Positions 1 through 64,000 of a stretch of 64,000 nucleotides of DNA are shown here, piece after piece. The notes under the pieces were generated by a model. The model was not told where the DNA came from. It searched no databases and saw only the letters and a list, made by a program, of their open reading frames with translations. This DNA is from Chloroflexales bacterium ZM16-3 (GTDB taxonomy: Bacteria > Chloroflexota > Chloroflexia > Chloroflexales > Chloroflexaceae): the NCBI GenBank assembly GCA_004138175.2, contig RYFE02000002.1:124001-188000 (forward strand), given 5' to 3'. A program made the translations under genes and the position numbers. Within the stretch, counting starts at the first letter, position 1. Each line of letters begins with the position of its first letter.

Positions 1-2
1 GC

Positions 3-1646
3 GAGGTGGCCGCCGTCCTGCGTATGCACGACAGCCAGGTGCGGGTGATCGCCCCCGATGTGGGCGGCGGCTTCGGCGTGAAGATCGGCGTCTACCCCGA
101 GGAGCCCCTGCTCGGCATCCTGGCCGTGCGCCTGAACACGCCCATGCGCTGGGTCGAGAGCCGCCTTGAGCATGTCTTCGCCACCACCCACGGCCGCGCC
201 CAGGTGGCCGATCTGGAGGCCGCCGTGTTGGCCGACGGCACGATCAGCGCTCTGCGCATGCGGCTGGTGGCCGACCTCGGTGCCTACCCGCTGGCCCCCG
301 GCCTGCCCGACCTGACCACCGCCATGGCCACTGGAGTCTACAACATCCCGGTCGTCGATCTGGAAGCCATCTGCGTCTACACGAACACGACGCCGGTGGC
401 CGCCTACCGTGGTGCCGGTCGCCCCGAGGCCGCCTACTACATCGAGCGCATGATCGACCTTGTGGCCGCCGAGCTTGATCTGGACCCGGCCCAGGTGCGC
501 CGCGTGAACTTTATCCCGCCCGACGCCTTCCCCTACAAGACGGCCACCGGCCTGAAGTACGACAGCGGCGACTATGACCGGGCGCTGACGAAGGCGCTGG
601 AGATCGCCGACTACGAGGGGCTGCGCGCCGAGCAGGCGGCCAGGAGGGTACAGGGGGACAGTGCTGGTGCAGCTCCTGTCCCCTTGCTTGGCATCGGCAT
701 GTCCTGCTACGTCGAGATGTGCGGCTTCGGCCCCTATGAGAGCGCCCAGATCAAGGTCGATCCCAGCGGCAGCGTCACTGTCAACACCGGGATCTCGCCC
801 CACGGCCAGGGCACCGGCACCACCTTCGCCCAGATCGTGGCCGACCAGATCGGGGCCGATTTCGAGCGCATTGTCGTGCGCCACGGCGACACGGCCACCA
901 CCCCGATGGGCGTCGGCACCATGGGCTCACGCTCGCTGGCCGTGGGCGGTGGCGCTCTCTCCCGCGCGGCCACCCGCCTGCGCGCAAAGATCTGCAAGAT
1001 CGCCGCCTATATGCTAGAGGCCAGCGAGGCCGACGTCGAGCTGATCGAGGGCAGCTACCAGGTGCGCGGCGCACCTGAGTCGCGCCTGACCCTGGCCCAG
1101 ATCGCCAAGCGCGCCCATAGCAGTAAACTGCCCGCCGAGATCGAGAGCGGCATGGAGGAGACCGACTTCTTCCGCCCGAGCGACCTGATCTACCCCTTCG
1201 GCGCTCACGTCGCCGTGGTCGAGATCGACCCGGACACCGGCGATGTGCGGGTGCGGGCCTACTACTCGGTGGACGACTGCGGCCCACGGATCAGCCCGAT
1301 GATCGTGGCCGGGCAGGTACACGGCGGCTTGGCCCAGGGTATTGCCCAGGCGCTGCTTGAAGAGGTTGTCTACGACGAGGGCGGCCAGCTGCTCAGCGGC
1401 TCGCTGATGGACTACGCCCTGCCGAGGGCCGACTTCTTCCCGACCTTCACCCTCGACGAGACGGTCACGCCCACGCCGCTCAACCCGCTGGGTGTCAAGG
1501 GCATCGGCGAGGCGGCCACGGTCGGCTCCACGCCAGCGATCGCCAACGCGGTAATCGACGCCCTGCGCCACATTGGCGTGCGCCATATCGACATCCCCAT
1601 GCGCTCGGAGAAGGTCTGGCACGCTCTGCAAATTAGGAGAGGCTAG
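3..1646 (+). CDS. Molybdenum hydroxylase large subunit (xanthine dehydrogenase / aldehyde oxidase / CoxL form II-like), 5' truncated by window edge
   Basis: This is the C-terminal ~547 residues of a molybdopterin-cytosine-dinucleotide hydroxylase large subunit; the start lies upstream of the window. Family signatures seen are GGGFGVK near residue 22, AYRGAGRPEA near 135, a glycine-rich cofactor loop (GVGTMGSRS), and near the C-terminus GVKGIGEA, whose Glu is the usual catalytic base. AYRGAGR is the motif of the aldehyde/xanthine/form II group rather than the AYRCSFR of true CO dehydrogenase, so CO oxidation is not inferred. The medium FAD and small 2Fe-2S subunits would normally be nearby and may lie upstream. 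The stop is one base before the next gene's start codon, so the two are probably co-transcribed. The substrate cannot be told. Confidence 0.9.
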   Translation, partial: EVAAVLRMHDSQVRVIAPDVGGGFGVKIGVYPEEPLLGILAVRLNTPMRWVESRLEHVFATTHGRAQVADLEAAVLADGTISALRMRLVADLGAYPLAPGLPDLTTAMATGVYNIPVVDLEAICVYTNTTPVAAYRGAGRPEAAYYIERMIDLVAAELDLDPAQVRRVNFIPPDAFPYKTATGLKYDSGDYDRALTKALEIADYEGLRAEQAARRVQGDSAGAAPVPLLGIGMSCYVEMCGFGPYESAQIKVDPSGSVTVNTGISPHGQGTGTTFAQIVADQIGADFERIVVRHGDTATTPMGVGTMGSRSLAVGGGALSRAATRLRAKICKIAAYMLEASEADVELIEGSYQVRGAPESRLTLAQIAKRAHSSKLPAEIESGMEETDFFRPSDLIYPFGAHVAVVEIDPDTGDVRVRAYYSVDDCGPRISPMIVAGQVHGGLAQGIAQALLEEVVYDEGGQLLSGSLMDYALPRADFFPTFTLDETVTPTPLNPLGVKGIGEAATVGSTPAIANAVIDALRHIGVRHIDIPMRSEKVWHALQIRRG

Positions 1647-1647
1647 G

Positions 1648-2286
1648 ATGCACACTGATCGCGCCCGCGAGACCCTTTATGAATGGGTGACAACCGAGAG
1701 TCTGCGCAAGCACTGCGAGGCGGTCGCCGCCTGCATGGGCCACTTCGCCCAGCGGGCCGGTGCCGACGCTGACCTGTGGATGGCGGTGGGCCTGCTGCAC
1801 GACCTCGACTACGAGCGGTTTCCCGACATGCCCGGCGAGGGGCCGGAGATCGTCGCCGTCTCGCACGCCCTGATCGCTGGCGCGCCCCTGTCCGACCCGC
1901 TGCCCGGCCACCCCTTCGTCGGCGTGGCCCACCTGCGCGCGCAGGGCTGGTCGCCCGAGGTGTTGCGGGCCATCCTTAGCCACGCCGACTACAGCGGCAT
2001 CCTGCCCGAGTCGCCCATGGAGCGCACGCTCTACGCGGTGGACGAGCTGAGCGGTTTTGTGACCGCTGTGGCCCTCGTGCGCCCCGACAAAAGTGTGCAT
2101 ACAGTTGAGGTCTCCTCGGTGCGCAAGAAGCTGAAGGATAAGGGATTCGCCGCCAAGGTTGATCGCGCCGGCATCGCCCACGGGGCCGAGGTGATCGGCA
2201 TGCCCATGGAGTCCCTGATCGCCGAGGTGATCGCCGCCCTGCGCGGCTCGGCCGAGCGGCTTGGCATCGCGGGAGCTGGGGCGTAG
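1648..2286 (+). CDS. HD-domain metal-dependent phosphohydrolase family protein
   Basis: A 212-residue protein whose first half carries the HD superfamily pattern: a His in LRKHCEAV, then the HD pair in GLLHDLDYE, then later HALI and the final metal-ligand region (ILSHADYSG, AVDELSGF). This matches the small stand-alone HD hydrolases often annotated as hydrolases of unknown substrate. The ATG at 1648 is chosen over a longer upstream start because GGAGA (1636-1640) sits just upstream and the longer form would overlap the preceding gene by about 70 bases. It follows the molybdenum hydroxylase by one base, implying translational coupling. No specific substrate can be assigned. Confidence 0.82.
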   Translation: MHTDRARETLYEWVTTESLRKHCEAVAACMGHFAQRAGADADLWMAVGLLHDLDYERFPDMPGEGPEIVAVSHALIAGAPLSDPLPGHPFVGVAHLRAQGWSPEVLRAILSHADYSGILPESPMERTLYAVDELSGFVTAVALVRPDKSVHTVEVSSVRKKLKDKGFAAKVDRAGIAHGAEVIGMPMESLIAEVIAALRGSAERLGIAGAGA

Positions 2287-2307
2287 CCCAAACCTCGGAG
2301 GGATGGC

Positions 2308-3621
2308 ATGCCCCTAGAAGCGCATATCTGGCCGGACACGGCCGAGGTCATTGGCGGGCGGCTGCACGTTGGCGGCTGCGATACGACGGCCCTGGCCGAG
2401 CAGTACGGCACGCCGCTCTACCTGCTCGACGAGGCGACGGTGCGCGGCGCGATGCGGCTCTACCGGGCGGCCCTGGCCCGCCACTACCCCGGCCCCTCGC
2501 GGGTTCACTACGCGAGCAAGGCGCTGCTGAACACCGCCGTCGCCCAGATCGTGGCCGAGGAGGGCCTGGGGCTCGACGTAGTCTCGGGGGCCGAGCTGCT
2601 GGCCGCCCGCCGGGCCGGCCTGCCCATGGGCCAGGTGCATATGCACGGCAACGCCAAGGGCGAGGCCGAGCTGCGCCGGGCGGTGGAGTGGGGTGTCGGC
2701 GCGATTGTGGTGGACAGCCTGGACGAGCTAGATCGTCTGGCGGCCCTTGCCCACGGACGGGATCGCCCCCAGGGCGTGCTGCTGCGAGTGGCCCCCAACA
2801 TCGATACCCACACCCACGCCCACATCGCCACCGGCGGCGCGGCCTCGAAGTTTGGCCTGCCGCTGGAGACCCTCGGCGCAGCGGCGGCCCGCGCACTCGA
2901 CGCCTCTGGCCTGCGCCTGCTTGGCCTACACGCCCACATTGGCTCGCAGCTCACCCACGCCGAGGAGTTCCGCGCGGCGGTGGATGTCCTGGCCCGCGAG
3001 ATGGCCCGCCTGCGCGATGATCTCGACGTTGAGCTAGAGGAGCTGAGCCCCGGCGGCGGCCTGGGCGTGCCCTACACCGCCGACATGCCCCCCACGGATA
3101 TCGACGCCTACGCGGCGGCGCTGGGCGAGGCGACCCGCGCCGCCTGCGCGACATATGGCCTGCGCCCGCCTCTTCTCACCGTTGAGCCCGGCCGCTCGAT
3201 CATCGCCCGCGCCGGTGTGGCCCTCTACCGGGTGGTGGCCCGCAAGCTTGGCCCCGACGGCGCGCCGCTCTACCTGCATGTGGACGGCGGCATGGCCGAT
3301 AATATCCGCCCGGCGCTCTACGGCGCACAGTACACGGCGCTCCTGGCAAACCGGGCCGACGCACCCGCCGGGCCGCCGGTGGATGTGGCCGGGCGCTACT
3401 GTGAGTCGGGCGATGTGCTGCTACGCCAGGTCGCCCTGCCCCCCGCAGCCCCCGGCGACCTGATCGCCGTCGCAGTGGCCGGGGCCTACACCCTGAGCAT
3501 GGCCAGCAACTACAACATGGCACCCCGCCCGGCCCTGCTTCTGGTCGGCGGCGACGCGGCCCGGCTCATCCAGCGCCGCGAGACCGAGGACGACCTGCTG
3601 GCGCGGGATATTGCGCTGTAG
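2308..3621 (+). CDS. lysA: Diaminopimelate decarboxylase
   Basis: Type III-fold PLP decarboxylase of 437 residues converting meso-diaminopimelate to L-lysine, the last step of the DAP pathway. PLP-binding Lys71 is in HYASKALLN. HAHIGSQ follows the TIM-barrel strands, then the PLP-phosphate glycine loop SPGGGLGVPY, EPGRSIIA, and the active-site cysteine motif CESGD (near 368) that distinguishes DAP decarboxylases. Length is typical of LysA (about 420-450). GGAGGG at 2297-2302 precedes the ATG. It lies 21 bases after the HD gene in the same direction and may be read from the same message. The stop codon is inside an 11-bp hairpin shared with the convergent caspase-like gene. Confidence 0.93.
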   Translation: MPLEAHIWPDTAEVIGGRLHVGGCDTTALAEQYGTPLYLLDEATVRGAMRLYRAALARHYPGPSRVHYASKALLNTAVAQIVAEEGLGLDVVSGAELLAARRAGLPMGQVHMHGNAKGEAELRRAVEWGVGAIVVDSLDELDRLAALAHGRDRPQGVLLRVAPNIDTHTHAHIATGGAASKFGLPLETLGAAAARALDASGLRLLGLHAHIGSQLTHAEEFRAAVDVLAREMARLRDDLDVELEELSPGGGLGVPYTADMPPTDIDAYAAALGEATRAACATYGLRPPLLTVEPGRSIIARAGVALYRVVARKLGPDGAPLYLHVDGGMADNIRPALYGAQYTALLANRADAPAGPPVDVAGRYCESGDVLLRQVALPPAAPGDLIAVAVAGAYTLSMASNYNMAPRPALLLVGGDAARLIQRRETEDDLLARDIAL

Positions 3622-3645
3622 GGGCGCATCGCGCTGCGCCCCTAC
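3618..3645. terminator. Bidirectional hairpin between convergent lysA and caspase-like gene
   Basis: GTAGGGGCGCA (3618-3628) pairs perfectly with TGCGCCCCTAC (3635-3645) across a 6-base loop. Both stop codons lie inside the stem. There is no long T run on either side, so efficiency is uncertain, but placement between convergent genes fits a shared terminator. Confidence 0.6.
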
Positions 3646-4889
3646 GATGCAATGGCCTCGCGCACCTTGCGGAGCTTGCGGGCGGCGCTGTTGATATAGC
3701 CGTTGCCCATCGCGTCGAGGATGGCGAGGGCCTTATCGATATGCTCGACCGCCTTGGCCCGGTCGCCTCTGGTGAGTGTGCGCAGGGCAAGTCCGACCTT
3801 CTCTGCGGCGCTATCACGAGCATCTTCATCGACATTGCGCGCAACCTCGACCCGTTGCTGGATCTTTGGCAGTTCAACTAGCGGGTCGATCCGCTCCTCC
3901 TGATCTGCCGGCTGTCCGCCGTGGTAGGTCTTGATAATATCTCCCTGGGCCACATCACCCTTGAATGTCACACTGCCGATCTGAGCGCTGCCGAAGTCGA
4001 TCACCTTGCGGTTGTCGCTGTACTGGATCTGGATCATCCGTACGTCGCTGCCCGTCGGCGGGGTCTGCTGGATCAGGCGCGGGTCGCCCTGCGGGCTGCC
4101 GGGGTAGCGCGCCACCGGGAACGCGCCCTCGCCATCGACGAGCGTGATCCTGGGGTGCTGCGCGTAGCCGAGCGCAGCAGTTGCCTTCTGAACCTGGCCG
4201 TAGGTGGCGTTGTAGAGTTCGAATAAGCCGACATAACCACTTGCCGCGCTCACATCCTGGCCCTTGAGACCATTGACAAGGGCGCGACCGAAGTAGCTGT
4301 AGGTGTCCGTCTTCTGGAAATACGACCGCTCATCAGGTCGGCTGGCAGTAATCAGCGCCCTGCCCCGACCGCTCTCAAGGATCTGCTTGCCGCTGCTCTC
4401 GGAGATCACCGTGCTGCCCAATCCGCCCTTTACTGCTAGGTCGCTCAGGTGCCCCGAGGCGCAGGCATTGATGATCAGCAAGAGTTTCTGCGCCTTAATT
4501 GTCTGGAGCGCCGAGGCCATCCGGGCAATATTGTAGCCACTATTCTTGCGGATGAGCCGCAGGTCGCCGCTGATCTGGGCGTCGCTTGAGCCAAGGTAGT
4601 ACAGTTTGTCGTCGCCCATCGCCCCGTGTCCGGTGAAGGAGATGAAGACAGTTGACTCAGGCTCTGCCTGCTCGGAGAGGATACGTAGCTCCTCAGCGAT
4701 CCGATCACGCGTGGCCTCCTTCCCCAGCAGCAGCCTGACCCGCCCCCGGTCGTACGCCCCAATCTGAGGATCCGTCAGCGCCGTGTGGATCGCCTCAGCG
4801 TCCCGCTCGGCGATCGGCACATTCCACTCCGGGTTGCTGTACTCGCTCACGCCGATGATCAGGCCGTACCCGCGCTCGAACACCGCCAT
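3642..4889 (-). CDS. Caspase-like (peptidase C14 / metacaspase-type) protein
   Basis: A 415-residue cytosolic protein with no signal peptide. The N-terminal ~230 residues form a caspase p20-type domain starting YGLIIGVSEYSNPEWN. Catalytic His88 lies in SFTGHG and catalytic Cys143 in INACASG, both in the expected spacing after hydrophobic strands. Residues ~230-270 may hold the small-subunit segment. Residues ~290-330 have a small beta-rich stretch (SVTFKGDVAQGDIIK), and the last ~80 residues are charged and helical. Bacterial orthocaspases cleave after basic residues and are linked to stress or regulated death; that role is family knowledge, not shown here. It stands alone, with a terminator at its 3' end and a heptamer repeat tract behind its start. 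Confidence 0.85.
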   Translation of the reverse strand: MAVFERGYGLIIGVSEYSNPEWNVPIAERDAEAIHTALTDPQIGAYDRGRVRLLLGKEATRDRIAEELRILSEQAEPESTVFISFTGHGAMGDDKLYYLGSSDAQISGDLRLIRKNSGYNIARMASALQTIKAQKLLLIINACASGHLSDLAVKGGLGSTVISESSGKQILESGRGRALITASRPDERSYFQKTDTYSYFGRALVNGLKGQDVSAASGYVGLFELYNATYGQVQKATAALGYAQHPRITLVDGEGAFPVARYPGSPQGDPRLIQQTPPTGSDVRMIQIQYSDNRKVIDFGSAQIGSVTFKGDVAQGDIIKTYHGGQPADQEERIDPLVELPKIQQRVEVARNVDEDARDSAAEKVGLALRTLTRGDRAKAVEHIDKALAILDAMGNGYINSAARKLRKVREAIAS

Positions 4890-4945
4890 CGCATTTCCCC
4901 TCAGCTATAAAAAAACAGGGCGCAGCGACATTATACGTCGCCGCG

Positions 4946-4990
4946 CCCCCAACCCCCAACCCCCAACCCCCAACTCCCAACCCCCAACCC
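4946..4990. repeat. Heptamer tract (CCCCCAA)n
   Basis: About six copies of the 7-mer CCCCCAA, one of them varied to CTCCCAA, fill the space between the start of the caspase-like gene and the end of the acyl-CoA dehydrogenase gene. The same family recurs at 31300-31344, 54149-54188 and, on the opposite strand, 60056-60101. Confidence 0.9.
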
Positions 4991-6316
4991 CTACAAGAAT
5001 GCCCCGATCCCAGTGATCGCCCGCCCGACGATCAGCGTGTTCATCTCGTGGGTGCCCTCGTAGGAGTAGAGCGCCTCGGCGTCGGCGAAGAAGCGGGCCA
5101 CGTTATACTCCAGCAAGATGCCGTTGCCGCCCAGGACGTTGCGGGCCAGGGCCACCGTCTCGCGCATCTTCTCGCCGCAGAATGCCTTGGCCAGCGAGGC
5201 CCGCTCCTGGGTGATCTTGCCGTCGCGGGCGTGGAGCTGGCTCATGCGCAGGCAGATCATCTGCATGGCGGTGACGTTGCCGAGCATCTGCACTAGGCTG
5301 TTCTGGATAAGCTGGAAGCCGGCGATGGGCTGGCCAAACTGGATGCGGTGGTTGGCGTAGTTTAGGGCGTGCTCATATGCGCCCATGGCCGTGCCGGTCA
5401 TCGCCCAGGCCACCGCGCCACGGGCCATGGCTAGCTGGCGGGCCACGTCGCGGAAGCTGCCGGCGTTCTGGAGCCGGTTGGCCTCGGGCACCCGGCAGTT
5501 CGTCAGGGTGATATTAGCGTTCTGCACCACGCGCAGGGCGATCTTACCCTCCAGCTTCTCGACGGCGTAGCCCGGCGTGCCGCGCTCCATCAGAAAGCCC
5601 TTCACCTGGTTATCGCCCAGATCTCGCGCCCAGACCACGTTGATGTCGGCGAAAGGCGCGTTGCCGCTCCACTTCTTCGCCCCGTTCAGCACCCAGCTGT
5701 CGCCCTCGCGACGCGCGGTGGTGGTCAGGCCAGCGGCGGTGGCCGAACCGACATCTGGCTCGGTCAGCGACCAGGAGCCGAGCAGCTCAAAGCGCTCCAT
5801 CTTCGGCAGCCACTGGGCCTTCTGGGCCTCCGAGCCAAACATGAAGATCGACCCCATCGCTAGGCCCCAGTGAACCCCGAAGAACGTGTAGATCGATGGG
5901 TCAACCCGAGCCAGTTCCATGAAGGCCATGCCCGAGAGCACCGGCCCGAGGTTGTCGATAGTATAGGGCGTGCGGCCCCACGTCTCCTTGATCATGTGGG
6001 CGAAGCTGGGCACAAGCTCGTGAGGGAACTCGCCTCGCTCCCAGTAGCCGCCGATCACCGGGCGCACCCGCTCCTCCATGTAGCTGCGGATGGTCGTCAG
6101 GGTCGCCCGCTCGTCGGCGCTGAGCAGATCGCGGATGTCATAGAAGTCGCTATTTACCGGAGGGATGCCCTTCGGGCGGCGCTTAAGGGCGATCCGCTTG
6201 AGGGCGAGGCCGAGATCCTGTGGGCTGACCCCGCCGAGGGATCGCAGCATCTGGGGAAGGTGAACATGCTGGAAGAGCCGGGTGATGCCGGCAAAGGGCA
6301 TAGTAGCGGGGGCCAT
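4991..6316 (-). CDS. Acyl-CoA dehydrogenase (glutaryl-CoA dehydrogenase-like)
   Basis: A 441-residue FAD-dependent acyl-CoA dehydrogenase oxidising an acyl-CoA at the alpha-beta bond and passing electrons to ETF. Motifs in order: N-terminal helical domain (ERVRPVIGGYWERGEFP), central beta domain with SWSLTEPDVGSATA and the conserved NGAKKWSGNA, then the C-terminal helical domain with RIQFGQPIAGFQLIQ, ARNVLGGNGI and YEGTHEMNTLIVGRAITG. The Glu in YEGTHE is the expected catalytic base and this pattern resembles glutaryl-CoA dehydrogenases. The ATG at 6316 is preferred over one 11 codons upstream because GGAGGA (6323-6328) lies six bases before it. Two inverted repeats upstream are candidate operators. 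Its substrate is not certain. Confidence 0.88.
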   Translation of the reverse strand: MAPATMPFAGITRLFQHVHLPQMLRSLGGVSPQDLGLALKRIALKRRPKGIPPVNSDFYDIRDLLSADERATLTTIRSYMEERVRPVIGGYWERGEFPHELVPSFAHMIKETWGRTPYTIDNLGPVLSGMAFMELARVDPSIYTFFGVHWGLAMGSIFMFGSEAQKAQWLPKMERFELLGSWSLTEPDVGSATAAGLTTTARREGDSWVLNGAKKWSGNAPFADINVVWARDLGDNQVKGFLMERGTPGYAVEKLEGKIALRVVQNANITLTNCRVPEANRLQNAGSFRDVARQLAMARGAVAWAMTGTAMGAYEHALNYANHRIQFGQPIAGFQLIQNSLVQMLGNVTAMQMICLRMSQLHARDGKITQERASLAKAFCGEKMRETVALARNVLGGNGILLEYNVARFFADAEALYSYEGTHEMNTLIVGRAITGIGAFL

Positions 6317-6342
6317 GGCGATTCCTCCGTTCCGCGTATCTG

Positions 6343-6399
6343 CCGACAACGACAGTGTTGTCGGTGGCTATAACGCGTTGCGTTATGCTCATGTTATAG
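6343..6399 (-). promoter_or_regulatory. Candidate regulator-binding palindromes upstream of the acyl-CoA dehydrogenase
   Basis: Two inverted repeats lie 15-83 bases upstream of the acyl-CoA dehydrogenase ATG. CCGACAAC (6343-6350) and GTTGTCGG (6357-6364) are separated by 6 bases. ATAACGC (6370-6376) and GCGTTAT (6380-6386) are separated by 3, giving a 17-base site like those of TetR-type fatty-acid regulators. An outer pair, CTATAAC (6368-6374) and GTTATAG (6393-6399), overlaps it. Operator function is inferred from position and symmetry only. Confidence 0.45.
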
Positions 6400-6439
6400 C
6401 ACGTCGGAGAAACACCTGTCAATGAGATTAGGGAGACCG

Positions 6440-6680
6440 TTACGTCCTGGGGACTACTTGGCCGAGGGCCTCAGGGGGCCAGTGGGGCATCTGGCCGCGG
6501 CAGAGCTGCGCCATGGGCAGGCTGACCACGTCGTAGCCCGCCAGTTCCAGTGGACACTTGCCCCGGATTCGCTGCTGCGCTGGGCCGTCCGCTTGGTCTT
6601 CGCGTGGAAGATGCCGTCGAGCTGCTTCTGGAGCGCCACGTGCAGCAGGGCGTAGCTATACACGTCCACCGCCAAGAAGC
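6440..6680 (-). pseudogene. Possible frameshifted remnant of an unidentified gene
   Basis: On the minus strand one frame reads VDVYSYALLHVALQKQLDG and onward to about 6568. A second frame then continues KCPLELAGYDVVSLPMAQ and ends at a stop at 6440-6442. Both halves have the GC-rich third positions of local coding DNA, and together they look like one coding sequence broken by a frameshift, with no good start codon. I do not recognise the family. It could instead be chance open frames in GC-rich DNA. Confidence 0.3.
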
Positions 6681-6733
6681 ATTGCTTACGCAAACGGTAG
6701 GCAATTATAGAATGCGCCCAAGGCAGATTCAAG

Positions 6734-6762
6734 TTGACTCTGCTACCCATTCCTTGTAGAAT
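6734..6762 (+). promoter_or_regulatory. Sigma70-type promoter for DUF4491 gene pair
   Basis: TTGACT at 6734-6739 and TAGAAT at 6757-6762 are separated by exactly 17 bases, a near-consensus housekeeping promoter pointing to the gene that starts at 6836. Confidence 0.6.
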
Positions 6763-6773
6763 ATGAGGTGAAT

Positions 6774-6793
6774 GTACAGATTTGTACAGATTT
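6774..6793 (+). repeat. Perfect tandem 10-mer in the 5' leader
   Basis: GTACAGATTT occurs twice head to tail (6774-6783, 6784-6793), about 12 bases after the promoter's -10 box. It could be an operator at the transcription start, or a chance duplication. Confidence 0.5.
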
Positions 6794-6835
6794 AGGGACA
6801 TTCACGCACCGCACCAGCCAAAGGAAACTGCGATC

Positions 6836-7264
6836 ATGCCACAACTTGCCGGCCTCTGGATGGCTATAGCGACCTTTCTCGGGATCTGGTGGGGGCATGT
6901 CGGGGTACGCTGGCTCGAATCCCGCAGCGCCAACGTGCTCCCACCGGCCCTGGTACTGATCGTTGGCGGCCTGGGGATGAACCTCTATAGCCTATTTGCC
7001 CCGAGCCTGACAGCCGCCAGTGTGTGCAGCATCGTGGGTATCACCTTGCTATGGGACGCCTTCGAGCTCTATCGCCAGCAGCGCCGGGTGATCAAGGGCC
7101 ACGCCCCGGCCAACCCGGCCAACCCCCGCCACGCCGCCTACTTGGCCGCGCCGAATAGCCGCGCCACCACCGAGAATCTGCTCAATCGCGAGCCGTCCGA
7201 CCCAACAGAGTTCGACAGTATGCCGTCATCAGGGAGCCTGCGCCGCAGCGCCAGCAGCGATTAG
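6836..7264 (+). CDS. DUF4491-type small membrane protein, first of a tandem pair
   Basis: A 142-residue protein with three predicted membrane segments: a first after the start (GLWMAIATFLGIWWGHVG), a second at PPALVLIVGGLGMNLYSLF and a third at SVCSIVGITLLWDAFELY. A basic segment follows (RQQRRVIKGHAPANPANPR) and then a hydrophilic Ser-rich tail to residue 142. The layout and the WDA.E..RQ..RV..GHAP ending of the core resemble the DUF4491 family, whose function is unknown; the tail is longer than usual. The ATG at 6836 is preferred over an upstream one because AAAGGA (6821-6826) precedes it. It is followed 51 bases later by a second member of the same family, suggesting a duplicated pair that may work together. 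Confidence 0.6.
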   Translation: MPQLAGLWMAIATFLGIWWGHVGVRWLESRSANVLPPALVLIVGGLGMNLYSLFAPSLTAASVCSIVGITLLWDAFELYRQQRRVIKGHAPANPANPRHAAYLAAPNSRATTENLLNREPSDPTEFDSMPSSGSLRRSASSD

Positions 7265-7315
7265 GACAGAACAGAGTAGAGCGCAACATCAGCGCGCCCT
7301 TCCACAGGAACAGCT

Positions 7316-7651
7316 ATGAATTTATCAGGCATCGCCCTGGGCCTCTTCAGCTTCGGCGTTATCGGGTTCGGTTTCTTCTGGGTGATCCGTGGCGAGTACT
7401 ACTTGGGCTACCTCTGGTGGCCCTACCCGCTGCTGCTCGGCCTCGCGCTGATCGCGGGCTCGCTGTTTGCCCCCAACGCCGGCGTATCTGCGCTGTTGGG
7501 CATCGCCGGAGCCTCCTTTGTGTGGGGGGCCACCGAGCTGAAAGAGCAGGCCGTGCGGGCCAACCTCGGCTGGTTTAGACAGAACCCCAGGCAGAAGCCT
7601 GCGCCGCCCCTCGTCGATCTGATTAAGCGGATCGGCGCGCCGCACCTGTAG
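7316..7651 (+). CDS. DUF4491-family membrane protein, second of the pair
   Basis: A 111-residue protein with three hydrophobic stretches (LSGIALGLFSFGVIGFGFFW, PYPLLLGLALIAGSLF, VSALLGIAGASFVWGATEL) and the FWVIRGEYYLGYLWWP segment typical of DUF4491. It ends in a short basic tail containing GWFRQNP. Function is unknown in the family. AGGAAC precedes the ATG. It shares layout with the gene just upstream (GIxxGHxG versus VIRGEYYLG, then three helices), consistent with ancient duplication. Its stop at 7651 is followed within 14 bases by a new promoter for the folate gene. Confidence 0.72.
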   Translation: MNLSGIALGLFSFGVIGFGFFWVIRGEYYLGYLWWPYPLLLGLALIAGSLFAPNAGVSALLGIAGASFVWGATELKEQAVRANLGWFRQNPRQKPAPPLVDLIKRIGAPHL

Positions 7652-7661
7652 GGAATGCCTG

Positions 7662-7670
7662 TGTTACAAT
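7662..7670 (+). promoter_or_regulatory. Extended -10 promoter ahead of 5-formyl-THF cyclo-ligase
   Basis: TGTTACAAT (TGn followed by TACAAT, 7662-7670) is an extended -10 element. Transcription would start near 7677, so the hairpin at 7688-7737 would be in the 5' leader. Confidence 0.4.
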
Positions 7671-7687
7671 CCGGCGCGTGGTGTCCT

Positions 7688-7737
7688 GAGGGGGCGTGTT
7701 TCATGGAGGGTGTGCCCTTCATGAAATGCGCCCCCTC
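7688..7737 (+). ncRNA. Long hairpin in the leader of 5-formyl-THF cyclo-ligase
   Basis: GAGGGGGCG...TTTCATG (7688-7705) pairs with CATGAAA...CGCCCCCTC (7720-7737) at 16 of 18 positions, and the loop contains a further AGGG/CCCT pairing. No T run follows, so it is not a standard terminator. It lies between an extended -10 box and the ATG at 7754 and could be an attenuator or leader structure. Confidence 0.5.
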
Positions 7738-7753
7738 GCAAGTGGGGATGCGC

Positions 7754-8338
7754 ATGGACGATAACTGCAAAGAGCAAAAGCGCCTGCTGCGGCCCAGACT
7801 GATGGGCCAGCGCGACCAGATCGCGGGCAGGGAGGATCGCAGCGCGGCCATCCGCGAGCAGATAATCTCCCAGTCGGCCTTCCAGCGCGCCCGCGCCATC
7901 CACTGCTACCTGTCCATCCGCTCCGAGGTAGACACGCGCCTGCTGATCGCCGCGGCCCTCGACGAGGGTAAGGCAGTGGCCGTGCCGGTGATCGGCCCTG
8001 ACCGGCGCATGATCCACTCCTGGATCCGCGACATCGACCCGGCAGACTTCGTCGAGGGCGTGTTGGGCACGCTTTCCCCCCGCATCATCCGCCCGGCGCT
8101 GCCGGGCGACTGGGATCTCACCATTGTGCCGCTGCTCGGCTTTGATCGTGAGGGCCACCGGATTGGCTATGGCAAGGGCTACTACGACAGGCTGCTCGCC
8201 GTTACGCCCGCCTTCGCCATCGGGGTCGCCTTCGCCGCTCAAGAAGTGGCTAACCTGCCTCACGAAGCCCACGACATGTGCCTCGACGCCATTGTCACCG
8301 AGAACGAGATCATCGCGCTGCGGGCGCTGCCGGTGTGA
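7754..8338 (+). CDS. 5-formyltetrahydrofolate cyclo-ligase
   Basis: A 194-residue enzyme converting 5-formyl-THF and ATP to 5,10-methenyl-THF, salvaging formyl-folate. Family signatures are the basic N-terminal helix (EQKRLLRPRL...R), a central YLSIRSEVDT segment, VPLLGFDREGHRIGYGKGYYDRLL (the ATP/folate loop), and the closing AFAAQEV and DAIVTENE. Length matches the family (180-200). The ATG at 7754 was chosen because GTGGGG (7742-7747) lies six bases before it; longer starts would run through the leader hairpin. The gene converges on the glycan transferase gene with only nine bases between the stops. A folate operon lies far away at 56-59 kb. Confidence 0.88.
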   Translation: MDDNCKEQKRLLRPRLMGQRDQIAGREDRSAAIREQIISQSAFQRARAIHCYLSIRSEVDTRLLIAAALDEGKAVAVPVIGPDRRMIHSWIRDIDPADFVEGVLGTLSPRIIRPALPGDWDLTIVPLLGFDREGHRIGYGKGYYDRLLAVTPAFAIGVAFAAQEVANLPHEAHDMCLDAIVTENEIIALRALPV

Positions 8339-8347
8339 ATCGTTGCG

Positions 8348-9370
8348 TCAGCCGGTGCGACGTACGCCCCCCGGGCACACCCGCTCAAGCCAGATGATCG
8401 CACCCATACCGGCGGCGGCGAAAGCACCGGCCACCAGGTATGCCTCGTGGAGCCGGGCTTGTGTGAGGTAGACCCCGACCAGCCCGCAGAATCCGGCGAT
8501 CAGGTAGCATGTCAGCACCGCCTCGCGCTTGCTGAGGCCCAGGGCGGCCAGCCGGTGCGAGAGGTGGTCTTTGCCAGCGGTGGTGAAGGGGTTGACCCGC
8601 CGACGGATGCGCGAGATGAAGACGAGGGATGTGTCGAGGATGGGCAGGGCCAGCACGCAGATCGGTACCATCCAGGTGACGACGGGCGTGTTGCCGAGGA
8701 AGCGCAGCTTCACCCCGAGGGCGGCCAGGATGAAACCGATGAAGAGGCTGCCCGTGTCGCCCATGAAGATCGTCGCCGGGTTGAGATTATAGCGCAGGAA
8801 GCCGACGCAGCCGCCGATCAGGGCGGCGGCCATGGCGCCCACCAGCACCTGGCGCGGCTCGTTCATGGCCGCAAGCAGCAGGAAGAAGGCCGCCGCCACG
8901 GTGGCCACCCCCGCCGAGAGCCCGTCCATGTTGTCGAGCAGGTTCAGCGCGTTGGTGATCCCCACCACCCAGATCAGGGTGATCACCCAGTTCATCCAGG
9001 CCTGATCGAAGAGCTGCACCTGCGTGCCGCCCAGCAGCAGCACCAGGCCAGCGAGCACTTGCCCGCCCATCTTCACCGAGGCCCGCAGCCCCCAGCGGTC
9101 ATCGGCAAGGCCAAAGAGCGAGATCAGCGTCGCCCCGACCAGGATGGCGACCAGCTCGCGGATATAGCGCTGGTCGCCAAGCACCAGCAGGGCCACCACA
9201 AACCCGCCGTAGATCGCCACACCGCCCAGCAGCGGCACTGGGGCAATATGAAGATCCCGCGAGCGCGGGATCGCCACCACCCCCGTGCGCAACGCCGCCC
9301 GGCGGGCCAGCGGCGTCGCCACAATCGAGAAGGTCAGGGCGACGAATAGGATGAGGGCTATCTGGATCAT
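8348..9370 (-). CDS. Polyprenyl-phosphate N-acetylhexosamine-1-phosphate transferase (WecA/MraY/TagO family)
   Basis: A 340-residue integral membrane enzyme with about ten helices that transfers a sugar-1-phosphate from a UDP-sugar to a C55 polyprenyl phosphate, starting cell-surface glycan synthesis. Conserved loops seen are HIAPVPLLGG near the N-terminus, LFGLADDRWGL (the DD motif), LNLLDNMDGLSAG (metal-binding Asp region), FLRYNLNPATIFMGDTGSLFIGF, and a basic RIRRRVNPFTTAGKDHLSHRL near the C-terminus, close to the HxxHH region. It resembles WecA/TagO more than MraY. The ATG at 9370 puts the first helix at the N-terminus; no strong ribosome site is seen. The next gene upstream on the strand is an O-antigen-ligase-like protein, so both may serve surface polysaccharide assembly. 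Confidence 0.88.
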   Translation of the reverse strand: MIQIALILFVALTFSIVATPLARRAALRTGVVAIPRSRDLHIAPVPLLGGVAIYGGFVVALLVLGDQRYIRELVAILVGATLISLFGLADDRWGLRASVKMGGQVLAGLVLLLGGTQVQLFDQAWMNWVITLIWVVGITNALNLLDNMDGLSAGVATVAAAFFLLLAAMNEPRQVLVGAMAAALIGGCVGFLRYNLNPATIFMGDTGSLFIGFILAALGVKLRFLGNTPVVTWMVPICVLALPILDTSLVFISRIRRRVNPFTTAGKDHLSHRLAALGLSKREAVLTCYLIAGFCGLVGVYLTQARLHEAYLVAGAFAAAGMGAIIWLERVCPGGVRRTG

Positions 9371-9438
9371 AATGCTTGATGTTGAAGGTTGAATGCTGAG
9401 TGAGTGTGTGCGGTATTCAACATTCAGCATTCAACATT
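9371..9438. repeat. Heptamer repeats forming a 12-bp inverted repeat (GTTGAAT/ATTCAAC)
   Basis: Heptamers of the GTTGAA(G/T) type run into GTTGAATGCTGA (9388-9399), which pairs with TCAGCATTCAAC (9424-9435). The tract fills the gap between two minus-strand genes. Confidence 0.75.
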
Positions 9439-12400
9439 ATTGTGCGGCCTGCACCGCCTGGAGCAGCTGCTGCACCTTGGCGGCCTGGTCGTTCTGTCCA
9501 GATGCCTGCAGCGTGGCGATCATCCGGTTCGCCTCGGCAACGGCCTCGTCGTAGTGCTTTGTGTCGCTGAGCACGATGGTGTAGTTGCGGCTGTACTCGA
9601 CATTGTCGGGCTGGAGGGCTACGGCACGCCGGTAGGAATCAAGCGAACCGACGACATCCCCGGCGCGCACTGCGAGCAGGCCCGCCGCCGCGTGCAGCAA
9701 GGATGTCTGTCCGCGCGCCGTCTTCGCATCGGCCGCACGCTCCGGGTCGGCCTCCATCGCCGTCAGGCGATCCTCGCTCTTCTGAGCCGCCGTGACGAAG
9801 GCGTCGCGCAGCCGCCCGATCAGGTCGGGGTGTCCAACCATGCTGTCGGCGACGCGCTGAATTCCGCTGGCCACCACTGTCGGCGAGAGGCTGATCGCCT
9901 GCACATAGTGATCTGTCGCCGTGGCAAGGTCGTCCTGCGCCCGCGCGAGGTCGCCCATACGCAGGTAGGTGTCGCCATAGCGCGAGTCGAGTTCCTCAGA
10001 GTGGCGCAGCAGCTCGGCGGCCTGGTCATACTCGGCCTTGGCCTGAACGCTGTCGCCTGCAGCCTGCGCGTAGTCGCCCAGCTCGACCACGACACCCGCC
10101 CGCTCGTTGATCAGGGTGACATCGTTCGGGGCGATTGGGGCAACCTGCTCGTACCAGCGCAGCGCCTCCTGCAGGCGCTGGGGATCACGGGTGATACCGT
10201 ACCAGTAGTTGTTGAGCCGGCCCAGGTTGGCGAAATGATCCTTGTTGAGCGGGTTGATCTCGTGTGCCTTCAGCAGCACCGCCTCAGCGTAGCTCATCAT
10301 GCTCAGGGGCGTGCCGCGCTGGATGAAGCTCGCCACCTGGCCCTGGTCGGTCAGACGGAGTAAATCCTGCACATTGGCCTTCGGGTCGGGCTGGCCGAGA
10401 TCGACGCCCTTGGCGCGCAGGGCGTCGCCGGTGGTCATCAGGGCGCGCCCGAGGCTTAGGTAGTAGAAGTCTTCGCCGGGGCTGCTGCGCACCGTGCTGA
10501 TATAGTCATCGAGCACAACAACGAGCTGGTTCAGATCAAGGCCAGCGCGGTCGCTGAGGCCCTGGGCCTCTTGGAAGCGCATATCGGCGTAGACTGGCGC
10601 TAGGTTGACGGCCCAGGTGAACCAGAGCGCCACCAGGATTAGGGCGGCGTAGGCCAGCAGGGCCGGGGCATGGCCCTCGGCGCGGGCGGATGGCCTGGGG
10701 CTCCCTCTGCCCCGCCCGGCTCCGCCACGGGACGTCCCCTTGCGCCCGCCGGTTCCGCTCTGGCGCCTGCGCTCAGGAGCGGCGGGCGCGGCGTCCTCGG
10801 TCGCAGGCGCATCGACCGGCGCGGGGCGCAGGCTCAGCCGGTAGTGCCCATCAAGCGCTCCGCCCACCACCGTGACCGCCAAGGCTACCCAGAGCATCAT
10901 CAGGGTGGCCACGATCGGAATACCAAAGACAACCTCAACAAGGTGGCAGACCACCAGGCTCAGGGTGGCGATGAAAAGCACCTGCCAGCGCCAGTCATGG
11001 CTGCGCAGCATCAGCCGGATCGCCAGCACAGCGAAGCTGATCAGCAGGAAGAGGTAGCTGGCCAGGCCGATCAACCCCTTCGTCACGAGCTCGTCGAGGT
11101 AGGCCATATGCGAGCGGTCAGGCGATGCGCCGCGGGCCTCGACATTTGAGAGCGAGGGAGGGAAGAAGGGGTTGAAGGCGACAAACATGCTCTCCGGCCC
11201 CCAGCCGATCACGGTGCGCAGCGGGTTGGAGGTGATCAGGCCGATCGCCCCGCCGCCATGCGCGTCGCCGGCCCAGATCAGGCGCCGCACCAGCCCGGTG
11301 CCGCTATCAACCTCAAGCAGCCGACCCATGCGCCCAAGGTAGGGCACCTGGCGCAACTGCACAACAGCAGGCGCGTCCGAGAGGTTGAAGGCCACCAGGA
11401 GTGCCGCCCCCAGGGCGATGACACCAACCCAGCCGATCAGCAGCCCGCGCAGACGACCAGCGAGCCGATGATTCTCTTGGGCGCGGGCGCGGCGCAGGGA
11501 TGCCCAGAGCAGCAGCGAGAAGAAGACAAACATCCCGGCGACGAGGCCGAGGAGGGGGCCGCGGCTCTGGGTGAACACCGTCGCCACCACCAGCAGCAGG
11601 GCGGCTGCGCCGCTGGCGACAGCGCCGATCCTCAGGCTCAGCCGTGATGGTTCGGGCGGGAGGACTGGCAGGAAGATCGCCATAGCATAGCCGATTACGC
11701 CAGAGCCAATGCTGGACAGCAGCCAGATCCACCAGTCTGCCGCGTGCGGCGCATCCTGCATAGAGGCCGATACCTGAATGCCGCCAGCGGCGGTGAGGGT
11801 GAACTGGATCCCGAAGAGCGCCAGGAACCCGAGCGCAACGAAGCCCGGCCAGAGCGGGGGACGCCTGCCCGAGCGGTCGAGGTCTGTCGTCAGAATCCAC
11901 CAGATGGCGGTGGCGCTAACCACCGCGCCGGGGAAGACCCACCAGTAACGGAAGTCGACCGTGCGCACGGCGGCCCCGAACTTGATCACAGCGAGCAGCA
12001 GCAGCAGCCCGCAGATCAGCAGCAGCGCGCGGGCCAGCATCCAGAGCCAGTCGGCACCGGGGCGCTTGCTGGCCGGGGCCACGCGGGCCGCGCTCAGTCC
12101 GACGATGAGCCGGTAGAGCGCCAGTGGCGTGACCATGATCAAGTAGGCGGCGACGAAGATGGAGTTGCCGAGGGTCGATGCCACGCGGGCGATCACATCG
12201 CCCTGCCATGGCAGCGGGTCAAGCTGGAAGTGCTGGAGCACCCCATAGCATGCCGCCGTCACCCCGGCGATGATCGTGATCGTTATGATCCGCTCAACCT
12301 GGGCGCGGGTGCGCAGGGTGGTCAGGATCAGCACGAAGAGCAGGACATAGGAGAGGTTGGTGTAGGTGCCCTGGAGCCGCTGGTACGAGCCCCAGAAGCT

Positions 12401-12745
12401 GGTGCCCGGCACCACCGAGGTTGCCGTGGTGAGCAGGAAGACAAGGGCGTAGACCAGGGTAGGCAGGGCGAGCGGGATGGCAGTGAACCGCCGCCAGAGG
12501 CCCGTCCCAGGCGCGGGCTCGGCGGGCGGCGGGGGAGAGCCACGGGCGCTGAATAACTCAATCGCGCGGATAAGCGCCATCGTCGCAGCGATCACCACGA
12601 GCGAGCGCAGGGTGGTGGCCTTGTCGGGCTCGAAGTGGCGGGCGGTGAAGAGGTTGAAGTAGATCGGGATGAGGGTGAGGGCGAGCACCCAGCAAGCCTC
12701 GATGATCCGCTCGCACCAGCGGCTAACCGTTGTCTCTCGTTGCAT
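9437..12745 (-). CDS. O-antigen ligase/polymerase-like membrane protein with C-terminal TPR domain
   Basis: A 1102-residue protein. Residues ~1-640 contain many hydrophobic helices with the shape of the Wzy/WaaL O-antigen ligase family, including the large loop between helices (residues ~460-520, DSGTGLVRRLIWAGD and VIGWGPESM). Residues ~640-690 are a basic, glycine-rich linker (TGGRKGTSRGGAGRGRG), followed by one more helix (ALILVALWFTWAVNLAPV). Residues ~720-1102 are alpha-helical repeats matching tetratricopeptides (ALRWYEQVAPIAPND, SLDSYRRAVALQPDNVEYSRN). It would polymerise or transfer lipid-linked glycan at the outer membrane face. Ligase-TPR fusions are common in Chloroflexota and Planctomycetes. 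It is on the same strand as the WecA-like gene. Confidence 0.82.
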   Translation of the reverse strand: MQRETTVSRWCERIIEACWVLALTLIPIYFNLFTARHFEPDKATTLRSLVVIAATMALIRAIELFSARGSPPPPAEPAPGTGLWRRFTAIPLALPTLVYALVFLLTTATSVVPGTSFWGSYQRLQGTYTNLSYVLLFVLILTTLRTRAQVERIITITIIAGVTAACYGVLQHFQLDPLPWQGDVIARVASTLGNSIFVAAYLIMVTPLALYRLIVGLSAARVAPASKRPGADWLWMLARALLLICGLLLLLAVIKFGAAVRTVDFRYWWVFPGAVVSATAIWWILTTDLDRSGRRPPLWPGFVALGFLALFGIQFTLTAAGGIQVSASMQDAPHAADWWIWLLSSIGSGVIGYAMAIFLPVLPPEPSRLSLRIGAVASGAAALLLVVATVFTQSRGPLLGLVAGMFVFFSLLLWASLRRARAQENHRLAGRLRGLLIGWVGVIALGAALLVAFNLSDAPAVVQLRQVPYLGRMGRLLEVDSGTGLVRRLIWAGDAHGGGAIGLITSNPLRTVIGWGPESMFVAFNPFFPPSLSNVEARGASPDRSHMAYLDELVTKGLIGLASYLFLLISFAVLAIRLMLRSHDWRWQVLFIATLSLVVCHLVEVVFGIPIVATLMMLWVALAVTVVGGALDGHYRLSLRPAPVDAPATEDAAPAAPERRRQSGTGGRKGTSRGGAGRGRGSPRPSARAEGHAPALLAYAALILVALWFTWAVNLAPVYADMRFQEAQGLSDRAGLDLNQLVVVLDDYISTVRSSPGEDFYYLSLGRALMTTGDALRAKGVDLGQPDPKANVQDLLRLTDQGQVASFIQRGTPLSMMSYAEAVLLKAHEINPLNKDHFANLGRLNNYWYGITRDPQRLQEALRWYEQVAPIAPNDVTLINERAGVVVELGDYAQAAGDSVQAKAEYDQAAELLRHSEELDSRYGDTYLRMGDLARAQDDLATATDHYVQAISLSPTVVASGIQRVADSMVGHPDLIGRLRDAFVTAAQKSEDRLTAMEADPERAADAKTARGQTSLLHAAAGLLAVRAGDVVGSLDSYRRAVALQPDNVEYSRNYTIVLSDTKHYDEAVAEANRMIATLQASGQNDQAAKVQQLLQAVQAAQ

Positions 12746-12763
12746 AGCTTACACGGTGAGGGC

Positions 12764-12840
12764 GTGGGAGCGGCTTCGCCGCTCCCACAAATAATCATCA
12801 CTGACGCGGTGCGGTCCCGCCGCGCCGCGTCAGTGATGAT
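12764..12840. terminator. Double hairpin between recN and the O-antigen-ligase-like gene
   Basis: GTGGGAGCGGC (12764-12774) pairs with GCCGCTCCCAC (12778-12788) around a TTC loop. A second perfect 16-bp stem joins 12794-12809 (starting ATCATCACTGAC) and 12825-12840. The first hairpin is close in sequence to the one at 43933-43979, so it may be a dispersed palindromic repeat acting as terminator after recN. Confidence 0.6.
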
Positions 12841-12868
12841 ACGGATTCGGGGCGACTCTGCAATCCCG

Positions 12869-14746
12869 CTAAAGCGCAAGCTGCGGGTCGCGCTGCTGAA
12901 GCTTCCAGCCGCCGGCGCGGCCGATGATCTCGCGTGCATTGGCCCGGCTATGCTCGCTGGGCGTTCCATCAAGCATAGCGGCCAGCTCGTCAATGCGCTG
13001 CTCATCGCCAAGCAGGCGCACAGCGGTGCGGGTGCGGTCGCTGCTAAACTCTTTGCTAATATGGTAGTGGGCGTCAGCGAATGCGGCCACCTGGGGCAGG
13101 TGGGTGATACAGACCACCTGGTGGTTGCTGGTGATCGCCCAGAGCTTCTGTCCAACCACTTGCCCGGCCCGACCGCCCACACCAACATCGATCTCGTCGA
13201 AGATCAGGGTGGGCACCTCATCGACCCGCGAGAGAATCGACTTGAGGGCCAGCAGCAGGCGCGCGCTCTCCCCGCCGGATGCGACACGGGCCAGGGGCTT
13301 GAGCGGCTCGCCCGGGTTGGGCGAGATCATAAACTCCACCTGGTCGATGCCGGTCTTATCGAAGGCGAGGAGTCGGGGGGCAGGAGTCGGGGGTCGGGAG
13401 TCAGGAGTCGGGGGTCGGGAGTCAGGAGTCGGGAGTCGGGAGTCGGGAGTTGGTCGCTCGACTCCCGACTCCCGACTCCCGACCCCCGACTCCCAGGGAA
13501 TACCGTGGGCATCATCTTCGTAGGCGATACGCACGCTGAAGCGGATGTTGGGCATAGCCAGGTCGCCCATCGCACCCTCGATCAGCTGGGCGAGCGTGTC
13601 GCCAACAGATCTGCGGCGGGCGGAGAGATCCAGGGCGGCACGGGCCAGCTCCGTGAGCTGCCCGGACTCCTGACGCTCAAGGCCGGCAATATGCTCGGAG
13701 CTGTTGGCCAGCCGCTCAATCTCAGCCTCAGCGCGACCGGCGCGCTCAAGCAGTTGGGCGATATCACCACCGTACTTGCGCTGGAGATCGCGCAGGACGG
13801 TGAGCCGGTCCTCGATCTGGTCGATCCGGTCGATCTCAAAGTCGAGGGTGAGCCGGTAGGATCGCAGGGTGGCGGCAAGGTCCTCGGCCTGGTAGTGCAG
13901 GTCGCTGGCCTGGGCAGCCATCGTGCCAATGCTCGGGTCGAGGCGCGAGAGCTCATCGAGGGCTGCGGCTATCTGGGCGGTGGACTCGACCACCGGGCGA
14001 CCCGAAGCGGCCCGCCCGCCCTCGCGGCCCTCGTACAGACGCGTGTATGCATCTGTGGCCAGCGAGGTGATCCGGGCCGCGTTCTGCACCACTGCCCGCT
14101 CGCGCAGCAGCTCTTCCTCCTCGCCGGGGCGCAGCTTTGCCGCCGCGACATCCTCGATCAAGAAGTGCAGCTCCTCCATCCGCTCCTGGCGGCGCGCCTC
14201 GTTGCGGCGCAAATCGGCTAGCTCTTCGCGGGTGCGGCGCAGCCGACTCGCAAGCTCAGCTACCTGCGTGCGCAGGGGCATCAGCTCGCCGAAACGGTCG
14301 AGCATATCAATATGGGTACGCGGGTTGAAGAGCGAGAGCCCCTCGTGCTGGCCGTGGATATCGATCAGGCGACCGCCCACATCGCGCAGGACGCTCGTGG
14401 ACACAGCTCGCCCGTTGATCCGGGCGACGCTGCGCCCGCTCTCGGCGCTGATCTCGCGCACAAGGATCACCTGGCCATCATCCTCATCGAATAGGCCGTA
14501 CTCCTGGAGCGTCGCGATCACATGGGCGCTATCATCGAGGCTAAAGACACCCTCGATGCGCGCCCGGCTGCACCCGGCCCGCACAAACGTCACATCGGTC
14601 TTATCGCCGCGCAGCGTGCCCAGCGCGTCGATGATGATCGATTTACCTGCCCCCGTCTCGCCGGTGAGGACGTTAAACCCATCCTCCAGACGTAGATGGA
14701 GCCGATCAATGATCGCAAAGTCGCGGATCTGGAGCTCAAGCAGCAT
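12869..14746 (-). CDS. recN: DNA repair protein RecN, with an in-frame heptamer-repeat insertion
   Basis: A 625-residue SMC-like ATPase acting in double-strand break repair. Walker A is GETGAGKS (residues 29-36), then a two-part coiled coil (~residues 160-370), the ABC signature VASGGESARLLLALK and Walker B TLIFDEIDVGVGG, and a closing switch region (ITHLPQVAAFADAHY). Normal RecN is about 550-570 residues; the excess is a low-complexity block at about residues 417-460 (ESGVGSRESGV... then PDSRLPTPDSRPPTPD...) encoded by GACTCCC/GGGAGTC heptamers. It sits just before the conserved FDKTGIDQVEFMISPNPGEP segment and keeps the frame. The repeat's two strands are inverted, so the mRNA could fold there. 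Otherwise all catalytic motifs are intact. Confidence 0.92.
   Translation of the reverse strand: MLLELQIRDFAIIDRLHLRLEDGFNVLTGETGAGKSIIIDALGTLRGDKTDVTFVRAGCSRARIEGVFSLDDSAHVIATLQEYGLFDEDDGQVILVREISAESGRSVARINGRAVSTSVLRDVGGRLIDIHGQHEGLSLFNPRTHIDMLDRFGELMPLRTQVAELASRLRRTREELADLRRNEARRQERMEELHFLIEDVAAAKLRPGEEEELLRERAVVQNAARITSLATDAYTRLYEGREGGRAASGRPVVESTAQIAAALDELSRLDPSIGTMAAQASDLHYQAEDLAATLRSYRLTLDFEIDRIDQIEDRLTVLRDLQRKYGGDIAQLLERAGRAEAEIERLANSSEHIAGLERQESGQLTELARAALDLSARRRSVGDTLAQLIEGAMGDLAMPNIRFSVRIAYEDDAHGIPWESGVGSRESGVERPTPDSRLPTPDSRPPTPDSRPPTPAPRLLAFDKTGIDQVEFMISPNPGEPLKPLARVASGGESARLLLALKSILSRVDEVPTLIFDEIDVGVGGRAGQVVGQKLWAITSNHQVVCITHLPQVAAFADAHYHISKEFSSDRTRTAVRLLGDEQRIDELAAMLDGTPSEHSRANAREIIGRAGGWKLQQRDPQLAL
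13368..13495. repeat. Inverted heptamer tract (GGGAGTC / GACTCCC) inside recN
   Basis: About ten GG(A/G)GTCG-type heptamers on the plus strand (13368-13449) face about five GACTCCC units (13459-13495). The tract lies inside recN and is translated in frame. The same heptamer recurs at 63028-63128 and 63201-63250. Confidence 0.9.
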
Positions 14747-14951
14747 AGGGTGAGCATACGAACATATGGGTCAAAATCAACGCTATCTGCATTGTACCAC
14801 ACCCCTGTGCGGCGCGCAGAGATCCGCCTTTTGGCCGATAGCGCAGCCGGGGAGGGTTTGTTATGCTATTCACAGAGTGCGGCGATGTGTGTGACAGACA
14901 CGCCAATCTAGGTTCCACAACCTTCCCCACTGTCACTCTCCAAAGTACCCC

Positions 14952-14975
14952 CAACGGCTGCCGAGAGGCAGCCGT
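14952..14975. terminator. Hairpin downstream of the MDR oxidoreductase
   Basis: AACGGCTGCC pairs with GGCAGCCGTT over a GAGA loop just past the stop of the minus-strand oxidoreductase at 14992. No T run is present. The surrounding gap (14747-14991) shows no other feature I can support. Confidence 0.5.
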
Positions 14976-14991
14976 TTCCACATGTCTGGGG

Positions 14992-15975
14992 TTACACACT
15001 GACAAGCAGGACCTTGCCGTTGCGGCTGCTGCCCTCTGCCTCAGCCACAGCCTGGCGGACATCCTCCAGTCGATACTCCGCTGCCACCGGGGCGCTCAGG
15101 GTGCCATCGGCAACCAAGGGGATAATTGCATCAAAGAGGGCAGATACCTGCGCGGGCTCAGCGGTGCGAAACCAGCGAGAGAGCCACCAGCCACGCACCG
15201 AGGCCCCACGAAAGAGGAGCGCGCCTGGATCGATGATCAGCGGCTGCTCGCTGATCGCCCCAAAGACAACCATCGTGCCCCCAGTGCCGAGGATCTGGGC
15301 CAGGCGTGAGCCACTCGGGCCAGCGACTGAGTCAAGGGCGTAACGCACCCCCTTCGGCCCGACCGTAGCAGACACTTGCTCCAGCACATCCTCATCAGCC
15401 TCGCAGATCACCGCATCTGCACCCTCAGCCCGCAGCTCATCAGCCAGACTCGGGCGACGCACCAGATTAATCGTACGGAAGCCAGCCCGACGGGCGAGCC
15501 GGATCACGAAACGGCCAACCGCCGAGTTAGCGGCATTCTGGATCACCCATGCCCCCGGCTCCACACGCAGCACCTCGTGGAGCAGCAGCCATGCGCTCGT
15601 GGGGTTCACCAGCAACATAGACGCCTGCCGGTCGCTCAGGCCAGGTGGCACCGGCAGCAGCGCCGACGCATCGACCACCATATAATCCTGCCACGTCCCG
15701 CCCACACCCATCGGAGCTACCAGTTGGCCCACCGAGAAGCCCGTCACCCCGAAGCCGAGTGCTTCCACCACACCACAACCCTCCATGCCAGGCGTCGCGG
15801 GCAACCGCGGAAGGGTGCCATAGCTGCCCCGGATGGAGAACAGGTCGGAGGGGTTAATCGGGCGGACACGCATGCGCAGCAGAACCTGGCCCGGCCCAGG
15901 AGCGGTAATAGGCTGAGCCTCCACCGTCAGAACCTCGGCGGGGTCGCCAAAAGACGCGAACCGTACTGCGCGCAT
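14992..15975 (-). CDS. Zinc-free MDR-family NAD(P)H oxidoreductase (quinone / enoyl reductase-like)
   Basis: A 327-residue medium-chain dehydrogenase/reductase. The N-terminal GroES-like fold has RPINPSDLFSIRGSYG and PGMEGCGVVEALG. The Rossmann half carries WVIQNAANSAVGRFVIRLA, a nucleotide-binding loop of the AxxSxxG type. The zinc-ligand cysteines of alcohol dehydrogenases are absent, and the NPSD..IRG pattern matches mitochondrial-type trans-2-enoyl-thioester reductases and quinone oxidoreductases. The ATG at 15975 was taken because AAAGG lies seven bases upstream; the open frame extends 67 codons further without family similarity. The next gene is divergent (SDR oxidoreductase at 16103). 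The exact substrate is unknown. Confidence 0.8.
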   Translation of the reverse strand: MRAVRFASFGDPAEVLTVEAQPITAPGPGQVLLRMRVRPINPSDLFSIRGSYGTLPRLPATPGMEGCGVVEALGFGVTGFSVGQLVAPMGVGGTWQDYMVVDASALLPVPPGLSDRQASMLLVNPTSAWLLLHEVLRVEPGAWVIQNAANSAVGRFVIRLARRAGFRTINLVRRPSLADELRAEGADAVICEADEDVLEQVSATVGPKGVRYALDSVAGPSGSRLAQILGTGGTMVVFGAISEQPLIIDPGALLFRGASVRGWWLSRWFRTAEPAQVSALFDAIIPLVADGTLSAPVAAEYRLEDVRQAVAEAEGSSRNGKVLLVSV

Positions 15976-16102
15976 ACGCGAGCCTTTCATTATGCCGAGC
16001 GGGATGTCCTGGTAGTATACCGCAGAAATGAAGCCCAAGATTTGGTGATTCGACCATGCTTGAGTAATCATCCCGAGCTCTGATAACTCAGTGGAGGAAG
16101 AG

Positions 16103-17014
16103 ATGTTGCCACTTGACGGACAGGTCGCGCTTGTCGCCGGGGCGACCCGCGGGGCGGGGCGGGGCATCGCGCGCATGCTGGGCGAGGCTGGGGCGACGGT
16201 CTACTGTACTGGGCGAAGCAGCCGCAGCGCGCCAATACCGCCGCGTGACACCAGCTCGCCCTTTGCGCTGACGGGTCGCCCGGAGACTATCGAGGAGACG
16301 GCTGATCTGGTGACTGGGCACGGCGGGCGCGGCATTGCGGTGCGGGTTGACCACAGCGACGAGGCCGCCGTGCAAGCGCTCTTCGCTAGGGTCGCAGCAG
16401 AGCAGGGTCGGCTCGATATTCTGGTGAATGATATCTGGGGCGGCGACGCCCTGACCGAGTGGAATGTCCCCTTCTGGGAGCTCGACCTGGCCCGTGGCTG
16501 GCGCATGCTAGAGCGGGCCGTCCACACCCATATCATCACGAGCCGCTACGCGGTGCCGCTGCTCATCCGTCAGAACCGCGGGCTGCTGATCGAAATCACA
16601 GACGGCGACACGGCTGCCTATCGCGGGACGCTCTTCTACGACATGGCAAAGGCCGCCGTGATCCGCCTAGCCTTCGGCATGGCGGCAGAGCTGCGCCCCC
16701 ACGGCGTCACGGCGCTGGCGCTCACGCCAGGCTTTCTGCGCTCGGAGGTGGTACTGGAGTACCTGGGGGTCAGTGAGGCGAACTGGCAGGATGGTGCCCT
16801 CCGCGACCCGCACTTCATTGCCTCAGAAACCCCCTGCTTCGTCGGGCGCGCGGTAGCCGCGCTGGCCGCCGACCCGCAGGTCGCCACCAAAGCCGGCGGG
16901 GTCTATAGCTCGTGGGAGATCTCCGAGGAGTATGGATTCTGCGATATCGACGGGCGAAGGCCGCACTGGGGGCGCTACGCGGCGGCGAATCTCGCTCAGG
17001 AGCCAGACGTGTAG
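16103..17014 (+). CDS. SDR-family oxidoreductase
   Basis: A 303-residue short-chain dehydrogenase. GATRGAGRGIA is the TGxxxGxG cofactor loop, CTGRSSRS suggests NADP preference, LDILVNDIWGG replaces the usual NNAG, and YDMAKAAV is the YxxxK catalytic pair. It is longer than a classical SDR (about 250) owing to extra residues around 45-60 and at the C-terminus. GGAGGA (16093-16098) precedes the ATG; the longer GTG start four codons upstream is less likely. The family has many substrates and none can be chosen. It is divergent from the MDR oxidoreductase and may share a control region with it. Confidence 0.82.
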   Translation: MLPLDGQVALVAGATRGAGRGIARMLGEAGATVYCTGRSSRSAPIPPRDTSSPFALTGRPETIEETADLVTGHGGRGIAVRVDHSDEAAVQALFARVAAEQGRLDILVNDIWGGDALTEWNVPFWELDLARGWRMLERAVHTHIITSRYAVPLLIRQNRGLLIEITDGDTAAYRGTLFYDMAKAAVIRLAFGMAAELRPHGVTALALTPGFLRSEVVLEYLGVSEANWQDGALRDPHFIASETPCFVGRAVAALAADPQVATKAGGVYSSWEISEEYGFCDIDGRRPHWGRYAAANLAQEPDV

Positions 17015-17251
17015 ATAGGTCATATCACACGTGGGGTGCCTGGTGACGGTACCGCTAAGGTCTGGTACACTATCGAGGCGCTGGTGGCCGAGAACACGGC
17101 TTTGCGTTGGATTGTGGCTCCCTCACTGCTGATCGGCATTAGACGCTGTCTCAGCGATATGAGGAGGTTGGCGGATGCGTAGCGGGCTTATGGCGTTCAT
17201 CGAGATCGGTGATTCCTGAGCCGTGAGCCTGCCGTCTGCCTCCCGCATCCT

Positions 17252-18232
17252 ATGATAACTCTTGTCACCGGCGGTAACGGCTTCGTCGGCCGCTACATCG
17301 TCGAGATGCTCCTGGCCCGTGGTGATCGAGTGCGCGTCGTCGGGCGTCAGCCTTACCCCGAGCTAGAGTCTCTCGGCGCCCAGTGCTTCCAGATCGATCT
17401 GTCCGTCCCCGAGTCTGCCGTCGGCCTGGGCCGGGCCATGGCTGGGGTCGAGACGGTCTTCCACGTTGCGGCGATGGCCGGCATCTGGGGCACCTTCGAG
17501 GACTACTACCGCAATAATGTGACGGCGACCCAGCGCGTGCTGCGCGCCGCCGTGCGTGCTGGCGTGCCCAAGTTTGTCTATACCTCCTCGCCCTCTGTCG
17601 CCATCGGCAGGGACGACCTGGAGGGCGCCGATGAGTCTACGCCCTACCCTGATCACTTCATGGCCCCCTACCCGCAGACGAAGGCTCTCGCCGAGCGCTT
17701 CGTCCTGGCCCGCCAGGACATTGCGACAACGTCGATCCGCCCGCATCTGATCTGGGGCCCGCGCGATCCGCATACCTTCCCGCGACTGATCGCCCGCGCC
17801 CGCAAGGGCCGCCTGATGCGGATCGGCGACGGGACAAATAGAGTAGACATAACGTATGTGGAGAATGCGGCCGAGGCCCACATCCAGGCGGCGGCCGCGC
17901 TCGGCGAGCGCTCGCCCGTGCGCGGGCGGGCCTACTTCATCGGCCAGGAGCAGCCGGTAAACCTGTGGGATTTCATTGACCGGGTGGTGGCGGGCTCGGG
18001 CTGCCCGCCCATCCGCCGACAGATCTCGGCGCGCACCGCCATGGGTATGGCAACAATGATGGAGCTGGCCTATGGCCGGCTCGGCCTGCGCCAGGAGCCG
18101 CCCCTCACCCGCTTTATGGTCCACCAGATGACCCACTCCCACTGGTTCGATCACAGCGCCGCCCAGCGCGACTTCGGCTACGGCCCGCGCATCTCCACCG
18201 AGGAGGGGCTGCGTCGGACGCTGGGGGGCTAG
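17252..18232 (+). CDS. oleD: OleD-like 2-alkyl-3-oxoalkanoate reductase (long-chain olefin synthesis)
   Basis: A 326-residue extended SDR. The cofactor loop is TGGNGFVG (residues 6-13), the active site has Ser in TSSPSV (111-116) and Tyr140/Lys144 in YPQTK. The layout and phrases (RPHLIWGPRDPHTFPRLIARARKGRL, GDGTNRVDITYVENAAEAH, RDFGYGPRISTEEGLRR) agree closely with my memory of Xanthomonas OleD, which reduces the beta-keto acid made by OleA to a beta-hydroxy acid. An oleA homologue follows 2.5 kb downstream on the same strand, which supports the call over a generic sterol-dehydrogenase label. OleB and OleC are not in the window. A GC-rich hairpin follows the stop. Confidence 0.78.
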   Translation: MITLVTGGNGFVGRYIVEMLLARGDRVRVVGRQPYPELESLGAQCFQIDLSVPESAVGLGRAMAGVETVFHVAAMAGIWGTFEDYYRNNVTATQRVLRAAVRAGVPKFVYTSSPSVAIGRDDLEGADESTPYPDHFMAPYPQTKALAERFVLARQDIATTSIRPHLIWGPRDPHTFPRLIARARKGRLMRIGDGTNRVDITYVENAAEAHIQAAAALGERSPVRGRAYFIGQEQPVNLWDFIDRVVAGSGCPPIRRQISARTAMGMATMMELAYGRLGLRQEPPLTRFMVHQMTHSHWFDHSAAQRDFGYGPRISTEEGLRRTLGG

Positions 18233-18238
18233 GAGTCG

Positions 18239-18272
18239 GGGGCGGGGCGGAGCCGTCGCGCCGCCCCGCCCC
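18239..18272 (+). terminator. GC-rich hairpin after oleD
   Basis: A 12-bp perfect stem joins 18239-18250 (ending GGCGGGGCGG) and 18261-18272 (starting CCGCCCCGCC) around a 10-base loop, just after the oleD stop. A short T-rich stretch (CTATATCTTT) follows after further CCGCCCC repeats. Confidence 0.6.
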
Positions 18273-18421
18273 GCCCCGCCCCTATATCTTTCATCAGACT
18301 CTTAGCTATTTGTGTACGAATCTCTCCGCAGACTGGGGCGTTTTCGCGTACCCTAGCGCCAGCACTATTCTCGTGGCGGTTCATGTTGCGCGCCGAGCGC
18401 GACGGCCGGAGGTGAAATGTG

Positions 18422-20560
18422 ATGATCGTATCACAGCTCAATCTGGGATCGCGGACGGCGACCTTCTGGGTGAGCCGTATGATGGCCCCCCTCGTTGCGC
18501 TGGCGCTGCTGCTGCAATTCGTCTCATATGTCGACCAAATGATCCCGCAGCGCTCCGCCAGCTACTCAATGAACCCGATCAACTGGCTGATGCTACGCGG
18601 GATGTATCCGGCAGAGCTATTTGCGGAGCAACGCCCCTATTTCCGCTGGACATCCGGCGATGCGACGGCCATCCTGCCCAACCCCGGCGGTGAGGTCGGG
18701 GTACGGGTAGACATGGTCGGCCAGCCTGACGGCACGCCAAATACGACCATCTACGCCGATGGCGTGCGGGCCACCCTGGATATCGCTCCGCTGCTGCGCC
18801 GTTACTACCTGCTCCTCCCGCCCTCGAACAGCGAGCGCCTTGCGCTGCGGATCGTGTCGCCGACCCAGGAGATCGCCGGGCGTGAGATCGGGGTGGCGGT
18901 GCGCACGATCCATGTCTCTGGCAGCGACAGCATCCCCGCGCAGATCCCGCTGCGCGCGGCGATCCTGCTCGTCGCTGGATACCTGCTCGCCCTACGCGCC
19001 GGTCGTCCGCCCTGGCTGAGCGCCGGTCTCCTGCTGCTATCTATCGGGGCGCTGCTGATCTGGCACGCCCTCGCCGGATGGCGCTATGGCGTGCTGGGCG
19101 GCGCGTTCCTGAGCACGGCGGCAGTGAGCGCCGCCGTCCTAGGCTTCGAGCAGATCATCACCAGCCGGCTGCCGCAGCGCCGCCCGCTTGCGATCGTCGG
19201 CGCGGCGCTCATTGCCGCGGCCCTGCCCTGGCTGGCCGCACCGCCGGATCTGGCGCTGCCGCTCGCCGCGATCTCCCTGCTTGCGGTGTCTGTCTACGTC
19301 TGGCTGCGCGGCCTCGGCCTGCCGGAGGCACCCGTCTACGGCGGGGCCATCCTGATCGGCGTCGCGGCGGTGGCTGTCCGGCCGCTGCTCGACCTCGCCT
19401 CGCCCAGCTTCGCCCTAGTGCTGATCGGCTTCAGCCTAAGCCTGTTCGCGATCAGCATCGTGCCGCGCAGCGAGCAGCCCCTTCTGGCGCGGCTGACCGT
19501 CGATGCGGCATGGGTGCTCCTCGCCGCAGCAATTATCATAACGGTCGGCGTCAAGGTCTATATCTGGCAGACGCCGGTGCGCCACTCGACCGACATCTAT
19601 ACCATCTGGAAGGATAGCGTGCATATCGCCTCCGGCCAGAACCCCTATGAGCATGTGCTCGCCGGCAACATGCAGGAGAACAATAAGTACGCGACCTACT
19701 TCCCGCTCTTCTACCTGCTCGGGGGGCTGGCGCACCTGCTCGGCCTGCACAGCTTTGACTCCTGGGTGCGGCTGTGGCAGGTCGTCTTTCTGATCTGCGA
19801 TATCGGCACGATGCTGATCATCTTCCTGCTGCTGGATAGCGGGCGGCCGACGGTGGCCTGGGTGGCCGCCGCCTTCTGGTCGCTCAGCCGCTGGACACTG
19901 CACAGCGCCATGTCGGTGAACATCGACTTTCTGGCGATCTTCTTTCTGGTGCTCGCCCTGGCCCTGCTCTACCGCCAGCAGCAGTCGCCCGACCCTCGGG
20001 CGGCGGCACGGATGCCGTGGGGCGCGCTGCTCAGCCTCAGCGTCTCGCTCGCGGTCAAGCAGATCTCGATCTTTATGGTGCCGCTGTTTGTGATCTGGGT
20101 CTGGAACGCGAGCGGGTCGCCTGATCCGACCGCCGGTCGACGCGCCTCGCCCATCTGGCGCTCCGCGCTTGCCCTGGCGGTGATCGGCAGCCTGCCGCTG
20201 CTGCTGGCCGCGCCCTTCCTGGTCTGGAATGCACAGGGCTTCATCCTGTCGATCATGTTCTCTGTGACGCGCAACGCGAACGACGCCTCCGTCGGCTCGC
20301 TCCTCGGCGATATCTTGCCCGGATTCACCGGCATCACCTCCCGGCTGCCGATGTTGCTCATGCTGCTCGGGGTCTACCTGGCGGCATGGCGTCGCCAGAT
20401 CCCCCTCTTCACCTCTGGGCTGCTGACGATGTTCGTGTTCGTTAGCTTCAACATGGTCTACTTCCACCAGTATGGCACCTGGCTGCTCCCGCTTACGTCG
20501 CTGATCGTCTGCGACCTGCCGACCCCTCAGAGGTCGCTGCTGGTGCGTCGCCAGGGTTAG
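18422..20560 (+). CDS. Polytopic membrane protein, GT-C glycosyltransferase-like (mannosyltransferase type)
   Basis: A 712-residue protein. After one N-terminal helix (MAPLVALALLLQFVSYV) comes a ~130-residue outside domain (residues ~30-175) and then about a dozen membrane helices to the C-terminus. The segment after helix ~8 (HSTDIYTIWKDSVHIASGQNPYE) resembles the first-loop region of polyprenyl-phosphate-dependent GT-C enzymes (DxY...GxxPY), followed by TYFPLFYLLGG. Such enzymes add sugars to lipid or protein at the outer membrane face. Start choice is ambiguous: GTG at 18419 or ATG at 18422, both after GGAGGT (18408-18413). It lies between oleD and oleA on the same strand; a role with them is not shown. 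Confidence 0.6.
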   Translation: MIVSQLNLGSRTATFWVSRMMAPLVALALLLQFVSYVDQMIPQRSASYSMNPINWLMLRGMYPAELFAEQRPYFRWTSGDATAILPNPGGEVGVRVDMVGQPDGTPNTTIYADGVRATLDIAPLLRRYYLLLPPSNSERLALRIVSPTQEIAGREIGVAVRTIHVSGSDSIPAQIPLRAAILLVAGYLLALRAGRPPWLSAGLLLLSIGALLIWHALAGWRYGVLGGAFLSTAAVSAAVLGFEQIITSRLPQRRPLAIVGAALIAAALPWLAAPPDLALPLAAISLLAVSVYVWLRGLGLPEAPVYGGAILIGVAAVAVRPLLDLASPSFALVLIGFSLSLFAISIVPRSEQPLLARLTVDAAWVLLAAAIIITVGVKVYIWQTPVRHSTDIYTIWKDSVHIASGQNPYEHVLAGNMQENNKYATYFPLFYLLGGLAHLLGLHSFDSWVRLWQVVFLICDIGTMLIIFLLLDSGRPTVAWVAAAFWSLSRWTLHSAMSVNIDFLAIFFLVLALALLYRQQQSPDPRAAARMPWGALLSLSVSLAVKQISIFMVPLFVIWVWNASGSPDPTAGRRASPIWRSALALAVIGSLPLLLAAPFLVWNAQGFILSIMFSVTRNANDASVGSLLGDILPGFTGITSRLPMLLMLLGVYLAAWRRQIPLFTSGLLTMFVFVSFNMVYFHQYGTWLLPLTSLIVCDLPTPQRSLLVRRQG

Positions 20561-20590
20561 CGCAGCGCATGGGCTCTGCGAGGCGGGGGT

Positions 20591-20607
20591 CTGGGGCGAA
20601 GCCCCAG
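20591..20607 (+). terminator. Short GC hairpin between the membrane protein and oleA
   Basis: CTGGGGC pairs with GCCCCAG around GAA. It is a weak candidate terminator or dispersed palindrome; no T run follows. Confidence 0.35.
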
Positions 20608-20711
20608 GACGTTGCAGAAGCCCCGAGCGCGCCGCCGGAGCCTGCCGCCACATCGTGGCACCTGTGGTACAGTAGTTGAAGCATCAGACAATGTGACGAC
20701 TGGAGGTTGGC

Positions 20712-21728
20712 GTGCTGTTCAAGAATGTGGCCATCGAGGCGCTCGCCTATGAGCTTGCCCCGCACCGGGTGACCTCGGACTGGCTGGAGGATCAGATCGG
20801 CGAGACGATGAGCCGACTCGGCGTGCCGAAGGGTCGCCTGGAGGCGCTCTCGGGCATCCGCGAGCGCCGGTTCTGGGACGAGGGGACGCGACCGAGCGAG
20901 GCTGCCACGCTGGCCGGTCGTAAGGCGATCGCGGCCGCCGAGATCGACCCAGGCGAGATCGGGATCATTATCAATACCTCGGTCTGTCAGGACTTCCTGG
21001 AGCCATCTACATCCGTGTTTGTCCACCGCAACCTGGGCCTCGCGCCGCGCTGTATCAACTTCGACGTGCGCAACGCCTGCCTGGGCTTCCTCAACGGCAT
21101 GGCCATCGCTGGCATGATGATCGAGAGCGGCGATATTACGTACGCCCTGATCGTCGATGGCGAGGGCTCCCAGGATCCGGTGATGGCAACGGTGCGTCGG
21201 CTTCAGTCGCCCACCGCCACTATGGAGCAGTTTCGCGACAACTTTGCCACCCTCACCCTCGGCTCCGGTGGTGCTGCTATGCTGCTCGCTCACAGCAGCG
21301 TGGCCCGCAGCAGCCACCGGCTCAACGGCGTGGTGACGCTGGCCGCCACCGAGCATAACGAGCTCTGCATCGGCATGCCCGACTCGATGAAGACCGACGC
21401 CGCGGCCCTGCTGATCGCCGGGACCAAGCTGGCCCGCCAGACCTGGGCGCTGGCCCAGGAGGTGCTGCCGGGCTGGAGCGACGACCAGATCGCCTGCTAC
21501 GCCCCGCACCAGGTGAGCGCCCGCCACACCGCCGCCATCGCCGAGACCCTCGGCATCTCCCCGGCGAAGATGCATGTCAATTTCCCGCTGCTCGGCAATA
21601 TCGGCCCGGCCGCTGTGCCGATCACTCTGGCCCAGGCCGCCGAGACGCGCCTACAGGCCGGCGACCACGTCGGCCTGCTCGGCATCGGCTCCGGCATCAA
21701 CTGCTCGATGATGAGCCTGACCTGGTAG
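20712..21728 (+). CDS. oleA: OleA thiolase (long-chain beta-keto acid synthase)
   Basis: A 338-residue thiolase-superfamily enzyme that condenses two long-chain acyl-CoAs head to head. It starts MLFKNVAIEALA, close to my memory of Xanthomonas OleA (MLFQNVSIAGLA). Catalytic Cys123 is in DVRNACLGF; Glu97 in DFLEPST matches the glutamate contributed by the partner subunit; the active-site His is in YAPHQVSARH and Asn in LLGNIGPAAVP. It ends GLLGIGSGINCSMMSLTW, again OleA-like and unlike FabH. The start is GTG after TGGAGG (20701-20706), five bases away. With oleD upstream this indicates capacity for long-chain ketones or olefins such as C31 polyenes known in Chloroflexus (family knowledge). The final steps (OleB, OleC) must be elsewhere. 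Confidence 0.88.
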   Translation: MLFKNVAIEALAYELAPHRVTSDWLEDQIGETMSRLGVPKGRLEALSGIRERRFWDEGTRPSEAATLAGRKAIAAAEIDPGEIGIIINTSVCQDFLEPSTSVFVHRNLGLAPRCINFDVRNACLGFLNGMAIAGMMIESGDITYALIVDGEGSQDPVMATVRRLQSPTATMEQFRDNFATLTLGSGGAAMLLAHSSVARSSHRLNGVVTLAATEHNELCIGMPDSMKTDAAALLIAGTKLARQTWALAQEVLPGWSDDQIACYAPHQVSARHTAAIAETLGISPAKMHVNFPLLGNIGPAAVPITLAQAAETRLQAGDHVGLLGIGSGINCSMMSLTW

Positions 21729-21739
21729 CGTTCGCGCGT

Positions 21740-22123
21740 CTACCCGCTGATCAGCAGGCGCACCGCGCCTGCCCCCAGGAAGACGGCGAGCAGCCCGAGG
21801 CCGAGGCTGCTCGCCATGTAGATCGCCGCCCCCACCCAGTTGCCCTCGCCGATCAGCGCGAATGCCTCGTAGCCGAAGCTAGAGAAGGTGGTGAATCCAC
21901 CCAGCAGCCCGGTGACGAGCAGCAGGCGCAGTGGCTCGCTGAGGGTGATGCGGGTTGCGGCCAGGGTCAGCAGGGCGCCGATCACAAGGCAGCCGACGAT
22001 GTTGACCAGCATGGTGCCGTAGGGGAAGGTGCTGCCCATCTGCTGGGCCACCCATCCCGACAGGAGGTAGCGCAGGTTTGCACCTACGGCCGCGCCCAGC
22101 GCCACCGCGATCATGTTGGTCAT
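21740..22123 (-). CDS. crcB: Fluoride channel CrcB/Fluc
   Basis: A 127-residue four-helix membrane protein exporting fluoride. Signatures are the N-terminal GAAVGANLRYLLSGW (GAxxGAxxRY), the PYGTMLVNIVGCLVIGAL segment with its conserved Asn, and GFTTFSSFGYEAF, whose Phe and Ser residues line the fluoride path. The length equals the family norm. The ATG at 22123 follows GAGGAGA with good spacing; the longer frame adds 28 non-homologous residues. It lies downstream of the M20 dipeptidase on the same strand with 86 bases between. I looked for a fluoride riboswitch in that gap and did not see its conserved core. Confidence 0.92.
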   Translation of the reverse strand: MTNMIAVALGAAVGANLRYLLSGWVAQQMGSTFPYGTMLVNIVGCLVIGALLTLAATRITLSEPLRLLLVTGLLGGFTTFSSFGYEAFALIGEGNWVGAAIYMASSLGLGLLAVFLGAGAVRLLISG

Positions 22124-22209
22124 CGTACTTCTCCTCTCACCCGCCTCATCTGCTGTGGCATCTTCTGCGACCTGCTGCTCCAGGCGACCCTCTGATATGG
22201 TTTGCACAC

Positions 22210-23577
22210 CTACCTCCCCAGCCGCTCCAGCAGCGTGCAGTACGCTCCCTGGCCCTTGCGAAAGCTGGAGAGCCGGAAGAACTCGTCGGGCGAGTGGGCG
22301 CCCTCGTCATCCAGGCCGAAGGCGAAGTTGGCGGTGTAGGCCCCCAGGTGGCGCTGGAACAGGCTGCACACCGGGATGGAGCCGCCGCTGCGCACGTAGA
22401 GCGGCTCCTTGCCGTACATCTCCACAAGCACCTCGCGCACCGCCGCGTTGCCCGGCTCGTCCTCGGGCACCAGGTAGGGGAAGGCCCGGAACGCCAGCGG
22501 CGTCACCGCAGCTGTTACACCAGGAGGCGTGTTGGCCTTCACGTGGGCCGCCAGGCACTCCACCACCCGCGACGGGTCCTGGTCGGCCACGAGGCGACAT
22601 GTGACCTTGGCGTGGGCCTCGCTGGGCAACACCGTCTTGATACCCTCGCTCTGGAAGCCGCCCCAGATCCCGTTGACCTCCAGGGTCGGCCGGGCCCAGG
22701 CCCGCTCGCGCGCGGTGTAGCCCGCCTCGCCGAAGAGCGCTGGCACCTCTAGGCTCTCGATCTCAGCCGACTCATCATAGGGAACCTTGGCGATCCGCTC
22801 GCGATCAAGATCACTCAGCGGCAGCACGTCATCATAGAATCCGGCCACGGTGACTCGACCCTCAGGGTCATGCATCGAGGCGATGATCGCGGCCAGGGCG
22901 TGGATGGGGTTCTGCACCATGCCGCCGTACATGCCCGAGTGCAGGTCGGCGCGGGCCGCCTTCACATCGATCTGCACGCCGCAGCCGCCGCGCAGACCCA
23001 CCAGGATGAGCGGCTGTGTCTCGCTCCACTGGCCGCCGTCCGAGCTAAGCACCATGTCGCAGGCCAGCAACTCCTTGTGCTGCGGGATGAACTCACCGAG
23101 CTGCGGGCTGCCGATCTCCTCCTGGCCCTCGAAGAAGAACTTCAGGTTCACCGGCAGGCTGCCCGTCGCCTTCAGCATCGCCTCGACCGCCAGGATCGGC
23201 ACCAGCATATTCCCCTTGTCGTCGCTCGCCCCGCGCGCGTAGACCTTGTCTTCGCGCACATCTGGCTCGAAGGGTGGCTTCGTCCAGAGGTTCAGCGGGT
23301 CCACCGGCTGCACATCGAAGTGGCCGTAGATCAGCACCGTGGGCTTGCCCGGCGCGTGCAGCCAGTCGGCGTAGACGACGGGGTGCCCGCCGGTGGGCAG
23401 GATCTGTACGTGCTCCATGCCTGCGGCGGTCACACGGGCGGACACCCACGCGGCGGCCTCCTGGACATCCGCCGCGTGGGCCGAGATCGCCGAGATGCTC
23501 GGGATGCTCAGGAAGGCGAGCAGCTCGTCTAGGAAGCGCGGCTGGTGTTCCTCAAGGTAGCTTTCCCATGGTGGCAT
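22210..23577 (-). CDS. M20-family metallo-dipeptidase
   Basis: A 455-residue di-zinc peptidase of the CNDP/PepV type that cleaves dipeptides. Metal and catalytic motifs in order: IYGHFDVQPVDP (zinc His and the following Asp), GASDDKGN (bridging Asp), FEGQEEIGSPQ (general base Glu, then a zinc Glu), LSSDGGQWS (zinc Asp), and a late His. The dimerisation domain lies at about residues 190-320. The ATG at 23577 precedes MPPWESYLEEH and follows AGGAG at a slightly long spacing; the open frame upstream is not family-like. It is divergent from the TspO homologue across 144 bases. Confidence 0.88.
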   Translation of the reverse strand: MPPWESYLEEHQPRFLDELLAFLSIPSISAISAHAADVQEAAAWVSARVTAAGMEHVQILPTGGHPVVYADWLHAPGKPTVLIYGHFDVQPVDPLNLWTKPPFEPDVREDKVYARGASDDKGNMLVPILAVEAMLKATGSLPVNLKFFFEGQEEIGSPQLGEFIPQHKELLACDMVLSSDGGQWSETQPLILVGLRGGCGVQIDVKAARADLHSGMYGGMVQNPIHALAAIIASMHDPEGRVTVAGFYDDVLPLSDLDRERIAKVPYDESAEIESLEVPALFGEAGYTARERAWARPTLEVNGIWGGFQSEGIKTVLPSEAHAKVTCRLVADQDPSRVVECLAAHVKANTPPGVTAAVTPLAFRAFPYLVPEDEPGNAAVREVLVEMYGKEPLYVRSGGSIPVCSLFQRHLGAYTANFAFGLDDEGAHSPDEFFRLSSFRKGQGAYCTLLERLGR

Positions 23578-23721
23578 AGTTTTTGCATCTCCTATACAAT
23601 ACGGATTGTAGATGGCAGATGACAGATTATCGGTTGGCGTGGCAACGGGCAATCTGCTACCTACAATTAACTTGACTCGTCCAATACTCAGCGGTGCAAA
23701 CATTATACAGGAGTTTCCCCC
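23578..23721. promoter_or_regulatory. Divergent control region of M20 dipeptidase and TspO homologue
   Basis: 144 bases hold degenerate heptamer-like words (ATTGTAGAT, GGCAGATGAC, CAATCTGCTAC) related to the CAATCTA family, and a TTGACT box at 23672-23677 without a well-spaced -10. AGGAG precedes the TspO-like ATG at 23722. Confidence 0.35.
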
Positions 23722-24510
23722 ATGGCCAACCCGACAGCTCCGATCACACAAGCCGACGACCAGCGGGGCGACGACATCGCCCGTCAGGCGGCGGTGGTCG
23801 CGGCGCTAGCCGCCACCCTTGGCGTCAACGTCCTCGCCAACGCCCTGCCGCTGAACGGGCAGACCACCGGCCAGATCTCGGGCCGCTTCCCGCTGAAGAT
23901 CACCCCGCCCGGCTACGTGTTCGGCATCTGGGGCGTGATCTACAGCGGCCTGATCGGCTACGCGATCTACCAGGCGCTGCCAGCCCAGCGCGAGAACCCC
24001 CGCCTGCGCAAGGTCGGCTGGCTCTTCGTGCTGAGCTGTGTGGCTAACATTGGCTGGCTACTACTCTGGCACTACAACCGGCCCCGCCTGACCCTGGGGG
24101 CCATGTTCGGCGTCCTGCTCTCGCTGATCGCGATCAACAGCCGCCTGGGCAAGCCGCTCCAGGGGCCGCTCGGCGAGCGCCTGCTGGCCCGCCTGCCCTT
24201 CAGCGTCTACATGGGCTGGATCAGCGTGGCTACGATTGTGAATGTGACTGTGGCGCTCTATGATGCTGGCTGGGACGGCATGGGCATCGATGAGGATGTC
24301 TGGACGGCGGGGCTGCTCGGGGTGGGGGCGACGCTGGGGGCAGGTATGGGCGCGCTGCGCGGCGACGCAACCTTCCCGCTGGTGCTGGTCTGGGCCTTCC
24401 GGGGGATCGCCGAGAAGCAATCCGACAGCGCGATCATCGCACCGGCGGCCCAGGCGGCCACAGCGGTCGCGGCCCTAAGCGCGGCGGCGGGGCTCTGGCG
24501 CGGTCGGTAG
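23722..24510 (+). CDS. TspO/MBR-family membrane protein (long form)
   Basis: A 262-residue protein with about seven hydrophobic segments. The stretch ITPPGYVFGIWGVIYSGLIG matches the first conserved loop of TspO/MBR proteins (PPxWxFxxxWxxxYxxMG-like), and the next helices (VGWLFVLSCVANIGWLLLWHY; LPFSVYMGWISVATIVNVTV) match the aromatic-rich helices that bind tetrapyrroles and cholesterol. Classical TspO is about 160 residues; this belongs to the longer group with two extra C-terminal helices. Family roles include porphyrin handling and stress sensing, which would suit a phototrophic relative, but the function here is inferred. It converges on the aldehyde dehydrogenase with a 44-base perfect palindrome between them. 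Confidence 0.75.
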   Translation: MANPTAPITQADDQRGDDIARQAAVVAALAATLGVNVLANALPLNGQTTGQISGRFPLKITPPGYVFGIWGVIYSGLIGYAIYQALPAQRENPRLRKVGWLFVLSCVANIGWLLLWHYNRPRLTLGAMFGVLLSLIAINSRLGKPLQGPLGERLLARLPFSVYMGWISVATIVNVTVALYDAGWDGMGIDEDVWTAGLLGVGATLGAGMGALRGDATFPLVLVWAFRGIAEKQSDSAIIAPAAQAATAVAALSAAAGLWRGR

Positions 24511-24516
24511 GAATCA

Positions 24517-24560
24517 ATGCAAAGTGCAAAGTGCAAAATTTTGCACTTTGCACTTTGCAT
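24517..24560. terminator. 44-base perfect palindrome built of TGCAAAG heptamers
   Basis: Three TGCAAAG-type heptamers (24517-24538) are mirrored exactly by 24539-24560, giving a 22-bp stem with essentially no loop, followed by TTTTG. It lies between two convergent genes and so should end both transcripts. It belongs to the heptamer repeat class seen elsewhere. Confidence 0.8.
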
Positions 24561-24566
24561 TTTGTA

Positions 24567-26285
24567 TTAGCCCTGTAGGGCCAGGGCGAAGATTTCCGGC
24601 AGGCGGGTGAGCTGAGGCTTGATCGCCACCCCCGTCACCAGGCGGGCGGTGCGGTTGGCGGTGCGGTTGGTGACAAACCAGGGTGGCTTGGGGGCGATGT
24701 TGAAGTCGCCGTGGAGCCAGCTGCGCGGGAAGGGGTAGAACGAGCCGCGCGCCACCGTCTTCTGCGGGCGGTCGAACATCAGCGAGTTGCGCACGATCCC
24801 TATCCCGCTCTCGATATTGTCCTCGGTGTGCCCTGGGTAGGCGCCCCAGGTCGCCTCGGGCATCAGGAAGGCCGCCGCAGCCCAGAGGTTCACCCCGATC
24901 GTCCCATAGCGCAGGTCGGCCAATGCCTGCTCGAAGGCCGGGCCTAGCTCGCGCAAGGTGCGCGGGTGGGCAATGATCGTTGCGCCAAGGGTGCCCGTCA
25001 GCCGCTCGTTGCAGAAGGCCACCGCGTTGCGCAGGTAGCTCGCGGCGTCATCGCCGGGCAGGCTCGTCTGAGCCAGCATCGTGCCGAAGAACTCGGTGGT
25101 GAAGCAGTAGTCGTTGCCATCGGGGTCGAGGTCAGGTATCAAGGTCAGCGGCACCTCAGCGTCGCCAAAGGTCTCGGCGTGTGGGTGCGTGGCCACCACA
25201 TCGCGCTGGCGCTGGCCCGCGCCGGGGTAGAAGGCGTGGCGCGGCGGCAGCTCGCGCAGCACCTGGCGCACCGCCGCCATAAACTCCTCACGCTGATCCC
25301 ACGCCTCGGGCAGCACCATCACCTGGCAGGCAACACAGTTGAAGCCGCTGTTGTGCATCTTCATCGTCACTGCGTGCTCGGCGTGGTAGCGGATGTCGGC
25401 CGCGCTCCAGCGCCCCGGCAGGATGATCAGCGGCCCCACCCCGCCCAGCTCGCTCGTCACCGGCTTGTTGATCAGCGACTCATTGCGCGCCCTTCGGGCC
25501 GCGCCCTCCGGCCCTGTCCCAAAGAAGATCGCGTCGTGGGTGCGCGCGCTCCCCGTCAGGTGAATCTCGTCCACATCTGGGTGATGGGTCAGGTACTCGC
25601 CCACCTCAGCGCCGCCCGAGATCACCCGCAGGAAGCCGAAGCGGATGAAGGGCGCGAAGACCGCCTCGATCAGCGGGTCGAGGTAGTCGTTCACCGGGTT
25701 CATTTTCAGCAGCACCACATGGCCGCGCACGATCATGTGGTACAGCACATCCAGCGGCGGGATACTGTTCACATTGCCCGCCCCCAGCACCAGCACCACC
25801 ACCCCCTCGGGCGCCGTCTCGCGATAGAGTGAGGCCATCTCGGTATAGAGGCTCTCCTCCGTCACCTCCGGCTGCATCCAGACCTCGGCGCTAATCCCGT
25901 TGAGCAGCAGGTGGTCGTAGATCGTGCGTGGGAAGACCTTGGCGACAACCTGGCCGTCTGGCCGGGTGTGGATGTGCGAGAGGTGTGGCAGACGGCCCTG
26001 CTCCAGGGCGTGCAGGGTCTCGATATAGCCGTTGATCACCTCGGCGATTGCCCACGGCCCAGTCACCCACTCCTCACCGACCCAGGGTGAGTCTGGGGCG
26101 ATCCCCTTGGCCTCCGCCGAGCGACGCACCCACTCCTCGGCGTAGGCACCCATTAGGTGGCGCGTCTGGAGCAGCAGGTCGATCTTCTGGCTGATCGGCA
26201 GCACCTCCCAGATCTGCTTCTGCTGCTGAAGGGTTCTCAGGTCGTGGTCCAGGGCGACGGTGTCGAGAGCAACACTGCTTGTCAT
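24567..26285 (-). CDS. Aldehyde dehydrogenase family protein
   Basis: A 572-residue NAD(P)-dependent aldehyde dehydrogenase-like protein. The nucleotide-binding half contains VLVLGAGNVNSIPPLDVLYHM and HLTGSARTHD. The catalytic half has TSELGGVGPLII (ELGG with the general base Glu) and NSGFNCVACQVMVL, whose Cys residues include the nucleophile. Near the C-terminus GTIGVNLWAAAAFLMPEATWGAYPGH resembles the substrate-entry region. It is ~70 residues longer than a standard ALDH (500) owing to its N-terminus. The ATG at 26285 follows AAAGGGG. Downstream is a perfect palindrome; upstream is a heptamer tract. A role in fatty aldehyde or alkane-related metabolism is possible but not shown. Confidence 0.78.
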   Translation of the reverse strand: MTSSVALDTVALDHDLRTLQQQKQIWEVLPISQKIDLLLQTRHLMGAYAEEWVRRSAEAKGIAPDSPWVGEEWVTGPWAIAEVINGYIETLHALEQGRLPHLSHIHTRPDGQVVAKVFPRTIYDHLLLNGISAEVWMQPEVTEESLYTEMASLYRETAPEGVVVLVLGAGNVNSIPPLDVLYHMIVRGHVVLLKMNPVNDYLDPLIEAVFAPFIRFGFLRVISGGAEVGEYLTHHPDVDEIHLTGSARTHDAIFFGTGPEGAARRARNESLINKPVTSELGGVGPLIILPGRWSAADIRYHAEHAVTMKMHNSGFNCVACQVMVLPEAWDQREEFMAAVRQVLRELPPRHAFYPGAGQRQRDVVATHPHAETFGDAEVPLTLIPDLDPDGNDYCFTTEFFGTMLAQTSLPGDDAASYLRNAVAFCNERLTGTLGATIIAHPRTLRELGPAFEQALADLRYGTIGVNLWAAAAFLMPEATWGAYPGHTEDNIESGIGIVRNSLMFDRPQKTVARGSFYPFPRSWLHGDFNIAPKPPWFVTNRTANRTARLVTGVAIKPQLTRLPEIFALALQG

Positions 26286-26299
26286 AACGTCCCCTTTAT

Positions 26300-26361
26300 G
26301 CAATTACAGATTGTAGATTCAGGTGATCTACAATCTACAATCTACAATCTACAATCCACAA
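26300..26361. repeat. Heptamer tract (CAATCTA)n with inverted half
   Basis: ACAGATTGTAGATTC on one side and (CAATCTA) repeated five times on the other form a partly self-complementary tract that fills the gap between two minus-strand genes. Related CAATCTG/CAATCTA units are at 33102-33130, 51885-51906 and inside PEP carboxylase. Confidence 0.88.
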
Positions 26362-26363
26362 TG

Positions 26364-27275
26364 CTAATTCGCCCCCGCCACATCACGGCGGAGCAGCATG
26401 CGGTAGGCGCTCCAGAAGAAGAGGCCGCAGTAGGTGGCGATCACCAGCGTTGCCTGCGCTGGCGAGGGCAGCTGGCTAAGGTCGAGGCTACTCGCCAGCA
26501 CCGACTGGTCTAGCCCGAAGAGCTGGCTGTTCAGCACTACCACGGTATTGATGTTGGGCTGGAGCAGCAGGTTCACCAAGATCCCCACCAGCGGGTGTAC
26601 TGCGCCGAGGGTGTTGATCGACCCGGCGCTCACATCGAGGGCCAGGAAGATCAGGCCGCCGCCGACCCCGGCCAGCACAGATCGCCCAAAGATCGCGCTG
26701 GTCATGGCCAACATGACATAAGGTAACATCACAAAAAGCGCACGCAGCACACCCAGCGGCAGGGCCAGCACATCGCGGGCCGAGAGCTGAGCGGGCAGGC
26801 CAAGGGTCGCCGAAAAGATTACGCCCAGCAGGGTGCCGATCAGCAGGGAGAGCAAGATCGCGGCCAGCAGACCGAGCAGCAGGGTGAGCAGCTTGGCTAA
26901 AAGATACGCCCCCCGGTTTGGCGCACGGGTGAGCAGGATGCGCAGCGTGCCCCAGCTATAGTCGCTGCCAAGGAAGCCGGCGGCCAGGATGATCGCGCAG
27001 ATCCCGCCCGTGCTATTGACCTGGCCGAGCACTGCGCCAAAGATGCCGGGGAAGCTAAGCTGCCGCTTCAGCTCAGCGATCTGCGCGTCGCCAAGCACCT
27101 GGAAGCGCGTCGCGCCACCGCTCAGCGCGCCCGTGTGGAGCGCGACGATCAGCGCCCAGGTTCCCAGGTAGAGCAGCATCAGACTCAGGAAGACGGCCAG
27201 CAGCACCCAGGCCATCGGTCGACGGCTGAGCTTAAGCCACTCGGCGGCAATCAGGTTCGAGAGGTCAGCGATCAC
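26364..27275 (-). CDS. ABC-2 type transporter permease
   Basis: A 303-residue membrane protein with six predicted helices, beginning with a cytosolic amphipathic stretch (IAAEWLKLSRRPMAWVLLAVF) typical of ABC-2 permeases. It has a large loop after helix 1, then helices around GICAIILAAGFLG, LTLLLGLLAAILLSLLIGTLLG, LPYVMLAMTSAIFG and VGGGLIFLALDVSAG, and a last one at the C-terminus. The start is GTG at 27275, overlapping the end of the ATPase gene by 11 bases, so translation is coupled. Together they form an exporter or multidrug pump of unknown substrate. Confidence 0.82.
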   Translation of the reverse strand: MIADLSNLIAAEWLKLSRRPMAWVLLAVFLSLMLLYLGTWALIVALHTGALSGGATRFQVLGDAQIAELKRQLSFPGIFGAVLGQVNSTGGICAIILAAGFLGSDYSWGTLRILLTRAPNRGAYLLAKLLTLLLGLLAAILLSLLIGTLLGVIFSATLGLPAQLSARDVLALPLGVLRALFVMLPYVMLAMTSAIFGRSVLAGVGGGLIFLALDVSAGSINTLGAVHPLVGILVNLLLQPNINTVVVLNSQLFGLDQSVLASSLDLSQLPSPAQATLVIATYCGLFFWSAYRMLLRRDVAGAN

Positions 27276-28167
27276 CTGTCACCTCAAGGAAGAAGGACTC
27301 TAGAGAGCGCTCGCGGGCGCCGATCTCGGCCACAGCAACCTCGTGGCGAGCCAGGTGGCCGTTCAGCTCGGCCACCCGCGCTGAGGGCGCATCGACGAGC
27401 AGCAGATCTCCCTCGACGACCACCCCGCGCACCCAGGGCAGTGTACGGATCAGGCCCATGGCCCGTTCCTGATCGCCCTCGACGCGCAGGCGAATGCCCG
27501 TATCGCGGCGCAGCAGATCGTCCACTGCGCCCTGCGTGATCAGGCGGCCCTCCTTGAGGATGGCCACCCGCCCACAGAGCTGCTCAACCTCGTGCAGCAT
27601 ATGGCTGCACAGCAAGATCGTCCGCCCACCGGCGGCGAGCTGGCGGATCAGGTCGCGGATCTCAACCGTGCCGGCCGGGTCGAGGCCATTGGTCGGCTCA
27701 TCAAGGATGATCAGCTCAGGGTCGGGCAGCAGCGCGGCGGCGATGGCCAGGCGCTGGCGCATACCCTGCGAGTAGGCGCGGGCCTTGTCGTGGGCGCGCT
27801 CGGCCAGCCCGGCTGTCTGGAGCACCTGGGGCACGCGAGACTCGGCGATGCCGCCGGCTCGCGCCAGGACGCGCAGGTTGTCATAACCACTCAGGTAAGG
27901 ATAGAGCGCGGGGGACTCGATCATCGCGCCGACATGCCGCAGGGCGGGGAAGGGGGCGCGCCCAAGCTCCTGCCCCAGCAGGGCGGCCCGGCCCGCGCTC
28001 AGGGCCACCAGTCCGAGCAGCATAGCAATCGTCGTCGTCTTCCCCGCACCGTTGGGGCCAAGCAGGCCAAAGACCTCACCGCGCGCAACCGTAAGGCTCA
28101 GCCCGTCCACGGCGAGCCGCGCGCCATAGCGCTTGGTGAGACCCTCAGTTTCGATGGCTGCTGTCAT
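27265..28167 (-). CDS. ABC-2 type transporter ATP-binding protein
   Basis: A 300-residue ATPase driving the adjacent permease. Walker A is GPNGAGKTT, the Q-loop region MIESPALYPYLSGYDNL, the signature YSQGMRQRLAIA (a variant of LSGGQ common in the DrrA/CcmA group) and Walker B LIILDEPTNGLDP, followed by the H-loop LCSHML. The C-terminal ~80 residues form the accessory domain usual in DrrA-type ATPases. The start at 28167 begins MTAAIETEGLTKRYG; no strong ribosome site is visible. Transcription runs away from the palindrome-rich gap at 28.2-28.7 kb. Confidence 0.9.
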   Translation of the reverse strand: MTAAIETEGLTKRYGARLAVDGLSLTVARGEVFGLLGPNGAGKTTTIAMLLGLVALSAGRAALLGQELGRAPFPALRHVGAMIESPALYPYLSGYDNLRVLARAGGIAESRVPQVLQTAGLAERAHDKARAYSQGMRQRLAIAAALLPDPELIILDEPTNGLDPAGTVEIRDLIRQLAAGGRTILLCSHMLHEVEQLCGRVAILKEGRLITQGAVDDLLRRDTGIRLRVEGDQERAMGLIRTLPWVRGVVVEGDLLLVDAPSARVAELNGHLARHEVAVAEIGARERSLESFFLEVTGDR

Positions 28168-28254
28168 AGCAGGGTATAGGGAAGCATTAGGGAGGCTTAG
28201 TACACAAGCTGTGCCGCAGTGCGTCATCATTATACCATCAAGGGCAATAGCGCG

Positions 28255-28381
28255 GCGGGCGACTGGAAGTCGCGCCGACGGGGCGCTGCGCGCCGGGCGT
28301 CGGCCTGCGCCGACGCTGGAGCCGCCCGCGCAGGCGGGCGGGCAGCCGCAGGCTCCTTAGGCGCGACTTCCAGTCGCCCGC
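28255..28381. repeat. 127-base palindromic element with 22-bp perfect arms
   Basis: Positions 28255-28276 (beginning GCGGGCGACTGGAAG) are the exact reverse complement of 28360-28381. The 83-base interior is itself GC-rich and self-complementary in parts (GCGCCGGGCGTCGG / CCGACGC). No direct repeat was seen at its borders. It resembles a dispersed palindromic repeat or structured RNA. Confidence 0.75.
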
Positions 28382-28405
28382 AACAAATGTGCTATTTCTC
28401 TAAGT

Positions 28406-28544
28406 CAAAAAGCGCAATACCGCAGAAGTAACCCTGTGAAGTGTTCTGTCATTCTGAGCGCAGCGAAGAATCCCGGCCGGGACGCTTCGCTGCGCTCAGC
28501 GTGACATGGGTGACAGGGTTACTTCTGCGGTATTGCCAAAAAGC
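28406..28544. mobile_element. MITE-like element with 24-bp terminal inverted repeats and 8-bp target duplication
   Basis: The 123-base core (28414-28536) starts GCAATACCGCAGAAG and ends with its exact complement; the arms are 24 bp long and perfect. It is flanked directly by CAAAAAGC on both sides (28406-28413 and 28537-28544). The interior contains a nested inverted repeat, CTGAGCGCAGCGAAG (from 28453) against CTTCGCTGCGCTCAG. A 29-base piece of the interior (28478-28506) recurs at 38511-38539 with one difference. There is no coding capacity, so it would need a transposase in trans. Confidence 0.8.
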
Positions 28545-28724
28545 TATGTGTAACATAGCTTCTGATATGTTGCACATACAGATGAAAAATGCTATCCTCC
28601 TGGGGCGTGATCGCCCCTCTGGCCTACCGCCATACAGCCCGTCGCACTCAGCTCCCGGGCCGGGCCGCGCTAAAGGCCAGACGCAGATGCTTCGCCGGAG
28701 CTAATAGAATAGGCTAAATTGATT

Positions 28725-29909
28725 ATGTCAACTCAAGGCATGAGCAGCGCACCCCAGCCCCCAAGCCCCAGCCCCCAGCCCCTGACCCCCGAATCCTCCC
28801 TAGAGCAGGCAGCGCAGGTCTGGCTGGCCCGCCTCCAGAGCGCCGGGCTCGATCCGGATGAGCAGGAAGATGACCTTGATGACGAGGAGCTGCGCCTGCG
28901 TGACGAGCAGCGCCACCTCGCCCGGCGCACCATTGAGACCTATCAGGTCGCGCTGAGTCTGTTTGTCCGCTGGGCGAACCGCCAGGGCCGCAGCTGCCTG
29001 GGCGACCTCCAGATCGACGACCTGCTGAGCTATGCCCGCTCGCTGCGCCGACGTGACTATGATCTCTCGCAGCGGGCGCAGCAGGCCCACGAGGCGGGGC
29101 AGGAGGTCGAGCGGCTCTCGTCGCGCACCATCCACACGTATGTGCGCCCGCTGCTCGGCTTCCTGGCCCTTGCTGACTCGTTTGGCGCACTGGCCTTCCG
29201 CATTACCGCCCTTCAGGCTGAGCTCAGGCGTGTCCTGCCGCGCCTGCCAGACCCGGTGGCCCCTACGCCGCCCGATCTGCGTCGGCTGGCGACACATTAT
29301 GACAAGCCAAAAGACGAAAGCGACGACCGCACGGATCGGCTGCTGCTTATTCGGCTGCGCAACGCGGCCCTGCTGCACCTGCTCTTCTCCTCGGGCGCAC
29401 GAATCTCCGAGGCGCTCGGCCTGAATGTGGGCGATGTCTGTCGAGATCGGCACATTCTCCAGCAGGCGAAGGTGTACGGGAAAGGTCGGCGCGAGGGGAC
29501 GCTGTTCATCCGGCGGCTGGCCGAGCGGGCGCTGCGCCGCTACCTGGAGGCGCGGGGCTGGCCGGTGGCGAGCGCGGCGCTCTTCGAGTCGCTGGACAGG
29601 CGCACGGCGGGGATGCGCCTCACCCGCACCAGCGGCTGGCGGATCGTGCATGCGGCCGCCGAGTCGCTGGCCAGTCAGGTGGCGCTTGAGGGCAAAGCCG
29701 ACGAGGCCGAGCTTCTGCGGGCCACCTCGCCCCACAGCTTCCGCCACTTCGTTGGCTACCACCTACTGAATGAGGGCGTCGCACTCGCCGAGGTCTCGCA
29801 GATCCTGCGCCACCGCAGCGTGGAGGTGACGCGCAGCTACTACGCCACCTACCGTGATGTGCAGCTCCAGGAGGTTCATGATCAGTTTAGCGCCGACCCG
29901 CTCGAATAG
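28725..29909 (+). CDS. Tyrosine recombinase / phage-integrase family (XerC/D-like)
   Basis: A 394-residue site-specific recombinase. Residues ~65-175 form a SAM-like core-binding domain (TIETYQVALSLFVRWANRQG). The catalytic half shows Arg in SSGARISEALGL, Lys in KVYGKGRREG, HxxR in SPHSFRHFVGYHL, and the His and nucleophile Tyr in ILRHRSVEVTRSYY. The N-terminal ~45 residues are Pro- and acid-rich, the Pro part coming from CCCCCAG-type repeats, and are longer than in XerC/D. No partner genes, tRNA or phage genes are adjacent. It lies beside two long palindromic elements, which might be its sites or a coincidence. The ATG at 28725 has only a weak ribosome site; a TTG two codons upstream is an alternative. 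Confidence 0.82.
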   Translation: MSTQGMSSAPQPPSPSPQPLTPESSLEQAAQVWLARLQSAGLDPDEQEDDLDDEELRLRDEQRHLARRTIETYQVALSLFVRWANRQGRSCLGDLQIDDLLSYARSLRRRDYDLSQRAQQAHEAGQEVERLSSRTIHTYVRPLLGFLALADSFGALAFRITALQAELRRVLPRLPDPVAPTPPDLRRLATHYDKPKDESDDRTDRLLLIRLRNAALLHLLFSSGARISEALGLNVGDVCRDRHILQQAKVYGKGRREGTLFIRRLAERALRRYLEARGWPVASAALFESLDRRTAGMRLTRTSGWRIVHAAAESLASQVALEGKADEAELLRATSPHSFRHFVGYHLLNEGVALAEVSQILRHRSVEVTRSYYATYRDVQLQEVHDQFSADPLE

Positions 29910-30027
29910 TTACCGTTTAGGAACGATCTTCACCCAGCATAACCTGATGCGATCAAGTAACAACGCCGGGTTACTAATACTTTTCTCACAAAGAACTCCA
30001 TTTCTTGTATCCTGCTTCACATACAAA

Positions 30028-30049
30028 GCGGTTCGCGAGCACGAACCGC
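30028..30049 (+). promoter_or_regulatory. Leader hairpin ahead of the DoxX gene
   Basis: GCGGTTCG (30028-30035) pairs with CGAACCGC (30042-30049) across CGAGCA, eight bases before a strong AAGGAGG (30057-30063). It could be a 5' stabilising stem or a control element. No clear -35/-10 pair was identified upstream. Confidence 0.4.
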
Positions 30050-30070
30050 AACTGCTAAGGAGGCAAGACC

Positions 30071-30667
30071 ATGGCGCTCAAGATCAACAAGATTTCGGAT
30101 CACGGTGAGATTACCCTCCCTGATCCGCCGATTACCCACCTGCTATTCAGCACCACCAAGCTCGCCTGGCTCTTCACGATTATCCGCATCTACGTCGGCT
30201 GGCAGTGGGTTCAGGCCAGCTGGCACAAGGTCACGGATCCGGCCTGGGTGCAGACGGGCGCGGCGCTGAAGGGCTTCTGGATGGGCGCGGTTGCGGTCCC
30301 CGATACCGGCAAGGCCGCGATCACCTACGACTGGTACCGCAGCTTCCTGCAGTTCCTGCTCGACGCCAACGCGTACACCTGGTTCGCCAAGCTGATCGCC
30401 TACGGCGAGCTGTTGGTCGGCATCGGCCTGATCGTGGGTGCCCTGGTTGGCATCGCCGCCTTCTTCGGCGCGCTGATGAACTTCAGCTTCATGCTGGCCG
30501 GCTCGGCGAGCACCAACCCGGTTCTATTCCTCTTGGCGGTCGTCCTAATGCTAGCCTGGAAGGTCGCCGGCTACTACGGCCTCGATTACTACTTGCTGCC
30601 GATGCTCGGCACGCCCTGGGGCAAGAACCGCGCCCCCACCCCGAAGCCCACAGCGATGCGCGCCTGA
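30071..30667 (+). CDS. DoxX-family membrane protein
   Basis: A 198-residue membrane protein with four helices: LAWLFTIIRIYVGWQWVQAS, then a long periplasmic stretch rich in Trp (WVQTGAALKGFWMG), YGELLVGIGLIVGALVGIAA, FGALMNFSFMLAGS and LFLLAVVLMLAWKVAGYYGLDYYLL. This is the DoxX/DoxD-like pattern, named for the small subunit of a thiosulfate:quinone oxidoreductase; many members have no proven role. A strong AAGGAGG ribosome site implies high expression. It ends at a palindromic terminator. In heterotrophic and phototrophic Chloroflexia such proteins are often stand-alone. No sulfur-oxidation genes are nearby, so thiosulfate oxidation is not inferred. Confidence 0.8.
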   Translation: MALKINKISDHGEITLPDPPITHLLFSTTKLAWLFTIIRIYVGWQWVQASWHKVTDPAWVQTGAALKGFWMGAVAVPDTGKAAITYDWYRSFLQFLLDANAYTWFAKLIAYGELLVGIGLIVGALVGIAAFFGALMNFSFMLAGSASTNPVLFLLAVVLMLAWKVAGYYGLDYYLLPMLGTPWGKNRAPTPKPTAMRA

Positions 30668-30687
30668 CGGTCGCCCGCTAATCTGAG

Positions 30688-30731
30688 ACACAAAGAGGGC
30701 GCAGAGGATATCCTCCGCGCCCTCTTTGTGT
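30688..30731. terminator. Strong bidirectional terminator palindrome
   Basis: ACACAAAGAGGGCGC (30688-30702) and its complement (30717-30731) flank AGAGGAT/ATCCTCC, giving a 22-bp stem with a single mismatch. The outer A/T tract gives U-rich tails in both directions. It lies between convergent genes. Confidence 0.8.
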
Positions 30732-30747
30732 GCCGCTGCCCGCTGCC

Positions 30748-31278
30748 CTACGCGGCGAGCCTGCGACGGATCGCCCTCGTGCCGAGGCCAGCGAGCAGCA
30801 TCCCGCCCGCAAGCAGCAGTGGCAGCGTCCCCCCGCTGGACTGTGGCAGCCCGCCGGTCGCCACCTTCGCCATTGTCACCTGAAGGTTGCTGGTGGGGCT
30901 GCCGAAGGTGATCACCGGGTAGGCTACGGCAGTGCTATAGAGGGTCTGCCCAGACATGCGAATGTTCCCCTGGATGCTGTAGCGGTGGGCCGGGTTAATC
31001 TGCTCGGGGTCGTAGGGCAGGGTGAAGGAGAAGGGTGACTGCGCCCCGCCAGTGCTGAAAATGCGCTGGGTGATTACCGAGGCTGACGCACCAACCGTCG
31101 TCACATCGGCGAGCTGGATGGTGACGATAGCAGTGCTCGGCAGCGCCGCCGTGTCACCCAGGAAGATGATCCCCGTGATCGAGGATGTGCTCTGGGCGGT
31201 CGCCGCAGCAGGGGCCGTAAGCAACATCAGCATGACAAGGGCGAGTAGCATTGCTGAGTACCGATAGGGTTTCATCAT
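30748..31278 (-). CDS. Exported YbaY-like domain protein with C-terminal membrane anchor
   Basis: A 176-residue surface protein. An N-terminal signal peptide (LLALVMLMLLTAPAAATA) is followed by a ~105-residue beta domain with ITGIIFLGDTAALPSTAIV, TIQLADVTT and SIQGNIRMSGQTLY, the pattern of YbaY-type domains found in METC/META-like and chaperone-like lipoproteins. It ends with GGLPQSSGG, a hydrophobic helix (TLPLLLAGGMLLAGLG) and a basic tail (RRRLAA), a sortase-like or anchor signal similar to that on the 5'-nucleotidase at 44.0 kb. Three in-frame ATGs lie after AAGGAGAAG; the middle one (31278) has the best spacing. Function unknown. Confidence 0.7.
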   Translation of the reverse strand: MMKPYRYSAMLLALVMLMLLTAPAAATAQSTSSITGIIFLGDTAALPSTAIVTIQLADVTTVGASASVITQRIFSTGGAQSPFSFTLPYDPEQINPAHRYSIQGNIRMSGQTLYSTAVAYPVITFGSPTSNLQVTMAKVATGGLPQSSGGTLPLLLAGGMLLAGLGTRAIRRRLAA

Positions 31279-31299
31279 CATCTTCTCCTTGATCGCGCC

Positions 31300-31344
31300 A
31301 CCCCAACCCCCAACCCCCAACCCCCAACCCCCAACCCCCAACCC
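31300..31344. repeat. Heptamer tract (CCCCCAA)n
   Basis: Six near-perfect CCCCCAA units between the YbaY-like gene's ribosome site and the end of the PucR-type regulator gene. Confidence 0.9.
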
Positions 31345-32919
31345 CTACACCTCATCCAATGTCGAGAGCACACGGTGGGCGCGCAGGGCCAGCCAGAGGG
31401 CGAAGTGCTCTTCAGAGTTATCCAGATCCATTCCGCTGATCTCCTTGATCCGCTCCAGGCGGTAGAGCAGCGTGTTGCGGTGGACGTGGAGCGCCTCGGA
31501 GGTAGCCCGCAGATTACCGAGGTGCGAGAAGTAGGCATCCAGCGTCTTAATCAGGTCGGCGCGCTGGCGGGTGTCGTAGTCAGCCAGCTTCGACAGCGTC
31601 TCGCGGTAGAACGTCCAGAGCTCCGGCGTCTCGCGGAGGCGCACCAGCAGCCGATAAACACCAAGGTCGCTGAATGCCAAGACTCGCTCGATGCCAAAGA
31701 GCTGGCGTCCGAGGATGAGCGCCTGCTCAGCCTCCTCCACAGTGCGGCGCCACTCGGCCAGCGCAGCGACCTGCCCGCCGATTGCCACAGCGATAGTAGG
31801 GTAATCGACGGCCATGCGCTCGCGCAGCTGCTCGACAAGGTCACGCGGACGAGCGGTGCCGCTGATCGGGATCATGGTCAGAATGCTGTTGTCGCGCCGC
31901 GAGATCGGCGCAGTGATACCGCGGCGGCTGAGCTCATTCTGCACGCTGTTGGCGATACGGGCGAGCGCGGCGGGACTGCCATCCTCCAGGTTGACCAGCA
32001 CCGCCATATGCGGCAGCGTGAGGCTGTAGCCGAGCTCCTGGCCGCGCTGGATGGCGGCGGCCATGTCTGAGGGCGGGCCAGCGAGGATGTTGGAGAGGAA
32101 GTCGCCGCGCAGGCGCTCCTCGGCAGCCTGGACAGCCTGCTCCTTGGCAAACTCCAGGGCCAGGGCAGCGGCACCGCGCAGGGCGGCCTCGCGATCCCAC
32201 GTATCGAGCCCGCTCCCGGCGAGGGCAAGATAGCCTGTCGGGTAGTCGCTCGGGCCAATCGGCTCAATCCAGATCTGCTGGTTGAGCAAATTCGACTCAC
32301 CCTTGCTGACGGGCCTGAGCGCCTGGAGCGCAATGCGGGCCGAGCCCTTGCTGCGCTGGCTACGCAGCTCGCCATTGGGCGCGTAGCAGGCCACGCTCTG
32401 GCCAGTGCGCTCAGCCAGGGTATCGAGCAGGCCCGGCAGCCCCTGGCCGGCGAGCGAGCGCTGGGTGAGCAGGTCGTAGAGCTGAGCGCTGCGGCGCTCG
32501 AACTGCGCCTCGTAGTCGGCGATCAGACGCGTGATCTCGCGCTCGACCTCGCGCAGATCTGCGCCGGTAGGGAGCTGGAGCAGGGGGAGGTGGCCCTCCT
32601 CGGCGGCAGCCGCGTCCTCGGCGGTGATCGACCCGAGGGCCACCACGCCAGCCACCGGCACCGGCGCCTGGGCTAGACGCCGCACCAGCACCGCGAGGGT
32701 CAGCCGCGAGTCCAGCTCGCGGGCAGCATCAACCGAAAGCAGGGCCAACTCGCCGCCGCGCAGCTCCGCGAAGGCGGGCAGGGTAGCGCGCAGCGTGGCG
32801 ACCCACGTCACCTGTCGTCCTACTCCTGATGTTCCTGCGGCGATCTGTGTCCCGAGCGGCAACGCCAGGCGGAGAACGTCCCGCACTGTGACAGACGGCA
32901 TGGCTGTGTCGCACTTCAT
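31345..32919 (-). CDS. PucR-family transcriptional regulator
   Basis: A 524-residue regulator. Residues ~8-125 form a PucR-like N-terminal domain (TVRDVLRLALPLG, then ELRGGELALLSVD). The middle (~150-400) resembles the GGDEF-like CdaR region. The C-terminus ends with the HTH_30 signature LHVHRNTLLYRLERIKEISGMDL, which binds DNA. Members control purine, amino-acid or polyol use in response to a metabolite. Two starts are possible: ATG at 32919, or MPSVTVRD at 32901, the latter beginning where family similarity begins. A TGCTATAAT extended -10 lies just upstream. No target operon is evident. Confidence 0.85.
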   Translation of the reverse strand: MKCDTAMPSVTVRDVLRLALPLGTQIAAGTSGVGRQVTWVATLRATLPAFAELRGGELALLSVDAARELDSRLTLAVLVRRLAQAPVPVAGVVALGSITAEDAAAAEEGHLPLLQLPTGADLREVEREITRLIADYEAQFERRSAQLYDLLTQRSLAGQGLPGLLDTLAERTGQSVACYAPNGELRSQRSKGSARIALQALRPVSKGESNLLNQQIWIEPIGPSDYPTGYLALAGSGLDTWDREAALRGAAALALEFAKEQAVQAAEERLRGDFLSNILAGPPSDMAAAIQRGQELGYSLTLPHMAVLVNLEDGSPAALARIANSVQNELSRRGITAPISRRDNSILTMIPISGTARPRDLVEQLRERMAVDYPTIAVAIGGQVAALAEWRRTVEEAEQALILGRQLFGIERVLAFSDLGVYRLLVRLRETPELWTFYRETLSKLADYDTRQRADLIKTLDAYFSHLGNLRATSEALHVHRNTLLYRLERIKEISGMDLDNSEEHFALWLALRAHRVLSTLDEV

Positions 32920-32942
32920 GGGATTGCTTAGACGCGAGAAGC

Positions 32943-32951
32943 ATTATAGCA
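32943..32951 (-). promoter_or_regulatory. Extended -10 promoter for the PucR-type regulator
   Basis: On the minus strand TGCTATAAT (TGn-TATAAT) lies 24-32 bases before the ATG at 32919. The -35 region is not consensus, as expected for an extended -10 promoter. Confidence 0.5.
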
Positions 32952-33101
32952 CGGCTGTTGGCGGACATAGGACGCGCAGCTCGTATCAGGTCTATATCAT
33001 ACTTTTGGCCGATCTCCCCGACGAGGGGCACGTATCGTGCAACTGACAGATACAACATGTCGTAGAATCCTGTGATATGTGTTGTCGTTGAGAGCAGCGC
33101 A

Positions 33102-33130
33102 CCAATCTGCAATCTGCAATCTGCAATTGG
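33102..33130. repeat. Heptamer tract (CAATCTG)3 with palindromic ends
   Basis: Three CAATCTG units framed by CCAAT and ATTGG, directly before the ribosome site of the exporter adaptor gene. Confidence 0.85.
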
Positions 33131-33146
33131 ATAAGGAGCGTGAGCG

Positions 33147-34952
33147 ATGGCCTCCGCCGAGACCCCCCGCAAGAAGAAAAGTGGCCGCCGCCGCCTGATC
33201 CTGATCATCGGCGGCGTCCTTCTGGTGGTCGCCGCCTGTGCGGGCGGTGCCTTCTTCCTGGCCCCTAAGCCGCCCGCGGCGGGCACCCTGCCCGATGGCT
33301 GGCAGACGGTGGCCGCCAGCAGCGGTACGATCGCCTCCACGGTGAGCGCTACCGGTAATGTGGAGCCTGTCGCCGAGGCGCAGCTGCGCTTCAGCCAGAG
33401 CGGCACCGTGACCGAGATCCTGGTGCGCGAGGGCGACGTGGTGCAGCAGGGCGCGCCCCTGGCCCGCATCGACGCCGTCGGCCTCCAGCTCTCGCTTGAG
33501 CAGGCCCAGGCCGACATGCGCCAGGCCCAGGCCGACTATGAGGATCTGCTGGCCGGGGCCAGCGCGCAAGATCTTGCGGAGGCGAACGCTCGCCTAGAGC
33601 AGGCCCGCAGCCAGTACCAGCAGACGGCCACCAGCGTCAGCAAGGCCGATATCGACGCCGCCCGCGCCGATCTGGCCAGCGCCCAGGCCCGCCTCGACCG
33701 GCTCCAGTCCGGCCCGGCCAGCGATGAGCTAGCCTCGGCCAACGACCAGGTTCAGCGCGCCCAGAGCGGCCTTGACCAGGCGAAGGTTGATCTGGCGGCG
33801 GCCAAGGAGCGCGCCCGCGTCGATATGGAGACCAAGGCCAACGCCCTGCGCAACGCCCAGGACGAGTACAGCCGGATCTACTGGGATAACCGCCGGCTGG
33901 AGAGTCTGCCCGGCGACCTGCCCCAGGATCGTAAGGACCAGGAGACCCAGGCGCTGCGCGCGGTGGACGATGCCGAACAAGCGCTCAAGGCGGCTCAGAC
34001 GGCCTACGAGCAGGCGAGGCAGGACGAGGTCAACACCCTCCAGAGCGACGAGTCCTCGCTGAAGAGCGCCATCGCCAGCCGCGACAAGCTGATCTCGGGG
34101 ACCAAGGCCGAGGATCTGGCCGACGCCCGCGCCGCCGTGCAGCGCGCCCAGGCGAAGCTGGCCCAGCTCACCGGGGCCAACCGCGCGAGTGAGCTGGCCT
34201 CCAGCCAGTCGGGCGTCGAGATCGCCCAGGCCAGCCTCGACAAGCTCACCGCCGACCCGAACAATGCCACCTTGGCCAGCCGCGAGGCCGCCGTGGTGCG
34301 CGCCGAGGTGGGCGTGAAGCAGGCCCAGCGCAACCTCGACCTGGCCACGCTGACGGCACCCTTCGCCGCCACCATCTCATCGGTCGATATGCGCATCGGC
34401 GAGCCAGCCGACGGGACCGCGATCATCGCCGTGGTCGACCTGAGCAGCTTCCATATCGACGTGCCGATCGACGAGCTCGACATCGCCCAGGTGCAGCCCG
34501 GCCAGCGCGTGCAGATCAGCCTAGACGCCCTGCCCGGTACCGAGATCGGCGGCACGGTCGACCTGATCGCGCCCCAGGCCACCCGCAGCGACCAGGGCAC
34601 CACGACCTACGCGGTGACGGTGAGCATCGACAAGGACAGCGCTGGGGTGCGGCCGGGGATGACGGCGGTTGTGGCGATCGTCACCAGCCAGCGGGATGAC
34701 GCGCTGCTGGTGCCCCGGCGGGCCGTGCGCACCGAGGGCGGCACGAGCTACGTGCTGATCTTCGACCCGAGCGGCAGCCCGCAGGCCATAGTGAGCGGCG
34801 GCAGCGCCAGCCTACAGCCAGCCAGCATCCGCCAGGAAGTCACCATTGGCCTGAGCAACAGCGAGAGCGTCGAGATCCTCAGCGGCCTGAAGGTCGGCGA
34901 CGAGGTGCTCGTCCAGGATGTCGTCAGCACCTTCAACCCGGCGGGGAATTAG
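33147..34952 (+). CDS. MacA/HlyD-like membrane-fusion (periplasmic adaptor) protein
   Basis: A 601-residue adaptor. A basic N-terminus (RKKKSGRRR) leads to one membrane anchor (LILIIGGVLLVVAACAGG), a first half of the lipoyl-like domain (TVSATGNVEPVAEAQLRFSQSGTVTEILVREGDVVQQG), and then an unusually long Ala/Gln/Glu-rich coiled coil (~residues 115-395). The second lipoyl half follows (LTAPFAATISSVDMRIGEPADG), then beta-barrel and membrane-proximal domains ending KVGDEVLVQDV. MacA-type proteins are usually 370-400 residues; the excess is in the coiled coil. It opens an exporter operon with an ATPase and two FtsX-like permeases. AAGGAG (33133-33138) precedes the ATG. Substrate unknown; MacAB systems export peptides, toxins or lipids. 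Confidence 0.85.
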   Translation: MASAETPRKKKSGRRRLILIIGGVLLVVAACAGGAFFLAPKPPAAGTLPDGWQTVAASSGTIASTVSATGNVEPVAEAQLRFSQSGTVTEILVREGDVVQQGAPLARIDAVGLQLSLEQAQADMRQAQADYEDLLAGASAQDLAEANARLEQARSQYQQTATSVSKADIDAARADLASAQARLDRLQSGPASDELASANDQVQRAQSGLDQAKVDLAAAKERARVDMETKANALRNAQDEYSRIYWDNRRLESLPGDLPQDRKDQETQALRAVDDAEQALKAAQTAYEQARQDEVNTLQSDESSLKSAIASRDKLISGTKAEDLADARAAVQRAQAKLAQLTGANRASELASSQSGVEIAQASLDKLTADPNNATLASREAAVVRAEVGVKQAQRNLDLATLTAPFAATISSVDMRIGEPADGTAIIAVVDLSSFHIDVPIDELDIAQVQPGQRVQISLDALPGTEIGGTVDLIAPQATRSDQGTTTYAVTVSIDKDSAGVRPGMTAVVAIVTSQRDDALLVPRRAVRTEGGTSYVLIFDPSGSPQAIVSGGSASLQPASIRQEVTIGLSNSESVEILSGLKVGDEVLVQDVVSTFNPAGN

Positions 34953-34961
34953 GGTACAAGA

Positions 34962-35063
34962 GGCGGCCACTAGGGGCGGCCACTAGGGGCGGCCACTAGG
35001 GGCGGCCACTAGGGGCGGCCACTAGGGGCGCCCGTACGTAGGGGCGGCCCTTGTGGCCGCCCC
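34962..35063. repeat. Five tandem 13-mers followed by a GC hairpin
   Basis: GGCGGCCACTAGG is repeated five times head to tail (34962-35026). After a short spacer comes GGGGCGGCC (35041-35049) paired with GGCCGCCCC (35055-35063), 15 bases before the ATPase ATG. The unit is not a heptamer, unlike most other repeats in the window. Confidence 0.88.
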
Positions 35064-35077
35064 TCAAAGAGCAAGAT

Positions 35078-35805
<728 letters not shown>

Positions 35806-35809
<4 letters not shown>

Positions 35810-37059
35810 ACATCCTCGAGTCTTTCAACATATCCTTCCGCGCCCTGCTGAGCAACAAGCTGCGGGCCGCGCTGACTATGCTCGGCATCGTGATCGGCGT
35901 GGGCGCGGTGATCGGCATGCTGTCCCTGGGCAACGGCTTCCAGGGCTTTCTGAACAGCCAGTTCGACCAGCTCGGCATCGGGACAGTCTACGTCGCGCCG
36001 TTTATCGACACCAACAAGATCGACGTCGCCCAGACAGCCAGCCTGACCAGCGCCGACGCGCGGGCGATCACGCAGCCCGGCCGCGCCCCGGCGGTGCAGA
36101 CGTTGGCCATCGAGTGGAGCGGCGACGTGCAGGTGATCGCCAATGGCCAGCGCAGTACCTACTCGGCGCGCGCGGTCAGCCCCTCCTTCTTCGTGATCAG
36201 CCCGCAGCCCCTGGCCGGCGGGCGGCTGCTCACCAGCGCCGACGACGATGCCCGCGCCCGCGTGGCCGTGATCGGCAAGGACGTGGCCGAGAAGCTCTAC
36301 GGCGGGCGCGAGGTGGCCGTCGGCCAGCGCATCAGCCTCAACGGCGTCCAGTTCGATATCGTCGGCGTGCTGGCCAGCAAGTCAGGCCAGATCAGCATCG
36401 GTGCCGACCCGGCCGAGGCGATCTTTATCCCCTACGAGACCGGCATCAGCCGCCTATTCCGCAACCAGACCAGCGACCAGGTCAATGTCTCATTTATGAC
36501 CGTCAAGGCCGTGGATCGCTCCCAGGTCGACGCGGCCGTCCGCCAGGTGACGGATGTGCTACGTGGCGAGCACCGGCTGACCTACCAGGACAACGACTTC
36601 ACCATCATCAACCCCGAGCAGTTTGCGGCGCAGGCCAGCGCGGTGATCGGGGCCTTCAACGCCTTCCTGGGCATCGTGGCCGGCATCTCGCTGCTGGTGG
36701 GCGGCATCGGCATTATGAACATCATGCTCGTGAGTGTCACCGAGCGCACCAAAGAGATCGGCCTGCGCAAGGCGGTGGGAGCCCGGCGCAGCGACATCAT
36801 GTGGCAGTTTCTGATCGAGGCGCTGGTGCTCTGCCTGATCGGCAGCGGCGCGGGCATCCTGCTCGGCTATGGGCTATCGCTGCTCGGCACCTGGATCCTG
36901 GTAAACCTGTTCCAGGCCGAGGGGGCCAGTGCCAGCGTGCAGCTCGGCAACGTGCTGCTGGCCAGCGGGATCGCCGCCGCCATCGGCGTGGCCTTCGGCT
37001 TCTTCCCCGCCCTCACGGCGGCCCGCATGAACCCGATCGACGCCTTGAGAACAGAATAG
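35806..37059 (+). CDS. MacB-like FtsX-domain permease, first copy
   Basis: A 417-residue permease of the MacB fold without its own ATPase. Helix 1 ([27 protein letters not shown]) is followed by a large extracytoplasmic domain (residues ~50-270, with [17 protein letters not shown]) and the FtsX domain with three helices near the C-terminus ([40 protein letters not shown]). It ends [12 protein letters not shown], the standard closing motif. Start overlaps the ATPase stop. It shares clear layout and many phrases with the next permease, so the two likely form a heterodimer or arose by recent duplication. Confidence 0.9.
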
Positions 37060-37199
37060 GTATGATGCGGCGCTGGCTCTGCCAGCGCCGCATCATACCT
37101 ACTCTGAAAGCGCGGCTTCGCCGCAAATCAGGTTTTCTTGTGCGAGGGCGGCGAAGCCGCCCTCGCACAAGAAAAAATACTGGGGCGGCTTCGCCGCCC
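37057..37199 (+). terminator. Three consecutive hairpins between the two permease genes
   Basis: A 21-bp perfect stem (37057-37077 with 37081-37101), a 20-bp perfect stem (37133-37152 with 37156-37175, beginning TTTTCTTGTGCG), and a 7-bp stem (37183-37189 with 37193-37199), all with 3-base loops. The first overlaps the stop codon of the first permease. They could lower expression of the second permease relative to the first or protect mRNA ends. Confidence 0.7.
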
Positions 37200-37223
37200 T
37201 CAGCCCCACCGGCGAGGTGAACC

Positions 37224-38489
37224 ATGTCCATCATCGAGGCTTTCCGCGTCGCCTGGCAGGCGATGCTCACCCATAAGCTGCGCTCGCTGCTGACCATGCT
37301 CGGTATCATCATCGGCGTGGGCGCGGTGGTGGGCATGCTCGCCATCGGCGACGGCTACCAGCTCTTTATCCAGCGCGAGTTCAATAAGATTGGTGTCGGT
37401 GTATTTTATGTCAACCCAACAGTAGATAGCACCAACACCGACGAGACCCTGCGCCCGCAGCTGCGCGCCATCGACGCCGAGGCGATCATGCGACCGGGCG
37501 CGGCCCCAGCGGTGGAGTTTGTGGCCCTGGAGCTGAACCGCAGCGGTGCGGTGAGCGCGGGCGGCGAGCGCTACCGCTTCGGGGTGAAGGGTGTCACGCC
37601 GAACTTCTTCCTGATCGGCGACGCCGCGCTGGGCGACGGGCGCTACTTCAGCGACGCCGAGGACGCTGCCAACGCCCGCGTCGCGGTGATCGGCGACGGC
37701 GTGGCGAAGACGCTCTTCGGCGACATCTACAGCGCGGTGGGCGAGCGGATCAGCCTCAACGGCGTGCAGTTCGACGTGATCGGCGTGAGCACCACCAAGC
37801 AGAGCGGCCTGGCCGGTGCCCTCGGCCAGTTCTCCAGCCCCAGCGAGCAGGTCTACGTGCCCTACCGCACCGCGCGCGACCGGCTCTTCCGCAACAACGT
37901 CGGCTCGCGGGTAGACGTATCGAGCATGACGGTGAAGGCGCGCAGCGTGCCCGAGATCGACGAGGCCATCCGCCAGGTGACGGCTGTGCTGCGCCAGGAG
38001 CACCGGCTGAGCTACCAGAGCAACGACTTCCGGGTGAGCAACCCGCAGCAGGCATCCGAGCAGTTCAAGCAGATCACCGCCGGATTCAGCGCCTTCCTGG
38101 GCACGATCGGTGGGATCTCACTGCTGGTGGGCGGCATCGGCATTATGAACATTATGCTGGTGAGCGTGGCCCAGCGCACAAGGGAGATCGGCCTGCGCAA
38201 GGCGGTGGGCGCGCGCAGCCGCGACATTATGTGGCAGTTCCTGATCGAGGCCGTGGTGCTCTGCCTGTTCGGCGGGGGAATCGGCATCGGCCTGGGCTAC
38301 CTATTCTCCTTCGGCGGCAGCTTCATTCTCTACAGCCTTTCGCAGGACCCAACGGTGAAGGCCAGCGTCTCGCTCTTCTCCGTCATCCTTGCCACCTCGA
38401 TCTCAGCCGGCATCGGCATCTTCTTTGGCATCTTCCCGGCCATGCGCGCTGCCCGCCTCGACCCCATCCGCGCTCTGCGAAATGAGTAG
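37224..38489 (+). CDS. MacB-like FtsX-domain permease, second copy
   Basis: A 421-residue paralogue of the upstream permease. It has the same order: helix 1 (LRSLLTMLGIIIGVGAVVGMLAIGDGY), an outside domain with ARVAVIGDGVAKTLFGD, and the C-terminal FtsX domain ([40 protein letters not shown]), ending ARLDPIRALRNE. Differences are concentrated in the outside domain, consistent with each partner contributing a different surface. Separated from the first permease by 164 bases of hairpins, so it may be read at a different level or from its own promoter. Completes the exporter set with the adaptor and single ATPase. Confidence 0.9.
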   Translation: MSIIEAFRVAWQAMLTHKLRSLLTMLGIIIGVGAVVGMLAIGDGYQLFIQREFNKIGVGVFYVNPTVDSTNTDETLRPQLRAIDAEAIMRPGAAPAVEFVALELNRSGAVSAGGERYRFGVKGVTPNFFLIGDAALGDGRYFSDAEDAANARVAVIGDGVAKTLFGDIYSAVGERISLNGVQFDVIGVSTTKQSGLAGALGQFSSPSEQVYVPYRTARDRLFRNNVGSRVDVSSMTVKARSVPEIDEAIRQVTAVLRQEHRLSYQSNDFRVSNPQQASEQFKQITAGFSAFLGTIGGISLLVGGIGIMNIMLVSVAQRTREIGLRKAVGARSRDIMWQFLIEAVVLCLFGGGIGIGLGYLFSFGGSFILYSLSQDPTVKASVSLFSVILATSISAGIGIFFGIFPAMRAARLDPIRALRNE

Positions 38490-38510
38490 CCTATAGCAAA
38501 GAAACCCGAC

Positions 38511-38539
38511 CGGGACGCTTCGCTTCGCTCAGCGTGACA
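38511..38539. repeat. Solo fragment of the 28.4-kb element
   Basis: 28 of 29 bases match 28478-28506, the interior half of the MITE-like element (starts CGGGACGCTTCGCT). There are no terminal repeats here, so it is a decayed or partial copy. Confidence 0.7.
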
Positions 38540-38637
38540 GCGTCACGTATTGCGCATTTTGCATCTAGTTGGCGGATCCCCACGATAGGCGTATACTGAG
38601 ACTACCCGCCAGAGATGCACACAATAGGGAGCCGCCC

Positions 38638-39678
38638 ATGGGAAACGTACCGCCCGTCTATATCGGCACGGATTTTGGCGCCACCACCTCGAAAATTGCT
38701 GGCGTCTGGGCCGACGGCACGCCCATCTCAACCGAGATGCACCAGCGACCGAGCGACTCACAGCTCGGGCCAGACGCCGTGGTGAGCGGGTGGATCACAT
38801 CGATCAGCACCTACCTAGAGCAAAACGGCCTAGCGTGGGAGGCAGTGCAGGGGGTGGGGGTCGCCATCCCAGGCCCACGGCGCAGCTACGGCGTGCTAGA
38901 GCGCGGTCCAAACCTGCCAGAGAGCTTCGTCGGGTTTGATGTCTACACGGCATACAGCCAGGCGCTGGCGGCGCGGGCCGGGCGAGCGATCCCGCTGGCG
39001 GTGGGGAACGACGGCAATATGGGCGGGCTGGCCGAGGCCCACCGGGTGCGCGGAGCCAGCGGCGGGGGCGTCCTACTGCTCGCGCCAGGATCGGGGCTCG
39101 GCTGCGCCTACATCGACCAGGGCGGGATGCCGCTCGACGGCGACACCCTGGCCGGGATGGAGGCCAGCCATATGCCGGCTCCCCTGCACCTGCTGGGGGC
39201 GCGGGCCTACCCCTGCGGCTGTGGGCGCGACTGGGGCTGCATCGAGATTTATACCAGCCTCGCCGGGCTGCCCTACCTGCTGGCCGAGCGGCTCGCCGCC
39301 CGGCCCGATCACCCTCTCGCCAACTCACCGCTCAGCCCCAAGGAGCGGGCGCTGGCCCTGCGCGGCCTAGCCCAGCAGGGAGACGATCTGGCCGCCGAGC
39401 TGTTCGACTTCCAGGCCCGCGCCCTCGGCCTCCACGTAGCATCTCTGGCCATGGCCCTCGACCCAAAGTACGTCATCATCGGCGGCGGGCTGATGGACCC
39501 GGAGTCGACCACAGACAGCTTCCGCGAGCACTACCTTGGGGCGATCTGGGCGGCGGCATCCCCACACCTCTGGCCAGCGCAGCGGGAGAGCATGCGGGTC
39601 GTGCCTGCGACGCTAGGCGACCTCTCACAGGCGATCGGCGCCGCGCTCATGGCGCTCTACAAGCCCAGGGCCACCTGA
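38638..39678 (+). CDS. ROK-family sugar kinase (glucokinase-like)
   Basis: A 346-residue kinase that phosphorylates a hexose, probably glucose, using ATP. The N-terminal phosphate loop is IGTDFGATTSKIAGV (DxGxT type). VAIPGPRR and the conserved GNDGNMGGLAEA carry the catalytic Asp. The ROK zinc motif is CGCGRDWGCIEIY. A second Gly-rich loop is IIGGGLMDPE. ROK repressors have an N-terminal helix-turn-helix; this one lacks it, so it is an enzyme. The ATG at 38638 follows AGGGAG; the longer frame begins within non-conserved sequence. It is the last gene before tRNA-Arg. Sugar specificity is not determined. Confidence 0.87.
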   Translation: MGNVPPVYIGTDFGATTSKIAGVWADGTPISTEMHQRPSDSQLGPDAVVSGWITSISTYLEQNGLAWEAVQGVGVAIPGPRRSYGVLERGPNLPESFVGFDVYTAYSQALAARAGRAIPLAVGNDGNMGGLAEAHRVRGASGGGVLLLAPGSGLGCAYIDQGGMPLDGDTLAGMEASHMPAPLHLLGARAYPCGCGRDWGCIEIYTSLAGLPYLLAERLAARPDHPLANSPLSPKERALALRGLAQQGDDLAAELFDFQARALGLHVASLAMALDPKYVIIGGGLMDPESTTDSFREHYLGAIWAAASPHLWPAQRESMRVVPATLGDLSQAIGAALMALYKPRAT

Positions 39679-39690
39679 ACGCTATCAACT

Positions 39691-39710
39691 GGCTTGCGCA
39701 GGCGCAAGCC
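39691..39710 (+). terminator. Hairpin after the ROK kinase gene
   Basis: GGCTTGCG pairs with CGCAAGCC over a CAGG loop. Its left arm overlaps the -35 box (TTGCGC, 39694-39699) of the tRNA promoter. Confidence 0.5.
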
Positions 39711-39722
39711 CTATGGTAGACT
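39694..39722 (+). promoter_or_regulatory. Promoter of tRNA-Arg
   Basis: TTGCGC (39694-39699) and TAGACT (39717-39722) are 17 bases apart, with TGG before the -10 making it extended. The tRNA begins 11 bases downstream. The -35 box lies inside the hairpin of the preceding gene. Confidence 0.5.
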
Positions 39723-39733
39723 CTGCGCCGAAC

Positions 39734-39809
39734 GCCCCCGTAGCTCAGGGGATAGAGCAGTGGTTTCCTAAACCGCGTGTCGGTGGTTCAAGTCCGCCCG
39801 GGGGCGCCA
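39734..39809 (+). tRNA. tRNA-Arg (anticodon CCU)
   Basis: A 76-base tRNA with encoded CCA. Acceptor GCCCCCG pairs with CGGGGGC; the D stem is GCTC/GAGC; the anticodon stem GTGGT/ACCGC (one G-U pair) encloses loop TTCCTAA, anticodon CCT, decoding AGG; the T arm is GGTGG-TTCAAGT-CCGCC. A hairpin follows at 39834-39857. No attachment-site duplication was seen near the 3' end. Confidence 0.95.
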
Positions 39810-39833
39810 CAATGTAGGGCTTCAGGAATCCAG

Positions 39834-39857
39834 ACGCGAGATCTCAGGATCTCGCGT
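39834..39857. terminator. Hairpin terminator after tRNA-Arg
   Basis: ACGCGAGATC (39834-39843) pairs with GATCTCGCGT (39848-39857) over TCAG, followed by TTGG. It can end the tRNA transcript and, in the other direction, the response-regulator transcript. Confidence 0.7.
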
Positions 39858-39926
39858 TTGGTCGTTCATCGGGCTTCCAGAGCAGCCGACGGTGGGATGT
39901 CGGGGCCAGCTTCGACGGCATGCCGC

Positions 39927-40583
39927 TTACACGCCGGGCTTGTTGCCGATCCCGGCGTCGCGGGCCTTGATGATTGCCTGGGCGCGATCACGCACCTGGA
40001 GCTTGCTCAGAATGTTGCTGACGTGGTTGCGCACCGTTTTGATGCTGAGCACGAGCCGGGTTGCAATCGATTCGTTGGCGTGGCCCTGCGCGATCAAGTC
40101 GAGAATCTCCCGTTCGCGCTCGGTGAGCTCCGGGAAGAGCAGCGGTGCGGCGACACGAGTAGCGCTGAAATAATCGATCATGCGGCGCGCGATCGCCGGG
40201 CTAAAGATCGCTTCACCTCGGCTGACCGCCACCACCGCACGGATCAGGTCGTCGTGGCGGGCATCTTTGAGCAGGTAGCCGCGCGCGCCGGCCCGCATTG
40301 CTGCAAACACTGATTCGTCGTCGTCGAACATCGTCACCATAAGAACCCCGATATGCGGGCTCGTGCTGAGGATGGCACGCGTCGCGTCAATACCATTGAT
40401 CCCTGGCATCTGGATATCCATCAAGACGACATCTGGCTGGAGCGCGGCCGCCTGCTGTACGACACCGTCACCCGTCTCCGCCATCCCGATGACATCCATG
40501 CCTGGCATCGTCGTGAGCATGGTGCGTACGCCCTCGCGGTAGAAGGCATGGTCATCGGCGATCAAGATCGAGATTCGCTCCAC
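39927..40583 (-). CDS. NarL/LuxR-type response regulator
   Basis: A 218-residue two-component regulator. The receiver domain (1-~125) has the acidic pair ADDH (residues 10-11), phosphoacceptor Asp56 in LMDIQMPG, and the conserved Lys in YLLKDA. The output domain is a GerE/LuxR helix-turn-helix (LTEREREILDLIAQGHANESIATRLVLSIKTVRNHVSNILSKL). It lies 15 bases after the histidine kinase on the same strand, and the start follows a spacer that gives tight coupling. It would bind DNA when phosphorylated by that kinase. No target promoter is evident. Confidence 0.93.
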   Translation of the reverse strand: MERISILIADDHAFYREGVRTMLTTMPGMDVIGMAETGDGVVQQAAALQPDVVLMDIQMPGINGIDATRAILSTSPHIGVLMVTMFDDDESVFAAMRAGARGYLLKDARHDDLIRAVVAVSRGEAIFSPAIARRMIDYFSATRVAAPLLFPELTEREREILDLIAQGHANESIATRLVLSIKTVRNHVSNILSKLQVRDRAQAIIKARDAGIGNKPGV

Positions 40584-40598
40584 CCGTCGCTCCTTCGC

Positions 40599-42728
40599 CT
40601 ACGCGCACACCTCCCCGAGCGGCAGCGCGGCGCTGATGGTTGTGCCCCGGCCAGGCTGCGTCGCGACAGCGAATGCGCCACCGATCTCTTCGGCACGCTC
40701 GCGCATCGAGTGCATGCCCACGCCGATGGTGCCGCGTGCCGCAATACCGCACCCATCGTCCTGGATGCGCAGCAGCAGCCGTGTCTCATCGCTCGCTGCG
40801 CCACGCACGCGGCTCGTCTCTAGCAACAGCTCGATGGTACAGTGCTGCGCTGCGGCGTGGCGCACCACGTTGGTCACGGCTTCAAGCACGATTCGATACG
40901 CTGCGATCTCGACGGCGGCCGGCAGCGCTGGCAGATCTGCGGCAACACATGTCACGGTGCAGGTGCCGAGCGCTATCCGCTCGGCATCGAGCCGCAGCGC
41001 CTCCACCAGCCCATACTGATCGAGTGTCGGTGGGCGCAGCGCATACACCAGTTGACGAATATCGCTGATCACCGCGCGCACCTGTGCTTCAAGTTCGCCC
41101 AGCAGCACCACACTCCTGGCCGGGTTGTGTGGAATAAGCATCGCCACCAACCCAATACGCTGGGTGATGCTTGCCAAGGTCGGCCCCATGCCGTCGTGCA
41201 GGTCGCGGCGCATCCGTAGCCGCTCCTCCTCGCGGGCGATCACAATCTGCTGGCGCGAACGCTGCACATCGGCAGTGAGGGCGATCGTATGAAGCACGAA
41301 GCCGGTTTGCCGCGCTAGGTCATTGAGCAATTGCTGCTCGCCCCGGCGAAATCCTAGCTCGCCCTGTCGCAGCGCGGCCAGTAAGTGGCCGACCGTCTCG
41401 CCCTGGTAGATCATCGGGAAGCGGATGAGCCTCGCTGACGGACTGTGCGTGCGCGCCCCGTATGCCGCCAGCAGCACAGGTGACTGCGCCTCTTCCGGCG
41501 TTGCCGCCTGGGTTTGCTCGATGCCGACGTACGGTAGTTTGAGCGCGCTCGCCACAGTCTCGGCGATCAGCGGGAGCAATTGCAGCGGCGACAGCGGAGC
41601 ATCGAGCCGCCGCCCAAGCTCGGCGATCACCATGTATGGGTCGTCACGCTTGCCATACATCAGCCGGTCGACCAGCCGTTGCAAACGGATGCGCACCGAC
41701 TGAAACCCGACCGCGATCAGCCCGGTGGCGATCAGCGAGCCGATCAGGTCATTGGCCGAGTGGAACAATGCGCCAAAGGCCGTCACCAGGCTGATATAGG
41801 TCGCGATGACCGTGATCGTCAGCGCGCCGTGTACCAGCGCCCGGTTGACCACCATGTCCAGATCGAACAGCTGGTAGCGCAGCACCGCGACCGCCAGGCA
41901 AACCGGGAGCAACCCCATGCCAATAGCCTGGAGCAAGGTCCGGCTGGCGAGATACCAGCTGTATTGGGGAATCAGGCCGCTATCGGTGAACGCCGACAGC
42001 CCGTAATAAAGCAGGCCACCAACCACGGCGGCGATCATACCAACCGCCACCCACCAAGTCTGCTGCCGCTGGACATCATCGACGCTCCGCAGGTACCGGA
42101 TCACCAGCGCGACGATCCCGGTGCTGAACCAGCCGGTGCCAACCAGCAACGAGGCGAGCGGCGTCGCCCGCCAGGTCGGGCCGTAGATCGTATTGAACGG
42201 CAGATCGGGGAACAGCAGCCAGGCGATATTTGCGAGCGCCCAGACAACCGCCAGCGGGCGCGTCCAGCGCGGCGTGAAGCGCCCATCCGGGAAGACGTAG
42301 AGCATGGTCAGCGCGCAGATCATTTCGAGCGCTCGCAGGGCCAGCACCGGCCAGCGCCAGACGACTGCGACCGTACTCCACTCAGCGTTGATCAGCGCAT
42401 CGGTCATGCTGGTCTCGACGGCGCCAAGCAGCACCAGGGTCAGCGCCAAGAACAGGGCCACCGGGTCACGCGGAAGCTTAATGGCGACAAAGAGGGCAAC
42501 CGCGAAGAAGAAACACGCCAGCCCGACTTCCACGACGAGGATGAAGGCCCACTCGTAGAACCACTCCCCGCTCGACAGAAAGCAATGGAGCGCGCGACAC
42601 CGGGCAGGGATCCCGGCAAAGGTCAGGCTGATCGCCAGCGCGGCGATCGCCCCAAGCACGGCGCGCAGGGCCAGCATCGCTGGCGTGCGGGTCGCGGGTA
42701 TCGGCGGGGTGGCGAATGGAGCGGCCAT
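40599..42728 (-). CDS. Membrane-bound NarL-type sensor histidine kinase with GAF-like region
   Basis: A 709-residue kinase. The N-terminal ~320 residues hold about eight membrane helices, similar to 7TM-type sensors. A GAF-like region (~residues 380-490, ELGRRLDAPLSPLQLLPLI, then RFPMIYQGETVGHLLAAL) precedes the HisKA_3 dimerisation helix with the phosphoacceptor His in RRDLHDGMGPTLASI (around residue 508). The HATPase domain closes with LRIQDDGCGIA and TIGVGMHSMRERAEEIGG. It is the partner of the response regulator encoded directly downstream. The signal is unknown; similar layout is seen in Chloroflexi sensors of redox or membrane state. Confidence 0.9.
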   Translation of the reverse strand: MAAPFATPPIPATRTPAMLALRAVLGAIAALAISLTFAGIPARCRALHCFLSSGEWFYEWAFILVVEVGLACFFFAVALFVAIKLPRDPVALFLALTLVLLGAVETSMTDALINAEWSTVAVVWRWPVLALRALEMICALTMLYVFPDGRFTPRWTRPLAVVWALANIAWLLFPDLPFNTIYGPTWRATPLASLLVGTGWFSTGIVALVIRYLRSVDDVQRQQTWWVAVGMIAAVVGGLLYYGLSAFTDSGLIPQYSWYLASRTLLQAIGMGLLPVCLAVAVLRYQLFDLDMVVNRALVHGALTITVIATYISLVTAFGALFHSANDLIGSLIATGLIAVGFQSVRIRLQRLVDRLMYGKRDDPYMVIAELGRRLDAPLSPLQLLPLIAETVASALKLPYVGIEQTQAATPEEAQSPVLLAAYGARTHSPSARLIRFPMIYQGETVGHLLAALRQGELGFRRGEQQLLNDLARQTGFVLHTIALTADVQRSRQQIVIAREEERLRMRRDLHDGMGPTLASITQRIGLVAMLIPHNPARSVVLLGELEAQVRAVISDIRQLVYALRPPTLDQYGLVEALRLDAERIALGTCTVTCVAADLPALPAAVEIAAYRIVLEAVTNVVRHAAAQHCTIELLLETSRVRGAASDETRLLLRIQDDGCGIAARGTIGVGMHSMRERAEEIGGAFAVATQPGRGTTISAALPLGEVCA

Positions 42729-42773
42729 GATCCTGCTCGCTGGTGGATACCATATGAATCCTTGCTATTGTAG

Positions 42774-42809
42774 CGCAGGTGGGTGGCAAGCGCTTGCCAC
42801 CCACCTGCG
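42774..42809. terminator. 36-base perfect palindrome
   Basis: CGCAGGTGGGTGGCAAGC (42774-42791) is followed by its exact complement (42792-42809), with no loop. It is downstream of the minus-strand lipoprotein fragment and upstream of the kinase start. A terminator is the simplest reading; a dimeric regulator site is possible. Confidence 0.65.
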
Positions 42810-42835
42810 TGTCACAGAGGCTGCTCCTTCGATGC

Positions 42836-43198
42836 TTATTTGACCGTGAAGGACTTGGTCAGGCCGGAATAGGGCAGGCCCTGCGCCCCAACGCTGGCGA
42901 TCACCGCGTAGTTGCCGGGCGCGAGATCAAGCGTGGTGTAGAACGAGTCGCCCAGGGTGTAGCCCATAAGCCCGCCCACCGGGCTGAAGTCGGGCATCTT
43001 TGCAGGCTGCTGGCCGCCGAAGAGAAAGGCGAAGGCTGGTAGGATATCCTCAGCCTTCGTGTCGCCGCCAAGCTTGACGATGAAGGCCCAGCCGTCCGGG
43101 TCGCCGCTGGCGTTCACGACCTTGAGCGTATGGGTGCCGGCGCTCAGCTCCGGGATGCTGTAGTCGTCCTTGCCGATCGTTATAGCACTGAGCAGCAT
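42836..43198 (-). pseudogene. C-terminal domain of a split two-domain lipoprotein
   Basis: 120 codons of a cupredoxin-like or Ig-like domain starting TIGKDDYSIPELSAGTHTLKV and ending YSGLTKSFTVK. It lacks a signal peptide and a ribosome site. The same domain type is present in the lipoprotein gene just upstream on the strand, and removing 103 bases (43181-43283) would join both into one 289-residue frame. The ATG at 43198 is therefore probably within the inserted segment and not a true start. It is likely not expressed as an exported protein. Confidence 0.6.
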
Positions 43199-43283
43199 GC
43201 TTGAGCCACTGAGGCACTGAACTTGGTGGCTCGCTGCGCTCGCACCTTCCTATTGACAGGCTCAATCCCTCTGCCCGCCGCTA
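43181..43283. mobile_element. Putative 101-base MITE-like insertion with TA target duplication, splitting a lipoprotein gene
   Basis: On the minus strand the segment starts TAGCGGCGGGCAG and ends with GCTA followed by TA. The ends are imperfect inverted repeats: the TAGC terminus, GGCAG/AGCAG and TTGAGCC occur at the same spacing in both arms. Flanking TA on each side is the target duplication typical of IS630/Tc1-type elements. It also contains an internal GAGCCAC/GTGGCTC inverted repeat. Its removal restores an open frame exactly. No coding capacity. Confidence 0.5.
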
Positions 43284-43808
43284 TAGCGTGGCGTCGGCGG
43301 CGGGTACGGTGGCCTCGCTGCTTGCCGCAGTCACGGTGAATGCCTTGACGCTACCTTTGGCAAAGTCGGGCGTCGGATCGTCCAGGTTGCCACGCGAGAC
43401 TGAGAGGATCACCCAGTTCCCTGGCACAAGCTGAACAGTGGCCTGGTTCATCTTGCCTGGATCAGTATCGGGGATGAAGAATGCCTGGTCGGTCGGCGGC
43501 TGCGCGTCCTCCTGTTCCATCGCCGTTAGCACCTGTGCTACGGTTGCACCATCCTTCAGGCGCATCACCACACCGTGATGATTGATCTTGCCGTCGTTGC
43601 GAAAGGTCAGTGCGACCCAGCCCGATGGCAGGCTATCGGGCATATCGAACGCGAAGTCTCTGGCACTGATCGTGACGGCGGGGATGGTTGCGGCAGCGGT
43701 GGGGGCGGGCACAGGGGTGGGGGCGACACCGCCAGCCTGGCGCGTGCCGCAGCCTGCCATGACGATCACTGCCAGCAGCGTGCATACCACAATGCGACAT
43801 CGTTTCAT
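43281..43808 (-). CDS. Lipoprotein, N-terminal part of a split two-domain gene
   Basis: A 175-residue lipoprotein. The signal peptide (MKRCRIVVCTLLAVIVMAGC) ends in a lipobox with Cys20. A Pro/Ala-rich linker (PTPVPAPTAAATIPA) leads to one beta domain of about 110 residues (TISARDFAFDMPDSLPSGW, then LVPGNWVILSVS) that resembles cupredoxin-like domains without obvious copper ligands. The stop TAG lies within the putative insertion at 43281-43283, right after PAADATL, the linker expected before a second domain. GAGGAGG precedes the ATG. The truncated product could still be exported and anchored to the membrane. Confidence 0.75.
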   Translation of the reverse strand: MKRCRIVVCTLLAVIVMAGCGTRQAGGVAPTPVPAPTAAATIPAVTISARDFAFDMPDSLPSGWVALTFRNDGKINHHGVVMRLKDGATVAQVLTAMEQEDAQPPTDQAFFIPDTDPGKMNQATVQLVPGNWVILSVSRGNLDDPTPDFAKGSVKAFTVTAASSEATVPAADATL

Positions 43809-43932
43809 AATCCTCCTCAATTCTCTTGTTTGCAGCTTGAACCCAGGAGAATTGTCGCTCACGCCCGTCCCGTTCGCATGAGGCAGCAGTCCCGATCAGG
43901 GCGGGAACATGGGGAGGCTCTTGTCTTCTGCA

Positions 43933-43979
43933 ACACACAGCGCGTGGGAGCGACTTCGTCGCTCCCACGCGCTGTGTGT
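43933..43979. terminator. 22-bp perfect hairpin
   Basis: ACACACAGCGCGTGGGAGCG... (43933-43954) pairs exactly with 43958-43979 across TTC. It lies just past the stop of the 5'-nucleotidase gene. Its core GTGGGAGCG is shared with the 12.76-kb hairpin, suggesting a dispersed palindrome. Confidence 0.75.
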
Positions 43980-44015
43980 GATCCGCTCGGCTTACCCTTT
44001 CGCCCGCCGTTGCGC

Positions 44016-45830
44016 CTACTCGACCTCGACGGCCTCGGGCTCGACGGACTCGGGCTGCTCGATGCGGGCGGCGCGGCGGCGCAGGGCCAGGCCGCCGGCC
44101 AGTGCGCTGGCGCCGAGGCTGGCCAGCATGCCGAGCGGCTCAAGCAGGCCGGCGCTGGTGTTCGGCAGGGTGGCGGGCACGGTCGCGGGCGTGCTGGGCG
44201 CGGGGGCCGTGGCACCTGCGCCCGAGCCCGCGCCGACGGCGATGCGACCATCGACCGCCGGGCTCACCGGCGAGTTGGCGGCGATGTAGTCCTGCACCAC
44301 ATCGGCCAGGATGAGGCCGGTGTCGAGCGGGTTGGCCCCCTGCGCGAAGGCGGTGTAGCCGTCGCCGCCGGTGAGCATAAAGTTGTTCGTCACCACGCGG
44401 AAGGTGGCGGCCGGATCCATCGGTGCGCCGTTGTAGCTCACGCTGGTGACGCGGCTGCCGACGGGGAGGGACGGGTCGTAGGTGAAGCTGAAGCCTGCGA
44501 TCTGGGGGAAGCGACCGGCGCCGCTCTCGATCTGGCTGACGCCGTTATCGACGGACTCCTTCACCTGGGCGCCGGTGATGTCGAGCGTGGCCAGGGTGTT
44601 ACCAAAGGGCAGCACCTCAAGCACCTGGCCGACGGTGACCTGGCCGGCGGGGATCGATGCGCGGATGCCGCCGCCGTTGGTGATCGCGATCTGGCCGCCG
44701 CGCGAGCGGGTCTTCTCCAGCATCGCGTCGGCCACGAGGTTGCCCAGGTTGGTCTCTTTGGCGCGCACGTTGGTGCGGGCGCCGTCGAGCTCCACGGCGG
44801 CCGAGCCGATCACCGTGCTGCGCAGGGCGTTGAGCGGGGCGGCGAGGACAGCGATGCGGTTCTCGAAGCCCTGATCGGCTGTGAGCGAGGGCAGCACCTC
44901 GGTCGGGTTGCCGATGATGTCGGTGACGGTGCCCGCACTGTCAAACGACAGGGTCATATCGCCGAGCCAGCGGCCCCACTCCCAGTCGGTGGCGACCACG
45001 ACGGGCTTGCCGTCGGGGGCGGCGATCAGCTCGGGGTAGGGCGGGGTGCCCACATTGTTCATCGGCCCCATGGGCGTGTGCGAGTGGCCGCCGATGATCA
45101 CGCTGATGCCGGAGACCTGGCGGGCGATCTCGCGGTCCACCGTGATGCCGACGTGGGTTAGGCCGATGATCGTGAAGGCGCCGGCGGCCTGGAGCGCCGC
45201 GACCTGGGCCTTGGCGGCATCAATGGCCGAGGTGAAGCTGACATCGGGGCCAGAGTTGGAGAGCTCGCCTGCGTCTTCGGGGGACAGGCTGAAGATGCCG
45301 ATCTTCTTGCCGCCCTTCTCGATGATCATATTCGGCTTGTAGAGACCGTCCAGGGCCGAGCCGGGCCTCACGCTCACGTTGGCGCTCAGCACGGGGAAGT
45401 TGGCGCCCTTGATGAAGGTGGCCAGCGCATCAGGGCCTTTGTCAAACTCGTGGTTGCCGATCGCCATGGCCTCGTAGCCCATCGCGTTGTAGAACTCAAG
45501 GTCGGCCATGCCACTGTACTCATTGAAGAAGAGCGTGCCCTGGAAGATGTCGCCAGCATCCAGCAGCATCACAGGCAGGGTCTCAGTCGCACGCACATTG
45601 TCGATCAGGGGCTTGCGCCGCGAGACGCCGCCGTGCAGCAGGGCGGTACCGTTCAGCACCGGCTCGATGCGGGCGTGGTGGTCGTTCGTGTGCAGGAGGC
45701 GCATGCGGAAGGCGGGCGACTCCTGGGCCATCGCCACGCGATAGCTGCCGTCGCTGTAGACCATCAGGAGCGCGCCGGCGCCGATAGCCATGCTGCTCTT
45801 CAGGAACTTCCGGCGTGAGATCTTCTCCAT
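44016..45830 (-). CDS. Tat-exported bifunctional metallophosphatase / 5'-nucleotidase
   Basis: A 604-residue surface enzyme. It opens with a twin-arginine signal (SRRKFLKSSMAIGAGALLMV). The metallophosphatase domain has LLHTNDHHARIEP (metal Asp/His), LLDAGDIFQGTLFFN, AMAIGNHEFDKGP (catalytic NHE) and IGGHSHTP (metal His pair). The C-terminal 5'-nucleotidase domain contains AITNGGGIRASI and LPFGNTLATLDITGAQ. It closes with LPNTSAG, a membrane helix and RRRAAR, a sorting-like signal. It would release phosphate from nucleotides outside the cell. The ATG at 45830 is chosen because it starts the Tat signal; the open frame runs 69 codons further. Confidence 0.92.
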   Translation of the reverse strand: MEKISRRKFLKSSMAIGAGALLMVYSDGSYRVAMAQESPAFRMRLLHTNDHHARIEPVLNGTALLHGGVSRRKPLIDNVRATETLPVMLLDAGDIFQGTLFFNEYSGMADLEFYNAMGYEAMAIGNHEFDKGPDALATFIKGANFPVLSANVSVRPGSALDGLYKPNMIIEKGGKKIGIFSLSPEDAGELSNSGPDVSFTSAIDAAKAQVAALQAAGAFTIIGLTHVGITVDREIARQVSGISVIIGGHSHTPMGPMNNVGTPPYPELIAAPDGKPVVVATDWEWGRWLGDMTLSFDSAGTVTDIIGNPTEVLPSLTADQGFENRIAVLAAPLNALRSTVIGSAAVELDGARTNVRAKETNLGNLVADAMLEKTRSRGGQIAITNGGGIRASIPAGQVTVGQVLEVLPFGNTLATLDITGAQVKESVDNGVSQIESGAGRFPQIAGFSFTYDPSLPVGSRVTSVSYNGAPMDPAATFRVVTNNFMLTGGDGYTAFAQGANPLDTGLILADVVQDYIAANSPVSPAVDGRIAVGAGSGAGATAPAPSTPATVPATLPNTSAGLLEPLGMLASLGASALAGGLALRRRAARIEQPESVEPEAVEVE

Positions 45831-45973
45831 CGCTGGTGTCTCTCCTCTGTTCTTCGCTGCTTCACGGGAACTGCGGGGATTCCGACCGATGTGATCGATA
45901 TTGATGCGATATGATCGTGATAATGGGCGCACAGTATGGTAGATCAGGATGGGGGAAATGGCAAGGCAGGCGG

Positions 45974-46011
45974 GAGGGTTCCAGGGAGGGCGAGCCCTCC
46001 CTGAAACCCTC
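45974..46011. terminator. Hairpin after the FAD oxidoreductase gene
   Basis: GAGGGTTCCAGGGAGGG (45974-45990) pairs with CCCTCCCTGAAACCCTC (45995-46011) with one mismatch. It lies directly past the stop at 46013 on the minus strand. Confidence 0.65.
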
Positions 46012-46012
46012 T

Positions 46013-47386
46013 CTACAGCTGCCCCACGTCGCCCCACTGCTCCAGCAATGCCTGGTAGGCCGGGTCGGCGTAGCGCTCCAGGCGGAAGGCGTCGGCGTAG
46101 GCGGGCAGGGGATCGCCGCAGATGTGGGCGGCGACCAGATCGCCGGCGGCGCAGGCGGCCATCACGCCGAAGCCCGAGAGCGCGCAGACCATGTGGGCGC
46201 CCTCGACCTGCATGGGGCCGATCAGGGGCCGGTTCTCGCGGGTGCGTGTGTAGTAGCCGCCATCCAGGTACGCCTGTGGCATGCGACCAAGGTAGCCGCG
46301 CAGGCCGGGGAGTATGGCGCTCAGGCCGCGTATGACAATCTCGGGGAACTCGGGGTCGAGCGGCGGCGGGAAGCGCGGCTCGGCCTCGGCCTCGTTATAC
46401 TCCCAGAGCATGATCATCTGCCTGCTGCCGCCCTCGCCCTCGGGCCGACAGTGGGCGCTCGTGCCGAGCACGCCGGCCATCCATGCCGTCGCCTCGTCCT
46501 CCAGCAGCGCCGCACGCTCCTCCTCGTCCCAGCCGAGGCCGGCCGGGTCGGCCGCGATGATCATGGGCGCGTCGCGGGCCAGCGCCCCCAGGCGGTCGTC
46601 GATGGACGCCTTGAGATGCAGCTGGTTGAAGATCGGCAGCTCCACGCCGAGCAGCTGGCCGACCTGCCCGGCCAGCGGGCCTGCGGCGTTTATGAAGATC
46701 GGCGTCGCCAGATCGACGCTGCCCCCCGGCGTGGCCACCGTCACCCCGGCGACCCGCCCGCCAGCCAGGGCGACCCGCTCGACGCTGCCGCGCAGCACGC
46801 GGGCGCCGGCCGCGCGGGCGCGCTCCAGCAGCAGGCTGCCGAGCTGCTGGGCGCTGAGCCAGCCGCAGCGGCGGGCGTGCAGCACCGCCAGGGTGTTCTC
46901 GCGCAGGTAGGGGAAGTGCGCCCGGATGAGGCTCTGGTCGGTGATCAGGTCCGCGCCGGTGGGCTGGCCCCTCCAGCCGTGGGTCGGGGCGGGCATATAG
47001 GCGGCATGCCCCGGCCCGTGTACCCGCAGCTGGCCGGCGCCCAGGTCGGTTATCTCCTCGGCGGCGCGGCGCATCTCGGCCACACCCTCGGGGCGCACGG
47101 TGACGTAGAGGTAGCCGCGCCGGTTCAGCCGGATGCGGTTGTCGGTCTCGTCGGCGAGCGCCTCGATCATGTCGATGCTGCGCGACATCAGGGCCACCAT
47201 CGCGTCGCCGGGGCCGGGCCACCAGTTGCGGTAGCACTCGGTGGACTTGTCGCTGGTCAGGGCCAGCGGGTCGCCCCGCTCAACCAGGACGATGTCGCGC
47301 ATGCCGCGGCGGGCCAGCGCGTGGGCCACGGCCGCCCCGGCGATGCCCGCCCCACAGATCACCGCCTCGGCGGTCTGGTGCTCCAT
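46013..47386 (-). CDS. FAD-dependent oxidoreductase (DAO / sarcosine oxidase-like)
   Basis: A 457-residue flavoprotein. The dinucleotide loop is VICGAGIAGAAVAHALARRG, followed by the family's VLVERGDPLALTSDKST. Substrate-side motifs include YRNWWPGPG and LSGFGVMAACAAGDLVA near the C-terminus. This matches the D-amino-acid oxidase/sarcosine dehydrogenase superfamily, oxidising a C-N bond. The start at 47386 follows AGGAG. It lies 15 bases after a zinc-type alcohol dehydrogenase gene and is co-transcribed with it, suggesting joint use in breaking down an amine or amino-alcohol; that link is an inference. Confidence 0.85.
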   Translation of the reverse strand: MEHQTAEAVICGAGIAGAAVAHALARRGMRDIVLVERGDPLALTSDKSTECYRNWWPGPGDAMVALMSRSIDMIEALADETDNRIRLNRRGYLYVTVRPEGVAEMRRAAEEITDLGAGQLRVHGPGHAAYMPAPTHGWRGQPTGADLITDQSLIRAHFPYLRENTLAVLHARRCGWLSAQQLGSLLLERARAAGARVLRGSVERVALAGGRVAGVTVATPGGSVDLATPIFINAAGPLAGQVGQLLGVELPIFNQLHLKASIDDRLGALARDAPMIIAADPAGLGWDEEERAALLEDEATAWMAGVLGTSAHCRPEGEGGSRQMIMLWEYNEAEAEPRFPPPLDPEFPEIVIRGLSAILPGLRGYLGRMPQAYLDGGYYTRTRENRPLIGPMQVEGAHMVCALSGFGVMAACAAGDLVAAHICGDPLPAYADAFRLERYADPAYQALLEQWGDVGQL

Positions 47387-47401
47387 GTGTGCTCCTGTGT
47401 T

Positions 47402-48445
47402 TCAATGTTGAATATCGATCACCGTCACCCCCACGCCGGGGAAGCTGCCCATAGCCGGGAGCTCGGTCGGAACCTGGTCGAGGGCGATAGTGCGGCCGAC
47501 GAGTCGCTGCGGGCGCAGGGTGCCAGCCCGGATCATCGCCAGCATCGCCTCGTAGCGGTGGGCCTGCATGCCGTGGCTGCCCAGGATCTCTAGCTCGTTG
47601 GCGATCACTTTATCCATTGGAATAGCTGGACGGCTCTGCTCGGCCAGCAGCAGGCCGACCTGCACATGCCGCCCGCGCTTGCGCAGGCCAGCGATTGAGC
47701 TGAAGCAGGTAGACGGGCTGCCCAGCGCGTCGAGCGAGATATGCGCGCCGCCGTCGGTGATCTCGATCACCTCAGCGGCCACGTCGGACGAGTCGCCTGC
47801 GTTGACCGTGGCGAGGGCCCCGAGGTCGCGGGCGAGGGCCAGTTTCTCGTCGGCGATGTCCACGGCCACGACGCGGGCGCCCAGGGCGGCGGCGATCATA
47901 ATCGCCGAGAGACCCACCCCGCCGCAGCCGTGGACGGCCACCCACTGCCCGGCCGAGACGCGCCCTTGGTCGACGACGGCGCGGAACGAGGTGGCGAAGC
48001 GGCACCCCAGGCTGGCCGCCGTCACATCATCGATCTCGTCGGGAAGGGCCACCAGGTTGGTGTCGGCCCGCTGGATGGCCACATACTCGGCGAAGGAGCC
48101 CCAGTGGGTGAAGCCCGGCTGGAACTGGCTGTCGCAGACCTGCTGGTTGCCCGAGGCGCACTGCGGGCAGCTGCCGCATCCGCAGACGAATGGCATCGTC
48201 ACGCGGTCGCCCACCTGCCAGCGCGTCACCCCCGCGCCGAGGGCGGCCACCGTGCCCGCGATCTCGTGGCCCGGCACGTGGGGTAGCCTGATGTCTGAGT
48301 CGTGGCCCATCCAGCCGTGCCAGTCGCTTCGGCAGAGGCCGGTGGCCGCCACGTGGAGCACCACCCCGCCGGGGGCAGGCGTCGGGTCGGGCACTGTCCG
48401 GATGCTGATCGGGCCGCCAAATGATTCGTATAGCGCCGCGCGCAT
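47402..48445 (-). CDS. Zinc-dependent alcohol dehydrogenase
   Basis: A 347-residue medium-chain dehydrogenase. Catalytic zinc ligands are the Cys in [10 protein letters not shown] and His in [10 protein letters not shown]; structural zinc is held by the four Cys in [17 protein letters not shown]. The Rossmann motif is [25 protein letters not shown], where the Asp prefers NAD. This fits the class used on primary and secondary alcohols or amino-alcohols. The ATG at 48445 follows GGAGGA with six-base spacing; the longer frame adds a non-conserved leader. Gene order (adh then FAD oxidoreductase) implies an operon. Divergent from the galactose mutarotase gene. Confidence 0.92.
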
Positions 48446-48568
48446 AGGGTATTCCTCCAGTACATCGGTTTGTTCCATGGTAGTGCCGAAACATCTGCGA
48501 GGCAAATTTTGTGCGCTATAATGCTGGACATCTCAGCGGATCTGCGTTCGTCACCACACAAGATACTT

Positions 48569-49627
48569 ATGCCAGTCCTTCAGCGCCCGATCGGCACAAC
48601 CCGCGACGGCATCACGGTTGAGCGCTTCACCCTGCGCGGCGACGGCGGGGTCGAGGTGGATGTCCTGACCTACGGCGGCACCCTGGCCGCCCTGCGCGCC
48701 CCCGATGCGGCGGGGGTGGTGGGCGATGTTGTGCTTGGCTTCGACAGCCTGGAGCCCTACCTGGGCACCCACCTCTATATGGGCTCGCTGGTGGGCCGCT
48801 ACGGCAACCGCATCGCGGGGGGGCGCTTTCGGCTGGGCGACCGCGAGTACCGCCTGGCGTGCAACAACGGGCCGAACCACCTCCACGGCGGGCCGGGCGG
48901 CTTCCACCGCCAGGTCTGGGGCGCGGAGGCGCTTGACGGGGCGCACCCGGCGGTGCGGCTGCGCTACCTCAGCCGCGACGGCGAGGAGGGCTACCCCGGC
49001 AACCTAGATGTGACGGTGACCTACACCGTGGCCGGCGACGAGCTGCGGATCGACTACCTGGCCACCACCGACCAGGAGACGGTGGTGAACCTGACGAGCC
49101 ACGCCTACTTCAACCTGTCCGGCGGCGGGGATATCCTGGGCCACCTGGTGGAGATCCCGGCAGCGCGCTTCGTGCCGGTCGGCCCAACGCTGATCCCGAC
49201 CGGCGAGCTGCGCCCGGTGGCGGGCACCCCGCTAGACTTCCGGGTGCCCACGGCGGTGGGGGCGCGGATCGGCGACGACGACGAGCAGCTGCGTAACGCC
49301 GGCGGCTACGATCAGACCTGGGCGCTCGACAAGACGCCCGGCGAGCTTGGCCTCGCCGCGCGCGTCACCGACCCGGCCAGCGGGCGCGTGCTGGAGATGC
49401 TGACGACTGAGCCGGGGGTGCAGCTGTACACGGGGAATGTGATCGCGGGCGAGCTGCTGGGCCACGGCGGGCAGACCTACGCGCGCCACAGCGGGCTCTG
49501 CCTAGAGGCGCAGCACTTCCCCGACTCGCCCAACCAGCCGGCCTTCCCCAGCACCACGCTGCGCCCCGGCGAGACCTACCGCCAGACGACGGTGTACCGG
49601 TTGGCGCTGGCAGCGAAACTCGTATGA
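48569..49627 (+). CDS. galM: Aldose 1-epimerase (galactose mutarotase)
   Basis: A 352-residue enzyme interconverting alpha and beta anomers of galactose and glucose. Signatures are GRYGNRIAGGRF, the substrate-binding NHLHGGPGGFHRQVW, the catalytic His in LTSHAYFNLSGGGD and the catalytic Glu in GLCLEAQHFPDSPNQPAFPS. The length matches the family. The ATG at 48569 begins MPVLQRPIG; no strong ribosome site is present, and an upstream start at 48470 is possible but not conserved. It overlaps the next gene by four bases (ATGA), so the two are co-translated, although their functions differ. Confidence 0.92.
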   Translation: MPVLQRPIGTTRDGITVERFTLRGDGGVEVDVLTYGGTLAALRAPDAAGVVGDVVLGFDSLEPYLGTHLYMGSLVGRYGNRIAGGRFRLGDREYRLACNNGPNHLHGGPGGFHRQVWGAEALDGAHPAVRLRYLSRDGEEGYPGNLDVTVTYTVAGDELRIDYLATTDQETVVNLTSHAYFNLSGGGDILGHLVEIPAARFVPVGPTLIPTGELRPVAGTPLDFRVPTAVGARIGDDDEQLRNAGGYDQTWALDKTPGELGLAARVTDPASGRVLEMLTTEPGVQLYTGNVIAGELLGHGGQTYARHSGLCLEAQHFPDSPNQPAFPSTTLRPGETYRQTTVYRLALAAKLV

Positions 49628-50652
49628 CAAAGATCCTCCCGGCGAACCCCGCCGGCATCGCCGAATCCGCCGCCACCCTCGCCCTTGGCGGCCTCGTCGC
49701 CTTCCCCACCGAGACAGTCTACGGGCTGGGCGGCGACGCCCTCAGCCCCGCCGCTGTGGCACGCATCTTTGCCGCCAAGGGCCGCCCCGCCGCCGACCCC
49801 CTGATCATCCACCTGGCCGACCAGGCCGACCTGCCCAGGGTGACGGGCGAGCTCTCGCCGCAGGCGGCCCTGCTGGCCCGGCGGCTCTGGCCCGGCCCGC
49901 TGACCCTGGTGCTGCCGCGCGGGCCTGCGGTGCCGCGCAGCGTCAGCGCGGGCCGCGAGACGGTGGCGGTGCGCCTGCCGGCCCACCCGGTGGCCCGCGC
50001 CCTGATCGCCGCCGCAGGCACGCCCGTGGCCGCGCCCAGCGCCAACCGCTTCGGCCACACCAGCCCCACCAGCGCGGCCCATGTGCTGGCCGACCTGGGC
50101 GGGCGGATCGACATTGTGCTCGACGGCGGCCCGGCCACCATCGGCGTCGAGTCGACGGTGCTCGACCTGAGCGGGCCGGTGCCCACGCTGCTGCGGCCCG
50201 GCGGGGTGAGCCTGGAGCAGCTGCGCGAGCTGCTCGGCGAGGTGGCCCTGGGCGGGCGGGCCGCCGGGCCGGGCGGGCAGATCTCCCCCGGCCTGCTCGA
50301 CCGCCACTACGCCCCGGAGAGCGCCTTGCACCTGTGCCTGGGCGCGCCCGACGCCTGCCGGGTATGGCTGCGTGAGCGGGCCGCCGCCCAGATCGCCGCC
50401 GGGCGCCGCGTGGGCCTGCTGGTTCCCGACGAGGACGCCGCGCTGCTGGCAGACCTCGACGCCGACATTGAGCCGCTTGGGCCGGGGGACAACCCGCCCG
50501 CCGTCGCCGGGAGGCTCTACGCCGCCCTGCGCGCCCTCGACGCCCGCCATCCCGACATCATCCTCGCCCGCGACCTCGGCGAGTCCGGGATCGCCCGCGC
50601 TATTCTAGATCGGCTCACCCGCGCCGCTGCCGGCAGGGTGCATCGCTGCTAG
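49624..50652 (+). CDS. Threonylcarbamoyl-AMP synthase (Sua5-type)
   Basis: A 342-residue enzyme making threonylcarbamoyl-AMP from threonine, bicarbonate and ATP for the t6A37 modification of ANN-decoding tRNAs. The YrdC domain covers residues ~8-200 with GGLVAFPTETVYGLGGDA, KGRPAADPLIIH, RLWPGPLTLVL and APSANRFGHTSPT. The C-terminal ~120 residues are the Sua5 extension, starting at the family's SPGLLDRHYAPE. TsaC alone is about 190 residues; this is the long Sua5 form. Overlaps galM by four bases. Confidence 0.93.
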   Translation: MTKILPANPAGIAESAATLALGGLVAFPTETVYGLGGDALSPAAVARIFAAKGRPAADPLIIHLADQADLPRVTGELSPQAALLARRLWPGPLTLVLPRGPAVPRSVSAGRETVAVRLPAHPVARALIAAAGTPVAAPSANRFGHTSPTSAAHVLADLGGRIDIVLDGGPATIGVESTVLDLSGPVPTLLRPGGVSLEQLRELLGEVALGGRAAGPGGQISPGLLDRHYAPESALHLCLGAPDACRVWLRERAAAQIAAGRRVGLLVPDEDAALLADLDADIEPLGPGDNPPAVAGRLYAALRALDARHPDIILARDLGESGIARAILDRLTRAAAGRVHRC

Positions 50653-50692
50653 GACAGTGGACGCGCCTTTAAAAAACCAGGAGTTCCCGATC

Positions 50693-51421
50693 ATGCGACG
50701 CCTCAGCCTGACCCTGATCACCCTGATCGCCGCTGCCCTGATCGGGCAGGCCGCCCCCGCCGCGCGCGCCCAGACCATGAACATGATCCGGGTGATGCAC
50801 GCCTCGCCCGACGCCCCCGCCGTCGATGTGTTCGTCAATGGACAGGCCGTACTCACAAGTGTGCCCTTCTTCACTGCGAGCCCCTACCTGCCTCTGGCCA
50901 ACGGCACCTACCAGATAGCGATCTCACCAGCGGGCAAGGGCACTGATTACTCGGTGGTGGTGGGCGACCTAGAGGTGAAGAATGGCTTCACCGGCACCCT
51001 GGTGGCGACCAATATGTTCGATATGATCGAGGCCGTGCTCTACAACGACGACCTGAGCAGGGTGGCCGATGGCAGCGCCCGCGTGAAGGTGCTACATCTC
51101 TCGTCCGACGCGCCTGCGGTGGACATCAAGCTGGGGGGCACGGGCAGCGCCGTGGTTCGTGGGCTTGCCTTCAAGCAGAGCGACACGGTCGAGGTTCCGG
51201 CCGGCAGTTACATCTTCGACATCAGCCCGGCCGGCGACGCGGGTGTGGTCTTCACAACGCCAGAGCTGCGCTTCGAGAGCGGCTGGATCTACACGCTGGC
51301 CGCCACCGGCGAGATTGCTACGGCCGGCTTCTGGGTGCAGTCGCGCGTGGATCAGATCCCCGCGCCGATCACGGCGCAGGGTCTGTCTGGCGGCGGCTTT
51401 GGCCGCTTCACCAGCCGCTGA
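50693..51421 (+). CDS. Exported DUF4397-domain protein
   Basis: A 242-residue secreted protein. A signal peptide (LSLTLITLIAAALIGQAAPAARA) is followed by two tandem DUF4397-type repeats: MIRVMHASPDAPAVDVFVNG... (~residues 30-125) and VKVLHLSSDAPAVDIKLGG... (~residues 127-215). The HASPDAPAVD pattern is the hallmark of the family, found in surface proteins of many bacteria with unknown role. It has no anchor motif at the end (GGGFGRFTSR). The ATG at 50693 follows AGGAG. It converges on the MarR regulator gene with nine bases between the stops. Confidence 0.85.
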   Translation: MRRLSLTLITLIAAALIGQAAPAARAQTMNMIRVMHASPDAPAVDVFVNGQAVLTSVPFFTASPYLPLANGTYQIAISPAGKGTDYSVVVGDLEVKNGFTGTLVATNMFDMIEAVLYNDDLSRVADGSARVKVLHLSSDAPAVDIKLGGTGSAVVRGLAFKQSDTVEVPAGSYIFDISPAGDAGVVFTTPELRFESGWIYTLAATGEIATAGFWVQSRVDQIPAPITAQGLSGGGFGRFTSR

Positions 51422-51430
51422 GGATGGCCG

Positions 51431-51871
51431 CTACTCGCCCAGGCTCTTGTACAGCGTCTGCATCGCATCATCGAGGGCGGCCAGTTGCTCTGGGCTGAGG
51501 ACGCCCATGCGCTCCTCGACATAGGCGAGGTGGCGCGGGCGGAGGGTGTCGATCAGCGCCTTGCCATCGGGGGTCAGCTGCACCAGCGTCACCCGCCGGT
51601 CGCTGCTGTCGGCGGCGCGGCGCACCAGCCCTCGCGACTCCAGGCGATCAACCATCCGCGTCAGGTTGCTGTTGTCGGCCAGCATCGCGTGGCAGATCGT
51701 GCTGAGCGGCACGCCCTCCTCGCTGGCGTGGAACAGGATGGCGTACTGAGGCGTGGAGAGATCGTAGGGCCGGAACTCCTCGCGGTTGAGCTCCTGGAAG
51801 CGCCGGTGGAGCTTGAGGAAGAGCCGGTAGACCTCGATCTGGAGTGAGTCGCTGCTGCTGATCTCTGGCAT
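51431..51871 (-). CDS. MarR-family transcriptional regulator
   Basis: A 146-residue winged-helix protein. The dimer helices (IEVYRLFLKLHRRF) bracket the DNA-binding part LSTPQYAILFHASEEGVPLSTICHAMLADNSNLTRMVDRLESRGLVRRAADSSDRRVTLVQLTPDGKAL, which holds the DxRxxxVxLTxxG wing of MarR. Such proteins repress efflux or catabolic genes and respond to small aromatic ligands. No obvious target gene is adjacent except the convergent DUF4397 gene. The start at 51871 follows GGGGAG with tight spacing; a heptamer repeat lies just upstream. Confidence 0.9.
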   Translation of the reverse strand: MPEISSSDSLQIEVYRLFLKLHRRFQELNREEFRPYDLSTPQYAILFHASEEGVPLSTICHAMLADNSNLTRMVDRLESRGLVRRAADSSDRRVTLVQLTPDGKALIDTLRPRHLAYVEERMGVLSPEQLAALDDAMQTLYKSLGE

Positions 51872-51884
51872 CGCTCCCCCTGGT

Positions 51885-51906
51885 GCAATTGCAGATTGCA
51901 GATTGG
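51885..51906. repeat. Heptamer pair (CAGATTG)2
   Basis: GCAATTGCAGATTGCAGATTGG contains two CAGATTG heptamers, the CAATCTG family in reverse orientation, upstream of the MarR gene. Confidence 0.75.
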
Positions 51907-51964
51907 CTGCGGCAGGTCTGTGCAGGGTACACGTACCTATTGGGCTTGTGACACTCCGCAGGGG

Positions 51965-53206
51965 CTAAAGCCCCGCGGCTTCTCGTGAGCCATCCGCTGG
52001 ATGTGCCTCCCGAGCTACATGCCCCGTGTCTGGGGAACTACGGCGCACAAATGCACGCCGATACTTGACGGAGCCAACCTGTACATGGCCGAACGCGCCA
52101 TGCACCGCCTGACTCTCCTGATTGACGGCCCCTACGGCGTCCCGATGGCCGACAAACCCACAGCGGGCGCAGCGGTAGTTCCGCCCCTTGGGTTTGTTGT
52201 GTCGGCCACAGACGGGGCATGTCTTGGAGCTATACGCCTCGCTCTGCCGTTCCAGGGCGATCCCCTCGGCGGCGAGCTTGTAGACCAGGAACGCGATCTG
52301 CCGTCCGTGCGACCAGCCGCTCACCTTCTGCTGGGCGTTGCGGTTCAGCCGCTTCCCATTGGCGATGTCGCGGATGTCGCCCACCACCAGCCGTTTCGTG
52401 CCTTCGGCCTTGGCGTGGTTGGTGATCGCCCGTGTGACCTTGTGTTCAATATCGCGCCGCTGGCGGTTGTTGCGGGCCAACAGATAGGTCTTGCGCCGCT
52501 GCATCTTCTTCCAGCGGCGCGACTTCTTGGTATGGCGGCTCTGGCGGGTTTGCAGGCTGGCGAGCCGCTTGTTGCGGTACTGGTTGAGCGCCCGCAGGTC
52601 GCGGGCCGTGAAGATCACCACGTCGCCCGCCTCGTTGGCAATCGCCGCCGGGTGGATCTCGCCCAGGTCGGCGGCGAGGGTCCGCCCCTCGCTACGCAGG
52701 GGCGTCTCCACCCCGTCGTCTACGACCAGATGCCAGCGATGCCGCTTGGCGATCAGGTCGTACACCAGCCGCATCTCGACAAAGGCCGTCTTGGGCAGGG
52801 TGGTGAGGTCGGAAGGCAGGGCGACGGCAACTGGCTCCAGGCCACGGGCGCGGGCCAGCAACAGTCTGCCGTCTTTGGCGCGGATGCCCGTCGCTTTCCA
52901 GCTTGTGGTGCGGTAGAACTTCCGTTTGTGTGGATACTTCCCGCCCTCGGCGCGGGTGGCTTTCGCGGTCTTGCATGCCTTGTAGAAGGCTTGTTGTGCG
53001 GCGTCCCGGCTATGGGCGTGCAGCGTAGTCGGACTGAGCGAGTCGTTCAGCTTTTCGGCAGCACCCTGCGAGAGCCAGTGGCCGGTGCGTCGATAGATGC
53101 GGTAGTGCCACACCAGGGTGTCGGTGTAGACCCGCCCGCTCTCGCGGTTCAAGGCGTCGGCCTCGCTCCGGGGCAGGTGGCACTCAAGGATGTGCGTGCG
53201 AATCAC
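51965..53206 (-). CDS. tnpB: TnpB, RNA-guided nuclease of IS605 (variant RuvC-II)
   Basis: A 413-residue OrfB/TnpB protein. The N-terminal helical part is followed by a RuvC-like nuclease: RuvC-I LAADLGEIHPAA (catalytic Asp), RuvC-II KRLVVGDIRDIANG, the zinc finger CPVCGRHNKPKGRNYRCARC, and RuvC-III GHRDAVGAVNQ (catalytic Asp). In well-studied TnpB the RuvC-II motif is an E followed by D (IEDLN-like); here the E position reads G. This G-D-x-R-D form is known to me from a TnpB subgroup in cyanobacteria and Chloroflexi, and activity is uncertain. The start is GTG at 53206, immediately after the tnpA stop. Confidence 0.9.
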   Translation of the reverse strand: MIRTHILECHLPRSEADALNRESGRVYTDTLVWHYRIYRRTGHWLSQGAAEKLNDSLSPTTLHAHSRDAAQQAFYKACKTAKATRAEGGKYPHKRKFYRTTSWKATGIRAKDGRLLLARARGLEPVAVALPSDLTTLPKTAFVEMRLVYDLIAKRHRWHLVVDDGVETPLRSEGRTLAADLGEIHPAAIANEAGDVVIFTARDLRALNQYRNKRLASLQTRQSRHTKKSRRWKKMQRRKTYLLARNNRQRRDIEHKVTRAITNHAKAEGTKRLVVGDIRDIANGKRLNRNAQQKVSGWSHGRQIAFLVYKLAAEGIALERQSEAYSSKTCPVCGRHNKPKGRNYRCARCGFVGHRDAVGAVNQESQAVHGAFGHVQVGSVKYRRAFVRRSSPDTGHVAREAHPADGSREAAGL

Positions 53207-53596
53207 TTAGATCCCTTTTTGGGCTTCGATGTAGCGTTTGACGGTTTCGCTCGATACATTGCCTGCGGTCGCAGCGAAATACGAGCGTGTCCACAGCGAG
53301 GGCAGGCGGCGCAGGCTCGGGTACTTCACGCGCAGGTCGTGACTCGTGACGCCCTTACATTCCTTCACGACATCCGCAGCCGAAACGTTCGGCCACACGC
53401 GCACGAACAGGTGAATGTGATCCGGCTGGACGGCCAGTTCGATCACGTCCCATCCCTTTTCGGTACACTTCGCCTCAATCAGCGCCCGACAATCAAGGCC
53501 GATAGCGCCCGTAAGTACAGCCTTGCGGCGCTTGGGTGTCCAAACGAGGTGATAAACGATGAGGTGGACTCGGTGTTCATCGCGCTGATATTCCAT
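53207..53596 (-). CDS. tnpA: TnpA, Y1 transposase of IS200/IS605
   Basis: A 129-residue single-strand transposase. The HUH motif is PDHIHLFV and the nucleophilic Tyr is in SSETVKRYIEAQ near the C-terminus. The N-terminal VHLIVYHLVWTPKRRKAVL and VTSHDLRVKYP are family-typical. Length is slightly below the usual 130-150. It cuts and rejoins single strands at subterminal hairpins. The reading frame is intact, so the element may still move. Confidence 0.92.
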   Translation of the reverse strand: MEYQRDEHRVHLIVYHLVWTPKRRKAVLTGAIGLDCRALIEAKCTEKGWDVIELAVQPDHIHLFVRVWPNVSAADVVKECKGVTSHDLRVKYPSLRRLPSLWTRSYFAATAGNVSSETVKRYIEAQKGI

Positions 53597-53755
53597 CGGG
53601 TTGCCTTGCGTTTTGTCGTTTTCGTTGTTGACAGTATACCGCAGATTGACATTGTACGCAAGGATGTTTCGATGTTCTGGCTAAAGCCAGCGAGAAACCC
53701 GCCTAACCGCTCGGCTAAAGCGTGGCGGCTTGCGGCGGGTTCAATCGGTCAATCA

Positions 53756-53810
53756 TCACAGACAGGCCGAAGGGTGTCAGCTTCGCTGACACCCTTCGGC
53801 CTATCTGTGA
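53756..53810. terminator. 26-bp hairpin beyond the IS605 left end
   Basis: Positions 53756-53781 (starting TCACAGACAGGCCGAAGG) pair with 53785-53810 across TTC with one mismatch. It lies between the IS element and the 34-codon ORF, downstream of the latter on the minus strand. Confidence 0.65.
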
Positions 53811-53842
53811 TCCATCTCCGGGGGACTGCGCCCACGCCTACG

Positions 53843-53947
53843 CTACATATAGTAGGCAAATACCCAGACCATCAGCATGAATGCGATCCCCAAGGTGAGG
53901 GTGATCAGCAACATAACGCGACGGGCCTCGGCGGTAATCTCTGGCAT
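53843..53947 (-). CDS. Small single-helix membrane protein (34 aa)
   Basis: A 34-codon ORF: a charged start (MPEITAEARRVM) followed by one hydrophobic helix (LLITLTLGIAFMLMVWVFAYYM) reaching the C-terminus. GAGGAG (53957-53962) is well placed before the ATG, and third positions are GC-rich as in neighbouring genes. This is the form of small accessory subunits of membrane complexes or of regulatory small proteins. I do not recognise a family. A strong hairpin follows its stop. Too short for certainty without conservation data. Confidence 0.55.
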   Translation of the reverse strand: MPEITAEARRVMLLITLTLGIAFMLMVWVFAYYM

Positions 53948-54110
53948 AGCTGGCTCCTCAATTCAAGCAGATCGCGCGTCCGTGGCCCTATTGTACCGCC
54001 AATCGCCGCATCTGTGAATTGCGACACAGCCCCCCGGCTAGGCTTGGATATCGACTATAATAAGTAGCAGAGATTATATTGCACCAGCGAGTCTTGTAGC
54101 GGAGGGTTCC

Positions 54111-55940
54111 ATGTGGAGTCTGGGGCGGGCGGAATACCAATTCTCGCATCCCAACCCCCAACCCCCAACCCCAACCCCCGACTCCCGACACCTGCTAGAG
54201 CAGCAACCTATGCCACTGCGCGTGCCCCCAGAAGAATCAAGCCAGCCCGGCCCACGAGACCCGACCCAGGAATCCCCTGGGCCAGCGGGACGCTTCGCCA
54301 GCCTCTCGCTCGATCTGCTCTGCATAATCGACGCGGCGGGCGTGTTCATCCCGTCCAACCGGGTATGGCGTGACGCTCTCGGCTATGTGGCGGAGGATCT
54401 GGGCGGGTTCTCCCTGATCGAGCTCTGCTGGCCGGATGACCGGCCCGCCGTAGCCGCCGCCCTGACAAAGCTCTCTCAGGGCGCGCCGCAGGTGTGTTTC
54501 GAGTGTCGGCTGTGCGCCCGCGATGGCGCGTCTCACTGGTACACGTGGCAGATCACCCGCGACACGAAGAGCAGCTTGAGCTACGGGATCGGCCGGGACA
54601 TCAGCGTGCAGAAGCACACCGAGCAGATGCTAGACTATCAGGCCCACTATGATCTGGTGACTGGGCTGCCGAACCGCTACCTCTTTAGCGACCGGCTCGA
54701 CCAAGAGGTGATCGCGGCCCGCGCTGCCGACAGCAGCTTCGCCCTGTGTGTGATCGACCTCGACCGCTTCAACCATATTAATGATGCCCTTGGCCACGCG
54801 ACTGGCGATGAGGTGCTGGCCTTCGTGGCCATGCGCCTGCGCAGCGTGATCGGCAGCCACGTGATGCTGGCCCGCATGGGCGGCGATGAGTTTACCCTGA
54901 TCCTGCGCCATGTCCAGACGCCTGATGAGGCAATCACCCGCGCACGGCGCATTCTCGACATTCTGGAGCAGCCGCTGCCGATCAACGGGCAAGATCTCTT
55001 TATCAGCGCCAGCATCGGCATTAGCCTCTTCCCGCGCGATGGCCAGGATGCGACGACCCTGCTCAGGCACGCCGACAGCGCGATGTACCGGGTGAAGGCC
55101 GCCGGGCGCAACGGGGTGATCATCTTCGACCCGTCCATCGGCGCGGCCGCCATGCGCCGCCTGGACATCGAGCAGCAGATGCGCCGGGCGATCGGCATGG
55201 AGCAGTTCGAGCTCCACTACCAGCCCATGATCGACGCGGCCAGCCACACCGTTGTGGCCGTCGAGTCGCTGATCCGCTGGCGGCACCCCGACCAGGGCGT
55301 GATCTTGCCCGGCGACTTCATCACGGTGGCCGAGGAGACGAACCTGATCGAGCATCTGTTCCGCTGGGGGATTATGGAGGCATGTCGGCAGGCGGTGGCG
55401 TGGCAGCGCGCAGGCAGACGCCCGCTGCGGATCGCGGTGAATATCTCGGCGCGCCAGTTTGAGAGCGCCGACCTGGTGGCCCAGGTTGCCAACGCCCTGC
55501 GATCAAGTGGGCTCGACCCGCACTTGCTAGAGCTGGAGATCACCGAGAGCATGCTGATGCGCGACCCCGAGGGCGGCACGCTGCGGATCATGCGGCTGCA
55601 CGCTCTCGGTGTGCGCGTGGCCATTGATGACTTCGGCACCGGCTATTCCTCACTGGCCTACCTCCAGCGATTCCCCGTCGAGCGCCTCAAGATTGATCGC
55701 TCGTTCATCTGGGCGCTCGGCCCTGAGCCCGAGCCCGAGAATAGCGCGGCGGCCCTGCTGCGGGCGATCACGGCCATGGCCCACAGCCTGCGCCTGAAGG
55801 TGGTCGCCGAGGGCGTCGAGAGCCTTGGCCAGCACCAGTTTCTTGTCGGCCTCGGCTGCGACGAGCTCCAGGGCTTCTTCTATGCGCGCCCCGCCCTCGC
55901 CGACTCGCTCTGGGATGTGATCGCCGAGCTTGAGGGCTGA
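54111..55940 (+). CDS. PAS-GGDEF-EAL cyclic-di-GMP protein
   Basis: A 609-residue cytosolic signalling protein. Residues ~65-180 are a PAS domain (LDLLCIIDAAGVFIPSN... through DGASHWYTWQITRD). The GGDEF domain (~190-350) has the canonical active motif in RMGGDEFTLI near residue 256, so cyclase activity is likely. The EAL domain (~365-605) has VESLIRW (ESL in place of EAL, catalytic Glu kept), NISARQF, ELEITESMLM, IDDFGTGYSSLAYL and KVVAEGVES, so phosphodiesterase activity is possible. The N-terminal ~35 residues (NPQPPTPTPDS) come from a CCCCCAA heptamer tract. The ATG at 54111 follows GGAGGG; a later ATG at 54210 would exclude the repeat. Confidence 0.9.
   Translation: MWSLGRAEYQFSHPNPQPPTPTPDSRHLLEQQPMPLRVPPEESSQPGPRDPTQESPGPAGRFASLSLDLLCIIDAAGVFIPSNRVWRDALGYVAEDLGGFSLIELCWPDDRPAVAAALTKLSQGAPQVCFECRLCARDGASHWYTWQITRDTKSSLSYGIGRDISVQKHTEQMLDYQAHYDLVTGLPNRYLFSDRLDQEVIAARAADSSFALCVIDLDRFNHINDALGHATGDEVLAFVAMRLRSVIGSHVMLARMGGDEFTLILRHVQTPDEAITRARRILDILEQPLPINGQDLFISASIGISLFPRDGQDATTLLRHADSAMYRVKAAGRNGVIIFDPSIGAAAMRRLDIEQQMRRAIGMEQFELHYQPMIDAASHTVVAVESLIRWRHPDQGVILPGDFITVAEETNLIEHLFRWGIMEACRQAVAWQRAGRRPLRIAVNISARQFESADLVAQVANALRSSGLDPHLLELEITESMLMRDPEGGTLRIMRLHALGVRVAIDDFGTGYSSLAYLQRFPVERLKIDRSFIWALGPEPEPENSAAALLRAITAMAHSLRLKVVAEGVESLGQHQFLVGLGCDELQGFFYARPALADSLWDVIAELEG
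54149..54188. repeat. Heptamer tract (CCCCCAA)n within the 5' end of the GGDEF-EAL gene
   Basis: Four CCCCCAA-type units ending in CCCGACTCCCGAC, joining the CCCCCAA and GACTCCC families. If the first ATG is used it is translated. Confidence 0.85.
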
Positions 55941-55952
55941 GCAGCCCCCCCA

Positions 55953-57266
55953 TCACCCGCCGTCAGCTTCTAGGTAGCCGCACGCCTCGCGGACGGCGGC
56001 GACAACAAAGAGCGAGCCGGTGGCGCAGATCAGATCGTCGGGGCGGGCGCGGCGTAGCGCCTCGGCGATTGCCGCAGAGGCATCGAGTGTGGCCAGCGGC
56101 TCGTTGCGCGCAAAGGGGCGCACCGCCGCGAGCAGCGCGGGGATGGTGGCCGCGCGCAGATGTGGGGACTGGGTGACGATTAGCGTCTCGGCGTGGGGCA
56201 CGAGCGCCGCAGCGATCGCGGCGAGATCTTTGTCCGCCGAGGCCCCAAGGATCAAGAAAAGCCTGCCAGAGGGATGTATTTCGCGTAGCGCCGCCATCAG
56301 CTTGCGCGCGGAGTCGCCGTTGTGTGCGCCGTCGACGATCAGGCGCGGGCGCAGGCGCAGGGTTTCGAGCCGCCCCGGCCAGCGCACGGATGCCAGCCCC
56401 TCGGCGAATGCCTTGTCGGGGATCGGGACGCCAGCGTCGCGCAGCAGCAGCGCGATGCCGCTGGCGAGCTGGGCATTCTCGATCTGGAACTGCCCCGCCA
56501 GCCGCAGCGTGTCGGGGCGCGGCACCGTCGGGTAGGGGCGGACTACGTCGGCCGCATGGCGCAGCCCATCCGGCCCGGCGATATACAGCGGCGCGCCCTG
56601 TGCGGCCGCGACGTGCGCCAGCACGGCGGCGGCCTCCGCTGCTTGCGGCACGCTCACGATCGGCACGCCCGGCTTGATGATACCGGCCTTGTGCGCCGCG
56701 ATCTCGCCCAGGGTTGCCCCCAGGATCTGCATGTGGTCGAGGCTGAGCGAGCTGATCGCCGAGACGGTCGGCGTAACCGCGTTCACCGCGTCATCGCGCC
56801 CACCGAGGCCAACCTCCAGCACGGCGCAGCCCACCTGCGCAGCGGCGAAGTGCGCCAGCGCCAGCGCGGTCTCCACCTCGTAGATCGAGAGGCCGCCCAC
56901 CCCCGCCGCCATCTGCGCGACGAGCGGCTGGATCTCGGTGATGCGCTGGGTAATCATACCGGGGGTGATCAGCTCGCGATCAACCTGGATGCGCTCGCGA
57001 AAGGTGTGGAGGTGCGGCGAGGTGTACAGGCCGGTGCGCAGCCCGCCCGCGCGCAGAATCGACTCGACGATTGCGGCCGTCGAGCCCTTGCCTTTGGTGC
57101 CCGCGATCACAACCGATGGGTAGCGGCGCTGCGGGCTGCCGAGCAGGTCGAGCAGCGCCTGGGTGCGCGGCAGGTTGAACTCCGTCGGCGTGCGCGGCAG
57201 CGCCTTCTCGGTGTCGACAAAGCTGCGAAGCCAGCGCAGCGCATCCTGATCTGTGAGCGCGCTCAT
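55953..57266 (-). CDS. folC: Bifunctional dihydrofolate / folylpolyglutamate synthase
   Basis: A 437-residue ATP-dependent ligase adding glutamate to dihydropteroate and to folates. The P-loop is VIAGTKGKGSTAAIVESIL; the omega-loop region SPHLHTFRERIQVD and EVGLGGRDDAVNAV (metal-binding) follow; LSLDHMQILGATLGEIAAHKAGIIKPG is the Mur-ligase central motif; IVDGAHNGDSARKL belongs to the C-terminal domain. Last gene of the folate operon (PTPS-folK-folP-folC), with a four-base overlap with folP. Confidence 0.95.
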   Translation of the reverse strand: MSALTDQDALRWLRSFVDTEKALPRTPTEFNLPRTQALLDLLGSPQRRYPSVVIAGTKGKGSTAAIVESILRAGGLRTGLYTSPHLHTFRERIQVDRELITPGMITQRITEIQPLVAQMAAGVGGLSIYEVETALALAHFAAAQVGCAVLEVGLGGRDDAVNAVTPTVSAISSLSLDHMQILGATLGEIAAHKAGIIKPGVPIVSVPQAAEAAAVLAHVAAAQGAPLYIAGPDGLRHAADVVRPYPTVPRPDTLRLAGQFQIENAQLASGIALLLRDAGVPIPDKAFAEGLASVRWPGRLETLRLRPRLIVDGAHNGDSARKLMAALREIHPSGRLFLILGASADKDLAAIAAALVPHAETLIVTQSPHLRAATIPALLAAVRPFARNEPLATLDASAAIAEALRRARPDDLICATGSLFVVAAVREACGYLEADGG

Positions 57267-58159
57267 AAGGCCGCGTGCGCCTGCCGGCGCGTGATCGCGT
57301 CGGCCAGCACGGCGACACGGCGCATCGCGGCGACATCGTGGACGCGCACAATATCGGCGCCGCGATCAATCGTCAGCGCGACGGCGGCCGCCGTCCCCTC
57401 CAGTCGCTGGTCTGGCGGGAGCTGGAGCGCGGCCCCGGTGAAGGACTTGCGCGAGGGGCCGACGAGCAACGGGTAGCCGAGCTGGCGCAGCTCGCCCAGC
57501 CGGTCGATCAGCTCAAGGTTCTGCTCCACCGTCTTGCCGAAGCCAAGGCCGGGGTCGATGATGATCTGCGCGGGTGCGACCCCGGCCGCCAGGGCGATCT
57601 CCACCGACTCGGCCAGCTCGCGGGCGACATCCTGCATAAGATCATCGTACTGGACGCCGACATAGCGCCCGCCGAGCCGCGCATCCTGGATGGCCTCCTG
57701 CGAGCGGCTGCGGTTGTGCATGAGCACGACGGCCGTGCCGGACTTGGCCGCGACCTGGGCCATTGCGGGGTCCAGCTTAAACCCCCACACATCGTTGATC
57801 ATCGTCGCGCCGACCGCGAGCGCCTGACGGGCGACCTCGGCCTTCGAGGTGTCAACCGAGATCGGCACCCTGGTGACGGCGGCCATGGCGCGGATCACCG
57901 GGATGACCCGGTGTAGCTCCTCATCAAGCGATATCGGCGGGCTACCAGGGCGGGTCGACTCGCCGCCGATGTCGATAATATCGGCACCTGCCGCGATCTG
58001 GGCCAGCGCCTGGGCAACCGCAGCCGCAACCCAGTCCGGCTGGGCGAGCAGCCCGTCGCCCGAGAACGAGTCGGGCGTGACGTTGAGAATGCCCATCAGG
58101 TAGGTGCGGCTGCCCCAGGCGAAGGCGCTGCCGCCGATGCTCAGCGGGGGGATGTTCAC
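57263..58159 (-). CDS. folP: Dihydropteroate synthase
   Basis: A 298-residue TIM-barrel enzyme joining 6-hydroxymethyl-dihydropterin diphosphate to p-aminobenzoate; the sulfonamide target. Motifs: MGILNVTPDSFSGDGL (loop 1), DIGGESTRPGSPPIS (loop 2), PISVDTSKAEVARQAL, MINDVWGFKLDPAMAQVA, GLGFGKTVEQNLELI and the phosphate-binding VGPSRKSFTG, ending in VHDVAAMRR. Four-base overlaps on both sides show tight coupling with folK and folC. Confidence 0.95.
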   Translation of the reverse strand: MNIPPLSIGGSAFAWGSRTYLMGILNVTPDSFSGDGLLAQPDWVAAAVAQALAQIAAGADIIDIGGESTRPGSPPISLDEELHRVIPVIRAMAAVTRVPISVDTSKAEVARQALAVGATMINDVWGFKLDPAMAQVAAKSGTAVVLMHNRSRSQEAIQDARLGGRYVGVQYDDLMQDVARELAESVEIALAAGVAPAQIIIDPGLGFGKTVEQNLELIDRLGELRQLGYPLLVGPSRKSFTGAALQLPPDQRLEGTAAAVALTIDRGADIVRVHDVAAMRRVAVLADAITRRQAHAAL

Positions 58160-58659
58160 GGCATAATCTCCTCTGCTACGCGGCGCAGCTCGTGCGCCGG
58201 AGCGCCCAGATCATCGCGCAGCTCGGCGATGCTGCGCCCGAGCGCTGGGTGGATCAGATCGGGGGCGATGTCGGCGAGCGGCACCAGGACAAACGCGCGC
58301 TCGGCCATACGCGGGTGCGGGATGGTCAGCTCCGGCGTGTCGAGGGCCAGGTTTGCGTAGAACAGCACATCCAGGTCGACGACGCGCGGGCCAAAGCGCG
58401 GGCCTGGTGTGCGGCCGATCTGCGCCTCGATCCGCTTGAGCAGATCCAGCAGATCCAGCGGGGCGAGCGCCGTCGTCGCGCGACACACAAGGTTCAAGAA
58501 GTGCGGCTGGTCGAGCACATAGGCCGGCGCGGTCTCGTAGCATGGCGAGACTGCCGTGACGCCGCAGGCTGGCCCGAGCATGCCCAGGGCGCGGCGCAGT
58601 TGGCCGACACGGTCGCCAAGGTTAGCCCCAAGGGCGAGGTAGACCGTCGCCGGGGTCAC
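58156..58659 (-). CDS. folK: 6-hydroxymethyl-7,8-dihydropterin pyrophosphokinase
   Basis: A 167-residue kinase transferring diphosphate from ATP to the pterin alcohol. LALGANLGDRVGQLRRAL is the start motif; the ATP/magnesium site is GPRVVDLDVLFY; PHPRMAERAFVLVPLADIAPD is the closing motif. Stand-alone, not fused to folP or folB. Overlaps both neighbours by four bases. Confidence 0.95.
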   Translation of the reverse strand: MTPATVYLALGANLGDRVGQLRRALGMLGPACGVTAVSPCYETAPAYVLDQPHFLNLVCRATTALAPLDLLDLLKRIEAQIGRTPGPRFGPRVVDLDVLFYANLALDTPELTIPHPRMAERAFVLVPLADIAPDLIHPALGRSIAELRDDLGAPAHELRRVAEEIMP

Positions 58660-59147
58660 AGCGCGGCCAGATTACAGCGGCAGGTGGCAGACTGCCCGAA
58701 GGTCTCCTCGACATCGACCTCTAGCAGCTCGACCAGAGCGCCCCGGGCGCGGACATCGGCCACCAGCTGCTGCGCGATCCAATGCGCCAGCAGCTCGGCG
58801 GTTGTGTTGCTGATGGGCAGAATCAGCACATCCTCACGCGGGAAGACGTAGGTCTTATGCTTGTAGCGCACCGTCACCGAGGTGGCATCTGCAACCACCT
58901 GGAGCAGCGGGTTATCCCGAGGCAGCAGCATGCGATGGTCGAGCTGATCGCAGATCGCGCGCAGCCGCCGCTTCAGGGTAACAAAATCAAAGACCATCTG
59001 GTCATCATTCAGCCCGCCGGTGAGCCGCGCCGCCGCACGATAGTTATGGCCGTGCAGCAGCTCGCAATGGTCGCCATCGTAGGTTACAAAGTGACCGGCA
59101 CAAAACACGGTGTAATCTTTGCTCACCGACACCTGGTAGATGGTCAT
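58656..59147 (-). CDS. 6-pyruvoyl-tetrahydropterin-synthase-like protein, probable PTPS-III-type replacement of FolB
   Basis: A 163-residue COG0720 enzyme. Zinc is held by His19 (FCAGHF), His32 and His34 (LLHGHNY). The catalytic motif before the HGH reads Cys28-Glu29 (HCELLHGH). QueD/PTPS-II have Cys at this place without the Glu. The presence of Glu is, to my knowledge, the mark of PTPS-III-type enzymes that make 6-hydroxymethyl-dihydropterin directly and replace dihydroneopterin aldolase. It is first in an operon with folK, folP and folC, and no folB is present, which fits. The motif CE may also mean mixed PTPS-I/III activity. The start at 59147 lies downstream of a mobile-like palindromic element. 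Confidence 0.8.
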   Translation of the reverse strand: MTIYQVSVSKDYTVFCAGHFVTYDGDHCELLHGHNYRAAARLTGGLNDDQMVFDFVTLKRRLRAICDQLDHRMLLPRDNPLLQVVADATSVTVRYKHKTYVFPREDVLILPISNTTAELLAHWIAQQLVADVRARGALVELLEVDVEETFGQSATCRCNLAAL

Positions 59148-59177
59148 TTCGGTTCGATACCTTTCAGCGCGTGTCCA

Positions 59178-59320
59178 AATTTCTTGTTAGCGCGAATAAG
59201 CCCTGGGTCAAGTCCTTAATGGCGCTGGGAGCGCGGGCGGCTCGCCCGCAAGGATCTCGGCGGGCGAGCCGCCCGCGCTCCCAGGTTAACCCAGGACTTA
59301 TTCGCGCTAACAATTTCTTG
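59178..59320. mobile_element. Palindromic MITE-like element with 9-bp flanking direct repeats
   Basis: AATTTCTTG occurs at 59178-59186 and again at 59312-59320. Between them, TTAGCGCGAATAAG (59187-59200) is inverted at 59297-59310, CCTGGGT at 59202-59208 is inverted at 59289-59295, and a 25-bp perfect stem joins 59225-59249 and 59260-59284. The whole 125 bases fold as one long hairpin. It lies in the divergent gap between the folate operon and the phosphoglycerate-mutase-like gene. It has no coding capacity. Confidence 0.7.
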
Positions 59321-59364
59321 CGCCATTATAGCGTAGCATGCCCTGCGGTGTTCCCTCCAAGAGT

Positions 59365-59373
59365 TGGTATAAT
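59365..59373 (+). promoter_or_regulatory. Extended -10 promoter for the histidine phosphatase
   Basis: TGGTATAAT (TGn-TATAAT, 59365-59373) lies 51 bases before the ATG at 59425. No -35 consensus, which is usual for extended -10 promoters. Confidence 0.55.
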
Positions 59374-59424
59374 CTAGGCAGGCAGCGCCGCCCCGGCAAT
59401 CCGCATCATCACCCCCAGAGAACT

Positions 59425-60054
59425 ATGCGAATCATCTTTGTGCGCCACGGCGAGACGCCGTGGAATGTCACCCTGCAATACCAGGGGCAGGTCAACGTGC
59501 CGCTGAACGAGCGCGGGCGCGCCCAGGCCCGCCTCACCGCCGAGCGGCTGGCTCGCCTCGGCGTAGACGCCTTCTATACCAGCGACACCGCCCGCGCCGC
59601 CGAGACGGCCGGAATCATTGGGGACGCCCTTGGCATACGCCCCACGCCCATGCCCGAGCTGCGCGAGATCGACGTGGGCCAGTGGGAGGGCCTCACCCCC
59701 GAGGAGCTCTACCGGCGCTTCCCCGACCATATGGCCGAGTACGAGCGCGACCCGGCCCGCACGGTGCGGCTCGGCGGCGAGAGCTACGCCCAGCTCCAGG
59801 CCCGCGCCCTGGTCGCCCTCGGCAAGATCTACGACGCGCACCGGCCCGGCGATGTGATCGTGGCCGTCTCGCACGGCGGCACCATCCGCGCCCTGCTCTG
59901 CCACGTGATCGGGCTGGAGCTGGCCAACTTCGGCAAGATGTGGCTCGACAACGGCTCGCTCACCGAGATCCGCTACGGCAGCCACGGCTGGCGCCTGGTT
60001 CGCCTCAACGACGCCGCCCACCTGGAGGGCATGGTCGCCGAGGGCGGGGAGTAG
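59425..60054 (+). CDS. Histidine phosphatase (phosphoglycerate mutase-like) family protein
   Basis: A 209-residue branch-1 histidine phosphatase. The catalytic His is in FVRHGETPWN, the second conserved His in VSHGGTIRALL, and Arg/Glu in REIDVGQWEGLTPEE. The short length and no bisphosphoglycerate-specific insert make it closer to CobC/GpmB/SixA phosphatases than to true cofactor-dependent mutase. The ATG at 59425 is chosen because the family starts there (MRIIFVRHGE). Substrate unknown. A heptamer tract follows the stop. Confidence 0.88.
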   Translation: MRIIFVRHGETPWNVTLQYQGQVNVPLNERGRAQARLTAERLARLGVDAFYTSDTARAAETAGIIGDALGIRPTPMPELREIDVGQWEGLTPEELYRRFPDHMAEYERDPARTVRLGGESYAQLQARALVALGKIYDAHRPGDVIVAVSHGGTIRALLCHVIGLELANFGKMWLDNGSLTEIRYGSHGWRLVRLNDAAHLEGMVAEGGE

Positions 60055-60055
60055 C

Positions 60056-60101
60056 TGGGGGTTGGGGGTTGGGGGTTGGGGGTTAGGGGTTGGGGGTTGG
60101 G
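60056..60101. repeat. Heptamer tract (GGGGGTT)n
   Basis: Six GGGGGTT units, the reverse complement of the CCCCCAA family, between the phosphatase gene and PEP carboxylase. The longest reading frame of PEP carboxylase would start in this tract, but the better start is downstream. Confidence 0.9.
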
Positions 60102-60169
60102 CACACGGCATTGCAAACGCGTTCCCCCTCGCCCGCACGCGGGAGAGGGGGCCAGGGGGTGAGGGCCAT

Positions 60170-63025
60170 ATGACCACAGAGCGAGACCCGCTCTCGACGA
60201 ATATCCGCGCCCTGGGCAGCGCCCTCGGGCGGGTGATGACCGACCAGAGCGGCGCGCGCGCCCTTGAGCTAGAGGAGGAGGTGCGCCGCATCGCCAAGGA
60301 GCTGCGCGCCAGCCCCTCGGATGCGCTGGCCGCCCGCCTCAGCGCCCTGATCGCCGAGCGCCCTGTGGACGAACTGCACGGCCTGGTGAAGGCATTCACC
60401 CTCTACTTTGGCCTCGTCAACCTGGCCGAGAGCGTCGAGCGCCTGCGCGTGCTCAGCGTGCGCGACCGCCAGCGCTACCCCGCCCCGCGCACCGAGGGCA
60501 TCGCCGAGGCGGTGGCCGCGCTGCGCGGCCACGGCGTGGCCGCCGAGGCCATCCAGGAATGGCTCGACCACGCCCTGATCATGCCGGTGCTCACCGCCCA
60601 CCCCACCGAGTCCAAGCGCCGCACCACCCTCAACAAGCTGCGCCGGATCTTCGACACCCTGATCGAGCTGACCATGCGCACCACGCCCATGCTGCCCGGC
60701 GAGCACGTGGCCGCGATCATCCGGATCGAGCGTGAGATCGTTGGCCTCTGGCAGAGCGACGATGTCCGCATCGAGAAGCCCTTGGTGCTCGATGAGGTGG
60801 AGAACGGGCTCTACTACTTCAATCGCGTGCTCTGGGATCTGCTGCCCCAGATCGACCGCGAGCTTGAGGCGGCCCTCGCCGAGCACTACCCCGCGCACAC
60901 CTGGCGCATGTCGCCCCTGATCCGCTTCGGCAGCTGGATGGGCGGCGACCGCGACGGCAACCCTTATGTCACCCCCGATGTGACGGTGGCGACCGTGCGC
61001 CTGATGCGCGCCACCATGCTGCGCCACCTGATCGACTGCATGGCCGGCCTACACACCAACCTCAGCCAGTCGCTCCAGCAGGTCGAGGTGAGCGCGGAGC
61101 TGCTGGGGCGCATCGACTCCTACAGCGCGATGTTCCCCGAGGCCGCCACCGGCATCAGCGCGCACCACGCCCGCGAGCCCTACCGCCGCCTCGTCGAGCT
61201 GATCCGCACCCGCCTAGAGCGCACCCTGCACCACACTCTGCATCACGAGCTGCGCTGGGGCCAGGACCCGCCGCCCCGCCCGCAGCCCAATGTCTACTTC
61301 CGCAGCGAGGAGCTGCTGGCCGACCTGAAGATCATGCGCGACAGCCTGGTCGATAACGGCGGCGCCCTCATGGCCGACGGCCTGCTGCGCGATGTGATGG
61401 CTAAGGTGGCGATCTTCCGCCTGAACACGGCCACCCTCGATATCCGCCAGCACAGCGGCCGCCACCTGAACGCACTCGGCGAACTGCTCGCCGAGGCTGG
61501 CACCTGCGCCGACTACGCCGACCTGGGTGAGGACGAGAAGATCGCCCTGCTCTGCGCCGAGATCGCCAGCCCGCGCCCGCTCTGCGAGACCCGGCTCTCG
61601 AACTATAGCCCCGAGACGGCAGAGACGATCAAGACCTTCCGGGTGGTGGCGGCCCTGCTTGAGCAGATCGACCCGCAGCTGATCGAGAACTACATCATCA
61701 GCATGACGACGAGCGTCAGCGATATGCTGGCCGTGCTGCTCTTCTGCCGCGAGGTGGGCATGTACGAGCCGGGCCTGTTCAGCTTGCTAAACGTAGTGCC
61801 GCTCTTCGAGACCGGCGATGACCTTATCCACGCGCCGCTGCTGATGGACGCATGCCTAGCCATGCCGGTCTACCGCGAGCACCTGCGGCTGCGCGGCGAC
61901 GTGCAGGAGATTATGCTCGGCTACTCGGACAGCAACAAGGAGGGCGGCTTCGCCTCGGCGAACTGGGCGCTCTACCGGGCGCAGGTGGAGCTGGACGCGG
62001 TGGCCGAGCGCCACGGCGTGCGGCTGCGCCTCTTCCACGGGCGGGGCGGCGCGGTTGGCCGAGGCGGCGGCCCAGCAGGCGAGGCCATCCTCTCACAGCC
62101 GCCGGGCACCCTCAACGGCCAGATCAAGATGACCGACCAGGGCGAGATGATCTCCGACCGCTACCTTGACCCGCGCACCGCCCACCGCCACCTAGAGCAG
62201 GTGGTCAACGCCGTGCTGCGCGCCGGCTTCCCCGAGACCCTCCACCTCCCCGACCCGGCCTGGACGGCAGCCATGGAGCAGATCGCCGCCACCGCGCGCG
62301 CCGCCTACCGTGGCCTGATCTACGACAACCCCGAGTTCCTAACCTACTTCCGCGAGGCCACCCCGATCACCGAGATCAGCCGCCTGCGCATCGGCTCGCG
62401 CCCGGCCAGCCGCCGCAACAGCGCACGCATCGAGGACCTGCGGGCCATCCCCTGGGTCTTCAGCTGGATGCAGAGCCGCCACACCATCCCCGGCTGGTTC
62501 GGCCTCGGCAGCGCCCTGGCCGACTTCGTCGGCGAGGAATTGCAGATTGCAGATTGCAGATTGCAGATTGAGGCCAGAGCCAGCAAACACAATCAACAAT
62601 CTGCAATCTACAATCTACAATTACTTCGCACCATGTACCGCCAGTGGCCTTTCTTCACCACCCTGCTCGACAACGCCCAGATGATCATGGCCAAGGCCGA
62701 CATGGGCATCGCCCGCCAGTACGCCGACCTGGTGGGCGACCAGGAGCTAGCCGGGCGGGTCTTCGCCCAGATCGAGGCCGAGTTCGCGCGCACCCGGCGC
62801 ATGATCTGCGCCGTGGCTGAGGTGGATGAGATCCTCGGCGCGGTGCCGGTGCTCCAGCGGGCCATCCAGCAGCGCAACCCCTACGTGGACCCGCTGAGCT
62901 ACATCCAGCTAGAGCTGCTGCGCCGCCTGCGCGACGAGGCCAGCGCCGAGGATCAGGAGCGGATCGAGACGACGGTGCTCATGTCGATCAATGGCATCGC
63001 CGCCGGCCTGAAGAATACCGGGTAG
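60170..63025 (+). CDS. ppc: Phosphoenolpyruvate carboxylase, with an in-frame heptamer-repeat insertion
   Basis: A 951-residue enzyme fixing bicarbonate onto PEP to give oxaloacetate, replenishing the TCA cycle and, in some Chloroflexia, serving CO2 fixation. Catalytic motifs are intact: TAHPTESKRRTTLNKLRR (His), GSWMGGDRDGNPYVTP, MLGYSDSNKEGGFASANW, LFHGRGGAVGRGGGPAG (bicarbonate/PEP loop) and the C-terminal MSINGIAAGLKNTG. Between residues ~790 and 818 a low-complexity block (LQIADCRLQIEARASKHNQQSAIYNLQ) is encoded by CAGATTG/CAATCTA heptamers and lies just before LLRTMYRQWPFF. It keeps the frame. The ATG at 60170 follows GGTGAGG. Allosteric control is likely but not readable. Confidence 0.93.
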   Translation: MTTERDPLSTNIRALGSALGRVMTDQSGARALELEEEVRRIAKELRASPSDALAARLSALIAERPVDELHGLVKAFTLYFGLVNLAESVERLRVLSVRDRQRYPAPRTEGIAEAVAALRGHGVAAEAIQEWLDHALIMPVLTAHPTESKRRTTLNKLRRIFDTLIELTMRTTPMLPGEHVAAIIRIEREIVGLWQSDDVRIEKPLVLDEVENGLYYFNRVLWDLLPQIDRELEAALAEHYPAHTWRMSPLIRFGSWMGGDRDGNPYVTPDVTVATVRLMRATMLRHLIDCMAGLHTNLSQSLQQVEVSAELLGRIDSYSAMFPEAATGISAHHAREPYRRLVELIRTRLERTLHHTLHHELRWGQDPPPRPQPNVYFRSEELLADLKIMRDSLVDNGGALMADGLLRDVMAKVAIFRLNTATLDIRQHSGRHLNALGELLAEAGTCADYADLGEDEKIALLCAEIASPRPLCETRLSNYSPETAETIKTFRVVAALLEQIDPQLIENYIISMTTSVSDMLAVLLFCREVGMYEPGLFSLLNVVPLFETGDDLIHAPLLMDACLAMPVYREHLRLRGDVQEIMLGYSDSNKEGGFASANWALYRAQVELDAVAERHGVRLRLFHGRGGAVGRGGGPAGEAILSQPPGTLNGQIKMTDQGEMISDRYLDPRTAHRHLEQVVNAVLRAGFPETLHLPDPAWTAAMEQIAATARAAYRGLIYDNPEFLTYFREATPITEISRLRIGSRPASRRNSARIEDLRAIPWVFSWMQSRHTIPGWFGLGSALADFVGEELQIADCRLQIEARASKHNQQSAIYNLQLLRTMYRQWPFFTTLLDNAQMIMAKADMGIARQYADLVGDQELAGRVFAQIEAEFARTRRMICAVAEVDEILGAVPVLQRAIQQRNPYVDPLSYIQLELLRRLRDEASAEDQERIETTVLMSINGIAAGLKNTG
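62538..62622. repeat. Inverted heptamer tract inside ppc
   Basis: Four TTGCAGA-type heptamers (62538-62570) face CAATCTGCAATCTACAATCTACAAT (62596-62622) across a ~25-base centre. The arms are complementary, so it could fold. It is translated in frame within ppc. Confidence 0.9.
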
Positions 63026-63027
63026 GT

Positions 63028-63128
63028 AGGGGTTGGGAGTCAGGGGTTGGGTGTCAGGAGTCAGGGGTCGGGGTTCGGGAGTCGGGAGTCGGGGTTCGGG
63101 AGTCGGGGTTGGAGGTTGGGGGTTGGGG
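63028..63128. repeat. Heptamer tract (GGGAGTC / GGGGTTC / GGGGGTT)n
   Basis: About fourteen mixed heptamers follow the ppc stop, changing from one family to another along the tract. The inverted partner is at 63201-63250. Confidence 0.88.
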
Positions 63129-63200
63129 CAATCAGGCACGCACATCGGCGAGGCCAGGTACACGTTGATGCAAACGCCGCCCGCGTACGCCGGAGTCCGG

Positions 63201-63250
63201 CCCCCGACTCCCGACCCCCGACTCCCGACCCCTGACCCCCGACTCCTGAC
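63201..63250. repeat. Heptamer tract (GACTCCC / GACCCCC)n
   Basis: Seven heptamers, complementary to those at 63028-63128. Together they bracket a ~70-base segment upstream of the NUDIX gene promoter and could form a long imperfect stem that ends ppc transcription. Confidence 0.88.
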
Positions 63251-63255
63251 GCCTG

Positions 63256-63264
63256 TGGTATTAT
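63256..63264 (+). promoter_or_regulatory. Extended -10 promoter for the NUDIX gene
   Basis: TGGTATTAT (TGn-TATTAT) lies 33 bases before the ATG at 63297, just past the heptamer tract. Confidence 0.45.
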
Positions 63265-63296
63265 TTGCCGTCTACCCATCCTCAGCGGAGATCTGA

Positions 63297-63806
63297 ATGT
63301 ATCGCCAGCATAGCCACTGCTCATTCTGCGGCAGCACCTTCACCGACAGCCAGCGCTGGCCGAGGGTCTGCTCATCCTGCGGGAGCACCACGTACCGCAA
63401 CCCGCTCCCCGTCGTCATCGTGCTACTGCCCGTCGACGATGGGCTGCTGCTAATCCGGAGGGGCGCTGCCCCGCGCCAGGGCCAGCTGGCCCTCCCCGGC
63501 GGCTTTATCGAAATGAACGAGACCTGGCAGCAGGCCGCATCCCGCGAGCTCTATGAGGAGGCCGGCGTGCGCGTCTCGCCCGATCAGATCGATGACTTCG
63601 GCGCGCGCAGCACCCACGACGGCTACCTGCTGGTCTTCGGGCTCGGCCCGCAGCTGCGCGAGGTTGACCTGCCACCCTTTGTGCCGAATAAAGAGGCCGG
63701 CGCCCGCGCCCTGATCACCGTCCCCACCGAACTGGCCTTTCCCCTGCACACCGAGGCCGTCGCTCGCTTCTTCGCCCGCCGCAGCCAGTGGCGCACGATG
63801 ACCTAG
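63297..63806 (+). CDS. NUDIX hydrolase with N-terminal zinc ribbon
   Basis: A 169-residue protein. Residues 8-30 hold two Cys pairs (CSFCGS, CSSCGS) forming a small zinc ribbon as in NudC/ADP-ribose pyrophosphatase-like proteins. The NUDIX box is GGFIEMNETWQQAASRELYEEAGV, with all of GX5EX7REUXEEXG present. It hydrolyses a nucleoside diphosphate linked to another group; ADP-ribose or NADH are possible but cannot be chosen. GGAG (63287-63290) precedes the ATG with six bases between. Confidence 0.88.
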   Translation: MYRQHSHCSFCGSTFTDSQRWPRVCSSCGSTTYRNPLPVVIVLLPVDDGLLLIRRGAAPRQGQLALPGGFIEMNETWQQAASRELYEEAGVRVSPDQIDDFGARSTHDGYLLVFGLGPQLREVDLPPFVPNKEAGARALITVPTELAFPLHTEAVARFFARRSQWRTMT

Positions 63807-63812
63807 GATAGT

Positions 63813-63868
63813 ATTTTTAGACATTTCAGAGTGCTTATTTTTAGACATCGGGAAGTATCTTTAGACAT
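63813..63868. repeat. Three copies of ATTTTTAGACAT
   Basis: ATTTTTAGACAT at 63813-63824 and 63837-63848, and ATCTTTAGACAT at 63857-63868. Start-to-start spacings are 24 and 20 bases. Multiple short repeats at one end are a feature of some insertion sequences (for example the IS21 family), and a transposase-like frame ends a few bases further on. Confidence 0.8.
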
Positions 63869-63876
63869 CTCGTGCT

Positions 63877-64000
63877 TCATTGGGCGAGCAGCTGCGGCCC
63901 GTAGCGGCGCGCAACCTCGCCAAGGTTTACCACGGCATGCCTGCCGTCAAGGTATCGCGGGCGATGGTGGCCTGCTGTTCGGCCTTCTGGGTGAGGTGGG
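63877..64000 (-). CDS. Possible C-terminal end of a transposase, cut by window edge
   Basis: The last 40 codons on the minus strand read LDGRHAVVNLGEVARRYG and PQLLAQ before a TGA at 63877-63879. A competing frame also reads well (HLTQKAEQQATIARDTL) but stops early, so the true frame is unsure. The nearby terminal-type repeats suggest an insertion sequence entering from the right. Family not assigned. Confidence 0.3.
   Translation of the reverse strand, partial: PPHPEGRTAGHHRPRYLDGRHAVVNLGEVARRYGPQLLAQ

Follow-up and report, generated by a model that had tools for sequence, protein, structure and literature searches.

A 101-bp MITE-like element within a two-domain lipoprotein gene of a Chloroflexales bacterium

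Bacterial MITEs are described as 70–300 bp in length (PMC3733652), and several small families that use TA as their target are known. RUP is a 107-bp repeat with inverted ends, TA at its ends and a TA target, recorded in 108 copies, and IS630-Spn1, which has similar ends, is its proposed mobiliser (PMC2229807). The IS630 insertion sequences duplicate TA (PMC2170065). ERIC/IRU/RU-1 and Correia/NEMIS are small TA-ended palindromic repeats that duplicate their target, with some copies inside genes (PMC2229807, PMC10969869). REPs are given as 20–40 bp repeats with GTAG at one end (PMC3733652).

Here we describe a locus that resembles these systems in a 64,000-nucleotide stretch of the genome of Chloroflexales bacterium ZM16-3, referred to below as the window. 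With a probability of roughly 0.94, a 101-bp non-autonomous element of the MITE kind entered a TA site within a gene encoding a two-domain, probably cupredoxin-like lipoprotein, and the TA was duplicated. A preliminary description of the locus had proposed that a TA-flanked insertion of about 101 bases splits a lipoprotein gene. This proposal is borne out by further copies of the segment, an empty site in a sister genome, restoration of the reading frame and an intact homologue. The features of the locus are listed in Table 1.

Table 1. Features of the interrupted gene and of the inserted element (window coordinates; strand given where applicable).
Feature	Position	Strand	Basis or remark
Interrupted two-domain lipoprotein gene	42836..43808	-	289 codons without the insert; fused frame and homologue L071
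N-terminal half: signal peptide with lipobox, first domain	43281..43808	-	175 aa from ATG at 43808
C-terminal half: second domain, 120 aa	42836..43198	-	No signal peptide seen
101-bp non-autonomous repeat, MITE-like element	43183..43283	+	Copies, identical copy at G000:C2, sister empty sites
Left terminal inverted repeat, imperfect	43183..43210	+	18/28 match right end
Right terminal inverted repeat, imperfect	43256..43283	-	18/28 match left end
Left copy of duplicated target TA	43181..43182	.	Sequence; duplication demonstrated at L014/L072, inferred for the window copy
Right copy of duplicated target TA	43284..43285	.	Sequence; duplication demonstrated at L014/L072, inferred for the window copy

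The locus carries two ORFs on the minus strand, and both run into the element: the stop codon of the first (TAG, 43281–43283) and the ATG of the second (43196–43198) lie inside it. Deletion of 103 bases (43181–43283), which comprise one target TA and the 101-bp element, yields a single frame of 289 codons plus a stop, in agreement with the fusion of 289 residues described earlier. In the fused frame, the residues T-I-G-K-D-D directly follow the linker ATL. This frame-restoring deletion is exactly the one predicted by the element boundary from sister empty sites, and TA stands on both sides of the element as had been reported. The N-terminal half contains the lipobox MAGC, which was recognised by eye. 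As also noted at the outset, the second ORF shows neither a signal peptide nor a recognisable ribosome site. A consensus scan of 43050–43450 for promoters and terminators gave no match.

Homologues support the reading of the two ORFs as one gene. Residues 37–289 of the fused protein align at 30% identity (E 6.7e-27) with an uninterrupted lipoprotein of 287 residues, L071, whose contig bears the title Sphaerobacter sp. MAG; the alignment is ungapped at the junction. A 316-aa ORF in genome G036 also contains both domains, so that uninterrupted two-domain homologues, a check proposed in the preliminary description, do exist. The same description had called the two halves related domains; blastp with composition correction switched off detected a weak similarity between them (E 0.008). 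Neither half of the split gene matched Pfam at E 0.1, and L071 had no match among PDB sequences. L071 did give sub-threshold matches to sulfocyanin and cupredoxin models. A structure search with its model (pLDDT 65.9) returned multicopper oxidases and auracyanin among other beta-sandwich proteins, with TM-scores that were mostly low, and this modelled resemblance is taken as a lead only. A model of the N-terminal half was unusable (pLDDT 44.5). Given the sub-threshold matches of L071 and the resemblance of its modest model, the product of the fused gene is likely to be a tandem cupredoxin-like lipoprotein.

The events at the locus can be reconstructed as follows. Before insertion, the site would have carried a single TA within the lipoprotein gene. 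Recognition of the inverted ends presumably fell to a transposase acting in trans, and insertion would have duplicated the TA. The edge of the element places a TAG stop immediately behind the first domain, and a one-domain lipoprotein could therefore still be made. The second domain, left with no signal peptide or recognisable ribosome site, is probably lost; a one-domain lipoprotein is thus the expected outcome.

The element has the properties by which MITEs are recognised: a length of 101 bp, no ORF of its own, dispersed copies, terminal inverted repeats and, at a sister site, a duplicated TA. Its orientation was set by the left end, TAGCACTGAGC; the segment that separates the two ORFs starts with TA-TAGCACTGAGC and finishes with GCTA-TA. 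The imperfect inverted ends reported earlier are complementary at 18 of 28 positions (64%) in the window copy, a score reached by none of 10000 mononucleotide shuffles. A separate arm search paired 30-nt arms (43178–43207 and 43259–43288) that are 70% complementary. The copy at L030 scores 20/28 and has AGCACTGAGC at both ends, and some diverged copies score lower (e.g. 10/27 at L032). Among ORFs of at least 60 aa, none belongs to the element itself, and all those that overlap it continue into the flanks. The consensus ends both read TAT-AGC-...-TGA, and the upstream frame is closed after 7 extra codons. A stretch of 157 bp at L028:1501-1657 contains two left ends in facing orientation and may be a head-to-head dimer.

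The element is repeated throughout its own genome (G000; 6.27 Mb, 127 contigs), where at least 41 matches were found at E≤0.001 on many contigs, including the window copy. This count is a lower bound because 40 of 181 places from the first look were scored. An exact left-end pattern gave 33 matches in this genome and a shorter one 36, compared to 0 for the reversed control of each. One other copy (G000:C2:68780-68880) matches that of the window at every one of the 101 bp, an identity suggestive of recent movement. Further genomic copies of the segment, which the preliminary description had recommended seeking, are therefore abundant. Within the genus, matches occur in three of six genomes (at least 41 in G000, 18 in G002 and 1 in G001). 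The pattern search was positive in 4 of 41 genomes of the family, representing two genera, and in 3 of 82 genomes of the order, also in two genera. A second genus contributes one diverged copy (G029), which aligns with the element over its full length. Six pairs of copies occupy a common site in G000 and G002 (L009/L060, L019/L064, L033/L111, L039/L200, L028/L203 and L194/L062, the last including a truncated copy), and some insertions are therefore old. L195/L205 was dropped as a seventh pair, as its elements were not placed at one site.

Other repeats were encountered in the same sequences. At 28253–28381 the window contains a different repeat, palindromic and GC-rich, that spans about 130 bp and has similar stretches at L003, L015, L058 and L060. 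The flanks at L016:1610-1690 and L032:1605-1640 carry further repeats (GATTGTAGATTG/TGCAATCTGCAATC units and GGGGCGCGTCGCGACGCGCCCC palindromes) that are matched dozens of times in genomes of the genus.

Duplication of TA was demonstrated through an empty orthologous site. The joined flanks of 30 copies other than that of the window (25 from G000, 5 from G002) were compared with the six genus genomes, and at least eight of the 30 sites were matched in another genome with 40 or more bases on each side of the junction, among the matches listed. Among those matches, junction-spanning empty sites were found in G002 for L014, L011, L016, L007, L018 and L022, in G004 for L021, and in G000 for the G002 copy L058. 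The site L014/L072 is exact: the empty sequence in G002 reads TCTCTATC-TAGGGA and the occupied one C-TA-element-TA-GGGA. The element thus duplicates TA, since an empty CTAG corresponds to an occupied C-TA-[element]-TA-G. Among the eight junction-spanning sites, exact duplication is seen at L014 alone, and the rest are compatible with it to varying degrees. The empty site of L058 aligns ungapped over 136 bases at 95% and has CTGG where CTAG is expected. At L016/L084 and L007/L091 the left edge agrees (CTAG and CTAA, respectively) and the right flanks have diverged. Several junction bases differ at L011, 15 extra bases are present at L018, and substitutions or indels lie close to the junction at L021 and L022. 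A match of L006 in G001 extends just 16 bases beyond the junction. For the gene interrupted in the window, the five other genus genomes yielded no empty allele; it is not visible because the sole match to the window protein among them, in G004, is weak (23% identity over residues 7–135).

Insertion sites show a clear sequence preference. With L013, L060, L064 and L115 excluded and orthologues counted once, 31 two-ended copies have C..G outside the TA in 17 cases, C..A in 7, T..G in 4 and a different pair in the remaining 3. CTAG is accordingly found at 17/31 copies, compared to a share of 5.3% among the TA sites of the window (p 2e-14), and the base before the left TA is C, not G, in 24 of the 31. 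The copy at L013:1500-1605 has AA on its left and TT on its right in place of TA.

Stop codons are frequent among the targets. Exact insertion into the stop of a coding-scored ORF was recorded for 10 of 32 independent two-ended copies, and at the empty orthologous site of L016 the same frame ends in TAG. In the window, 32 of 52 scored genes have a TAG stop, and non-interior CTAG sites are stop codons in 4/13 cases. After subtraction of five copies taken as gene-interior, the resulting 10/27 exceeds the proportion of stops among all non-interior TA sites in the window (37/237; p = 0.006), with no excess shown over YTAR sites (12/46; p = 0.14) or CTAG sites (4/13; p = 0.30). The CTAG preference alone may therefore account for the stop-codon insertions. 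A version of the test with one-ended copies, which gave stronger p values, was dropped; it held orthologous duplicates and copies whose right ends were not known. TAG is also the commonest stop in the window (66% G+C), where it ends 20 of the 31 ORFs that reach 300 aa and do not overlap. Targeting of CTAG, together with the prevalence of TAG as a stop, may explain why such repeats gather at gene ends.

Several stop-site copies (e.g. L017, L030, L032, L035, L055) have the left end TAGAGC instead of TATAGC and keep the host stop. The third base is often G in stop-codon insertions, which recreates TAG at once; it is G in 5/8 stop-site copies versus 2/23 others (p = 0.006). This association may be confounded by element age. 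We consider it unlikely that the family is adapted for harmless landing in TAG stop codons, in which case the repeat would become the 3' flank of its host gene and could act on the mRNA. The window copy lies 346 and 578 bases inside the ORF as reconstructed. Where a scored ORF crosses the junction of another two-ended copy, that copy lies 2–52 bases from one end or the other of the ORF, except for L002 (99), L022 (92) and L013 (434). The distances at L002 and L022 look like the result of over-extended starts, and that at L013 is uncertain because AA and TT replace its flanking TAs. On these distances, the mid-gene position of the window copy is unusual for the family.

Insertion of a TA-duplicating MITE leaves the question of its parentage. 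The preliminary description had likened the segment to MITEs derived from IS630/Tc1 elements, and we give a specific IS630/Tc1/mariner origin slightly less than even odds. The TA duplication at L014/L072 and the preference for CTAG speak in its favor, and a title cited in PMC2170065 refers to an IS630-associated transposon that prefers TA in 5'-CTAG-3'. Against it, the own genome gave no DDE_3 match, and the sole one in the genus, in G004, has an in-frame stop and no matching ends. In the family, 30 of 41 listed DDE_3 matches were scanned for element ends and none was convincing; the best end-like match, TAGCACTGGGC (1 mismatch; L141 and L153), is isolated and short and lies about 900–950 bp past the domain. 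The five DDE_Tnp_1 loci of the own genome also lack matching ends. The earlier comparison is thus supported in part, by the target behavior, while IS630 parentage is unproven. A scan for both ends, covering the window and the loci of the copies, yielded a single pair of ends on the same strand with more than 1 kb between them (L016; 234 and 1582), and the intervening ORF encodes a STAS-domain protein, not a transposase.

An alternative, that the repeat belongs with the REP/RAYT elements and owes its movement to a Y1 (HUH) transposase, and so is not a DDE-type, TA-duplicating MITE, appears very unlikely. It would fit with the five Y1_Tnp matches in the genome, one of them within the window (53207–53596), with the many diverged or truncated copies, and with the few left ends that are preceded by G and so read GTAG (L024 minus, L035, L039). 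The exact empty site and the two inverted ends argue for a TA-duplicating MITE instead, as do the shorter length and single GTAG end ascribed to REPs in PMC3733652. None of the five Y1 loci is bordered by element ends; a copy near L053:696, some 800 bp from a Y1 fragment, proved to be diverged and to lie where another ORF ends. The Y1 transposase in the window adjoins a TnpB-like ORF (51965–53206, recognised by eye); both are on the minus strand, and the two form an IS200/IS605-type pair (51965–53596).

Least probable of all is that two separately functional adjacent genes flank a conserved intergenic regulatory repeat: the element supplies the ATG of the second ORF and its + strand folds somewhat better than shuffled sequences (z -2.24, 5/200 as good), but the fold lacks significance on the strand that carries the genes, the minus strand (z -1.12), the second ORF has no signal peptide or promoter match, the homologues are single two-domain genes, and the alignment of the fusion has no gap at the junction. 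In alignment folding of the copies, the covariation term was 0.05 kcal/mol and 1/23 pairs showed a two-sided change, and an RNA role is therefore without covariation support. An Rfam scan of 43100–43360 returned 0 matches up to E 1.

Interruption of a lipoprotein gene by a MITE is an ordinary kind of event, and the present case is a clean and well-supported example of a MITE breaking a coding gene. Gene predictions will be wrongly split at such repeats. The empty orthologous sites, together with a transposase that was not found, raise the question of which enzyme mobilises the family. Among the papers found on miniature inverted-repeat elements with Chloroflexus or Chloroflexi, none has a title that points to such an element in this lineage.

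Among known systems, REP/RAYT repeats are likewise short, palindromic and present in many copies; the element differs in its 101-bp length, its two inverted ends, its TA duplication and the lack of bordering ends at the Y1 loci (n=5). With the IS630 insertion sequences (Tc1/mariner-like) it has TA duplication in common, as well as a CTAG preference according to the title cited in PMC2170065; it differs in having no transposase gene and no autonomous relative that could be found. By their descriptions, ERIC/IRU/RU-1 and Correia/NEMIS are similarly small, TA-ended and target-duplicating and have intragenic copies, and they reside in other hosts. The small TA-ended bacterial MITEs are called A+T-rich in PMC2229807, unlike the element. 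RUP has a proposed mobiliser with similar ends in IS630-Spn1, whereas none was found here. In all, the kind is a known one, that of small bacterial MITEs with TA duplication, and the element is a new family within it, likened to RUP, ERIC and Correia on the basis of their descriptions. As described in PMC2229807, RUP is the closest of these in size and target, with about the same length, inverted ends, and TA both at its ends and as its target.
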